From: Clavelina lepadiformis
Taxonomy: Eukaryota; Chordata; Ascidiacea; Aplousobranchia; Clavelinidae
Direction: 5' to 3'
Length of the DNA stretch: 64,000 nucleotides
Assembly (NCBI RefSeq): GCF_947623445.1
Contig: NC_135241.1
Span: 23,934,501 to 23,998,500, forward strand
Part shown: positions 1 through 64,000 of the stretch, in pieces
How the letters are laid out: each line of letters begins with the position of its first letter
Numbering within the stretch: the stretch's first letter is position 1
Notes under the pieces: model-generated
Databases searched by the model: none
The model's input: only the letters and a program-made list of their open reading frames with translations
Told to the model about the DNA's origin: nothing
Program-made: the position numbers and the translations under genes

Positions 1-1827
1 AAGAGCATAAGGACGATGACGTGGCAAAAACAAGTGCGTAGATATATTCATTTGCCAAAACCATTACTAATGCCTTAAATTGAAGAGAAACCTGCATAAC
101 TGCATGTAATGTCTGTGATAAAACGAACGTAGTAAGTAATTTCGAAACATTTGTTTGTTATGGACTCTCAGTAGTTTTGTTTTACAAAACTGAGAGATAG
201 AAGAAAACAGAATGAAAAAAGGTTTTTTGAAAGACTCGACTTAATGTGTGTTAACCTGAAATTTCGGTTGACTTGTGACGACTATGGCATGACCATTAAG
301 ACTAGTTTCCATCACTGACGAAACTGAACTCTATCATTTCCAGGCTTTCGTGAGCTTATTACGAATCCAAGTCTCTACCGGCCTCTGATAATAGCCATCG
401 TGATGCAACTGTCCCAGCAATTGTCTGGTATCAACGCGGTCTTCTATTACTCAACCGACATCTTCTTGGAGGCCGGCATACCACCTCTGTACACGTGAGT
501 GCTATGTTCAATACTAAAGAAGAACATTGTTGTTTATACCACGTGGGCAGTATTTGATCGTCGAGGAAAAAATGTAGGCTACGCTATTTTGCTGGTGTAT
601 TTTTGCCAGATGGCAATTGAACCATCGCAGTTGAAAGGAAATCAATTTATTGAACTTTAACTCACCGCTGTTTAGCCTTTCGTTCGGTTCATTCAAACTT
701 AAAGACGATTCAAATCGTCTGTGGATCGATTACTATATAGGTCTATTATAGAACCGATTATTACCGACCAAGAAGTAACATTTTGTCGACCGCAGTGTGA
801 CGTATGCAAATATATAAGGTTTGTAGGAAAAATTGGAAACATTTCTTGTTCTAATTTTATCCAACCACGCGCAGGGGAGTGGCCACGGTGGGCATGGGAG
901 TGGTCAACGTAATCATGACGTTGGTCAGCATCTCCCTTATCGAGAGAGCTGGTAGAAGGGTTCTTCATCTGGTCGGACTCGGAGGAATGTGCGCCTCCGC
1001 TGCCGTGCTCGCGGTGTGTGATCGTTTTGTTCTTTAAAAGTTGTGCTTTTTACGTTGTACTCTCCTTAAAAAAGCTTGACAAGTAATAGTAGTAGCTGCT
1101 TGTAGTTACTTTACTTCTAGAAACCGAGTCAGTATTCTAGGCTGCGTGGAAGGCGCAGCCAGAAAGGAAAAGTATTAAAATATGCTACGCTTTAAAAATA
1201 AGTTGGTTTACTCAAATTTGAAATATTTTCCTACCCAGGTTCTCTTGAACTTGCAACGAACTTCGGCTGTCTCTTGGCTGACCTTGGCCTTCATCTTGAT
1301 TTTCGTCGTCTTCTTCCAAACAGGACCTGGCGCCATCCCGTGGTTCATCACCGCTGAACTCTTCGATCAGGCTTCAAGACCGACCGCTGTCAGCATCGCC
1401 GGACTCTTCAACTGGCTCGGCAACTTTGCCGTGGGACTGGCGTAAGTTTAATTGAGACCTCTTGTACGCCACGTCACGCTTCTGTGACGCCGAACTGCCG
1501 TGCATGCGTTTTGTCGTGATGAGAACTATTATTATTGATCTATTCAGACACATTTCATGCAACACTAGACAATAATTTAAACATCTGCAAAGAATTGTCG
1601 GATTCCGATTTCAAAATGCTAATTTATCTCCTGTCCGCTTCAGCTATCCGCCCATTGCTTCAGCAATCGGTGGATACACTTTCGTCATCTTCGCCGTCTT
1701 TCTCGCCTTCTTCTGGATCTTCACCTTCTTCAAGGTGCCCGAGACCAAGGGAAGGAGCATCGCCGAGATCACCGCCCTCTTCTCCGGCGATCCGGCCATG
1801 CATTACACGAAGTCGACCATGTTATAA
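1..1827 (+). CDS. SLC2A: Glucose transporter, SLC2A (GLUT) family, 3' part of gene
   Basis: Facilitative hexose transporter of the plasma membrane. Five pieces splice in phase: 1-33 (cut by the window edge), 344-494, 875-1013, 1239-1441, 1644-1827 (TAA at 1825). They encode the last 235 residues, roughly TM7 to TM12 plus tail. Visible family motifs in order: [17 protein letters not shown] (TM7, with the QLS signature seen in glucose-selective class I GLUTs), ERAGRR after TM8, GPGAIPWF in TM10, and PETKGR after TM12. The tail is short and ends in KSTML. The piece at 1-33 is the least certain; it is supported by an in-phase GT donor and by loop-like residues just before the FREL segment. The N-terminal half lies outside the window, so the exact GLUT member cannot be named; class I is inferred from TM7. 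Confidence 0.93.
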
Positions 1828-1897
1828 ACTTTACCATGTGTTATGTTACAATGTATAGAGTGGCTTATAATCAAAAATCGGAATAATTTCCCTCGAA

Positions 1898-1930
1898 GTT
1901 TAACTGATTTCAGGCGAAAATCAGTTAAAC
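1898..1930 (+). other. Perfect 13-bp stem-loop in the GLUT 3' flank
   Basis: GTTTAACTGATTT at 1898-1910 is exactly reverse-complemented at 1918-1930, around a 7-base loop (1911-1917). It lies 70 bases after the GLUT stop codon, so it is probably within the 3' UTR and would fold in the mRNA. Role unknown. Confidence 0.6.
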
Positions 1931-4900
1931 GACGTATAATGTCGTTTCAGCTTTTGAAACTGCGACATGTCCGGATGATTTTATGAAAATCTCCAAATAA
2001 GCGAGAGAATGAGACTTGGAATTGGTTGCCCCGAACGCGGAACTGATTTCTGTAGCGGGTGGATTGCAATTCACAACTTCTGCTTTTTTTTTCTCATGTT
2101 ACTGTGCATGAGTTGGCCCTTGAAGAGAATATTCTCAGTTATTATCAAGTCTGTTGTTTACCAGGTCATAATAATCCACGTCTTTTCTATGTAGTGTAGT
2201 AAAGTATACCATCTAAGATTTTAATATCACATTAATGCTTTTTCGATGCAAAGTTTGATATTTTTTAAAGTATTTGGCCATCTATATTGCGTAATATAAT
2301 TATACATGGTATGATGTTTGCTTCGTTTTGGCTTTCCTGGCTCAAGCTTCTTCTGTGCTTGTTAAGAGCGCCACCTATAGGAAGATATACAGACAAGTAT
2401 CTCACCACAACCAGTCGCAAAAGAATAACATTTACCGCGATATCAAGCTTCGGCAGAACGAAGTAATAATGAGGATCATGTGAATTAATGCAAACAAGTT
2501 TCAATGCTTCTGCGTAAATAAATGCATATTTGACGCCTAGATAAGTGTAGCCTATATAAAGCATTTTTGTTTTAAATACGTGAGCCATGATTTCTATGTA
2601 ACTTTGCATGCAATTGATCTTGACCCGCGGGCAAAGTCATTACCAATAAGGTGCTGAGATAAACACAAGCAGGGTCATGTCCAAACAGTCACGACGTAGC
2701 CGTTAATAACAAGTACATAATATAATAACCGGTTGGCGGAAAACAATAACAAAATCTTGCCAAATTAATTTGCGGACGACGTCGCCATATTTCTAATGAA
2801 GTTGTTGAAAGAAGCCAAAAATGTTTCAAGACATTATTAAATTAAAAAATTTAAATTTGTACAAAATCCCTTTTGGGTAAAGTTCAACTGACAATCGTTC
2901 ACTTCAGAATAAATTGCACAAAGAAGTTGCAGCTTCAGCGCACAGCATTGTTACGAGAGAGATGAACCAGACTTGTGATTGACACTTTGGCGACTCCTTT
3001 GTCTGTGGTCTAATTATTTACATTTTATTAAGTTTTTTTTGTGAGACGATTCAATTATATTTAAGTTCCAGAGAAAAGTTTCAGTTTAATCTAATAACGT
3101 CATAACACAAGATTTCCGGACATTATTGCTTAACAAAAAAAAACGTTGTGAAAGATTTGAAAACATAGGCTATATGGGTAACATTTTAAAGTTTTCCGGA
3201 CTTTTTTATGATATTATGTATAGCAGTAGCTATAGGTTTAACTAAATGCAATTTATTCGTATTACAGTCTTACACTATAGGTTGTATAGAGCAACTCCAA
3301 ATTCTAAAGAGCCCTATAATTAACTATCCTAATTTCCTATTAATTCCCTAACCCCTAATTTCTTTCCTATGAGAGAATTCAATTCTTTAGAAGAAAGTAA
3401 AACCACCGATGTTAACAGTGACAATGGCGGTGTTTGCAGTAATTTAACAAAAATTTTAAACAAACTTGAAAATCGTAGAAATTTTACGGCCGTCATAAAC
3501 TATCAGGTTCAACCCGAAGACTCATATAAATTTAAGAGACGTCCTAGCTGAGTCCTTGGCGAAACCTTAACCGTTTCATTAGCAGCGATAACGACCTTGG
3601 GTGTGGCCGCTTCGGGTCAAATGTCAACCGCAAAGATAACTGTGTCTTGTTGATTTACTACCTTGGTACCCTTGTGACGTCATAGTGTATCGCCCCCTAG
3701 GTAAACATGTCATATTCGGGTTAATCGGGATTGACATTACGAGTCAAAAGTCTCGTTTTTGACAGCGGGACTTTTTGAATGCTGACGAAGTCGTATTTTA
3801 TTTTAAGTCCGGGTTTAAGTTTCCTTAAATCGTTTGACGTCCCGCATTGTCAAGATATCCCTGTGACATTGTTCAATATAAATCTTGCAACCTTACAATT
3901 TGTTATGTAAAATCATTTCTGCGACAATGCCTGAAAGGTTAAAAACCTCAAACGAACTTACAAGTTTAGATCCGGCTCCGGCCCAGATTGATAAATTTTA
4001 TGAATTTTTTTTATGTATTTGATAAAAAACGCGAATTTTTTTGGGCTACTGTTGGGCAAAAGACGCGCGTGGTTGTTAATATTTCTTGGCTTGTCTTAGT
4101 CGCTTCAGGGCCCAGCAGAGTTTTTACACCATTGCCGTTACCAGCGGCAATATTTAAGCAAACCTACTGTTAAAAATATGTGAGCTTCGTCGGTGGAACT
4201 GCCATCACCATAAAGGGGATAAATTAGATCTGTGATGACGTAATAGCCTTGCGGTATAAATGAATCGTTTTTACTGTACCAAAAATCTTTTTCGAAACAA
4301 AAAATTCTTTGGCTAAGAAATGACATCAGTGAATCTTCGACGAATAAGATTATCCTCCGGGACTAGGTAAACTTGACCACCCGCAGAAAATCACACAAGT
4401 TCGGGGTCAAGTTACTTTGCTTAGCAACATTAAGTTGTTACTATTCCTCTTATGTCGTCGAACAATGTTATTATTACCATAACAATCTTCTACGTAGCTG
4501 ACTGACCACACCATCTGTCACACTCGGACCTATCAGTTCGCGTAAATAGATTCGTGGGAAAAAGATTGTTATAAGCGAAACGTGGAGAGTTAATTTCTAA
4601 AGGAAATCCGTCTCAAATAAACTTGTTCCTTTACATATTAAACAAAAACAATGAGAAAAAGGTCAAACCAAGAACTGCTGTGATTTGTGACCCCTTGCTG
4701 TGTTTTGCAGTAAATTTCACGCCAATTATATTCCACAACGACGACCGCGATAAGTTGTCTGTCAAAAAATCTCTGAACCAATTGCTTAATCCACGTTTTT
4801 GAAACAGCGATAAAACTACACTACAATGTGATCGATAAAAAAATTTAATCGCATCTTATTAAGGTTTAAGCCATAAGTGTAGAAAGATAAATCTTTTGAT

Positions 4901-6319
4901 GGGTTTATGCCGCAAACATAAACAGCTTATAGAAGATGAAATTAAACAGCAATTAGCAACATGTGGAACATAACATAACACTGGCGGAGTCCTGTTTCAA
5001 GGAATCTATAACTGACCATTAGACTGAATTTGAAACCCCGTTGCAGCAATGTAATTAGAAGAATACTTGCTCGAAAAGCGATTTTTTCAGACAGTTTCGC
5101 AACTTTTTACGTTATTTCCGTTATGGTTATTTAGCTAAATCTTTGCACGTGGAAACCTGTTTATTACAGCACAATAGGTTAATAATAAACCGGTTATGGC
5201 GCAGTAATTACAGTTGTGACAACGTAGTTGGATCTCGTCAACTTGTGAATGTTCTGGAAGGTTTGCTTCGATTGCAATGCTGCTTCATTACGTCATATAA
5301 TCCCGTTCAAGTTATTGGTCCTTGTGATTTGAAAATAGTTGAAATTTATTGGACGATGCTCGTAAACGTCACGTTTTACAACAATATTCTATTGTGACCT
5401 CATATTGCGATTAGTAAAGGAAGAAATCCATTTTTGTCAAGTTGTTTTGTCTTCTTCTAAAATAAAAACGTGGACGACGCGTCGTCCGGTAGTTGGTGTT
5501 TATCAAATAACGGCCAGTCTTTCCGCAAACTTGGAGGAATTCGATATAATTTTACGAGCACCATAAGCTTTATTACTCGTGTGAAAAACACAACAACCTT
5601 TGCAATACAAAATTTATTTTTACGTTGAGCCCCACATACTTGTATATAGATGCAAATGTTTGCTCATAATCGTACAAGCTCAACTTAAACAAATTTGCTT
5701 TCCACCCACGGCAAAATTGTCATCATAAAGGCCCGCGGTCATCTAATTTGTTGATTACTTTTGGATTGAAACCAATGCAGCGTTTTACAAAACCGCTAAA
5801 CGTTTTACGTGAAGCTCGCCTTCAAACCTAACCTTTCTCTGTGGCTGTCGACGCCTTGGAAACAAACCGCATTGATCGGACAAGACCACTTTATTCTGCC
5901 GCTTGACTGGTCTCGTTTTACCGCAAAGACACCTCAGAAAAACCGCTCAACATCAAAACTCGGCATCGAGGTGTACAAATTAAATTGGTAATGATCTTTC
6001 GCACAAGTTTGAACACTATTTCAGGATCCTTTGTATTTAGCGTCCGCGCTACAGTCGCCTAATTCTTAGTACGTATACTCTGGGGTAGTTTTTTTTCAAG
6101 CCTCATACAACAAGCCTTAATTTAAATAATTGCTGCGTTTACAGCTCGATTACCTCGAGATGAATCTACCTTTGCACGGTCTTGTCTTACATGACTGGCA
6201 CTACTTGTTGCCTTCATGGTGCTAGTGGCTAAAAAAATTAGGTTGAAACGGTTTTTGCTAATATCTGAAATAGAAACTTATCTGCATAAAATATAGTTCT
6301 TTATTTAAGCTGTTTTTAG

Positions 6320-6358
6320 TTTATTTATTTATTTATTTATTTATTCGTTTATTTATTT
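6320..6358. repeat. TTTA microsatellite
   Basis: About nine TTTA units, one interrupted by a C. Simple-sequence repeat in intergenic DNA. Confidence 0.85.
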
Positions 6359-8229
6359 TAACGTAATTAAGTCGTTGCACGACATCGCGTGTTACTGTGC
6401 AAAAGGTCGAAGGTCGAACAGTGCAACGGTAGGCCGCTGTGTAGGCCAATCGTGTTTCAGCCAGAAGATATTTTGATCGAATTCGCAGCTAAATGTGAGA
6501 CCGGAAACTTATTTAAAATCGTGTTTTGGCGGCCCAGTTACGTCGGCATCGGCAGCAGCACGTTTATTGGCGCGATACCTGGAAGCCTAATTTTGAGGAA
6601 GAAATTCGCAAGCTAATTTGCTTTATTAGATGACTATGATGATTTTCAGTCTGCACGAAGTGAGGATGATTACGTCATCAGAGCAAATGACCAACCACAG
6701 CGTCATACTGACAATATATCGCCTCATAATAGAGCAATTTGCAAAGAGCGTTGTTATCGAAAGGGCTCATCAGCATTGGAAGCAACCAAGGCAAAGTGTG
6801 CGGTAAATTGGTGTTTGCAATTTGCTTAACGCGCTGATGAAAATCTTGAACAATTTTCAACAAAATTGACGCCGCCCTTTGTGTTGAACGACAAAGTTTA
6901 GAATAACTCGATTCCGGTCGTTATGAATATCCAGCTTATGCTGACGAACACATAAACCTTCATAAGATCATTATTTCGTCACAATAGATCGCCTAATCAC
7001 TTCAAAACACAACCATTATCTATGAGTTATAAAAAAATTTTCACTACAAATTACAAGAAATTGGTAAATTTTATGAACAAAATCCAATTGGCTTTTCGGA
7101 GGGTTGCAAACTCCGAGGTGTGGCGACGCCAGTTAAGCCCCGGGGGCATGTTCCGCGTCAATCTGGCCGTGCCTGTTTGCCATTTCCCGTGTCAACCACC
7201 GCAAGCCTCTCACTATAGGCGGTACCTGGCTTTTAGTGACCGCATAATGAATGGGGCTTGTTAATTTCTTCAAGTTCAACTAAATTTGACGTCACAACTG
7301 TACTTCCGGCTTTTGTTCATGACGTCTCGACGACGACGTTTGTGGGGGGGGGGGGAGGAGCCAAAACAAATTCAATTTTATAGAGTTGCGTATAAAATTT
7401 TCTTAGGATTATGGGACCGTGTTTATTTTTGCAGTCTGTTGCGGCACAACAAACAAGTAGGCTGCGCAGGACTCTAACAAGGTTATAAAAATATTTCCGC
7501 TAAAGCAAGGAAGCTTGCACGGTCGGTTTAGATTTGCCTACGAGCCATAATATAGCTGCATTTACAGCTAAAAATTATTTTTTTAAACAAAATTTTGACG
7601 GTATCTGCGCCAACGATTTGCGCAAAAACACCACATTCTTGCTCTTGCTACGTCACGGAGTGATAAAATAAATAGAAAGATGGTGGAGAAAAAAGCGAGC
7701 GGTGATATCTCGCGTCTCTCTGCTCGATGAAGTAACTTCGGTATAAACTGGTCGTACATTGTCAACCGTGGTTAGTATAAGCTCTACCAGGGCACAAGTG
7801 ACACGGTTATGAAGTCAATAATCTGGCGTGGAAATCGACGAAGCAACCGGTCAAGGGCAACTTCGTCATAATACTAATTAAAATGTCACAGTTTTTCTCT
7901 GTGGCGCAACAACCCTAGTAAAGTTGGTCTGGCTGAGAATAACGCGACGCGAGGAGTCTTTGAGGGATTGCAAGCAGGAGCGTCGTCTACGGGTCAATTT
8001 TGATAAAATAAAAAAAGCTTTTCTCCATCGCAGAAAAGATTATATCGAGGAGAATTAGCTCGTAGCTAAGCCAGCAGCATTCTTTATTCTTAATGAAACT
8101 ATGCCATGCGCGGCTTATTGCGGGAGTGTTGGCTCAAAACCTAAATGTCGCGCCGTTCAAAACCACGCCCACAGTAAGAACATCATGCATCAGAGGTTGG
8201 AAGGTTTCATTGAGCTGATAGCAGTGTTG

Positions 8230-8720
8230 CGACGTCATCATTGAATTTAAGATTTAAATTAAAAATATAAATTAAATAAGATTTTCGTTTAAATCTTATT
8301 TAAAAATTTAGCTATAAATAAACTTTAAGCTATGTTTGTAATCGCAAATGTCAAGCGAATTGGAAATAGAATCTTCCAAAATATCATTTTTGTGTTTAGA
8401 AAAGAACTTGTCATAAGTTCATAACTGATTTTAACTTGTTCTAATTTTCCGGTTTAACTCTTCTGTTGGACAAGAAAAGTTTGGACAAAATAGGTAATTT
8501 TAATGATTTTTCTTACAATTGCTTATCGATAAGTTTTGTTTGCTTCAAAAATATGGCGATTCAGACTTCATTTCGAAACAAATTTAAATCCTAATTTTAA
8601 TAAAAATTTAAAAACACCATAAGTTTATGTTTACAAACAAATTCACATAAAAATATGAAAAAATGAGATTTATTAATTTAATGTAAACAAATATTTTTTA
8701 TAAAAATAATGTGTAAGTAA
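8230..8720. other. AT-rich block with a small hairpin
   Basis: Strongly AT-rich DNA built of TTTAAAT-type words. It includes a perfect 11-bp inverted repeat (8274-8284 and 8291-8301, AAATAAGATTT / AAATCTTATTT). No coding signal. Confidence 0.5.
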
Positions 8721-9317
8721 ATAAATTCACCAAAAACGTCGCGTCATCACTTCCGCTGAACTACGAACTTGATAATAAAAGTGAGCAGGCCTTATTGTTA
8801 CGAAATAAGCGACTTTAGGAAGCAAGAAGCGTTTTTTAATCACGTGTAAAATTGCGTTGTGCAGACACCGGCATTTAGTTCTTTTAAAACGTGATGATGA
8901 TTGAAGTAATTATCAAGTCATAATCGAAGTATGATAGTAATAGATGGTTGCGTCTATGAAAAGGCCAGTGACAAGTTTTATTTACGATGGAAAATGTCGT
9001 TTTGATTTAACAAAAAGTAACATTATGATGCATAAAGTAGTCAAACAAGGTTTAAAAGCCGCTCTCTAGGCAGAACTTTCTTAAATCCTTTAGTGTACTA
9101 GATTAGCAAATCGCCTGATACAATCAGTTCTGTTGGGTCACAATCGCCACAAGGCAGGGCACATTATGACTTAACACCGCTCTATGTGACGTGATAATGT
9201 CAAGTTAATTTGCTGTGTATCGCTTTCGAGTTTGAGAGGTGGAATCTTTGAAATTCAAGCAGTGATTTTCTCTCAATTATCATATTCATTTTTGTAGATC
9301 TGCTTGGAATAGGAAAA

Positions 9318-12300
9318 ATGACCGCCTATTACGTGATCGTTTTTCTATGCGTTTTCCTTGGTAAGGTTACCAGATATATAAGATGTGCCTTTAGCAGTAA
9401 TTTTGATAGTTTTATTTTCATCTGATCTCGATCTTTATGTAAATTTCATTCACCAAAATTCGTCCATGCTGGTAGTCAGAATTCTTATTAGCGGGCTTAT
9501 GAGACAATTTATTAATTTTTATTTTAAAATTCAGGAAATTTTAAGTCTATCCTTGGCCAGAGCTGTTCAGTCGCCTTGGGGTCAAGGGTCGACTGTGGAT
9601 GGGGCGGCATCACTCCACAGCAATGCAAAGGGTTAGGTAGGTACCTGTCACATAAGAAATCCAGCACCTCAACCTATTCTTGCATCGAATTTAACTGTAC
9701 AATTTTAGATTGCTGTTGGGATTCGTCTAAGCCTGGTTCCCCTTGGTGCTTCAAACGAGATTCTACGTCATCGAACGTGGACAGCGAGGGATCTTTAGGT
9801 GCTTCGTCCCGTCTGGACCCAAATAACCCCCCGCCGCAAGCGCAATTCCCGTACAGGCCGACAAATGCAATTATTCGTGAGTTGGCTCAATGACGTATAA
9901 CGTTTATTTTGTTAATCTAGAGTAGGCGAAAGAAGCGGCAGGCGTCCAAATCTAGGTTATAAACACATGTAAAGGAACCCGCCGGAATTATCGCATTTTG
10001 CGTCACACCGATGCCGCTGATACATATACGGGTGGGTGTCGATTGTTACATACAATGCTGCTGTTGCTGCGATGCCGACGTAAAAAGATTTTCGTTTCTG
10101 CTCTAAATATTCAGAAGAAAAACAAACAGAGCGCAACAGTAATTTACTGAAATTTCTCACCGTTGCAACATGTTAGCGATGATTTCCAACTGAGTTGTTT
10201 ATTTTTTTCGTACAGTTTGTGTACATCCACCTGTCGTCTGCCAACCTCGCAACCCTGGTATCTTGAGAAGTCGACGTCAATTTCTGACGACATTCACCCC
10301 ATAAATAAATAAACTGCGCGTTCAAGAGATCTTTAACACGTCACTTGACCCAATGCGTCGCAACGCGTAGCACAACGTTACAATTAGAGAAAATTCCACG
10401 TCTGTGCCGCATATGCAGAAAAGCGGTTTTATTTGCACGCATGAGTGGTTTGTTTCTTCGTTAACAAAACCGCTGGTATTTGGTAATAAACACGCATTAT
10501 CGCAGATTATCGGAATTATTGTTAAAGCGAGTGACCTTCCATGCAAGGTACCACCAGGTACGGTTGTAACGAATCTCGAAGCGATGCTATCAGAACATGA
10601 AATATGAGAACCGATGAAAGTTTTGCCGCGCCTTAAAAAAGACTTTAAAATTTTTTTATCATCTAATAGCGAAATCATTTTCACTGAATTTAAATCTCAT
10701 CGATAGTTTAATAAAAAAAACTTGTTTTAGAAAGTTAATCTTTTGGCACGAATTGCATGGACTGTGTGCCAGATAGCAATTCTTCAAATGATGTTTCTTT
10801 CCAGAATATTCCGGTTCTTGTCTCTTTCACTGCTCCTCGGTGAGGCAGGAGGAACGAATCTCTTGTTCCAATGGATTTTCGGATGAAAGATCTTGCCTCG
10901 CTGTTGGATGTTGCTACGATAGGAGCGCTCAAGATCAAAGCAGACAATGCTACTATCCAGCAGGTGACGACTTGTGAAAGTTTTTTTTTTTTTTTGTAAA
11001 AAGCTTAAGTCATTTGTAAAGTGTATTGCTATGTTAGTTCAGGTTCTTTTTTAGTTTTTGAACTTTTTACTTAATGATCATCTACATTGTGATGTCATTC
11101 GTTATATTATTATGTCAATGCGGTATTGTATTGTCTTATATATTATAATGAATACCTATCAATCATGTAATGAAACGTGAGACATGAAGGAGGATGGCGG
11201 TAAATTCCTCCCCCGAATAAAACATGTAACTTTTCTTCTTAAAACCCAGGCACCAGCAGGCCCTGTCCGAGTCCAGTGTGCCAGATGCCGAGTGGGATAT
11301 TGCGCCGTTGTGCGGCAGACAACATGCCTGCTGACATGTGTCAATCATTGGGATGCTGTTCCTATCAGATGACGCAAAACAGAGTTTGCTATTTCCAGGA
11401 AGGTGAGTTAGTGAATTCTGAAAGATTTCTAGGATTTATTTTGCGCTCTCCAATGTCATTTCGCTTATCGTATCAATGTATTCCGTGTTTATTTTATGCA
11501 AAGAGTCTGAGAAGCGTTGACAGAGGGCTAAATGTTTTTGTTTTTCTTTAACTAGACGCACCAATACCTCGTAATATTCCTTCGCCAAATATCCTTCCAC
11601 CCAACCCACCTTTCAACCCGGGTAACAACCGACCTCTCACGTTTCCACCGGCAAGAAACCCCCCTCCGACCACCACTACAACCGCCCCTGTGACCACCAC
11701 TGTTTCAACAACCCCTTCAACCACAACGAAGAAGATGAGCTTTATCGATATCCTACGACGTCATCACGGCGGCAGCCTGGGCGGCAATTCTGTTCTCGAC
11801 ATTTTGACAAAGACAATGTCGCAACTGACAAGAAACCGTTCCCGAACGGACGGGGAATCCAGAGACAAAGCAACCCCCAGGTTAGGACCGTTTATTTTCA
11901 GCACGTAAAATGAACGCAACGAGTCCTTGTTCAAAGAATAACTTGTATTAACCTTTCTAACCCTGTATCCGTGTATTAGCGTAAGATAATACTATAATTT
12001 CCTGTTATTTGTTGGGTTAATTGTGATGTAACAAGGATACGAACGACAGATCGTGTAATTATTTGCTCCTTGTTTCTTTCTCATTTCGCCCAAGTCGCAA
12101 TTTGACCAGTTTCATCCGGCGCAAGAGAAAAAATATTATCACCGGTCTTTAAACTTTTCATCAGAACTCCAACGACCACTGCCAGCACCACCACAACGAC
12201 AACTTTTGCGACCACAACAAGGGTGACCACGCCACCAACCACACTACCACCTCCGGTCACTAGAAGAGTCTGTAACTGGTTCGGCGGATGTAAGTATCAC

Positions 12301-14220
12301 TTTTACGTCATTCGTTATAATGTCTTTCCATTTAATGTATAATTTACCTTCACTGCGGTAGCGATTAGTTTGAAAATGACCTTTAATTTCGAGGTGAAGG
12401 TCAATGTCTCCAGTTTCCTTATTCGTAATAGGCGTGGTTATCAGCAGCCTGGTCTTTATAATTTTACATTACTTTACTTCCAGGTCGCGACGTGGTTGTT
12501 CCCACCGAGCCACCGCCCACTTGCTTCCCTACCGATTGTGGGAATCCCCGCTTTTACCCCGGGTCGACCCTCAAACCGCCGACTGCTGATAGCCCCAAGA
12601 AGATAGTTGGAGGAACGAGGTAGGGTGAAATTGACAAAAAAGGGGACATTATTTTATCACATGGTCTACATCACAATCAATTTTTTGGATTTTTTTCACG
12701 TTCCTTATTGTTTCCAGAGCGCATCCTTTCAGTCATCCCTGGACGGCTATGATTTTGAAGTCGGAAGGACGTCGAACTTTCTTGTGTGGCGCCGCCATCA
12801 TTTGTCAGCACTGGATCGTCACCGCCGCTCACTGCTTGAACAGGCAAAGCGTGCCATCGGAAACACCGGAGTAAGTTTATGTCATTTCTACTTGCTCTTT
12901 AGCGTCGCCAAGTGCGTAGACAACACACACCGAACAACCACGCCCAAATCACAAAACCTGGCAACCTTAAAGCTTAATTTCTGCAATGACAAAAACCTTC
13001 TTCTTGATAAACGATGTTGCGTTTTGCAGCCTCGATGCAGGGTTTTACAAGATTTACGTTGGTCGTTATGTTGGCTGGAAACAAAAATACGGCAAACAGG
13101 TGCAAGTCTTCGATGGCCGTCAAGGTAATTTGGTTGTTTTACTTAAACGACAAATAACTTCTATAGAAGTTATTAAATTGGATTTCATGTTGGTAATGAT
13201 TTTCACCAGATATCGACTACATGGAACAACATCACAACTTCACTCCAGGAGTGAACCGAGGTGTGATCGGTTTCGACATTGCCCTCATCAGGCTAAGGAA
13301 ACCAATCCAATTCAACCAGTACGTCCAACCTGCTTGCATTCCTCTCGAAAGCGCAAAAGAAAATGAACTTTTGTGGGCTACCGGTTGGGGAATCACAAAG
13401 AGTAAGTAAAAAAATCTCTGCTAACAATTTAAGCTTCGAGCTTAAAGAATGTTTGCATCTTAACCCTGTGCATTTAATTCATCGTGAGTGTTAAGAATCT
13501 TTAACTAACACTTTAGAACATGAGCAATTATTGACAAGATATTGTCAAATAAACACAAACACTGAAACTTATAAGTTTAAATGGCTATCTCACATCAAAA
13601 CATAAACATCATATATAGCAAACGTACTAACGTTATTCGCTTTTTTTCAGACCGAGGTGATAACGATTCAAGAATGAAACAAATTGCTATCAAGGTTCTG
13701 AACGAATCTATCTGCGCTGAAAAAGTGCCACGTTTTGCTGAGAGCGCGCCCGAAGGAGTTATATGCGCGGGAGATGAAAGATACCAAGATACATGCACGG
13801 TAAGAAAATGCGCGACCAATTGACCATTCTACAGTTAACATGCAAAAACTTTTAATTAAGTTGTGCTCTGCAAAGTCCAATTAATTATTAATGTAGCAAC
13901 ACAAATATCTAGTATAGTAGATATTAGACAATGTGCATGTCTAGTCACGGTTAATAGGCTACAATATGCCTACAGTTCACTGAGTAATGCAACGCAATGT
14001 TTTACTTCCGAAGGGTGATTCTGGTGGCCCTGTGGTCGGTCCTAAAATTGTTGGCCGCGAAAGAGGCAGAAACATTCAGCGTTGGATGTTGTACGGTTTA
14101 ACCAGTCTTGGATCCCCCAGCTGCAACACACTGACCTTCGATCAGCAGCCGGCACTCTACACCGACATTTATTATTATATGCCTTGGATCAAGGCCAGAA
14201 CAAATTATTGCTGTGCTTAG
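9318..14220 (+). CDS. Secreted trypsin-like serine protease with two trefoil domains
   Basis: Thirteen exons, all phases consistent: 9318-9360, 9535-9636, 9709-9876, 10216-10257, 11250-11402, 11556-11880, 12165-12289, 12484-12619, 12718-12870, 13030-13124, 13210-13401, 13651-13799, 14014-14220; 629 aa. A hydrophobic N-terminus (MTAYYVIVFLCVFLG) is a signal peptide. Two six-cysteine trefoil (P) domains follow (first from Cys25; second around CAADNMPADMCQSLGCC), then a Thr/Pro-rich mucin-like linker (TTTTTAPVTTT and TTTTTTFATTT), a CGNPRF segment whose Cys may tether the light chain, and activation site KK-IVGG (Ile360). Catalytic residues are His403 (TAAHC), Asp470 (FDIALIRL) and Ser564 (GDSGGP). 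Asp558, six before Ser, predicts cleavage after Lys/Arg. The residue matching Gly226 is Ala (PALYT), and SWG is SLG. It is probably zymogen-activated by trypsin-like cleavage, and may act in mucus, gut or gamete coats. No exact orthologue is claimed. Confidence 0.95.
10735..10980 (-). other. Open frame with signal-peptide-like start inside protease intron 4
   Basis: On the minus strand an open frame ending with TAA at 10735 reads VVTCWIVALSALILSAPIVA, then a polar, basic tail of about 58 residues. The hydrophobic-then-polar layout resembles a small secreted protein, but there is no ATG at its head. The frame is preceded by a run of 15 A and I see no good acceptor. It could be an exon of a nested gene, a retrocopy piece or chance. 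Confidence 0.2.
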
Positions 14221-14535
14221 GAAAGATTCTTCAAATTTCGAAAAAAATCGTAGGAAACATGACGGGAGTTAAAAAGGAGATATTTTCAACCTTCTTCCAT
14301 TCCTTTGCGGCCTGGTCAACTTTACAAGTAGCCTGGAGTCTGGACGTTGTTTTTCATTTGATTTCTATGTATGGTTTATTCTTTGTCGTTTTCATTAGTT
14401 TCGTGCCTGTTACCCGCTGTTACGATATAATATGATTATGAATTATTTGATCAACATACAGATTGCATTGCTGTAACGAGATTATGTTAAAGTTTCTTTT
14501 GTGATATCAATAACTTTAAAGTGGTCGATAGGTCT

Positions 14536-14910
14536 TGTGATAAATATATCACTTAATGTAATATAAAATTGTTTACTACATAGAATTCTCATCTATGGAA
14601 TCAGTGAAGCATAACACTGCGTGACGTAATCGATTGTTCCCTTGTGCGTGCATTTTGTTTTACTCAGCCCTTTTCAGTCGTACGTTCAACGCCGCAACAT
14701 GTCTCTGTGCTGTTGCTGTTATAATGTTCTATCTTGATGTATTCGTTCAAAGAAGCTTCAAATATAATCAGATTATACAGTAGTCATTCCTGTGTCATTA
14801 CTGCTGAAGTCTATCAAAGTTCACTGTTAAGTAATACACAAGGAAACAGACTTTGTAGTGTAAGTGGGTAAACCTTCAGGCAAAGGTACCAATATACCAC
14901 TTTCATTACA
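14536..14910. repeat. Left LTR (375 bp)
   Basis: Direct-repeat partner of 16047-16421. Starts TG, ends CA. Preceded by target-site copy GTCT. Confidence 0.85.
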
Positions 14911-16046
14911 AACTGATGCAGCCGAGTGAGGACGAATTGACGATAAAAAAAAAAAGACATTTCCATTACAAGTGTGGTGGAGCCGAAATAGCTGAGAACT
15001 ACGCTTTTCTTTTTTGAGCAACCTATGAACAATTAAATTTGAGGTTGAGAGAAGTCTAGTGATCTCAGACTAGAAGTTTCGAAGATATGTCTCATCCACA
15101 ACCCATACAACACTCATTGGATCTAGCCGACAGACATCTCGACAATATGATATTCGAACAAATCAACTACAACGACGGTGACGAAGAATCGCCTGGACTT
15201 CAATCAATTTCGAATGCAAGAATGACCGACGAACAAAGCACTCCAGTGAAAACACTTTGTCGGTATTTGGACATTCAGTAATGATTTTTTGTTTGTTTTT
15301 TTCTCTATGTAGTATATATTATAGCGTTATTGTGTAGTTTACCTTAATTGATGGTGGCTTAATTGCCATACTCTCTAACGGTTCAACCATGCCGGAGAGA
15401 AATTTTTCTTTGTGTTATTTTGTTATGCTTTAAAACATAGCGGTTGTTCTCGAAGGTTAAACAAATGCCCAAGGCTAACACCGATACACTATGTTGAATG
15501 TCAATTACAAAACGTATTTGACTAATTTTATATATATTTTGTAAAACGCGTATTTCCAAGTGAAATATTCACACAGCTATATGGTAAAACCAGATGCTGA
15601 AATCGCGTGAGCATAAGAGAATTACATACTACAGTTGTTTACGGAAATCGGCGTCACGACATGTGAGATGAAAAATTTGCCGACGTTTCCTCATTGTGCT
15701 ATCCTGCGTAAGAAACCGCAACTAGCGTAAAATTGTGCCAGCTAGCATACGCGTGATGTGTCACATGACATCCTGTGCTGTCATCATTGTTTGTTTTGTA
15801 TACTAATTTTGCCTTATGTGTTACAGAAAACATATTACTGTCTTTTTGCGAATGTATTGCCAATATGAATTGCATTATAACTATGTTTCAACGTTTATTG
15901 TTATGTAATCTACATTTTACGTGTTATATTGACTTTTGTTATCCACACTATTGTTTTAATTATTGTTCACCGAGAATTGTTTTTATCATGATCAGAAAAT
16001 ATCGTGAGTTTTTTCAAAACTTACGAAATTTTCTTGCGGAAGGTTA

Positions 16047-16421
16047 TGTGATAAATATATCACTTAATGTAATATAAAATTGTTTACTACATAGAATTCT
16101 CATCTATGGAATCAGTGAAGCATAACACTGCGTGACGTAATCGATTGTTCCCTTGTGCGTGCATTTTGTTTTACTCAGCCCTTTTCAGTCGTACGTTCAA
16201 CGCCGCAACATGTCTCTGTGCTGTTGCTGTTATAATGTTCTATCTTGATGTATTCGTTCAAAGAAGCTTCAAATATAATCAGATTATACAGTAGTCATTC
16301 CTGTGTCATTACTGCTGAAGTCTATCAAAGTTCACTGTTAAGTAATACACAAGGAAACAGACTTTGTAGTGTAAGTGGGTAAACCTTCAGGCAAAGGTAC
16401 CAATATACCACTTTCATTACA
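16047..16421. repeat. Right LTR (375 bp)
   Basis: Direct-repeat partner of 14536-14910, identical by eye. Preceded by a short purine-rich stretch (GCGGAAGG) that may be the plus-strand primer site. Followed by GTCT. Confidence 0.85.
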
Positions 16422-16575
16422 GTCTTATTTCAGCCCTGTTTACTGCCGACATTTTGTGTGTTCATCTTTCAAATGTAAACACTTTCATAATCACTTCTTA
16501 TATCTAGTTTTGATCTAAAGTCATCATTTCGTTATGAGAAGTGCTCCTGCCATTTTAAGTCATGTTATGTTTAAA

Positions 16576-16950
16576 CAAAGAGATTTAAACACATGAGTAG
16601 AAACTTCTCTTTTGCGCATGACGTCATTCTTGTTTCTTTTATTCTCTTGGAGCATATTCTACTTTCTCCACGGTCACGGTTCACTACATAACAATAAACA
16701 TGCAGACGACGACAATGATTTTCAGATCTGTTTGCTGCTGGAACAGATTAGTCTTATTATTACGGTGCAGTTGTTGGGATCCAATAGGTGTTAATTTTAA
16801 TTGAAATTAATTAATGAAATCAGGTGATAGTTTTAGGTTCAGCAATTAACTTAGTTTCAGTTCCTTGAACTGATAATGCTGCTGTTTTGTATCAAGGCAT
16901 GGCTTAGCCTACTTGAGTTGCGCGGGAAGATTTTTTCGTTCCCCACATTT
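16576..16950 (+). repeat. Left terminal inverted repeat of the P-type element
   Basis: 375 bp, reverse complement of 20374-20748 with a handful of mismatches near its inner end. A 60-codon open frame inside it recurs in the other arm and is not a gene. Confidence 0.9.
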
Positions 16951-17080
16951 CTCTTCGACCAGGCAATTAGCAACTAAACTCATTAGCATAGGCCTTATGT
17001 TGCAGGTGTTGTGTCATTAAAATAGGCTACTGAAAGTCTGATTTCAGATCTTGTTATTGTGGTGCAGTTGTTGGGATCTA

Positions 17081-18298
17081 ATGGATGTCAATTTGAAGTT
17101 AATTATTGAAATAGATTGTGACCCAGAAGACGATGCAGCAAACTTCATGTAAGATACAATATGCCTATTAATCAATTAGCCAACTGCTGTTGAGCTTGTC
17201 CTGTATGGCGGTCACCCAGAGTGTACGTTCTCGCCAATTTATAATAAACAGCCAAGCAAAACAACAAATTAATGTAAGTCGTAACGAATATTTGAAGAAA
17301 TGCTGTACTGATATATTGATGTCATTTAATCTGATAATGAAAATATTTATTTGCAGATGTGGACAATGTTTGCATAACTGTACAAGTAATGAAACTTTGC
17401 TGGCTCATCAAAAAACTGCTAACGGTATATTTGTTTTTTGTTTGAAACTTATTTCATTTGGAGCTCTATCATTGGCAGATTCCGATTAAAAAAAATCAAA
17501 TAAACTTAATTTTACACTTGTCTTGCAGAATCTTCTTGCAATAATGTTACAAGAGAAAAGCTGATGGAATGGTGGGAAACAGTGGGTGGCGTTAAAACAG
17601 ATCTAACTGCAGATGCGGTTAACTATTTTATGAAGCTATTTTCTTCGTACAGTTCACCGGATGAACTGTTTCATAAATTCTCCTGTGATGGAATTACGTG
17701 CATCCCATCACTATTTTTCTTGCCAAGAAAATTGTCACTATGTTTAACACGAAAATTGTTTGATGTATTTTTATCACACGTTACCACTGTTGCACACAAC
17801 AAAAAGGGGAAACACTTGACATTACACAAGTTAACCCGAGATGAAGAATTCATAATTCAGTACATAGGTGGTTATATTTTGCAGAAACTCACTAAGCGCT
17901 GTATAAATCCGAGAGAAATAGATCTATTGTCTTGTTTAACTGATTATAGTAATGAAACCACTAATAGTTCCTTGATTTCCGCTTTAAATAATAACAATTA
18001 TGGACATCTTACAGTTCCAGCGAAATCACTAGTGAAATTGTTGATGTATGTAGAAAGTGTCTTTAGGAAACAAGACATAAAGGAGCACATCATGGAAAGT
18101 TGCATGTCTTCTTTGAGTGTTTGTAACATAAAAGATATATTTGAAAATCTTGTTTTTGATGAATGTTTGCAAAAATTGTGCATGAAAATATGTAAATTTT
18201 ACGTGAAGATTAGATGCTATCAAAAAGCCAATCATTTAAATTCAGTACTGCATGTAACCTCTGATCAAAATGTAAGTCTGAGAAAATCATTAAAATGA
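17081..18298 (+). CDS. Second gene of the P-type element, unknown protein of 301 aa
   Basis: Three exons join in phase: 17081-17148, 17357-17424, 17529-18298 (TGA). The product starts MDVNLKLIIEIDCDPEDD, has a small Cys/His cluster (CGQCLHNC..LLAHQ) near residues 24-40, and ends in a Lys-rich tail. From memory, YIGGYILQKLTKRC and LTVPAKSLVKLLMYVESVFRK-like text (the latter around 18014-18073) resemble the C-terminal part of P/THAP9-type transposases, but I cannot name the protein. It runs towards the minus-strand transposase gene; the two stop 109 bases apart. It is uninterrupted over 302 codons, unlike the transposase. It could be an accessory protein or a displaced, inverted transposase C-terminus. 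Confidence 0.6.
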
Positions 18299-18407
18299 AT
18301 GTACATTACATAGTTGCCTTCTTACATGTACTTCGTCAGTTTTAGCTCAAGAAGGATTAAGTGTTACTGTATTGCACAAGCAGACTGTCAAAACACTCGA
18401 AATCAAG

Positions 18408-20191
18408 TTATTTTTTTCGCTTTGGCATTGGATCATCGCAAACATCACCATGTTTCCAGTCAATAGCGTGATTAACATTTGACCCCTTAAGTGACTTGAT
18501 ATTATTTTTGCACATTATCACATTTTCAAATAGTGCATATTGGTGAATATCAGGCACTTTATTTCGACGGCCAGTTTGTCTCATATGACCGAAATAGGCC
18601 TCCAATGGGTCTTGGTTTAAGCGCTTAGTTAAGACGTATGAACCTTCTGGGCTGTTCTCCAACAAGAATTTCACCAATGGCCATGGATGTGGAAACTAAA
18701 CCGTCGTAGGTTTGATGGCTCAGAAACTGCTTTGACTGTTCGGAAACGGACCCAGTAAAACTGCTTTCAACTTGCATTTCTACTTTTTGCATTTCATTTT
18801 TCTTCAAAGTTCACAACTTGCATTTCTAACAACAAGAAATTTGGTTCATTTAACAAGAAAAGTCACAAAATATGCCTAAGATACGGTGTACACTTTAAGT
18901 GCAATGCATTATCAGTGTTACCAAAAATAAGTAAGTATATGGTCAGGGGTGGGATTGAAATATGTTAAAATTTCCTTCTCTCACTAGCAGCATGCCATAT
19001 TGACCCGTTACCGACATACACATAGGCTTATACATATGCTTGTTAACAACCAGTTCGCAGATGTCATTAAAATTCCAAGAACCGGTTCGCACGAACCGGC
19101 TGAATCCCACCACTCTATATGATTCATTCAATGTTAAATAATGATGAATTTCATTTATGTAACAAATGCAATAGGCACAATTGAAAAACTAGTTTCACCT
19201 GTATGCAAGTTTCCTAACCGTTGGTGCATTTTCAGAACTGAATGGTGTCATAGATTTGGTGGTCATGTGTGGCAGGCCACTTCCAGAATTATACAATCCA
19301 GAACATATTGAAAACGATTCAATATCTTTTATGGTGCCGTGTAGTGTTTGAGTAGTTATGTCCAGGGAGTAAATACAACTTGAGCGAGGTGCTTTCCAGC
19401 CATAATAGCATATCCTTAATGACATGTCATATAATACTCCAATCGAGTATTTAGGTTGATCACAGCCACCATAAAAAGAAAAAACAAGATTTTTGTTTTC
19501 AAATGACCCCTGCCAACCTTCCGGCAAGCGAGCAGATTCCAAGGACGCAACAGATTTGAAATGTGCTTTTGTTTCAAAGATACGCTTCTTCGGCGGCTTT
19601 CTTGAATGTACCTGCGCCAAAATCAGCTTAGGCAAAGACAAAGTGGGTACTGCTCCTTCACGTAATTCTTTATGGGAACCCTCTGCAAAAAAACTCTTTT
19701 TTGTGCATACATGAACGTTTTCAATTTTGATACTTGTAATGGTACATATATTAATCTGAAACCACAGTGAAGGTTTGCACTAATAGCTTGTTACAGATGC
19801 AGTGTTATGCTGTGCTCACTCGCTAGTAAATTTAATGAAGTTCTGCATCAAACCATCTCATGGAAAACAAACACTGCATCAAACGCTAGATATGCCATTA
19901 CATTAAATATCTTTCCTTAATACACTAGTTACACTACATGTAAGTATATGTAAAACAAATTTTACTTAAAACAATGTCAGATCTTTCAAAATGCACTTCA
20001 CACATTTTCACAGCATCTCGAGCAAATAGATTTTTTATGTGCTCGTCGCTTCTACAAGCCAGCACGATACACTCTAACCTTTCTGCCCAGCTTTCCTTCT
20101 CCTTTTTTACAAATTTTCTTGAAGGTATCTTAAACAGAGTCATGGCAGGTGACCTGTTGTTGCACATTGGTAAACAGCACAAGTTTGCCAT
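18408..20191 (-). pseudogene. P-type transposase gene with THAP domain, core missing
   Basis: Exon 1 (20191-19966) encodes a THAP zinc finger: CCLPMC near the start and CEVHF near residue 64. Exon 2 (19682-19199) joins in phase and opens with EGAVPTLSLPK, the AVPT box that closes THAP domains, then about 140 residues of N-terminal transposase. A distal piece (18807-18408) carries SHQTYDGLVSTSM and then, in another frame, LTKRLNQDPLEAYFGHMRQ, the late RNase-H-like block. About 300 residues expected between them (most of the RNase-H-like core) are absent, and the distal piece needs a frame change, so it cannot make a full transposase. The THAP part alone could still bind DNA, as truncated P repressors do in flies (known for the family; not shown here). 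Confidence 0.8.
18944..19115. mobile_element. hAT-like MITE, 172 bp, nested in the P-type element
   Basis: Ends CAGGGGTGGGATT and, inverted, GAGTGGTGGGATT. Flanked by 8-bp target copies TATATGGT (18936-18943) and TATATGAT (19116-19123), which differ at one base. It contains a short palindrome (CCGGTTCGCACGAACCGG). No coding capacity. It inserted after the P-type element was built, between the second exon and the distal piece of its transposase gene. Confidence 0.78.
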
Positions 20192-20373
20192 TATTTCAGA
20201 CTATTTAGCTTATTTCAATAAATCAAAGCCTGCAACATAAGACCTGTACTATTGAGTCTTAATCTGTAAAGTTTTTATTCTGCGCGTGGAGCGTAATTTT
20301 ATGCGCAGATGAAACAATACAATATGACTCGGTCTATCTAAATTTTTCATCCATTCATTTTATTTTTCACCTT

Positions 20374-20748
20374 AAATGTGGTGAACGAAAAAATCTTCCC
20401 GTACAACTCAAGTAGGCTAAGCCATGCCTTGATACAAAACAGCAGCATTAGCAGTTCAAGGAACTAAAACTAAGTTAATTGCTGAACCTAAAACTATCAC
20501 CTGATTTCATTAATTAATTTCAATTAAAATTAACACCTATTGGATCCCAACAACTGCACCGTAATAATAAGACTAATCTGTTCCAGCAGCAAACAGATCT
20601 GAAAATCATTGTCGTCGTCTGCATGTTTATTGTTATGTAGTGAACCGTGACCGTGGAGAAAGTAGAATATGCTCCAAGAGAATAAAAGAAACAAGAATGA
20701 CGTCATGCGCAAAAGAGAAGTTTCTACTCATGTGTTTAAATCTCTTTG
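20374..20748 (-). repeat. Right terminal inverted repeat of the P-type element
   Basis: Partner of 16576-16950. The outer end is followed by the GTTTAAA target copy at 20749-20755. Confidence 0.9.
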
Positions 20749-21098
20749 GTTTAAATTATCGTGTATTATTTTTTTTGAGGAATAATACATAAATGCAATC
20801 CAGAAAATTTACTTTTGTCAACTCAGTTGCAAAATTTAAATCATAAATAGAGAAGCAAATCCAATAATAATCTAAAAGTCGCTCAAGGTGAAGGATTTCA
20901 CAATTTTTATTTTACTTAAATAATGCTCTTTAGCGCTGCATGTGAACATTGGTTGCTATGAGTGATAAGAAGGGGATTTCCCCAACAAAGAATCAACTTT
21001 TTACATTACTGCACCTGTGTAGATCTGGCATATAGTACAGGGTGTTAGTTTTCAACTATTAAATTTGGCGTGAGAATTTAGGAAAAGAAAGGGAAATT

Positions 21099-23786
21099 AT
21101 GGCGGAATCTTCCGAAAAAGAGTCTGCTGGTAAGAATGGAGTAAGAATTTTATTGCTCTTTAAGTCTGTAATTCTTTTAATTTTGCTCAAATAACCTACA
21201 GCCGCAGGCAGCCAATAATACGTTCATTACTGTTTACTGACAATGGAAAATCAGATGTGAACTACAAATGAACAAATGTTTGCTGCCGGAAAAAAGAGAA
21301 TACTTAATTGAAAATTTTCAGATTGTATATAAATAGAGGGTTTTGTAATTTTAATGTACCAGGCAGCCGGTACTTTGCAATTGTTTTTTCATCCATTTCC
21401 AATTATTTTCTGAACAAGTTTTAACCTACTCAAGCCACACTTGCAGTAGATCTAATGTCAGTCGAAAATATAATCTAGTACAGTGGTAGGCTAATGGGTG
21501 ATTAACAATAACACTGGTGCAGTATTATTCTTAAATCTTTAGGAAATCTTCCACACATTTCACATATCCAATTAGAGAACACTTTTCTAGGCCTACAACA
21601 TACAAAAATGACAATAAAGTCTCATAGAATGACAAATAAGGACCTAATCAGTCAAAAAAGGTTACAACACAACAAATCACCACAATGAGTGTAATTCTGT
21701 GATCATATCACCAGTGCTTTGGTCCAGACTTTTACACAGTCATGCCGATTTATAATAAACAAACTAGGTAAATTTGATTGTTTGAAAACCGTTTGTTTAT
21801 AATAAATAAGCCAAGCATTGAGAATTTAGTACTTGCCATAACTCCAAGATTTGTATTTTTACTCGAATATTTTTTTGTCAAAAGCTGCCATACTTTTCAG
21901 TCGTGCTACAATGGATGCCCATATCCTACAGTGTTAAGATTTTCTGTGTTTCTTGTTGCTATTGTTGTTCTTATCTAATGTTTGCAGAATCTATGTTGGC
22001 TGATATTGAGAAAAAGATTACAGAAGCATTTGAAATCTTTGATCATGAGTCAAATAGAACTGTTGATGTGAGAGAAATTGGAACCATTGTGAGGTCACTG
22101 GGTTGCTGTCCCTCTGAAGGTATTTTGTTTTTTTACAAATGAAAACCCTGGAAACATGTTACTGTTGTTGTTATCAGGCCAGTTATATGGTGTGGGCAGT
22201 TCCCTTTCCATCACTGTGTACTGTATATATGTTAACTGTATACTCACTATATATTGTATATTATATATTGCCTCCACAGTATTCTTAGCATAAAATACAC
22301 ATTAAATTGTCTTTGATTTAGTCATAATACTAAGACAGTTGAAATGCAAAGACCAAAGTCATATCCAAGTTAAGTTTTTCTAACACGGTTCAGGTGGAGT
22401 CAAAAAGTTATTTGAAGTGACAATCTACCTGACTGATTGTTGGATTAGACAACTAGGTTAGGAGAAAATACCTACTAACAGTAAATAAGTAGGGCAAGTG
22501 TTTGTTGCATTAAAATCGTGAGAAATTTCCATTTATTTTTAACAAAAGTTGCATTTATGCAGAAGCATTTTAAATGACAGTGATTTACTCAAACGATTTA
22601 TTTACATACAATGCTAAATACTGTATTTCCAAACATTATCTGGGGAGAAATGGCGATCTTTTGCCAACATTTCGCGTAGCATTCTAAAACTTCGTTCCAC
22701 AGTGTATGAAGTTGCTTGGCAATTCAACAATTTGGCATACAGTTCTGGACTGTTGTTTAGCCAGGTTATTTCTACAATTGCTTTTAGGCCAACATTCAGT
22801 TCGAATTGGTGATCCAGATACAATATTGCGCAATATTGGTAAAAGTTGCATGTAAAAAAGAAATAAGTTGCAAAAAGATGCAATACAGAATTCCTGAAAA
22901 CAGCCTAAAACATCGTACTTACATAAAATGTAAAACCTACGTACGTACATAAAATCTGAGTATTTAGGAAGCTGCAATAACTTGCCCTATTAATAAGTAA
23001 TAAAGTGGAGTAAGATTGAAATTAGTATGCGATACCTTTCACGTTTGGTTAACATTTTAAACGAGCAAAAAGTACTTTGGAGGTACAAATTCTGGAATGA
23101 AAGAAAGACTGCTTTATCTATTTAACTCGAGTCAAGTCAGATTGGTCAACGCACTCCAGGGCTATTTCAAGTTTAGCTCAAATTAAATTAAATATAATTT
23201 CGCATGGAAATATTTTTACGAAAAGCACCAAGTTTTGGTTGTTATCTTTGCAGTCAAACCCAGCCATTTAAGAATGCTACCTCAAATAAATCAACTTGAA
23301 TCCTTACACAACTTAATATTTAAAGGAGAGCTTCACGACATGTTGGCCGAAATCGAAGAGGAAGAACCAACCGGCTACATCCGCTTTGAAAAGTTTCTTC
23401 CAATGATGACGCACATCTTGATGGAAAGAAGGTTTGACTATTATTTCTGTGAGATATATTATGAGCCATGTTGTATTCTGGCTTCTCGTGATCTTATTTC
23501 TCATCTTCCTGAGTCTTCCCAACGCTGCTTGCAATGAAATCATCGGAGAATTTTATCCAGATACAAACCAGCACCTGAAGACCAGCTCCTCAAGGCGTTC
23601 GAAGTCCTTGATGTTGAGAAGAAAGGATTCCTCTCCCAGGATGAAATCACAAAGTACATGAATGATGAAGGAGAGCCTTTCACTCAGGAGGAAATGGAAG
23701 AGTTTATGTCAGCTGCTGTCGACCCTGATAGAGGAGTCGTCTTATACAAGGACTACGTGTCGGTTATGGCGGTTGAGGACACGTGA
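21099..23786 (+). CDS. EFCAB2: EF-hand protein of the dynein regulatory complex (DRC8)
   Basis: Four exons in phase: 21099-21129, 21988-22119, 23326-23431, 23561-23786; 164 aa, close to the vertebrate length (about 162). EFCAB2/DRC8 is a subunit of the nexin-dynein regulatory complex in motile cilia and sperm flagella. Diagnostic text includes FDHESNRTVDVREIGTIVRS, LGCCPSE, AEIEEEEPTGYIRFEKF, and GEPFTQEEMEE. There are four EF-hand-like segments, but the loops are degenerate (the first has Arg where Gly is usual; the fourth, DPDRGVVLYKDY, lacks the final Glu), so calcium binding is doubtful, as in the family. The large second intron holds a hAT transposase relic. The nearest poly(A) signal is AATAAA at 24028. 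The gene converges on ENT copy A, 386 bp away. Confidence 0.95.
22614..22770 (-). pseudogene. hAT transposase C-terminal relic in EFCAB2 intron 2
   Basis: The minus-strand frame reads NNSPELYAKLLNCQATSYTV then ERSFRMLREMLAKDRHFSPD, matching the hAT dimerisation domain pattern (L..ILNIPATSA.VERSFS.l..i...R..l). Only the end of the domain is present; the rest of the transposase is gone. No inverted repeats were found around it. Confidence 0.6.
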
Positions 23787-24172
23787 ATCTAATAGCTTAG
23801 AAACATTTCGGCTTTTGAAAACACTGAGCAGTTCGTGGAAATGCCCAATTCATCACATACAGCTACAGCTGCTTCTTTTTTATTTTTATTAATTGCTTTT
23901 AACTTTAATGATAGTAAAATGGCAAGAATCCCAGGTTGATATTTAAAATATTTACACAGTGAAAATATACATTTCATGATTCAACAAAGCAGTTACGTGT
24001 GTGTACAACTATGTACTTCATAGTTGTAATAAATTGCTATAGAATGTTCCCAAATACAAATCTTTGTAACTACCTTGCATAGATTACACCTAAGCATAAA
24101 TTCCCAAAAATAAAACCGACATCGAAAACACAAAAAACTAAAACTCGTTTACTCTCAGTTTTTAGTTTTTCA
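23787..24172. other. Shared 3' region of EFCAB2 and ENT copy A
   Basis: 386 bp between two convergent stop codons. Plus-strand AATAAA at 24028 and 24109 suits EFCAB2. TTTATT near 23880 is a possible signal for the minus-strand gene, so the two 3' UTRs probably overlap. Confidence 0.55.
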
Positions 24173-27100
24173 CTAAATAATAAGTTTTATAACAAAGGAA
24201 AATCCTGCTCCAGCGGCAAGGCCAACAGACATTGCGAAACCGAGCAACGAACCAGCTGTTTCAGAATGCTCACTTTCCACACGTCTGCAAGTTGTAAATA
24301 TATCGGTCATTAAACATTTTTCTTGCAATATGCCAACAACCTTTGTCGGGTTTGTGCCTATGTCTAGCATACTCAATTTAAAGCACAATACAATGGGATT
24401 TTTTATGAGGGCAACTTCTAAAAATACCTTGGTCCATATTGCATTGATAAAGTGCTTAGATGTCCGTTGGACAAACCAAAGATTGCGATGAAAACAATGA
24501 AATATGCATCGTTGTTGAATATAACTGGCAGCCTGGTGCGGGGCTGGACATTGCACAAAGCAAAAAGCGGCATAAATGCCACTCTTAATATGACCAGGAA
24601 CACCAGCAACGAAGTTTGCTTCTCTGATGGCTGAAAATAATGAAAAACGTGAAATTTCTCGAAGTTCTCGTCTATTCATTCAGCTAATTACCGCAATGAA
24701 ATGCCAAATTAATAAACCGTTATCGAGAATGTTGAGGTTAAGGGTGACGATGCAGTATTGGGTTAAGTTTCATCTGCAAAGCGGCAAAAGCAATAATCTG
24801 TACAATTACTGGTGACAAGTTGCAACAAAACGATGCTGCACAGAAATCCGACATGGTGTGAGCTGCCTTGGCAGAGGCTCGCGCTCTCTAAATATTTTCT
24901 AAATTTGCACTACTATGCATGTATACTTATAGACAATCCGACATACATAATGTAGATATCCAGCCATGCTTCTGCCAATCCAATCGGTGAGATTAAAAAG
25001 TAAGAAACAGCTCACGGGGCTGAAGTAGAGAGCTAAACAAAAGCAAATTTTTTAGTTGACTGCACATAACAATCTCATTAATGCTCATTAGGATATAGTA
25101 CTTGCATTATTTCATATAATGTAAGTCGCATATAATGTAAATTGGTTACTCAAATATTTCAACATTTAGTTGAATGTGTACTCACTATTCCACGTAGTTT
25201 TCTGTGACATTGAGTGAATGCTTGATGTTATTGACGGAAAACACGCCAAAGTGACAAAAAAAACAAAAATAACAGAGAAGCAGTGCGGCCACACTTTCTT
25301 GAATATTGACCACAGAGGGGGAACAAACTTTGGCTACAAATATAGAAAATAAAAGCATAAAACTGCTAGAATGGAAGATTATCCCGATTTGAAACCTGAA
25401 ATCCAATAATCCAAACTATGAGTTAATACTTTCATCGGACTACATCAAATGACTTCACAAACTAAAAGCACCAATGAGTAAGTGTCTGCCTTCATGCAAC
25501 AATCTCGTCATAGAAATGTCCACCTGTGTAACATCGGTGTCCATCAAAAGAGGTCGGTTCTCGTCATCTGAATCACTCCAAGCACAAACACGTTGCAAAG
25601 GATTTGAAGTTGAGTCATTTCTCGATCTTGACTTTCCTGCTTGGGAGTTGACAGAATGGTGATTTTCTGTGATAATTAATCATTCAATCAGTGATTTGAA
25701 GAATACGGAAAGTGCATGTAAGTTTTAATATTTATGAAAAAGGCACAGAAATGATTTAACAAACATGGTGCGTGAATTTATTGAAGCATCATAGAAATGC
25801 AGTGAATCAGTCTTAAAGTGATTTGTCTAAAACTGGTTATGAATTTGCGAAAGATGCTTTGTATCTTCGAAACATGGCTTTAGTGCAGTTATTTGAAGGT
25901 CAAACCGGGCCTGATGCGACACACACATTAGCGATTCTGTATCTTGGTTCAAGCATTCATTTATACTAGCCCGCTCAACTGTCAATTCTGTTTCAAACAT
26001 AATTTAATATTCTGCACCCAAAATTAATAAAACCCCATTAGTTCAAAATAGCAACACATTCAAACAATGATGTCCCAGACTCACTTGCTGCTGTCAAAGT
26101 TTCATTTATATCTGCAAACCTCTTCTGATTGTGGTGGTATTTGTAAAAATTCTACGAAAACATTTTCATGCAACGTAAAATGTTACAAAAAAATTAAACT
26201 TGACGTACTGTCATACAATTTGTTATGGTATATCACAAAACAACTAAAGAGCATGATAACATGTGCTGCTGAGTGTTGAAGACACTCGTAGAAAAGGATT
26301 CAAAAACATTTTATGGCTCACATTTTTTGAAAGCAGCCTGTAAGACAGGCCAGTTATAAAGAGTACTGCAATTGCAATGAGGAAATATGCAAATGCACTG
26401 CTTGTGGGATCGTGACCAACTGAAAGAAAGTTTTAAAAAGTTATCCATAACGAGCCTACGATGCTAAATACATATGTGTCGTAACCAACTAAGCATACTA
26501 TTAATGCAATGTAACACACAGAACAGATCACAAATGTATAAGCTGAGCTACAATTAATTGATACATACAACCGATAGTAGCAATCATTGCGACTGCAGCA
26601 AAAATTCCTCCCATACCCTGGATAGAAAACACAAAATTGAACATAAAAGATTAACTTCAATGATATATGATGATATGATGGCAATAATGATATGATTCAA
26701 TGATATGATTAATGATATGATAGTGATATTCAATGATATGATAGCAATGATTAACTTCAATGATATAAGCACAATATTGCCATGTTACCTGCCCTGCCAT
26801 AACAGCCTGCAGATATTTCTGCGGTAGACCGGCTGCGATCCCAAAAATGCTTGACTGGATGACGGCAGAAGCGCAGTTTAACAAGACGATGCTGATCATT
26901 GTGACAGCAAAGAATGTCTGTTGCCAACTACTGCTGTCTATCTGCAAGATCGTAAGAAAACAGCTTAATCAACAAATTTAAGTTTGCCGGACACCAATAC
27001 ATTTATTGTCTTGAAACAAGTATATAAGTCTGTTAAATAATAAGTATCATAATAAGTTAAATGAAGATTACATTACAACATAGTAATAATAAGTTACATT

Positions 27101-29097
27101 ACAACATAGAAGGCAATGAGTTACATTAGATTAAGGTAAAGCCGAAAGAATTATGTTTAAAAGCTTGTATAACTCACTTTCACCAAGACAACTGTGACAA
27201 TAAAGAATATTACTTCAATGAACAGACCTCCATATATGCGCATCTTTTCGCTTATCCTAACAAAAATAATGAACCAAATTATTAAAACATAGAAACGTGT
27301 GGTCTGGCCAATCTCCAACAAACATTTAGTGGTCATGATCATTATCCCTAACAGATATTTATATGGTGTTTAAGTTACAAAGTCATTCTGATTTTAACAA
27401 GCATACAAATTTCAAGTCGTGTAAATATTACACAATTTTCAGAAAACATAACTTTTTGTGTCACCAACAAACAAAAACAACTGACCAACCTCTGCTGAAG
27501 CATCGTATTAAGGAACTGGAAAAGGACATTTGGAAGCATGGCACATAATGACAAGGTGTTTTGAAATAAAACTTGTAATCGAGTGTAAGTGACAGCATCA
27601 GGATCGTCGGTAGGACTTGCTGTAATAGTTGAGGTATTGATATGTGGAGGTATTGCTGAATTATTCCGTAATTTGTACATCCAGTACTATCCAAAACAAA
27701 TAAAATAGGCCTTCAATGTTAAAAACGAGGCTGGCAATCTAAACTATTATTCCAGAATATTTTGTTAAGTACAAAATTGCAAGAAAGTCATTAAAAGTGA
27801 ACATTGCTATTTGTTAGGAAGCAACGGTTAAAGTTGCATTGGTTAATCAGCAGATATCTGGTGATAAACCATTGATCACTTTGCTAATTACTGGGTATCG
27901 GCTTTTTGATCAAAATCGATTTTTACAGCAAGCCACTGACAAAATCACCATAAATCATACCAATTCTTATAAGAAACTGTTCACAAATGCGGTAACAAGT
28001 GGCAACAACACATCACATGCTTTCAGAAAAACAATTCATTATTGTTTAGTATGCTTTCATTCTGAAGTGTCTTGCGGTGTATAATAAATATATGTGTTGC
28101 CTTTGATCGGCATCAGTTAAATGTGCACGTGCAACAATTAGAACGCTTAATCATCTACTTTGCTTATCAGTGCATCTCTAAGGGAAATATGGATAGATAC
28201 ACAATCAAATGTTATATCATGAAATGATGATTATCTTCTATAGATTTAACAAATTTAAGCAACTGCGAAGGTTACAATGCGACTGTTAAAAACACAGTCT
28301 ATCGTTTCTAATTATTTAGAACCTGGGGAAAGTTACGCGAACATCGTTATTTTCAATAACACATATTCACCTCATTAGCAGTTATAAAGAAATTCCAGGG
28401 AAGAAGTGTTCCAAGTCCAAGAATATAGAAAACCAAATACACAACCCAATATCTGTAAAAGAAATTACATGCAAAATTTTACAAACAAGTTTAATTTTGT
28501 ATAAATTAGTGCAAAGATATTCAAGCTTTATTTTATTTCCTGTCAGACATTTTCAATGAACTCTATAACCAAAGACCAAAACCTGTCTGTCGGCGCGGAT
28601 TCATTTCGGTCGTCATTTCTGGTAATACTAGGAGACCCATTTATTCTTCTCGCTTGTGATTGATTACTTGGATTCTTTGATGAAAATCTTCCAGATTCAT
28701 TTAACGTAGCTAAACAAGAAAATAAACTTCATCCTTATTTTGCTCTTGAAAATTATTTATATATGGATTTATATTTCCTTGTCATTACAACTGATTGGAA
28801 GCGGCACAAATGTTACAAACGTATCTTGCCACAGTTTACTGATTTAAGCATCATTAACTCGGACAGACAGTTGGCAATCTAAGGCTACTCTCTAGGCATA
28901 ATGTACTAATGACGTTATAAATCATAGGTCAAACAATTTTAAGCACAGTTAGACCTTTAACAGCTCACATCACCGTATCAAGACACACATTCCATTATTT
29001 AGGAAACTTTCAGCTACAATTCAGCTGAAAAACTGGTAATTTAAACATTTCTTTATCACTTGGCAGGGTACAACTTACATGATGTTTCTTCATCCAT
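24173..29097 (-). CDS. SLC29A: Equilibrative nucleoside transporter, copy A
   Basis: Fourteen exons (high to low): 29097-29079, 28709-28583, 28452-28371, 27686-27490, 27256-27178, 26941-26789, 26617-26569, 26419-26322, 26151-26085, 25666-25524, 25333-25186, 25032-24947, 24630-24428, 24284-24173; 520 aa. ENTs carry nucleosides down their gradient through 11 TM helices. Family marks: PTDRYWVVY before TM1, LGTLLPWNFFITANE in TM1, SEKMRIYG between TM3 and TM4, FAAVAMIATIG in TM6, a polar 70-residue loop with acidic SDSDDENRPLL, TLYFSPVSCFLLFNLTDWIG, LCNVQPRTRLPV, GFSFVIKLII at the end. The N-terminus is longer than copy B's by about 25 residues. NNS and NTS sequons sit in the TM1-TM2 loop. Exon junctions match copy B except for the extra first exon. 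Confidence 0.95.
26655..26765. repeat. Degenerate AATGATATGAT tandem repeat in ENT copy A intron
   Basis: About ten imperfect copies of (A)ATGATATGAT(A) in the intron between the fifth coding TM exon and the next one. The minus-strand open frames through it (I/S/H-rich) are artefacts of the repeat. Confidence 0.75.
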
Positions 29098-31064
29098 TGC
29101 GTTTACCGCATTCTTGTATTGTTAAAAATGAGATTCAGTCAGAATACAATTCCTAAATCGTTATTTCAAGCATGAAATTTCTACACACGAAGTCCACTCC
29201 ACAAAAAGACAAACGGGCGTGCTTCCATAAAATCCGCACTTGCTAATACGTGCGCTTCTATCACAAGACACCGTCGCAATGTGGAAAGTATAACCGTATC
29301 CTTTTTGTTCAACCTTTAGACCTTATAACACGCTACTCCTCATATACGCACCACAAACCTTTAATCGTTATGATTAGAACGCTGGGAAGCAATTAACATT
29401 AATTGCAAATTTATAAGTAGGGACACCAAACTGTGACAATAAAAACATTGTGTCCTTGGTTTGGTTGCTAAATTGCCATCTTCATGTTGTAGCACATTTT
29501 TAATAATGTTTGCAACACAATGTTGTAACTATATACACAAAATATTGTTTTGCATTTTGCAAACCGGTTAGCCTTTAGATTTTCCACTTTCTCCGGTTAT
29601 TTACGTATTTTTCGCACCGCAATTTGTACGGATAATGGCAAAAATAAACCGTACAACAGAAAGCATAACCATGCGCTTGATTACAACACAAAGTATGTAG
29701 CCTAATAGAAACACAGAATACAAAGAAGCACTTTAGGTGTTAATCTTTAATTAATTAACACCATCTTTCGCAATCTTGTGCTTGTTTCATCAGGCGTACT
29801 AGGACGGTAAAGTTTGCAAATTGCAGGAATGCGGCATTGGCGCAATTCTTTGTTCTCACAAAACAAATGCAAAGACAACGGAATACACTCGATTATGACG
29901 TAATTTTACAGCCGATCACAAACGCAAGCCATGCATGACATAAAAGACGTTTGTTGGTAAACGGCAAAATTTATACAGTAGGCCAATATGTAACGTAGAT
30001 TTGTTAAACTTTATTATGAATTAATTGACCTTGTGAGTCACATATTTCAAAAAAGTTAATTAAAAAACTCGCAATAAAACACCGCTACAAGACGGTAACC
30101 AGGGCTCGAGCGATGAGGAACCAACGGTGGCTTTAAGTCGTGCAAAGATTATATCACAACAAAGTGTAATACAAAGCGTCTACAGCAGGGATGTCCAACC
30201 TGCGGCCCGCCTGAGATTTTTGTGCGACCCGCTAGTCATTTTCACTCCAAAAGTATGTACTTCATGTATACATTTTGCTTGAAATTTAATAAGTTTTGCG
30301 GCCCATTCAATTATTTCAAGTGACAATGCGGCCCACTATAATAAAAGGTTGGATATCCCTGCTAAAGAGTGTTGAGCAGCGAGGTGCCAGAATTTACCGT
30401 ATACCATAGTTTTCGACGGAATTGTTTCCTTGAATGGCAAGATTATGTGTCGTACCTATAAACAACGTACGAAATATAAATCATAGCCCAGCGAGAGACA
30501 TTACGCTATGCCTGTTATTGCTGTGCAGCTGCTACTGGTCCATAGCTGAGGTTAACTTCAATTTGCTTTTATTGAACGCACAAATGCCAAAGTACGCAGT
30601 TTCAAAGCAGAGGAAACAAGTGATATGAAAGATAACAAGAACAAAATAAGCCTTTTTCGGCATCAGAATTGGGTCGCCACCTAGCGACCAGGATAGTAAA
30701 AGCTACAGTTGCGCTGCCAGCAATAATTAATCAGCTAAACTGTAAGATTTCACCACCTTGAGCCCGTGGATAAAACTGATCAAGTACGGAGAATAGTATT
30801 CGATTAAGTTAATTTGCATACATAGGCAGTTTAGGTACGAAAATTGTCTGTTGTGAGAGTATCAATGCCTAAATGTAAACAGCATAAAAAGCATCACAGG
30901 GCTTGAATAACAAGCTTGAAAGTAATTGCTGTGTATTAATCAGCTAAAACGTACAGCAAAGACAAGATATTGCACAAGCAAAAACTAGCAACAAACACTG
31001 CACAATGTATTATATAATAATTCTGATGCAATATGTAGAATAAAAATCCTTGATAAACATTTAG
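29098..31064. other. 5' flank of ENT copy A
   Basis: Intergenic DNA holding the presumed promoter of copy A and one MITE-like element (30186-30361). No exon recognised. Confidence 0.5.
30186..30361. mobile_element. Small MITE with CAGGGATGTCCAACC ends
   Basis: 176 bp bounded by CAGGGATGTCCAACC and its near-exact inverse (GGTTGGATATCCCTG, one mismatch). GCGGCCC occurs just inside both ends (GCGGCCCGC and GCGGCCCAC). CAGGG ends and short length suggest a hAT-derived MITE. I could not find a convincing 8-bp target duplication, so the family is tentative. Confidence 0.65.
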
Positions 31065-32458
31065 GAGTCATTCCATGTATAATCAACCAGGCCCTGTAAC
31101 CACTACTCTTGGATTTTGATAATTTCAATATATGTTATAGACCTTGGAAAAAGCCGAAGATTAAAAAAAAAATTTTGAAAATATCTCCAGGCGTTTTCGA
31201 GTTATTCAAGTTTGAAATTTTCGCCACACGATGGCTTTTGGCTAGTGAGCACTGGTCACGCTTTATGATTTTCTTTAATATCTTTATTTCTGAAGGTAGA
31301 ATAATAAAACAAATGTTGAATTTACCATTTTTGGGGTCAAGGAATTCATTTAAGCACATAAAAAACCTATATCACACCTCCTTCATGGAGTAATTTAAGT
31401 TTTTTCATTGATGTCAAAGTTCAAGTTTACGACGCAATTACAAAAATAGCAATCGCATTGGAAACATAATTTTTGCACTTTTGTGTAGCATGGTTCATGT
31501 ATTTTCATGTATCCAAAAATTGGAAACTTGTTTTTTGTCCTTTAGGAATAAAGTTGGTTTTAACAGCAAGCACTATTTTTAAGATTCTTATAAGATATAA
31601 AATGCAGATTTGAGCAATATCGTATAACTGGTCATGCATATATAATTATATATGCAAGGTTGCAATTCCAAGGCACCAACTGCTAGTGTTTAAAGATTAT
31701 TCACCAAAAACATTAATTACTGCCTGCTAAAGGTGCACTCTGAGAGAGGTTACAGTAAATTTGAGTTCCTTTTTTGAACTTCAATTTTGCCTACTCCTAT
31801 TTTGATTCTTATTATTTTATTATTATTATTCTTAGTATTATTTTGATTTCATTTGTGTATGAAAATGATGAATTTGCCCGCTTAATGCCTGGAATTAAAG
31901 ATTATGTAAGTGTTTCCAAAAATTTTCATAAGCAAAAGAAGCTCATTTTTTGCAATTTGAAGGAATTATGTGCCACATTTTGTGAAAAATATCCCGAGCT
32001 GAAGATTGGATTCTCAAAGTTTTGTTCACTCCATCCCAAATGGTGTGTCCCCGTATCGTCCAAAGGCACTCATTCTGTCTGTGTGTATCCAACATCAAAA
32101 TGCAATCCTTCTGGTTGCTGCTGCCAACAACAATGAAACATACAAAACATTGATTGACAAAATAGTGTGCAGCACGGAGAACAAAATGTGCATGTTGCAT
32201 CGTTGTGAACAATGTCCTGGGTCTCAAGCACTAGAAGGCTTTTTACTTGCACAGTATGATGAGAAACTTGATGATGAAGTCCAATGCCAATAATGGAAGT
32301 CTACAGACACGATGGATGTTATCACGGTGTTAATGATGAGATATGAACGGATTCAACAAATTGTAAGAGTTTTGGATGACCTTACGAAGCATTCATTCAT
32401 AGCTAAATGCCAATCTAGATACTTAAACTCCAGAAAGAGTTCTTTAACAGATGATACT
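31065..32458 (+). repeat. Left arm of the foldback element
   Basis: About 1.39 kb, reverse complement of 32908-34308. Contains the plus-strand frame 31774-32136 and its continuation in another frame from 32085; the frame change shows the copy is dead as a gene. Confidence 0.85.
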
Positions 32459-32907
32459 TGTGTGATTTTGCTGGATTTCGCTGAGAATTACACTTTTACA
32501 ATCTAAGATGAAGTACAAAGCTATCACTGGAACCAGCAGCAATGTACAATCCACTCCGCTGTTGTGTATTACATGCAAGATCACATCTGGTCAGATGTAG
32601 GTCTTTGTAAGCTAGCTGTCTTAACCAGTCGTTTAACAGTACGTCCAACACCATCACATGGAGATTTCCCGTGACTGGTTGCAAAAAAGGACCAACACGC
32701 TTCCAGGTTGAAATCACACTTGTGACGGCACAGATTCAGCATATTTTTATAATTTTTATACTGTCCAGCGCGACCGTCCGAGAAATATTCAACTTTAGTA
32801 ATGGTGCTGGACAAGCTTGGAATCAATGCAGTGAGTTTGTACAAAAGCCCATGCACAAAAGCTGTCTCATGTGTTAAGTCATCTGAAACAATGCAAAATG
32901 ACTGCTG

Positions 32908-34308
32908 GTATCATCTGTTAAAGAACTCTACTGGAGTTTAAGTATCTAGATTGGCATTTAGCTATGAATGAATGCTTCGTAAGGTCATCCAAAACTCTTA
33001 CAATTTGTTGAATCCGTTCATATCTCATCATTAACACCGTGATAACATCCATCGTGTCTGTAGACTTCCATTATTGGCATTGGACTTCATCATCAAGTTT
33101 CTCATCATACTGTGCAAGTAAAAAGCCTTCTAGTGCTTGAGACCCAGGACATTGTTCACAACGATGCAACATGCACATTTTGTTCTCCGTGCTGCACACT
33201 ATTTTGTCAATCAATGTTTTGTATGTTTCATTGTTGTTGGCAGCAGCAACCAGAAGGATTGCATTTTGATGTTGGATACACACAGACAGAATGAGTGCCT
33301 TTGGACGATACGGGGACACACCATTTGGGATGGAGTGAACAAAACTTTGAGAATCCAATCTTCAGCTCGAGATATTTTTCACAAAATGTGGCATATAATT
33401 TCTTCAAATTGCACAAAATGAGCTTCTTTTGCTTATGAAAATTTTTGGAAACACTTACATAATCTTTAATTCCAGGCATTAAGCGGGCAAATTCATCATT
33501 TTCATACATAAATGAAATCAAAATAATAGTAAGAATAATAATAATAAAATAATAAGAATCAAAATAGGAGTAGGCAAAATTGAAGTTCAAAAAAGGAACT
33601 CAAATTTACTGTAACCTCTCTCAGAGTGCACCTTTAGCAGGCAGTAATTAATGTTTTTGGTGAATAATCTTTAAACACTAGCAGTTGGTGCCTTGGAATT
33701 GCAACCTTGCATATATAATTATATATGCATGACCAGTTATACGATATTGCTCAAATCTGCATTTTATATCTTATAAGAATCTTAAAAATAGTGCTTGCTG
33801 TTAAAACCAACTTTATTCCTAAAGGACAAAAAACAAGTTTCCAATTTTTGGATACATGAAAATACATGAACCATGCTACACAAAAGTGCAAAAATTATGT
33901 TTCCAATGCGATTGCTATTTTTGTAATTGCGTCGTAAACTTGAACTTTGACATCAATGAAAAAACTTAAATTACTCCATGAAGGAGGTGTGATATAGGTT
34001 TTTTATGTGCTTAAATGAATTCCTTGACCCCAAAAATGGTAAATTCAACATTTGTTTTATTATTCTACCTTCAGAAATAAAGATATTAAAGAAAATCATA
34101 AAGCGTGACCAGTGCTCACTAGCCAAAAGCCATCGTGTGGCGAAAATTTCAAACTTGAATAACTCGAAAACGCCTGGAGATATTTTCAAAATTTTTTTTT
34201 TAATCTTCGGCTTTTTCCAAGGTCTATAACATATATTGAAATTATCAAAATCCAAGAGTAGTGGTTACAAATTTTAAAAAAATTGGTTGATTATACATGG
34301 AATGACTC
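32908..34308 (-). repeat. Right arm of the foldback element
   Basis: About 1.40 kb. Same protein frames as the left arm but on the minus strand (33590-33228 and 33358-33071). Lacks the DFAENY-containing segment that the left copy keeps in the spacer. Confidence 0.85.
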
Positions 34309-34464
34309 TTAGGTTACAAGCTGAACTGTGCGGCAACGCTTATGTGGAACTGTTGGGAACAAATTGAAAGGAACTGACGAAATAAATAGCACAATAAACG
34401 CTATGTCTATCGCACATAAAGATGCAATACACATTTCAAATAAAAATTACGCCAATTATGTTAT

Positions 34465-37400
34465 CTAGATGGCCAGTCTGAGAGCAAATGAAAATCCAGC
34501 GCCGGCGGTAAGTCCGACACAAATTGCAAATACCAGCAAAGTACCCACGATTCCAGTGTGTTCTTTTTCAACCAACCTGAAAAATAAAAAACATATTCCA
34601 CAAACGGATTATCGAGAAACATTATCATTTAGATGAAAGGTATTGTCCATAAGATTGTGCACATTGCTTTTACGCACTTTATGATATACGATAAAGATTG
34701 TGGATTATGACAAGGTTCCACGATCACCAGTATTAAATCAGTCAATTGTTTCCACGATAAATTTTACATCAATAATGTGAAAAAATACCTTGGTCCATAT
34801 TGCATTGATAAAGTGCTAAGATGTCCATTGGACAAACCAAAGATTGCCATGAAAACGATGAAATATGCATCGTTGTTGAATATAACTGGCAGCCTGGTGC
34901 GGGGCTGGACATTGCACAAAGCAAAAAGCGGCATAAATGCCACTCTTAATATGACCAGGAACACCAGCAACGAAGTTTGCTTCTCTGATGGCTGAAAATA
35001 TATCAAATTATAACTTTTGTTGGCAAGAAGATTGCGTAACACAAAATAACAGCAACACATAATATTTAGCTATTAATATTTACATCTATAATAATGATTG
35101 CCAGTGCTGCTATAATTATGAAATCTACATGTTATGGAATATAGATATTACATAATGCCAATATCCTGCCGTGGTACGTCCAATCCAGTCAGTTGCATTA
35201 TAAAGAAGAAAACAGCATACCGGTGAAAAATATAACGCTGCAAAATAAAACCAGGATGTAAGTTTATGTCTGCTGAGTCATGTCAATGAAAAGTTGACTG
35301 TTGTTGAATTTACTCACTGCTCCAAGTTGACTTTTGTGACATTGACTGTGTGCTTGCTGTTATTGATGGAAAGCACGCCAATGTGACAAAAAATATCAAA
35401 GTAAGAGATAAGCAATGTGGAAAAGTCTTCTTGAAAATGGACCACAGCGGAGGAAAAGTTTTGGTCTTAAAATGCACAACAAATTAAACAGTTTATCAAA
35501 AACTACTGCAAAACTGTTACAATTTTAAAACATGTATCAGAACAAATGGTACCGAGGCAATTCTAAAAATTAGTATCAAGATTTAAATTGCAACGTAACT
35601 GACAAAAAACCTGTCACATAAAGCATAGGCAAAGGAACTAAAAACCCATTTTTCTTTCATCCTCATAACAATTAAACTCTCAACATCTGTACCAACCTGC
35701 GTTGTCTCAGCATTCGTAAGCAAAGGCTCAAGATCATCGTCAAAATTCTCATCAACAAATACTTGATCTCTCGCCTCATTATTGTTCAATAGATGCCCGT
35801 GTCCTGTAAGAATACGGTTTAACGATAACATGTAACAAACGAGCTAGAGTTGAACACCAAGCTGCACATATTTGACAAGGCTCAAGTAGAGAATGATTAA
35901 GCCTAAGCTAAATGTTGTAAGTTCTGAAACATTAGCAAAGAAAGTTATGAGTAGAAAGAAAAAACGTTACCATTTCTGGAATATTCACCTTTATTTGGGT
36001 TTTTGTTAAGTTTGTAATGGTACAAGTAGAACACCTATATTAAACAAAAAATCTGTTTTAAAACGATAAAATAGGAATCAACAGCCAGCCAAGGTTGGTT
36101 TAACTTACATTTTTTGACAGTGATGCGTAGCACAATAATGTTACCACAAGAACGCCTGTTGCAATGAGAAAATAAGAAAATGCACTATTGGTGGGATTTT
36201 TGCTGACTGAAACACATAGCATAGTTGATTAGCATTCAGATAGCCAAGAAAACCATTCACAAAATCCACTGACACAAACATTTACTTTCTAACGGTTGAA
36301 GAATGTATTCTGTGAGTATAGTTTCAAGTCAAACAGCCACTCAAGTACAACAAAAATAAAAGATTTGTAAATGTAACTGATGTCAATTGCAGAGCAGCAA
36401 TTGAGATCACATATATTTTCATACTCACATCCAATAGCAAATATCATTGCCACAGAAGCAAATATTCCACTTATTCCCTGATAACAAGAAAAATATGCAG
36501 AGGTTATCTATTATTAAGTCAAATACACATATTTATATCCCTAAACTTTAGACATAATGTTACCTTTGACATGACAGAAACAAATTTTTTCAACAAAAGC
36601 AAACAAAAAAATTAACGGAATTACCTGGCCTGCCATAATCGCTTGAACATACTTGGAAGGCATGCCCGACACAATTGCAAAAATACTTGATTGAAACACA
36701 GCTGAACCGGAATTAAGCGCAACAATCAGAATCATTGTGACAATGAAAAATGCTTGCTGCCATTTGGTTGTATCAACCTGTCATGTCAACACAAACATCA
36801 AGTAAAGAAAACACAAAAGTGATGATGCATGAAACGTTGTCATTAACCAATATTGGAATTGAACGCTGACTCACTTTTACCAAAGCGACAGTGATTATGA
36901 AGAAAATAATTTGACAAACGAGAGATCCCAGTATACGAATCTTTTCATTTGTCCTGTAAGTAATGTGGAAAGGTTCTAATAATATAATTGTAATTATCAC
37001 ATTTTTAATCATCTGATGTATGTATTCAGACTACGTTCAGTAACTGTCATAATTTGCTACATACATGCACCTTTCTAGAAATAAAATAATTAGAAATTGA
37101 GAAATAAGACTTGAAACTGTTCCACAAATTGACAGCGTATTTTCAAATAAGTTTTGCAGGTAAGTGTACTGAACGTCTTCGGAAGTATTTTTATCCCCGG
37201 TCATGTTAACAGGAATCATGCTTGTGTTACGAAACTTGTACATCCAATACTTCGAAGAAAAACAACATATAAGGGAACAATGCGCATAGTCCCGAGAAAG
37301 TTAAGCAATTCAAGGATGTTTAGTTGTTTACAAGGTCTGCTTACTTCATTCGCTGTTATAAAAAAATTCCAAGGAAGCAAACCACCGATTCCTATGATGT

Positions 37401-37801
37401 AGAAAGCTGCATAGACAAAATAGTACCTGCAAATGCAAGCAAGATATTACCAAAACGGTTTAAATTGAACGTAACTAATGGCCTATAGCCCTAACCAGAA
37501 GATAACAAGAAAATCACAGCGACCTTGCTCATGGATATATTGACATAAGTGTAGGCTACTTGACATTGTTATGAGAATCTTTATCTGTTCATCATGAATT
37601 AGAGAAATTTTTTCCTTTATTTACAATGTATGCAGTCTGCAAGACTTGGCTTACTTTAGACTGCAATTAACAGTAAACAGATAGGCCAATAATAACAAAA
37701 TGCAAACTTTCTGTCTAATTATTTATTTACCTGTCCTTAGGCTGCATTACAACGTTCGTATAATCATCTGCGTTTGCACTATTTCCTACTGGATGGTTCA
37801 T
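34465..37801 (-). CDS. SLC29A: Equilibrative nucleoside transporter, copy B
   Basis: Thirteen exons (high to low): 37801-37731, 37426-37345, 37249-37071, 36953-36875, 36777-36625, 36477-36429, 36206-36109, 36034-35989, 35803-35697, 35465-35318, 35237-35152, 34991-34789, 34576-34465; 470 aa. The start MNHPVGNSANADDY is followed by VVMQPKDRYYFVY, matching the PQDRY lead-in of human ENT1, then GGLLPWNFFITANE in TM1. Other marks: ERTNEKIRILG, VFQSSIF, PTNSAFSYFLIA, TLYFSPVCCFLLYNATDWIG, LCNVQPRTRLPV, and GFSFALRLAI at the end. Exon lengths equal copy A for eight exons. The central loop is shorter (ending DDDLEPLL). NTS and NMT sequons lie in the first loop. Most exons differ clearly from copy A, but one (34789-34991) is almost identical. 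Confidence 0.95.
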
Positions 37802-38606
37802 CACGTAAACGGTTATGCACAAATTTTAGCCGGTGACGATATAGCGTCACAAATCGCATACGTTACAGATTTATTAACTTATCTCATAATTTGTATAAGT
37901 AACAGGTTTTTTCATCGACAAGGTTGTCGTGAGAAAGAAATAGGGTCTAGTATACAAATGCAAAACCAAAAAAAATATTAGTTAGAATTTTTTCGTTATT
38001 GAACATGATAGGAAACTGCTAGGGGAAGTACCGTTATTATTTCGCCCTCGTCACGCTTCAATGCTGGCCTTTCCGGGTTTGACTTTGGTTAAGCCTTTGG
38101 ACTTAGTGTAGCCAAAGAGGCTACAGGCTACATTTAGGCTACAGGCCTTACGAAGAAAGAACCCGAATTAAGGGAAGGTGACGTTTGTAAGCGTATATAT
38201 CAGTATAGCCTATAGACAGGGTTGCCATACCGTCCTTATTTCTAAGAAATGTCCTTATATTCAGTTGCGTCCTTATTTTCGTCTTATTTTTAGGGCAGAG
38301 CATTTTTCGTATTTTGAACATTTTTACAGCTTTATTATATCATTTTGTAACGAAGATTTACCAAAATTAAGAACATGCAGATAGTGTCTCGTTTTTTTCT
38401 CCTGTTGTGCACTGTTTAAGGTGGTATTCGATTTTCGTTTCCTTGTCGTGCTTATTTTTGAGTTGAGACCGATGGCAAACCTGCCTATAGACCTAGCTTA
38501 ATTTGGTTAACTTTGAAGTTTAAAATGGTGAGAAATTTGTAAAACTCAATGAAACTAGGCCTAAATATCAACAGGTATGCTTGCAGACTGAGACTGCAAT
38601 ATAAAA
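37802..38606. other. Divergent promoter region of ENT copy B and the small Cys-rich gene
   Basis: About 800 bp between the start codons of two divergently oriented genes. It contains a 267-bp hAT-like MITE (38217-38483). No other signal recognised. Confidence 0.45.
38217..38483. mobile_element. hAT-like MITE, 267 bp
   Basis: Begins CAGGGTTGCCAT and ends ATGGCAAACCTG, inverted with one mismatch. The 8-bp target CCTATAGA is perfectly duplicated on both sides (38209-38216 and 38484-38491). Interior is AT-rich with GTCCTTAT repeats and no coding frame. Confidence 0.88.
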
Positions 38607-39129
38607 ATGCCACGTATAAGTTGCATGCCTGAATGCAAGAACTGTCCACGCTTCATCAGGCGAACAGATAATCGAAGGTTGGTGTGGTGTCAAATTTGTT
38701 CCAAACATTGTAACGCAAAAATGTCGCATAACTCAGCGTAAGTTTTTTGGTCAAAACACTCATATTCCCGGTGAGTTTGTATGAATTGTTTTCTTGTTTG
38801 TAGTTTAAGTTGGTGACCTTTTAAGCTTTTGCTGAACGCGAGGACAATCTCCGAGGTTTTCCAGAGAAAAACTTATTCTATCACAATGTTGTTAACACAA
38901 TACGTCAACAAAAGCTTGTCCAAAATTGTTAAAATACACTTGAGGCATATTTTTTCAGTTTATTAGCTGAATTAATTATCACCAGTTAAATTAGGCTATA
39001 GGCCTATCTACATATATTTTATCTTTATATATTTTCCCTTGTTTTAGTTGTTCCATAAGCAATGCGCGTTTTGAGGGGCGAAAATTACAAAATCGTGATG
39101 GTCCAATTAGACTAAAGGAGTTTGAATAA
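38607..39129 (+). CDS. Possible small Cys-rich protein, 70 aa, unknown
   Basis: Two exons join in phase: 38607-38737 (donor GTAAGT) and 39048-39129 (acceptor TTTTAG, stop TAA at 39127). The product begins MPRISCMPECKNC and has WCQICSKHC, giving Cys spacings C-x3-C-x2-C then C-x2-C-x3-C, a mirrored pattern that could bind one or two zinc ions. The region between is basic (RFIRRTDNRR), and the tail ends in GPIRLKEFE. I recognise no family. Support is the good splice sites, the phase match and the non-random cysteines; there is no homology support. It lies head to head with ENT copy B. Confidence 0.45.
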
Positions 39130-39641
39130 ATTATAAGTTGTCGTAAAAACTTAGCAAAATTTATTTATCTTAGCAACCCTTATAGCACATTGTATCTGTT
39201 GGTATAGGATGTCATAATCTTCGACGTCATAGTTTTTGAGATTATAATTTTTATCATACGATTGCAGCTGATTTGAATTTATTACGAAAGGAACCAACAT
39301 GACCCAAAGCACAGACGTAGCTTGGTGTGGGGAGACGTCTTTGTGAGCGTCTGTCTGTTTCGAAGTATAACTAACGAAGAACACAATAAACTTATTTGGC
39401 GAATGTAGGCCTACTTGGCGCTTTGCCGCTGCCCAGATGATAAACGTTTCACACGGTTTGATTGCAAGGCAATTGAGTTCAAAGAACCTCGTTTGAAACT
39501 TATATTGGACTTGATTTTAAGCACCAAAGAAAGTTTCTTTGTTAATTAATTTATACAATTTTATGACTTTTTGAGTAGTATTAGCCTAAACGCTTTATAG
39601 GTTTGCGATGTTAGCCTACCATATGATATAGCACAATTACA

Positions 39642-40105
39642 TTATTGCAAAAATATTATTTTCCAAACAAAGGCCGAGAGTTGATGCAAGAGCCTAGTAA
39701 TGCGGTAAATCTCAATGAAAAATTTCTGAATGATCTTAAAAACTTTATTAAACTTCACAGCCAGAGACAATTTTTCCTTAATGTACATGACTACTCCGCA
39801 AGCGCAAGTGTTCTGTTCGCTTGGAAATATTTTCGCAGCAACTCGGTTTAATACTTCGAGACACTCATAAAATGTTTGTCGGTGTGTTGTTACCAATGGG
39901 GCATTGGTTTGGCTTAGAACAAACGTTTTGTTGCAGGAATATACGGCGATAGCATAAACGAAATGTCTTGGGCAATCGGAGAATTGATGAAGCTTTTGCG
40001 AGAGCTACACTTGGAAGCAAACACTTTGGTGATTTTCTTGTCGGATCATGGACCTCAGGTGGAGCTTTGTCATCATGGCGGATCAATGGTACCTCTGCGA
40101 GGTTT
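39642..40105 (+). pseudogene. Partial duplicate of the downstream sulfatase (exons 4 and 5)
   Basis: 39642-39850 matches sulfatase exon 4 (42994-43207) at the level of NKG..L, LNDLKNFIKL and SASASVLFA, but its coding end runs into TAA where the donor should be. 39942-40105 matches exon 5 (43601-43765) almost base for base, with acceptor and donor intact, reading [20 protein letters not shown] and [16 protein letters not shown]. Exons 1-3 (with the catalytic cysteine) and 6-8 were not found, so it cannot make an enzyme. The two exons differ in divergence, so exon 5 may have been refreshed by gene conversion from the intact gene. Confidence 0.8.
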
Positions 40106-41689
40106 TGTTTTTTTAACATTGAGCATAATTTAAAAAGCAAAAGCTTGGAATATTGAGAGATTAAGCACCATTGGTTTAGTCGATGTGCCGCAATTGTCAT
40201 CAATAAGCCAACGTAGACAAGAGAAGACAAGAAATCCATCGCTATTTTTATGCGCATATTAAGCTTTCCAGGCTTTGCTCGATTTTTCCATGCATTAGCG
40301 CGTGTTATTAACTGCTGTAGCACTGGTTTTTCTTCCACTGCGGAAAAGACAAAACGTAAAATGATCAAATGATTCATAACATGTTACCTTCCCCTACGTG
40401 CGGTTTCATAAAGGAACTGAGACGTCAATAGACACTGTACTTGCAGTACGTTTTCAGAATGACAACATTAAAACTATGTTGTTCTTTTCTTTAGGTTCTC
40501 AAGTTAGGTTTAGTAAAAGATCGCCTTATTTTGTATCGGAATTAGCTGATAACGTGGTCTGTAGTGGAAAGTGGTAATTAAGTGGTAATCTAACACAAAC
40601 TATGACTGCTGCATATAGGCCTATATAAATTTCACACATAGTTTATTTCAGGTGGCTATACCTGAAGAAGCAAATCGATGAAATAAATCAAATTTAACCT
40701 TTGAAGTGCTACAATTGATCTAATACTGCTTTTATTATAAATTTATCGTTCGCCGTTCGTCGTCAATTCCAAATTGACGAAAGAGAGAGAGCCGGTTGAA
40801 TTTTAACAAGTAAAGGCAATTATGTTTATGACTTTTTTCAGAAACCGCTCCTTTGACTTTGCACTGGAGGTCACGCTTAACAAACAAATACATTTGTACT
40901 TTGTATTTCGGCACCATCGGATTTTCCATTTTTAGGAAGTCAACAGAAAGGGAAGCTTATTGCATTATTTCCTGTTTGGAAGCTCTTTAAACCAACAAAC
41001 TATTGTTTAAAAGCTCTCTTTACCATGAGCAGACAGTTGGTTGTGAGCTAGTTATCTAAGACTAAAATTGAATTCAAGTGTTAGTTTTAGTTAATTTTTA
41101 GCGACAGTCATACATATTATTTTCGAATAATGTTGCTTATTTACAACAAACGCTTTGCAGAAAGATGTTTTGTTTGCATAACACTTACCTATGTCACGCT
41201 CTAGTGAACATGGCATACAACCTATCTCTTTTACACAAAATCTCATTTTATATCTGATGAGATAAAAAATGCTTTGCTACGTAAGCTCGCAAGGTCAATT
41301 GGTCTCAGACTGCAAACCAGCGTAATGTAGTGCAGTATCTATGCTACGGCCCTATATGGTTTATGATTATACGCGGTATAGCTTAGCTTCAGGTGATTTA
41401 CGTCTGTACACTGTCTGACAATTGCTTCATGGACTAAAGGTCAATCTAGCTAGTAATCGGCAGTTGCACTGTACATTAAGGCAATGGCGCTACATGGAAG
41501 TCTGCTGTGGGCCTACGTACTGTTGCTTTACCCACGTTGACCTAAATTAAGTATCACCTAACAAACTGGCTACAATTGTGGATTACCATTCAAGTTCATT
41601 CAACAGCGGTTAGCTTTAGCGCAATGAACCTGTGATGATATTATAAAATTGCTTGCAAATCGAATGCCGCATAGAATACTTGTTTACGG
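40106..41689. other. Gene-free stretch
   Basis: I find no further sulfatase exons and no other gene here. Open frames are short and unlike proteins. Confidence 0.45.
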
Positions 41690-41988
41690 AAATCGGCAAA
41701 GCAAAGCATTGCGTTACGTGTCGCCTATGCATGACTTCCTGTATATCGTTATAAATCGTGACGTGAGTTATTCTTTCATTTATAGCTATTCATTGCGTCA
41801 CAGTCTACTAAGTTAACCCTAGAAAGTGGTCGACTTTATTATGTAGCTGTCACAATGTTTTATGTAAATGTGTGCGTTTAAAGAACCTTCAATACAATCA
41901 GAATATACAGTTGTCATTGTTGTGTAACCTTTGTAGTGAAGTGGGTAAACCTTACAGTTTAAGGTACCATATACCACTTTTCATTACA
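41690..41988. mobile_element. Diverged fossil related to the 14.5-kb LTR element
   Basis: The last 100 bases (GTGGGTAAACCTTACAG, GGTACCATATACCACTT, CATTACA) match the 3' end of the LTR at 14536-14910. The first part (TGTTTACGGAAATCGGC) matches the interior of that element near 15636. It appears to be an old, shortened internal-plus-LTR remnant or an LTR of a sister family. No partner LTR seen. It ends 140 bp before the sulfatase start codon, so it forms part of that promoter region. Confidence 0.6.
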
Positions 41989-42128
41989 AACCTAAGTGTT
42001 AAAAATTAATACCGTATTATTTCGTACGATTAGACCATGCATTACTTTTTAGCTTTGCTATGAAGAAATCTTTCGCAGAGCGAAGGAAGACTGATACAAT
42101 TACTGATTAGAAGCAAATCGTTTAGGGA

Positions 42129-44774
42129 ATGGCCTTTATTAAAACCTTGCTGTTTCTCTCAGTAATCATTCCAATCAGTCTTGGTAAAAAATCACCAAAT
42201 TTTGTCCTGATACTATCTGATGACGTGGGCTATGGTGACTTTCAATGCTATGGACACGCAACCCAGGAAAGAGGTGCTGTTGATGATCTTGCGGCGGAAG
42301 GGATGCGCTTCACACAATGGTATGCGCCTGATTCTTTGTGTTCGCCGAGTCGTGCTGCACTTTTGACAGGTACCGGTTTATTAATTGTTATATTAGCTTA
42401 TTGTACCCTTGTACCGGTATCTGCTGTGATGCATTTGCATAGTTTTAAAAGAAGCGGCGATCCTGCAATTCATTTGCACGTTATTGAAGTTTAGTAAGCA
42501 GCATGTTTAGGGAGATATCCAATTCGTAGTGGAATTGTCGGTCCAAATCGGGTGTTCTGGCAATATGCTCGTGGTGGTTTGCCAAAATCGGAAGAAACAC
42601 TTGCGGAAGGGTTGAAAAGATACAACTATACTACAGGAATAGTTGGAAAATGGCATTTAGGTTAAGTATGGACGAGTTTTACATTCCCTATAGCTGGTGA
42701 ATTTTCAAACTATAGCAATAACTTTTTCACAGGGATCAACGAATTTGTAGCTAACGATGGAAATCATCTTCCCCATCATCATGGCTTCGATTATGTTGGG
42801 ACGCTTCTATCATTCACTTACCACTTTCGTTGTGATCCAACAAAGGTAGTTTATGATCCAGTATTTTAACATCAATGAATTTTTTCATGTAGGTGATTCT
42901 CTTATAATTTAAGCATTATGTTGTTTAGCCAATTTTTATCCAGACAAGCCTAACTTTAGCAAATCAACTGTTTAAGGTGTGTTCTAGTTTAAGGCAGAGG
43001 AAAGAACAGAAAAATGTTTTCTGAACAAAGGCAGCAAGTTGGTTCAGCAGCCTATTACTTCGGAAGATCTCACTGAAAAAATTCTGAATGATTCTAAAAG
43101 TTTTATCAAACTTTACAGCAAGAAACCGTTTTTCCTGTACATGTCTATGCCGCAAGCACATAGTGCTTTGTTCGCTTCGAAGAATTTTCGCGGAAACTCT
43201 AAACGAGGTAAACTTTGTTGCTCGAATTTAGAAGTTGTCACCAGGTCCACTGAACAGAAACAAGCGACGTTGTAATTCATTTCCCAAGGGCATTACAACG
43301 GTACCGCCATTGAGTTGAGGCAACCCCATGCCATCAACCAATATTTACAAGGTACCACAAAAGCAAAGCCTACGCAGTTCAGTAGTATATAACTCGACAG
43401 CTTTTACCACTTATTGAAATGTGAGCCATATCTTTTTGGGTGATGTTGGCGAAGGCGAGCCTAATCGCTTTTGGGCACCCAACAAGACTTGCATTATTGC
43501 ACTGCGAGCCCAGCGCTCTGCTAACTAGTCGAAAAATCGTTGAACAATCGATCAATCGAAGTTCTGTGTGTTGGAGCTTAAAATGAACGTTTTGTTGCAG
43601 GAATATATGGCGATAGCATAAACGAAATGTCTTGGGCAATCGGAGAATTGATAAAGCTTTTGCGAGAGCTACACTTGGACGAAAACACGTTGGTTATTTT
43701 CTTGTCGGATCATGGACCTCAGACGGAGCAATGTCATCATGGCGGATCAGCGGGACCTTTGCGAGGTTTTCTCTTTTAACATCGAGCATAACTTAAAAAG
43801 CAAAAGTTTGGAATATTGAAAGCCTGAAGTTTGCAGGATATTATATCAAAAAGGTTAAAGCGACATAAATCTTCCAGGTGGAAAATCCAGCACATGGGAC
43901 GGAGGAATAAAGGTCCCGGCCGTGGCCTGGTGGCCGGGCACCATAAAACCAGGCTCGGTGTATCGCGGCGTGCTAAGCTCTATGGACATTTTTCCAACTT
44001 TCCTGAACCTTGCGGGTATAACCGGTTAACTCTGTGACAACATCCATGCACACGTTTCTCTAACTAACGTGTAACCTACCTGCGGTAGACAAAGCTCCGA
44101 CCGTGTAGCTCAGGGTCTTGATTGTTGTAGAGTATTGGCGTGCAACAATCGCAAACACTTGCTTAAAGTTTTTCCTTCATGTAACAGGAGGAGAGACTGT
44201 AACTAAATTGGATGGAACGTCGCTTACTGACGTGCTGACTGGAACGCATGATGACGCCAAAGACCCTGCCAAGCACGATGTGTTATTTCATTACTGCTCC
44301 GACCAAATAATGGCTGTTCGAATCGGGCCTTACAAGGTTGATAATTTTTCGCTTACTTCAACTTATAAAAGAGGATTAAAAAATTTTCCGTTTCACATTT
44401 GTATTCGTTTGCAGCTTCACTACTATAGTCAGTATCAGAGAGATTATGAAGGTGACCTATGTAACAATGGCAACCCGTATGACGACAAACTGCTCTACTT
44501 TAACTGCAGCTTGTCTCATTACCATGACCCGCCGTTGATTTTCGACATAAATCAGGATCCCGGCGAGCAATTTCCTCTCGATCCTTCTAAGCAACAAGAC
44601 TTGATCGAAAGAGCCGCATCATTAGTGCAGAAACATAGACAGACTATAATTCCTGTTCCCAGCCAACTTGGTAGCCATGACAGCAATGTGCAGCCCTGCT
44701 GTAATCCTCCACTGTGTGCTTGTAATTACCAGGCTGATGAAGATGACATTGAACTAAGTAAAGATGAATTATGA
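42129..44774 (+). CDS. Sulfatase of the steryl-sulfatase/arylsulfatase type, C-terminal KDEL
   Basis: Eight exons in phase: 42129-42369, 42511-42660, 42733-42845, 42994-43207, 43601-43765, 43878-44015, 44188-44336, 44415-44774; 509 aa. It hydrolyses sulfate esters, substrate unknown. Signal peptide at 1-19 ([19 protein letters not shown]). Metal ligands Asp31-Asp32 ([11 protein letters not shown]). Cys71 in [11 protein letters not shown] is the residue converted to formylglycine. GKWHLG is at 126-131, Asp276-His277 in FLSDHGPQ, Lys297 in [22 protein letters not shown] and [20 protein letters not shown] point to the STS/ARSD/ARSH branch. No membrane hairpin such as human STS carries is visible; instead the protein ends SKDEL, the ER-retrieval signal. 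A partial duplicate lies 2 kb upstream. Confidence 0.95.
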
Positions 44775-46667
44775 GTTTGCAATGAGAAAAGAGTTTGTTT
44801 TATATGATTTTCAGGCTATGCTTATTTGATGAGCGCCTGTTTTAATTACAAATGTGAAGTTTAATTTAAAATTTTGTTTGCAGTTTTACTCAGTTTACCA
44901 TTTTCAAATAAGCCACATTGATGTTTATCCTTGTCGACTTTGTTCTATGAACTATCTGAAGTATTGCGTGTTAGTGCATACATGTGCAACCTTTTATGTT
45001 TCCTGTGCTTAAATTCCACTGAAAAAAATTGTTCTGTGGGCTAGGTGTTTGTTTTCGATAGCTTTCTTGCGTACTAAGATGGAATCACATAATGGATGTT
45101 GATGGTTGATATTCCAAAACGAGTATGTGCTCGAGCAAATCCAGATACCGAAAATTAGTGTTGTAATAACTCAAGTCTTGTTTTTCAATGACTTGACTGG
45201 AGCCAGTTCTTAAATGACTTAACTCAAGTTGTCGTATATGCTACACGTGGCAGCAAAATTCAAAGCTTTATGAAAGATAGAATGAATATTATAATACAAA
45301 TAAATGAGGCCTAGCCTACTCTTCTGTTTAGAATAGTTTCCACCCTATTGACATTGAGATTATGCTGACGGATGGTATGAAGTTAAACAATTTTTGGCCA
45401 TAACTGCTCTTTTTATCAGCAATCAACCATGGTAGTAATGCCGCAACCATTCCTGGATATAGGCTTCGTTGCAGTAAAGGCGGAAGTAACGGTTTTTTTT
45501 GCAGACGCGGTGTGGTCATATGAAATCCGATAAGTCGTTGCAAAATAAGTCTCGAAACAAAGTATTGAGAATTATGACAGTCCATACGCCTACGTAGCAT
45601 AAACACAACAGCCAGAAAAAAAGAAAAAGTTTATTTAAATCAGATTTTTCTGGTTCCAGCTCTTGCGTTCATATTGCATTATATATTTTACACTTCATTT
45701 AATAATGATGATTGAGGCCATTTTGAATCACACTATTGCACTGTTGACAAAATGCTGTGGCATACCTTCACATTGCTTATTCCTACAATAGGTTATTAGG
45801 AAGCATGCTAGATTATCCCCTCGTCCATTGTTTTCGATTTTAATTATTTCGATATAATTCCGCTATCTGCTACTGACTATTTGCGTGACACGTACGATAC
45901 TATACGTCTCTATCAATGGAGCTGGGTGACTTTAATTAGCATTTACAATACAACAAATAAACCTAAATAATACAATACACCTGCAAAGTGCGTGGTTATC
46001 ATAGACATCAAATACTTTTACATTTGTGCCGACTTTTGATACGCCCCTATCTTCGCGCCAGTTTTGACCTGGTTGGTTGATAATAATAGAGTATGTTATT
46101 ATACTGAAGGTCTACTTGTGCTTTGTGGTATTGATGGGTCTGTTCTCGCCTGTTAGTACTGTTGCTACTTCTTGTAAACCACAAAATCAGTAGCACTGTA
46201 TGTATCGGGAGTTTGCCGCTTAGTAGGATATATTTACCTTCACTAATTTAAGACATTTTCGCGCAGTTGGCAATAATTTTAAAACGTTTCAGCTTTTGGA
46301 TCTCTTATACTTTTGCACTCCACCTTATCAGGAATTTCCTTACCAAGGAATTATCAAGTAATACAAAAGAAATTCCTGCCTAATAGTTTCTCAATACTTC
46401 ATCGTGATGTGTGAGTGCAAAAGTAAAAGAGACCTCAACTTTCATAAAATCAGTTTGTAGAGGCTTTGGGGTGTACTGCTGTATATACTATTTTGTGGTA
46501 ACCGTTACACCATGTTGTTCATAATATTGACATAATAGCCAGTTGTATGTAATTATTGCAAAGTGAGACATATTGTCATTGTTCTTACTACTCAGCTCGT
46601 TCAATGGACTTTGTTAAAAGGAGTATTTTTAGAAAAAACTGATAAACTTTATGACTAAGCCTATAAA
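44775..46667. other. Intergenic region between sulfatase and CHAF1A
   Basis: AATAAA near 45299 may end the sulfatase transcript. A 137-bp foldback sequence (46298-46434) lies in the CHAF1A 5' flank. No exon recognised. Confidence 0.45.
46298..46434. repeat. Foldback MITE-like sequence upstream of CHAF1A
   Basis: GGATCTCTTATACTTTTGCA at the left tip and the inverse of GGTCTCTTTTACTTTTGCA at the right tip pair over about 21 bases. A second, inner inverted pair (AGGAATTT / AAATTCCT) lies inside. Short, non-coding, and about 230 bp before the CHAF1A start codon. Target duplication not resolved. Confidence 0.6.
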
Positions 46668-49600
46668 ATGGCAGATATTGTCGTACCAAATAAAAAATTG
46701 AAACAAGGTATGTTGATGTCCAATCTGTTTTAACTTAATGCTTATTTTTTATTATAACAAACACTCACTTTGATTTTTACTTTGTTGGCACAATCAGTTC
46801 GTTATGTCCATGCACCATAATGATGTCATAATCATGTGTGCATTGTCATCACAATTTATTATTGACTTTCAAAGAACCAAATTTTTCTCATTTGTTTATT
46901 GATGTGACGTTTGCATGAAAAACGCTTGATGTTTATGGGAAGAGTCTTTTTTACCTATAAGTGTGTGTGTCACACTTGCTTTTTGTAGACTACAGGCCTA
47001 TGCTGTTCTCATAAAAAGCAAGTTTTTCATATGAGTATAACTTTTACTTTTATGATTTTACCAGTTTAACGCAATGTTGTTGTCAATCTCCAGCACGACT
47101 TCCATTCAGCAAAATTCATCAAAATCAAGGTGAAGACGATGAAAGTAAGAAAGACGACACCCACAAGAAATATGTCTCAAATGACAATGACACAACCGCG
47201 GATATGACAGCTAAAACCAGCAACAAAACTTCCATGTCGTGAGTAACGTGATGGAATAGTTTTATAGCTTAATAAAGATACATATTGACTTTATGACGTT
47301 ATGCATACTTGTGAGTTAGATATTTTGTAAAATGTCTTCAGCGTTAATAGGTTAATGATGTTCTTGGTTTAGTCTCCCATGCAACTGTACAATCATCATA
47401 GAAACGTCATGACCAGCGCCCTGTTATATATCTACTGTAGTTATGCTTTTGTGTGCTCGAATCCTGACTTTTTCAATGTTTTCCATGCGGTTGTAGGCCT
47501 AACAGAATCGAAGTGAAAGCAGATGTTCATTCTTCATCCATTCAGTGCCCTGAAGTGTCAACATCAAGCATACATTCCGATAGTGACCATGAAGTAAATA
47601 TCCAGTTTAAGTGAACAGTGAAAGCTTGTTATAGTAACTTCATTTAATTCAAAACTTCAGACAGCTGTAAATTAGCCCATCTGATACCTGGAAAATGCTT
47701 ATACCGTGAAATCAATTATATTTAAACCAACTTTTGGGACGCAAAGTTTGATTCTCAGCCGATAAAAAACAAGCTTTCTCTGTCTTCTTATTTAAGTCAT
47801 TTCTGATTTTTATATTGTTGCTCAAAGCCTCAAAACGATCATCTACATGTGTCATGCAATTGTAGTTGCTGATTTTTTTTGTCATTTCTTTTAGTCTGAA
47901 GAAATGGATTGCATTGACCTCACGGAAGAAAATACATTGGATGCGAATGATGCAAAAGTAAGCTTTAACAGGTTTATACAACTTATAATACAATGTACAA
48001 TGCAATACAGGTTTCGTTACATTTTTTTTTGTATTAAAGAATTAATTTTTTTTGCAGATATTTCAGGAAAAATTGTCTTCTGATGAAGGTAGCAGAATTG
48101 ATGATGCCATTGATGCTGTAATTGCAAGATGTCACAAAGTAATTAATGATGAAACAGATTTGATTCCAGTTAAACGGAAACGCAGATCTAAATCACCAAC
48201 CTCAATGATTGAACGAAATGAAAAAGATTCAAAAGCTAGCAGAAAGTTTCCGCCTAAAGTCTGCAGTCAAAAAACTGTTCCAGACATTGTTGTATTATCG
48301 CCTGACAGCGCGGACGAAAAGCCTGCAAAAATGAGGCGATCGGTTTTAGACATGCTAAATTCTTCAGGCTCTAAATCTTGTGACACACATCCTGGTGATG
48401 ACGCAAAAGCAAGCGAAGACAAAGAAAATTTTGTGAACCTGAAACAAACAGAACAACCTGTTTCAACAGAATTTGAACAGAAATCACCGGAAAAATTTGC
48501 TGATGTTGAGATTATTAAGAAGAGACGTAGGTCCAAGTCTCCAGTCGAGCCAGATGCGGAAAAAGACAACATTAGTTGCAAAGTTGCAGATGAATCACAA
48601 GATCCCAATCCACTGCCCTCTACCTCAACACCTGATAAACCCACAAGAGATATCAGCCAAGCTGCCAAGAAACGGAGGACAACCCTGTCGCCTTCTCAAG
48701 CTGTTGATAGCAAGATCCAAAATGAAGGAGAAAAGTCTTCTCAAAACTCTGAACTTGTTGTGATAGATGTGTCCGATGCCATAACTCCATGCAAAGCTGC
48801 AGAAGATGATGACCAGTTGAGCATAGACAAGATGTCTCCCTCTTCGAATAAGAAAACTTCCCCGGGTGGCTCAGTAAGTGCTTAATAACAACATTAGTCT
48901 GTGCTATTTATTACATCTGATGTTGATGTTGATTACGTCATGACGTTGATCACATCTCTGACATTAGCTTGCTTATAAATCACAAGTGAGCTAAATTACC
49001 TCAGCAACACCTGCAAACACCGCTATCCTTATCTACCGATCAATTGACCAATCCGGTCGTTCTAGGTATAACGATTTTCCGGTAGTTCTAATAACAACAT
49101 TAGTCTGTGCTATTTATTACATGTAGTATTTATAGCATTGCTGCATTTCACTTACAGAAGCCACGGAGCGCTCGCAAATTGAATCCGGAGACGCAGAAGC
49201 TTAAGGAAGAAAAAGTACGACATTTCATAATCTGCTGCTTCTAGAATTATAAAACCATCTTGAAAATTTTAAGGCTTTACCTTTGCTTGGAAACATCTGT
49301 CATAATTTTCATAATAGTTCCAGAACTTAAATGTGTGAAAGTAATACGCAAATCTAAATGACATCTCATATCCATCCCTGCGTAAAATCTTGCTGATATC
49401 TAGTGTAAGTTACATAAAGTGTTTCAGGAGAAAGAGAGAGAAGAGAAGAAAAAACAGAGGGAAGAGGAGAAACAAGCTCGGGAGCAGAAGAAAATTGAAG
49501 AGAAACGGAAAAAAGTGAAAATTTGTTGATTGCTATCCAGAATTTCTCATTTTTTGAAACATTTCATGAATCAATTCATTCCAGTTTTTTTCCTCGTAAA

Positions 49601-52600
49601 AACTGTTATGTGTTTGCAGGAAGAAGAAAAACTTCAACGAGAGGAGGAAAAGAAGAAGAAAAAAGAAGAGCAGGATCGGATCAAAGAAGAAAAACTACAA
49701 AAGAAGCAGGAGGAACTAGAGAGAAAGAAAGCTGAATTAGAGTAATTGCTAACCGACAAAATATTTGCATGTTGTCACTTGACATTGCCAAGAACTTTAT
49801 ACACTGCACATGACTGTATTCTACTTAAGCAATCGTGTTCATTATTTAGAGCAAAGAAAGTAGAAAAAGAACAAAAGGAGGAAGAAAAACGTAAAGAAAA
49901 AGAAAAACGTGAAGCTGAAAAGAAAGCGAAAGAAGATGAAAAATTAAAGCAACTTCAAGAAAAGCAGAAGCTCGAAGAGGAGAAAGTATTCTCATTTTAA
50001 TTTAAAACATCATTTGCCACACGCACCAGTGCACTTCCTGGATATCTAAACGCCCGATAATGTGATTTTGTTGCAGAGGAAATTAAAACAAAAACAAGCC
50101 TCTGCGTTCAAAAGTTTTTTCTCACCGCCCCCGAAAGCACAAGCAGTAAAGAAGGTTGTTGCTTTGTTGTGCTTGCGCCTTCATCTCCCCGATCAACTTG
50201 AATTCAATGCATTTATTTTACAGAACACTGATAAAGGGGTTGGATCTTTTGTTCCATTTCAACTGAAGAACGATATGCATCTTCCTCCAAAAAGAAGAGT
50301 TCTGCTTCCTGTGGATGCTTCAAACCTGGATGAAGTTTTACAAGACCAGGTCAGTTTGTTTTATAGGATATGGTTTGTTCGTCTTGGCCAATAACAACCA
50401 TCAAGCTACAGTGATTTTTAGATCCTTTCTTGCTTGCAGTTCATTCAGCATTGTGCATGTGTGCTGTTTGCGTTTGACAGAAAGTTAGCTGGATGTTTCT
50501 CATCATAACAAATCCATGTTTCATTATTTTAGATTGTATCGAATTCCTACTTAGAAGAGTTGAAGCACCGAGTTCGTAGTTGCCGGGCGACCATTTCTAA
50601 AAGAAGAAATAATTTGCTCAGGTTTGTTCCTCCCCAGCACACTTCTGCATCCTTTAAAGTGAAAACTTGAACTGAAACGAATTCCCATTTTAGTCTCTCT
50701 GAGGATGGGCTGGAAGTAGTGATGGTCGGTGATGCAAAGCACGCCATCAACATCCGAGCAAAACTTCTCCAGTTTTCGGAAAATGTACGTCCGCCTTATT
50801 ATGGAACCTGGAAAAGAAAAAGTAATTGTTTGAGCGCAAGAAATCCACTAAGAAAAGACATGGTAAGCATGTGATTGCTTATATCTATATATTCCTTGTT
50901 TGTTTGTTGGAACAAGAGCCATTGTTTATTGACATCCGGTCTATAAAAACTCGCTTGCATTCTATCATGCATTGTTATTCATCATTAATCATCATTATTA
51001 TGCTATTGTTACTCATTATCATTATTATAATTTTAAGTAAGTTTTTTTAAATTATTAATTTAACTTTGCTCAATATTTTGCCCAAACAAAATCTTTGTTT
51101 TGATTGGAGTTTGAAGATAATTTTTCCAGGATTTATTCGATTACGAAATCGACTCTGACGACGAGTGGGAAGAACCCGGGGAGGGAGAGGACATCGCCAA
51201 TAGCGACGGGGTGAGTGTTGTCATGGTGAATTGTTTGTAAGTCGACTTGCTTACTTATACCCTTAGTCCAAGAAAAGGAGTTTATATGAAATGAGATTGA
51301 ACGAGATTTTCATCAGCGATATAATCTGTGAAACATTTTGCCCAAAACTTGCAAAAACACTTATGTGGGGTCAGTGCTGATACATTAGGTCCAGCTTAAT
51401 TTTACATCGGTGTATTTATACTGGTAAAGGTTTGTACCAAAGTTAGCAAACCGCTCAACTCAGGTCTCAGTTTAGGGTAACAACCTGGCTCTTTGTGATG
51501 CAGATTTGTTGATAAAATAATTAATAGTTTAACTGGTTGATTAATTGGTTCATTGCTAAATATTTTTGAACAATTTGTTATACTCAGTGGTCTTCCACAC
51601 ATACATTTTATGTCATCACTTGGTTTAATTTTTTTTCATTGGAAACCCTGACTTTTTTGACAGGAGGATGAGGTGGACAAGGACGAGGAAGATGACGACG
51701 GAGATGGATTCTTCGTTCCTCACGGATACCTCTCCGATGATGAGGGAGTGGATCGAGATGCGGAGGTTTCGAAATTCTTTTTTGATGTCGATGGTTTCTT
51801 AAGATATTTTAAGTTATATGTTTTGTCAATAGAAATAAACATCTTACAGGGATAGATCAATGTGGAAATGCTCACATTTTTATCAATGTCGTTTTGCATG
51901 AGTACGTTTATTGTTAAATCGGAAAATTATAATGTGATCGCAAACAAACAAAACAACAAGAGATTTTACCAGTAGTACCAGTACCAGTTTTCAGTAAGAC
52001 AACAACGAGATTTTATCAGTAGTTTTAGTGACATGGCTACAGTTTGTTCGAGAACGTAAAGTCATGAATCTGATATTTCCAGGACGAAGGAAGCGGTGAT
52101 ATCTCTGAGCAAAAGTTGAAGATGAAACAGCAAGAATTTGAAAATTCTTTCAAACAGAAGATAAAAATTTTGACGCCGATTACTGTGGGATGTATCTGGG
52201 AGGACAATCGCGATGAATTTGAATCTCACCATGTGCAAATGCTGATAAAATATGAGGTATGGTCGTTTCAATTGTCACTCAAGTTTGCTTTTCGCTGTCT
52301 ATCGGTTTTTTAGCATTTGTGTTTTTTCTCATTTTTCTTGTATTTTTTACGTGGGTTGTCTAATCCAGTCAGACAGTACGGCCAGCAAGTCTTAATTAAA
52401 ACTCTTCATTTGGCTCTCAGAGCAATTTGAGTCTAATCCTTGTTTGACATAATTTAGGCTCAGTTTTTTACGCCGACCCCGATAGACGTTGACGGCATTC
52501 AACTTTCTGAAAATGGACAGAAATCAAAATCCGAAAGCAACAAAGCAAATGCTAAATCATACGGAGTGCCAGATGAAGGTGAGTTTAATTATGCTGTTCA

Positions 52601-54766
52601 TTAGATATTAAAATCTGGCCGCTACGCGAAATTTTGGCAAGTTTGTCGTCCACATTCATTCCTTGTTTGATATGTTTTAAACTTTTACATCCCTAGTGTT
52701 GATTGTGATTTAGTAATTGTGTTGATTGATTGTTGCAATTTATTAATTTTTATTTTCTAAAACCAGCTATTCCTGATTTAATCCGGTTGCTTCACGGAAA
52801 TCCTCACAGTTTAAGCCGATTGGTCCCAGAATTCCAGGCTTATTGGCAACACAAGAACGTGGAAAACGGTGCAATATCTGGTAACGCTCGGAAAGCATTA
52901 TACCAACTTTTTAACATTCTCTTAGAATCTGTTATCCCACCTGCAAGTAACCTCATCTTCTCAATAGGAGTAGACAGTGGCCAGAAGCCATGTGTGAAGA
53001 AGGTTGATTTTCCTTGCTCCAGCAATGCTTTGTCTACTCAAAATTCCCCGGCCAATCCACAGAAGGAAAATCCTCTCTTGGTTTCCAAGATTACCCCATC
53101 AATTTCTGGTGAAGCCCCGTCAAGTGGAGTATCGGGGTTAATTGTCCCCACCAATCAACAGGAAAAGGGGCCGTTTTGGATTTCAAAGACACAACTGAAC
53201 AAGAAAATTAAAGAAATCGGGGCGTACGGAAGGAAGGAGAAAATGACTCGCGCTTGTTGGTAATCAATCAAGTTGACATTAGCTCGTTCGATTTGTGTTC
53301 CTGTACTGATTAAATGTTATTTGCTGGCTTGTTTGGCAGCAATTTGCTTTGTCAAAATTTAGAGAAAGATTAGTGAAATGATATTTCTAGGTGGGTGTTG
53401 TCAATTTTTCGAATTTGACTAAATTTGAAATATTCTTGCAGGTTTGTCCTTGACTCCATCTTTGAAAAATATTCATTGGACCCCACCAAGTTCCCTGTGC
53501 CGTGCCAATGGGACTATTTAACTTTTACCCCTGACGTCACCCTGCTAAGTATGTGCGAGGTTACAACACAACCTGCCCCTGCACCTAGTGCAACGAGCAC
53601 CCCAAAAACTTCCATCCAGAAGTTTGCATCTAAGGTCTTCGCTGAAGATTTACTCGAGAAGAGCAAGATGAGGTAGAATTATTATGTTTCTATGTTGAAA
53701 TCTTGAGGTTTAATTTACTGGCAATTGGACTGATGCTTGATAACTAATTCTTTCAATTGTTTTATCAGAATTGATCAAGAAAAAGAAAAATTGGCACAAC
53801 AACAATCCGCGTCTCTTGTATCGGTTGATAAATTTACTACAGCAAAGGTAAGAGTGTGATTAAAATATGTAAGTACACAGTGATGCTATGACTCAAATCA
53901 ACGAACTACACCTGTGAGGTTACTCTGTCCAGCCCCTTCTCACTGTGCCGCAAATGAGTTTATTTCTTTGTAGCTTATTGGACAACGATAATATCTGGAC
54001 CCCTTTGTTAAAAAAGTTTTAACTCCAGTGTTCAGCTCGCTTGGTTCTGGCTGGTTATGTTTAAGTTAATGTTTAAGTTCAAAATTACTGCTCTTTGATC
54101 AGGTGATGTTGTAGAGTAATAACATTTTCGTCATTTTCAGATTGCCCCAGAAGCCTTAATCGAGCAGTCAAGTCGCAAGATAGCCCAGGAGCAAGCTGCC
54201 CGCTCGTCATCAATGGAAACTGGTGATTGTGATGACATAAACGTTGATTGTTTGGTTTCTCAAGAGAATGCTTCATTTGTCGTTCCCACCCACGCTGCGT
54301 TTAAATCTTTCTTTAAGTTGGATCTATCAGTTGACAGCAAGACATTGGAAAATAATTCGACTCCTGAGGTGTGTTGTGAGATTTTTCAGCTTTTAGGTTT
54401 TGTGTGAAATTGTTTGTTTCTTTGAAGAAACTTAAATACTCGGGTATTTTGCTGAAACTCTCATACAGTACGTACAGTTGTGCTACTAATTAAATATGGA
54501 GTATTTACTGGGCAGCTAGAATAGCATTCGTGCCATTCATCTGTCTCTGCAACGCCGCCCTCTCCTGTGTAATCAAATAGTCTGTTTCTTTGTCAGCTAA
54601 CATACGCACACATGCGATGGTTTTGTAATAACTTGCATATCTGCAGGAAAAGAAATCAGTTGAGGATGAAATAATTGATAATATTGTGGAAAATATGGGA
54701 GCTGATCCCGCTGCATCCACTGAGGTTGGTGGAGGAGTTGAGAGTGAGAAGATGACGATAGATTAA
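46668..54766 (+). CDS. CHAF1A: Chromatin assembly factor 1 large subunit (p150)
   Basis: Twenty-two exons in phase: 46668-46707, 47094-47238, 47497-47593, 47895-47957, 48058-48873, 49158-49214, 49428-49514, 49620-49741, 49850-49985, 50077-50154, 50224-50349, 50533-50621, 50694-50862, 51130-51210, 51664-51765, 52083-52256, 52458-52578, 52767-53259, 53442-53672, 53769-53847, 54141-54368, 54647-54766; 1217 aa. CAF-1 deposits H3-H4 behind replication forks in the nucleus, recruited by PCNA. Seen: KQARLPFSKI at the N-terminus, SUMO-interacting-like CIDLTEE (about 100), a large charged disordered exon, the Lys/Glu/Arg-rich coiled coil (about 388-528), PIP-like AFKSFFSPP, SFVPFQLKNDMHLPPKRR, the acidic histone-binding block DYEIDSDDEWEE..GFFVPHGYLSDDEGV (676-736), VPCQWDYLTF, and a second AFKSFF at 1155-1160. 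AATAAA at about 55050 is the likely poly(A) signal. Confidence 0.97.
48883..49122. repeat. 34-bp direct repeat in CHAF1A intron 5
   Basis: TAATAACAACATTAGTCTGT and the 14 bases after it occur at 48883-48916 and again at 49089-49122, separated by 172 bp of unrelated sequence. Probably a local duplication. Confidence 0.7.
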
Positions 54767-56422
54767 CCGGGATGCTGCGGAGTGCAGAGATCAATCTTCT
54801 TGTTACTTTTGTGTAGTCTTATGCATAGTTCACATATAATTTTGATGGTTTTCTACAAGGGCAATTATATATATATAGAGCGTCTGCTCGCATTCTACTA
54901 ACTTTCTTTAGCTAATTTTTGCTCATTCTATGTTCATATTTACTTTCCAAGGTCTTCTACTCGAAATTGCTCTTGTCATTTCCATAATTACATTGTATGA
55001 TAATTTCGTGCATTACTGCCCACTTGTAGCCGTGAAGTCTTATTCTAGGAATAAATGTTTGGTTCACACTGAAGAAGGTTTGCTAGTTTAGTTACATTTT
55101 ATCATATAGAAGGAACTATACATTTCAGGGTTGTTTACAAAGGACTTTTATGGGTTCAACGACGCACTAGTTATTTTACTACCACAGAAAACGCTGTGGC
55201 GCTCGTGAGCTACATGTAAACCACGGTATTGCACGCACGTGAATTTCTACCCATTAACATAATTTGTTTGGTAACTCTTTGACTGGTTGAGTTGTAATTT
55301 TTACCTTATCGAGCTGATAATGATTTATTATCAAAGTTAAAAGTTTTTCAAACGGGCGAGTTAGTTTCAGGTATGTACAATTCCAAGCGAACTATTGCCA
55401 AAAAACTTTGTACGTGATCTCCGATGTGCAAGTACTGCGAACTAGACTTTTTCTTCCGTAAGGTGGCATACCTGAGCAAAAACTAACCAGTTGTTTATTA
55501 TCCCTTGAACTATCAAACTAACAGATGTTGTGCAAAATAATAATGTGCTAATGCCTTAATTAAAAACATTTCAGATTATCGGTATCTCAGACTTTAATGC
55601 AGTCATCTTGTTTTTTGAAAATCGAGAAATTAACGATGATTTGGGCGAAAAACTTGAAATTCTGGCTTATAACTAGGTAAGAAGAAGACTGTTACTGTCG
55701 TTTCAGAAATATCTTTGTGTTATAGTCTTGGTTGTAAATATGCAGTCACTTTTTCCTATAAAATTTGGGATGGACTATTCTACACTAATTAAGCAAAACG
55801 TGTTCTGTCTTTCCAAACTGAACTTTTATGAGCTGGTACCACTCTGGATGTTTTCGGTTAAAGGAGTGACGAGGGTGAAACAAAACAAAACAAGTAATTT
55901 TATGTCTGTCGCAATACAAGCTATCACAATTCGAGAGAAAGTTATGAACATGGACAATATTTTTTTAGAACTTTAATTTGCTCGATACTAGAGTTTCTTA
56001 GCTTTCCGGAAAAAAAGACCTCTACACATTCTTACAAAAAGTTTCTTGTAAGAAATGGGAGCAATTGCCGATTTTGTAATATCTCTACGGTTTCAATTTA
56101 AATCGCATGTCGCGTAATTTTTGCACGTTTAGATTGCGGTCATGTTTGTCACATCACAACAAATAGAGGGAAAATAACCGCTTCTGTCTAGCCTACACGA
56201 TGCAGGGTTGTGGTAGGCTTACAGGATGCTTTGAAAGGAGTCAACTTTGCAAACCGCCTTTAGACCACAATGCTTTTGTTTGACTGCAGATGGAACTCGT
56301 AAACGTGCAACTGTATCAGCACAGTCTAACAGTGGTTGTCTGGTCTCCTAAGATTTGCTTTTTACAAAACCAGCTTATCCTTAAAATGGGTTTAGGCTCT
56401 GTCGTAGGCGAAAGTTTGTGTA

Positions 56423-57225
56423 AGGTACCTGTACCGAATAAGGCCCGGTCCCTAATAAGGCCCAATGCTCATATTTCGCAAACCCGTGCAAATAAATGAA
56501 AGATTTTGTCCCTATATAAAAACTAATATAAATTCATGATGGTTTACCAGATTTCATCCTTGTCACGTGATCAACCGATTCGCTAGAGCACAACAAAAAT
56601 TTGATATTTGCAGTTAAGGTGGTTTTGTTAATTTAGAAAAAAAGTAAGTGAGAATTTGGCCGGTTAAATGAACTGTTGTCAGCCGGCTGAAGTTTTCATG
56701 TAACAACCAACTTAGTATTGAAAAGGATAATGCACTTTATTTTGCTAAAATTTTTCTGATGATAAAAATGTGACATTTTTTTCGTGGATGCTACATGCGC
56801 CTAATAAGGCCCATACAAGATGCTTGGTCAATTGATGTCTAGACTTCAAGAGTGGTTCCAGTCATCAGTTGGCAAATTGTTGCAGTTACTTTGATGCGCC
56901 TAGTGGAATCTTTTTAAATGTTTGTACAACTTAAAATGTGAAATTTCTAATAATGTTATATGTTGTCTATTACTATGTTTTGAATCAAAATACTCACAAA
57001 ATTGGTGGGCCTTATTAGGAGCCTATGCTCCTAATAAGGCCCATTTTTTGGAATTTTTAATTTCTTTATAAAAATTTTTTGGGGGGTTGTCAGGTATTGT
57101 GGTTTTAATATGTTGTAGTCATATACCCTCACTAATAGAATACGATTTTTCAGTCTATTCTCATTTATGGTTCTTGAGTTATTTTCAAAAAAGTGTTAGG
57201 TGGGCCTTATTCGGTACAGGTACCT
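56423..57225. mobile_element. Non-autonomous Tc1/mariner-like element, 803 bp
   Basis: Perfect 24-bp inverted ends (AGGTACCTGTACCGAATAAG then GCCC) flanked by TA on both sides (56421-56422, 57226-57227), the target of Tc1/mariner transposases. The sequence AATAAGGCCC or its inverse occurs about six times (near 56436, 56454, 56804, 57007, 57030 and 57202). No coding frame. Confidence 0.82.
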
Positions 57226-60200
57226 TAGTTCGGTACCCAAAGTAATTCCTATAATATTTGAAGAGACGCAGAGTAGCGAATAGTCTGCTGTGGTTTAAGG
57301 CAAACGACGCTTCAGTAGCCAGTCGAATAAGCTTCGTTGTCTTTTCCTACAAGCTCTGCTGTGTCAGTTGGGTCAATAATAAACTACCAGGGTGTGGCAA
57401 TTGGCCAGTTTGTTTGCGGTTAACCTCTGCCGTACCACCGAGCACCAGGGTAACCTAATTGCGATGGAGAGCTTCCTGTAATTTTCGTCAATACGTGACG
57501 GCCGGTGACATAATAATCGACTTACTGAAACTTTTATAAGACCGAGTGTTATGTCACTGCTACAAACGTTTAGTGAATATGGTTTTAAATTTGTATATAC
57601 TGGCAACTGTCCAAACTACATTCATTAATAATTTAATTAGGAATGTCTTTATGAAACATTTTTGAAAACTTGAAAAATTCTCAATGGGTCAAAAACTTTG
57701 AGGTAATGCATAGGAAGGAAACTTCTCCGCTTATATTTGCTCGCAAAGGATTTTGCAAAGCTTCCCTCACTAACCGGCCTCCTTTTAATCTAAAGCATAA
57801 TCGAGAAATCCACCATATGGTGCTGTGATAATAATTAGATTTCGATGGCAGGTTAATCCTCTTTATATTTGCCTTAAAGTGTGCAGTCCTCGTTACATCG
57901 AACCGACTTTAGTTGATTTATTTAAGATTTTTATCTTTTAACAATCGCACTTATACATGGTTGTTGTTATCATACAACTTTTCCGATTCACCTTTGTCCT
58001 ATCTTGCTCTTGTGTTGTCGTTTCTTTTGTTCAAGTTTTATGGCTGTAGAGAAAATACTTGTAAAGATTTTCATGGAAATTACATATATTGGCGGTTTAA
58101 TTATAACAACTATGTTTGTGCTGAGGCATTAAAGAAAGATAAAAGGGTTTGTTCGAAACTTATAAGCCAGCCATTGAATATTAGCTCATCTACTCTAATT
58201 GCGCGTATAGCAACCATAAGTTAATTGTTTTTATCATTTAGAGTTGGTCAGAATCAGCTTAATATGTTGACAATCCGCTGATGTAGCGCAGCGACCAAGC
58301 TAATATTTTTTGCATTCGGAAATCGGGGTGAATGTGTTTTGATACGCACCGACCTTATGTTTTTCTCAAAACTTTAATTTTTTCGGAACGTAAAAATGTC
58401 CCCGGGGGCTGGCGATCGAAGCCTGACAAAAAGTCAGTCGATATGAATTATCAGCATAAGCACCAGTTACAGTAATATTTGCAGATGTGATGGATTGAAT
58501 CCCTTGCAAGTAATTTCTTTGTGGCTTCTTTATCACAAGAGGCGCGTTGATAATAATCAATAGATTTCCTATACCAGGTAGTTATGTTCTTTTGTTTGCT
58601 CTAAGTTAGCGAAGGTGAAGTGTGTAGCGGGTCAGATTCAATTTATCAGCCGAAGCGGTGTGAAGATCGAATTTTAACAAAGATCAGTGTCCGGTCACAA
58701 ATGATCTACAGTAACCTTCTCCAAGCATCACCTTTCTATGGCCATTGATGCATTATTTATCGGTTAGCTTAAGCCAGTGTGGTCTGACCTGTCAAGATTG
58801 GACGCGGAGTCGGGATTTTTTTGGCATTTTGCAAATATTTTATGCATCTGTCGTTTTTTCAAACCGAGAATACCATAAAAAAGTAGACGGCATTCTTGAT
58901 CGTCTGCAGGTTATTCACACAAGTTCTGGTGAACGATTTAATACTAAGACAAGACCACGAAACATGAAAACAAATGAACAATTAAATCTTCTAAAAATTC
59001 AAAAACAAATAAAAACTGAATCTATCTGAAAATGCACACGGACAAACTCGCGTTTGGAGCGGTGAGTTTAAGTCATGCAAAGATTTTCCCCAGCCCGGAC
59101 ATAAATATTCCGACACCAATAACAAATGCGTTAATAGCAAAAAGGGAAGTTTGCTCAATTCAGTTTTCAACTTAAACAAACAAAATAACTTCGTTGGTTG
59201 TCAAACAGGAACGACCTCAGGTCGCTTTGATCTCGCAAAGGTCGACCCAATTAAAGACTAACTAATCAACACCGAGCGTACCGTGAAACGCCACTCTTAA
59301 ACTGATGGCTTACCGCATCTGGTTTTACAGCCAGGATTTTTGATCGCGGCCCTTTTCCGGATTTGTTTTGTCAAAGCTTACAGTTACAGCATTTTCCTGT
59401 GCATTTTCCTGTGCAGGTTTATGGAATAACTGTTAAAAGATTGACTAGTTGTTACGCGCTGGTTGTTAGTGATAAGTACGAAAGCGTTCTTCACAACAAT
59501 TGATGTAAGTTATGTTTGAATTGTTATGGCTAAGTGCAGAAGTTCGCTGCCTGCAGGAAATAACAAAGATTGATTTAGTAGATTGCAATGTAAACTGTGT
59601 TAGGTTAAGCAATGAATTAAACTGCCTTAGCTATAGCAAAAAAATTGTCCTAGTTGTCGTACTTGCAGCTTTAGCTTAGCTCTAAGCACCCAAGCAAGCT
59701 ACAGTTCACATGAAGACGACGTTCACACCAAATTGTTGTAACAATGGATGCAGAAATGTTCATTTTGTATTGACTAATAAAGCTATTTTAAAGCTGTTTC
59801 ATCTCTCTCCAAGTAACAAAACGACGTTTTTCGAAAACCCGGGTCACCTCTACCGTCAAGTGAGGCTGCGGTGGCGACGTATCTCAGCTACCAGTGTATT
59901 GACATAGACCGCAGGGCTTCAAGGACGGTAATTTTATGAAGCCAACTGGCTGTTAGGATTGCCCGCCGACTCTACGCAAACAATGCGCTGACGAGTAAAC
60001 GACACTGGTAATACTTGATACTGGTTTGCGCATCAAGTGTAGCTTTCCATTGGTTCAAAATAGGAAGGAAATTTTGACGTGAGAAGCGTTTTAATGACGT
60101 AATTTTACCAGAAGTTTCGAAAGGGAACTTACTATTCAGCAAAAGCAACGAGATATCAAACTTATGCCCATTGTTGCCACACGATTTTGCGTTATAAGAA

Positions 60201-63200
60201 AAACAAAGGCGTAATGTGTGACTAACGCCTCAGGAAGTAAAGCTAGTATTAGCGCTACCCCTACCGGTAGGATTGTTATTTGCAATGAGGTTTGTGGTGT
60301 AGTTGTCACAACAACAACAACAAACAGTTTAACGCAGATTTGCTGCTGTGCGAAGCATGTTTCAGAGGGAAAACAGATGCTTTGTTAGGGTAGGTCACCT
60401 ATCGCTGAATGCGAGGCCAGTAGTGACTGCTGGAAGGTGAGTTGATATATTTCTTCTTTCTGTTAAATGGCGTTATTGTTTTATCACGAGTGATTAGCTA
60501 ATTAGGAGATGAAAGATTTTCCGTGTAATGTCGACACATTTGCAATGTTTAGTGCAACCTGCAAATTCATTTCAATTACCAGCACATGGCAAAAGATGAA
60601 CAGCTAAGGCCGGTTAACTTATTGATGGCGATACACGAAATAACACGTTCCCAGCTACTCCACTATCGAACAACGTGCGCAATTGTTGACTTAACTTCGT
60701 CACTATCCATATTTTTGGTCGTCGTCAAGTTAACCTTTGTCGCGTCATCGAAGAATATTTTGTTGGCGTCATAAAGCTCGTGTCATCGTGCAAGTTCGGT
60801 TCCGTAAAATGTAACACTTGCCTGGATACCATAGTGCAGGTAGCACCGTAGTTAATCAACCACCAATACGAAGCAAGCGATAAAAGTACAGGATACGTTG
60901 TTAATAAATTGCATATATTATTGTGCAAAACAGCACCGAGCTATGTTTGTGGCGCGTCATATTAACGCTAAAAGATTTTCTTGACACGCACTGTACTTAG
61001 TTGAACTTTGCTAAGTCGAAATCGTAGTTGATGAGTTAATTGTAATAACTATACTGGGAGGTTCTTGAGCCCGATTAAACGTTGAGCGGAACTTAGTAAT
61101 CGCATTTGCTTCGTTGGAAATTTATCAAAGTCTCTCGCGTCTGGTTGAGTATTTGTAGGTCAGTAGAAATTTCACCGAATACGCATTTTAATGCTATTAG
61201 TGTCTTTTCTTTTTGGGGCCATTTTACTACACTTTGTTAAAATTCATGTTCACCGACAAATGATTCAGCATCTGTTTATGATTCATTTTGATGGGTTGCA
61301 TTATTTTAGTTGGAAGTAATTAATTTCGAAATCAATCTCTTCCATGTGTGGTTGTGAGCCTGTAAAGAGGACACGATAATGTTACCATTTTAAGTATTGC
61401 TATTTTTGTAACGGTTTACGGAACAAACCGCAAAAATTTCGGTTGAACCGTAATTATGTCAGGCAACCTAGCGTGTGGAATGTTTTTGTGTCGGTGGACA
61501 CCGCCCAATTTCTCTTGACGTTGAAACGCTTTCGCGTCTCGCGCGATTTGCAAACAATGAAAGTCAATATACGACAACGAAAGTCGCGTACATTCGTTTT
61601 CGATTATTTGACATGGACTGTCAAAATAAACGCTAGATATTTTGAGAGCCTTGTCACGGTCAATTATGACGTTGTTATTTCGCTAAATGAAGCATAATGA
61701 AAACTGTCCTGGCCTATTTGGTTTAATTTTCATGGGAATGTTTACCTACATAGGTACCGTAATAATCTCAACTACAAAACAGTGCAAACATTAAAATCAA
61801 TAATTCCGATACTTTTGGATAATTATTTATTAGAGTTTTGATTGTTCTGGGCATTAGCATGGGATAAGACGGTAGTAATTGCCAAAATTGTACGGTTTGA
61901 CGCTCGTCACGTTTTTTGATTATTCTGGGATGGGATTTAGATAGACATTTATTCATATTTACATTGTATTCATTGATATGTAGACATTGTATACACTGAT
62001 CCATTGTACACCTGATGATCTATGCGTCGTTGCTGTTTCAATGTGATAATAAAAATATCGTTGCGTTCGTTTATTTTTTTATGTCATTTATTTTCGCTTC
62101 AAACGCAGCAACGTCTGACAGCGCAGATGGTTTTAATCGGAAATCCAACATCGAATCTTGATTTATGAGACAACCTGTAACGACATTGCGAAAGTGAAAC
62201 ACGTTCTTTGTCGTCATATGTCGTACTTACTGCCCTCACCGTTGCAATTGAACGACAGATTACTTGGGAAAAGGAGTATTCTTAGACCAGCACAATCACA
62301 GCGTTCAGAAAACCGTTTTCCTTCTCTTGTAGAATTAGGTTAGGATTAGTTCAGCATTTTTGCTGCAGCTCACATACAAAAGTTGTTGGCGTGGTTAATC
62401 CGTTGCAAGATCCATTGGTTTGAAATTAGATTAGAAAGTTGTGCGCATGAAGGCGATGCGGTTAGTACCCGGGATAGAAAACAATTGGAACTTTATGAAA
62501 ACAGTTCACAGACGACGAAATACCGATAAAAATAAAACCTCCCGTCGCCAGGCAACCGCATGTTGTTATTTTTCACTGTTTATCATCCAGTTTCCACCTT
62601 CACGCCACTTGACACGCTCCCGTAGGTAGGCGGCTCATAACAACACTTAGCAAGTTATTAATTCTTTAGTTTCATGGCATCTACCATCAGTTTATCAAAC
62701 TGTACAGCTCGGGATGCATTATATTGTTGTCTTATATATAACTTTCTTGTATTTGTGCGTGCCTGTGAGGTTACTTCAGTATCATCAGAGCACTGTTTGG
62801 TCCTTGTTAATTATAACATTTATTAACTGAAAATGGTTGATTACCAATGTTGTTAAATATTACTGAGTGGATTAATGTTACTAAAAACTAAATATGTTTT
62901 CCAGTACTGTAATTACCCAGTATTTTGCAGCCTCCAAACTTGCATAAAACTTACAGCGGGTTCAAATCCCGGATAAGCCACTTATGAGACTCTCGCGTGA
63001 TAGCACTAACTGGTGACCCCGATAACCTCTTCGTAGAACACCTCTTACTTAAAATAATAATTTCGCTTACGGTTCTGTGCCGGCGTTTTCAAACTTTCGC
63101 TTCGCACATGAGTCACGCGATACTGAGGACGTCCCTCTGGACGGCACTTCGCGGGGTTTTGAATGGATACGTTTGAACGTGTGTTGATGTATAGTAGACA

Positions 63201-63573
63201 CATGATCTGACTACGCCGTATATTAAATGAATTATCATGAATATTCAACGTCATTTCTTCCATTATTTGCGTATATTTTGTTGTCACAATTTTCACGATG
63301 TCAGGCGTAACATTGTGCTCTCCAACAGTTTACAGATCCTAATGTTTTTCCGACTCATTAGCAAACTTGTATGTGACAAGTATGACACTTGGGAAACTTT
63401 TTATTTGTTTACAGTCTACAGCAACTGTTTCCATGAATACGTGGTCTGTGAATCGTGAGAGCGTTGGCATGGCAACATATTGGTATTATTTAGCGATTTG
63501 ATTTGATGCGGAAGAAATTGAATGCAGTTTTTTGCATCATTTACTACTGTTAGGCCAAGCCTCAGTAACCCAG

Positions 63574-63597
63574 GATATAACAATATCTTGTTATATC
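63574..63597. other. Perfect short hairpin
   Basis: GATATAACAA (63574-63583) and TTGTTATATC (63588-63597) form a 10-bp stem with a 4-base loop. AT-rich, so chance is possible; no neighbouring poly(A) or gene signal. Confidence 0.4.
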
Positions 63598-64000
63598 TGA
63601 AAGCAAGCAATATTGGCAAACGTAGTTTACTGAAATGTTGTATTTGATGATGAGATTTGGTAACGCTTGGCTTGGTCCAATAAAGGTCATATCAGGCCAT
63701 TCAGGGATCTTAAATTCCTGGTAAAGAAATCAGTTCCAGCACTAGATCTAAGCTCAATTTAAAAACCTGATTTATATTTTAAGATGTGAAGGTTTAGCTA
63801 GCAAAAGCGGCATATCTGTTACTTTACTATTGGCATAGTTACGTAGAGAAGCGTGTGGTTTGTTACGACACTCCCTTTGTATTTTGTAATGTCGAATATC
63901 GCACAATTACCGAAAGGTAATTTTGTCGCAATAAAAATCACCGCCAGGGAGCGCCACGAATCCTACACCTGGCGAGTCAATTTTGAAATAAATTTAGAAT

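Follow-up and report, generated by a model that had tools for sequence, protein, structure and literature searches.

A probable Galileo/Foldback-like family of palindromic transposons with unlike tips in Clavelina lepadiformis

In the Galileo transposons of Drosophila (P superfamily), as described in excerpts of PMC3573991, terminal repeats grow by recruiting internal sequence, which gives the arrangement TIR1-F1-F1-TIR2. The repeats of one copy are 98-100% identical; repair, recombination and conversion between the repeats have been proposed, and "two-TIR" non-autonomous copies exist (same excerpts). Mu killer of maize is a partial inverted duplication of a transposase gene, with terminal repeat segments, beside a flanking gene (PMC3440606, in part). 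Sola2 transposons have AT-rich 4-bp target duplications, a transposase of 888 aa and, in the examples given, terminal repeats of 12-21 bp (PMC3627910, in part); Sola transposons are also treated in PMC10294476. Here we describe an element in a 64,000-nucleotide stretch of the Clavelina lepadiformis genome (the window) that shares features with each of these systems. We assign a probability of roughly 0.85 to the reading that it belongs to a Galileo/Foldback-like, terminal-repeat-expanded non-autonomous family, shaped by arm conversion and inversion and mobilised in trans with unlike ends.

The window element is a 3244-bp inverted repeat (31065-34308) with TTAG on either side (31061..31064 and 34309..34312), so that the bounding duplication proposed by an earlier, sequence-only reading is present. 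That reading had also described near-identical inverted arms, and these are borne out by 1339 ungapped nucleotides, given as 100% identical in the alignment output, which, together with outer and inner pieces, occupy exactly 31065-34308; over arm positions 60-1365, 6 of 1306 sites differ. Each arm consists of a terminal segment, a 36-bp AT-rich filler and an inverted internal segment. Read from left to right on the coordinates of an autonomous-type copy found elsewhere in the genome (C5:21280329-21284712), the element runs 4384-3650, filler, 2028-2771, 3099-2777, gap, 2654-2028, filler, 3650-4384. The outer left arm (31065..31810, plus strand) is homologous to the last 735 bp on the 3' side of the autonomous-type element (4384 to 3650 in transposase sense), and the AT-rich filler at the terminal/internal fusion (31811..31846, plus) joins it to the inner left arm (31847..32588, plus; transposase sense 2028-2771), which carries DFAENY at 32474-32491 in a broken reading frame. 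At the palindrome centre junction (32585..32588), positions 2771 and 3099 are joined through ATCT, a 4-bp microhomology common to both element positions. The single-copy centre (32585..32907, minus; transposase sense 2777-3099) carries FSDG..QYKN..ATSHGK and is followed, with a 15-bp overlap at 32893-32907, by the inner right arm (32893..33517, minus; transposase sense 2028-2654), from which the DFAENY block (~137 bp) is deleted. The mirror copy of the 36-bp filler (33518..33553, minus) and the outer right arm (33554..34308, minus), which mirrors the outer left arm except at its tip, complete the element. Behind the tips, the outer arms (746 and 755 bp) run on beyond the ~530-bp terminal repeat, into sequence that in the autonomous-type copy is present at the 3' end and nowhere else (3650-3863). 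The earlier claim that each half keeps a segment of its own agrees with this layout, with DFAENY in the left arm only and FSDG..QYKN in the single-copy centre, which runs on into the right arm. The same reading's picture of tail-to-tail partial copies stands as regards a palindromic transposon derivative and fails as regards "two partial copies", the arms being terminal/inverted-internal fusions made through filler.

The autonomous-type copy is 4384 bp long, has an AGAT duplication and ends in terminal inverted repeats of 530 and 521 bp that are 96% identical. It contains a 709-aa open frame with both DFAENY and FSDGCAGQYKN, and an additional 161-aa open frame that may be a second exon with the C-terminal part. 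Two further loci, L043 and L052, resemble it. In L042, L047, L051 and L052, ~370 bp absent from C5:21280329-21284712 is present at element position 3643, and may reflect an intron, an insertion or a deletion. A distinct, rearranged element, L047 (C3:17594370-17596932), has ~740 bp of 3'-end sequence at its 5'-tip end as well; it is perhaps an intermediate stage in terminal-repeat growth. Open frames of 864, 797 and 582 aa at C1:7299065, C4:20264911 and C3:9139080, respectively, have 53% identity to the query over the FSDG region and are, by this likeness, taken to be other families of the same transposase kind in the genome. Neither the fragments nor the 709-aa frame gave a credible Pfam or PDB sequence match; BK_channel_a, Rubella_E1 and Rns were rejected as transposase domains, with scores under the cut-off or attributable to chance. 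Separately, the window holds a 262-aa open frame at 17510-18298 (plus strand) with no Pfam match, which we take to resemble a THAP9/P-element-type transposase.

The sequence-only reading had suggested looking for other two-armed copies in the same genome (209 Mb), and that search was positive. Querying with the left arm returned at least 44 matches from the best 40 of 122 candidates, many of them as facing pairs, including at least 16 near-full-length palindromic copies (the window copy, el, and L010-L024). The palindromic copies that are shorter seem to be products of deletion. The DFAENY deletion of the window copy is lacking in L016, L017 and L019-L024, with smaller gaps there in L019-L024. 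L016 and L017 are 0.04% apart and have different duplications, which points to recent movement. On the minus strand of L017 (C1:22737963-22741315), element positions 657-1835 form a 393-aa open frame, likewise present in the near-identical sister L016, that spans the transposase core from DFAENY to FSDG..QYKN..TVKR; a truncated protein or a repressor is a possible product. L030 (C4:1000553) and L031 (C4:2059928) are one-armed copies inside a duplicated stretch of >5 kb at 96% identity and, since both lie in that stretch, appear to go back to a single insertion that a segmental duplication copied.

The position of the window copy raises the possibility of a silencing role. An open stretch at 34468..34608 (minus) probably holds the final coding piece of a nucleoside-transporter-like gene; alone it reaches E 0.018 and misses the curated cut-off, and the adjacent piece, 34767-35069, matches Nucleoside_tran with E 7.7e-21. 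Two such transporter-like genes lie in the window (24173-24679 and 34468-35069, both minus), their open-frame parts nearly repeated between them. In the sense of the gene, its probable stop is ~157 bp ahead of the palindrome. No AATAAA or ATTAAA occurs between this stop and the palindrome, and the nearest such signals past the gene are in the right arm, ATTAAA first at 34204 and another at 34061. Because the first polyA-type signals are inside the right arm, near the gene end, a read-through hairpin of the Mu-killer type is possible. The copies might then be Mu-killer-like silencers whose main effect is siRNA or piRNA silencing of the family by read-through hairpin RNA, as would suit long arms homologous to the transposase gene and the similar anatomy of Mu killer, for which such action is proposed (PMC3440606, in part). 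The signals at 34204 and 34061, however, could stop the transcript in the first arm, before a hairpin forms, and any silencing can at most be partial, given that an intact-frame copy and near-identical palindromes still exist. The sequence-only reading had raised small-RNA silencing, for which Mu killer is a close precedent (PMC3440606, in part); we regard silencing as an unlikely main effect of these copies.

According to the sequence-only reading, both outer tips were the same 5' end and the palindrome moved on two such ends. The tips are indeed identical over their first 25 nucleotides, and the arms further in are nearly so. The diagnostic segment, 26-39 bp from the element end, contradicts this: the left tip (31065..31094, plus) continues after the 25 common nucleotides with GGCCC (31090-31094), as does the 3' tip of the autonomous-type copy, and the right tip (34270..34308, minus) continues with ATTTTTTTAAAATT (34270-34283), the kind found at the 5' tip of that copy. 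The 3' end of the normal element, which the earlier reading allowed might match neither tip, does match. Throughout the family the ~25 common nucleotides are followed by a tag of 5 nt (GGCCC, 3'-type) or of 14 nt (the 5'-type sequence above or a close variant). One 5'-type and one 3'-type tip were found in 28 of 28 two-ended elements. Genome-wide tip searches returned 43 and 41 matches, of which 62 of the 84 typed ends entered the pairing and 22 were unpaired; all 31 convergent pairs were unlike (31/31). Four more divergent facing pairs were also unlike (4/4), with somewhat altered tags. L029, which has one extra T in its 5' tip, is unlike too, and L053 and L054 (~65-78% match to the autonomous-type element over longer pieces) have both tip types; these three, like the four facing pairs, were read by eye. 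Altogether, unlike tips were found in 38 of 38 typed pairs, a count that covers ends with a partner in reach. With the two tips matching opposite ends of the autonomous-type element and every typed pair unlike, movement on two copies of the same 5' end is very improbable.

Mobilisation with unlike ends, as in our preferred reading, leaves the cause of this asymmetry to be considered. The short tag perhaps stays different since the moving enzyme needs two unlike ends; the unlike tips may reflect either such a transposase requirement or conversion halting short of the ends. A broader proposal, which we advance tentatively and hold rather doubtful as a whole, joins an unlike-ends transposase rule, selection keeping the tip asymmetry, and palindromes that spread and whose hairpin RNA restrains the autonomous element. 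If it is true, the 14-versus-5-nt subterminal tag would mark an end as 5' or 3', and synapsis would be limited to unlike pairs; selection at transposition would therefore keep the asymmetry while arm repair wipes out other differences. Since the rule would survive full palindromisation, palindromes could go on spreading. In outcome, such a rule would resemble the 12/23 rule of V(D)J recombination.

The arms were compared at 16 of 24 loci, L025-L032 being excluded as truncated, rearranged, single-armed or short and the loci from L041 on not included; L015 gave 1123 sites, and the others ~1300. For a palindromic ancestor without arm exchange, the arm difference within a copy is expected to equal or exceed the same-arm difference between copies. 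The reverse was observed, with means of 0.68% within copies and 2.85% between same-type arms of different copies, and we infer arm exchange because of this reversal. In 458 of 480 non-independent comparisons, the within-copy value was the lower one. In the arm tree, the two arms of a copy are sister branches in 10 of 16 copies. Two clades, of 8 and 6 copies, are separated by 17 sites fixed in both arms, and no side-specific fixed site was found over arm positions 60-1365. Exceptions are L013 and L014, whose arms are 1.77% and 1.62% apart and do not group by copy; so are the pairs L016/L017 and el/L010, in which an arm is closer, or almost so, to its counterpart in the second copy than to its own partner arm. 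The outer repeat of four autonomous-type copies differs by 1.18% within and 2.01% between copies, and over the same stretch the palindromes differ by 0.80% and 2.06%. Because the end repeats of autonomous-type copies behave alike, homogenisation is not special to palindromes; judging from these comparisons, it characterises the end repeats of the family and extends over 1.3 kb in the palindromes. The two halves of a palindrome appear to overwrite each other, thereby staying nearly identical.

The centre also varies between copies, being contiguous with the 3'-tip arm in 9 and with the 5'-tip arm in 7. The window copy and its nearest relative, L010, are 0.31% apart and have opposite centre orientations. 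Parsimony requires at least four orientation changes on the copy tree, in which support is weak at some nodes. Orientation clustered on this tree no more strongly than random labels did (share at or below observed, 0.145), and we accordingly claim the minimum number of changes only. Crossing over between the inverted arms is the simplest cause of the two orientations. Taken on the comparison of copies, arm conversion and inversion are strongly indicated.

Evidence that the palindromes moved as such comes from their flanks and junctions. The palindromic layout recurs at 16 loci, each with flanks of its own, far more than chance would give. An exact 4-bp duplication, equal in length to that of the autonomous-type copy, borders 15 of the 16 long palindromes, in line with the earlier claim of transposition as one unit with a 4-bp duplication. 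Among two-ended elements, palindromic or not, the flanking duplication is exact in 25 of 28 and has one mismatched base in the remaining three, and its sequence varies (TTAG, AGTG, CATT, ACTA, CTAG, TAAT, AACA, ATAT and others). From these duplications we conclude that the palindromes, window copy included, were inserted as units. All 16 long palindromes have the terminal/internal fusion in both arms, the filler being 30 bp in L024. A centre-junction probe found the ATCT join in 15 of 16, L018 having lost it through deletion. The common fusion and common centre therefore show that one palindromic ancestor was copied by transposition. Had every palindrome instead formed independently in place by fold-back repair, never moving as a palindrome, arms more alike within than between copies would be natural; the same fusion in both arms of 16 copies, a centre junction common to 15 of them and exact duplications at 15 make this highly improbable, and separate palindromisation at each site was rejected on the common junctions. 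Palindromes are well known to cause assembly errors, but an artefact is scarcely credible for a layout that recurs on several scaffolds, at 16 loci with differing flanks, and that has asymmetric tips and centre, in a HiFi assembly (kaClaLepa1.1) with a reported QV of 67.4 (PMC10884593, in part).

The history that we propose for this terminal-repeat-expanded family would begin with terminal inverted repeats growing inward until nearly the whole of a non-autonomous cut-and-paste element was a palindrome. The palindrome would have been born by fold-back or template switch at a 4-bp microhomology during gap repair, as the microhomology and the filler suggest. From a single palindromic ancestor, as the common junctions show, copies arose via transposition as units, as the duplications show. 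Arm-to-arm repair (gene conversion and crossing over), perhaps at excision breaks, would extend, homogenise and flip the arms. An autonomous transposase would mobilise the palindromes in trans, as their common tips and the broken frames here suggest. Each copy would keep one 5'-type and one 3'-type tip owing either to a transposase that pairs unlike ends or to conversion tracts that miss the last 40 bp.

This one genome offers a natural series that starts with ~530-bp terminal repeats and leads to a mobile palindrome that is nearly complete; within it, palindrome formation, arm conversion, centre inversion and transposition can be separated from one another. The tip tag, kept in every typed two-ended element, affords a specific and cheap test of a eukaryotic transposase demanding unlike ends. 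The family also lends itself to the question of whether small-RNA silencing in a tunicate is seeded by mobile inverted repeats.

As to known systems, the terminal inverted repeats and the 4-bp target-site duplication of fixed length (exact in 25 of 28) are those of a cut-and-paste transposon. Among the literature matches listed on palindromic transposons, on Galileo, on Mu killer and on the concerted evolution of terminal repeats, Galileo and Mu killer came nearest and no identical system appeared. The family shares with Sola2, as described in PMC3627910, the AT-rich 4-bp duplication and the size of the transposase (888 aa versus 709 aa plus a possible further exon), and differs, on a comparison by description only, in having long repeats where the Sola2 examples have 12-21 bp; from the duplications and protein size, the superfamily is perhaps Sola2-like. 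Mu killer, in the partial account cited above, has an anatomy similar to that of the Clavelina palindrome, namely an inverted transposase part, terminal repeats and an adjoining gene, but is one locus with shown silencing activity, whereas the Clavelina palindromes are a dispersed mobile family known by sequence.

Among the literature matches listed, we judge Galileo to be the nearest structural kind. Repeats lengthened by internal sequence and homogenised within copies, with L013 and L014 as exceptions, place the Clavelina family structurally with Galileo/Foldback elements, and the likeness, as far as the excerpted Galileo account reaches, lies in long, internally extended, within-copy homogenised repeats and in non-autonomous two-repeat copies. 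Membership of the P superfamily is a different matter, the 709-aa transposase frame having no P-family Pfam match. Galileo target duplications are longer than 4 bp, and those of the Clavelina family are 4 bp. The arms here, unlike those of Galileo, take in transposase coding sequence, and the centre occurs in both orientations. Within the Clavelina family, the tips are unlike in every typed pair. To what is described for Galileo, the Clavelina elements add a near-complete palindrome that spreads as a family, two centre orientations and preserved unlike tips.
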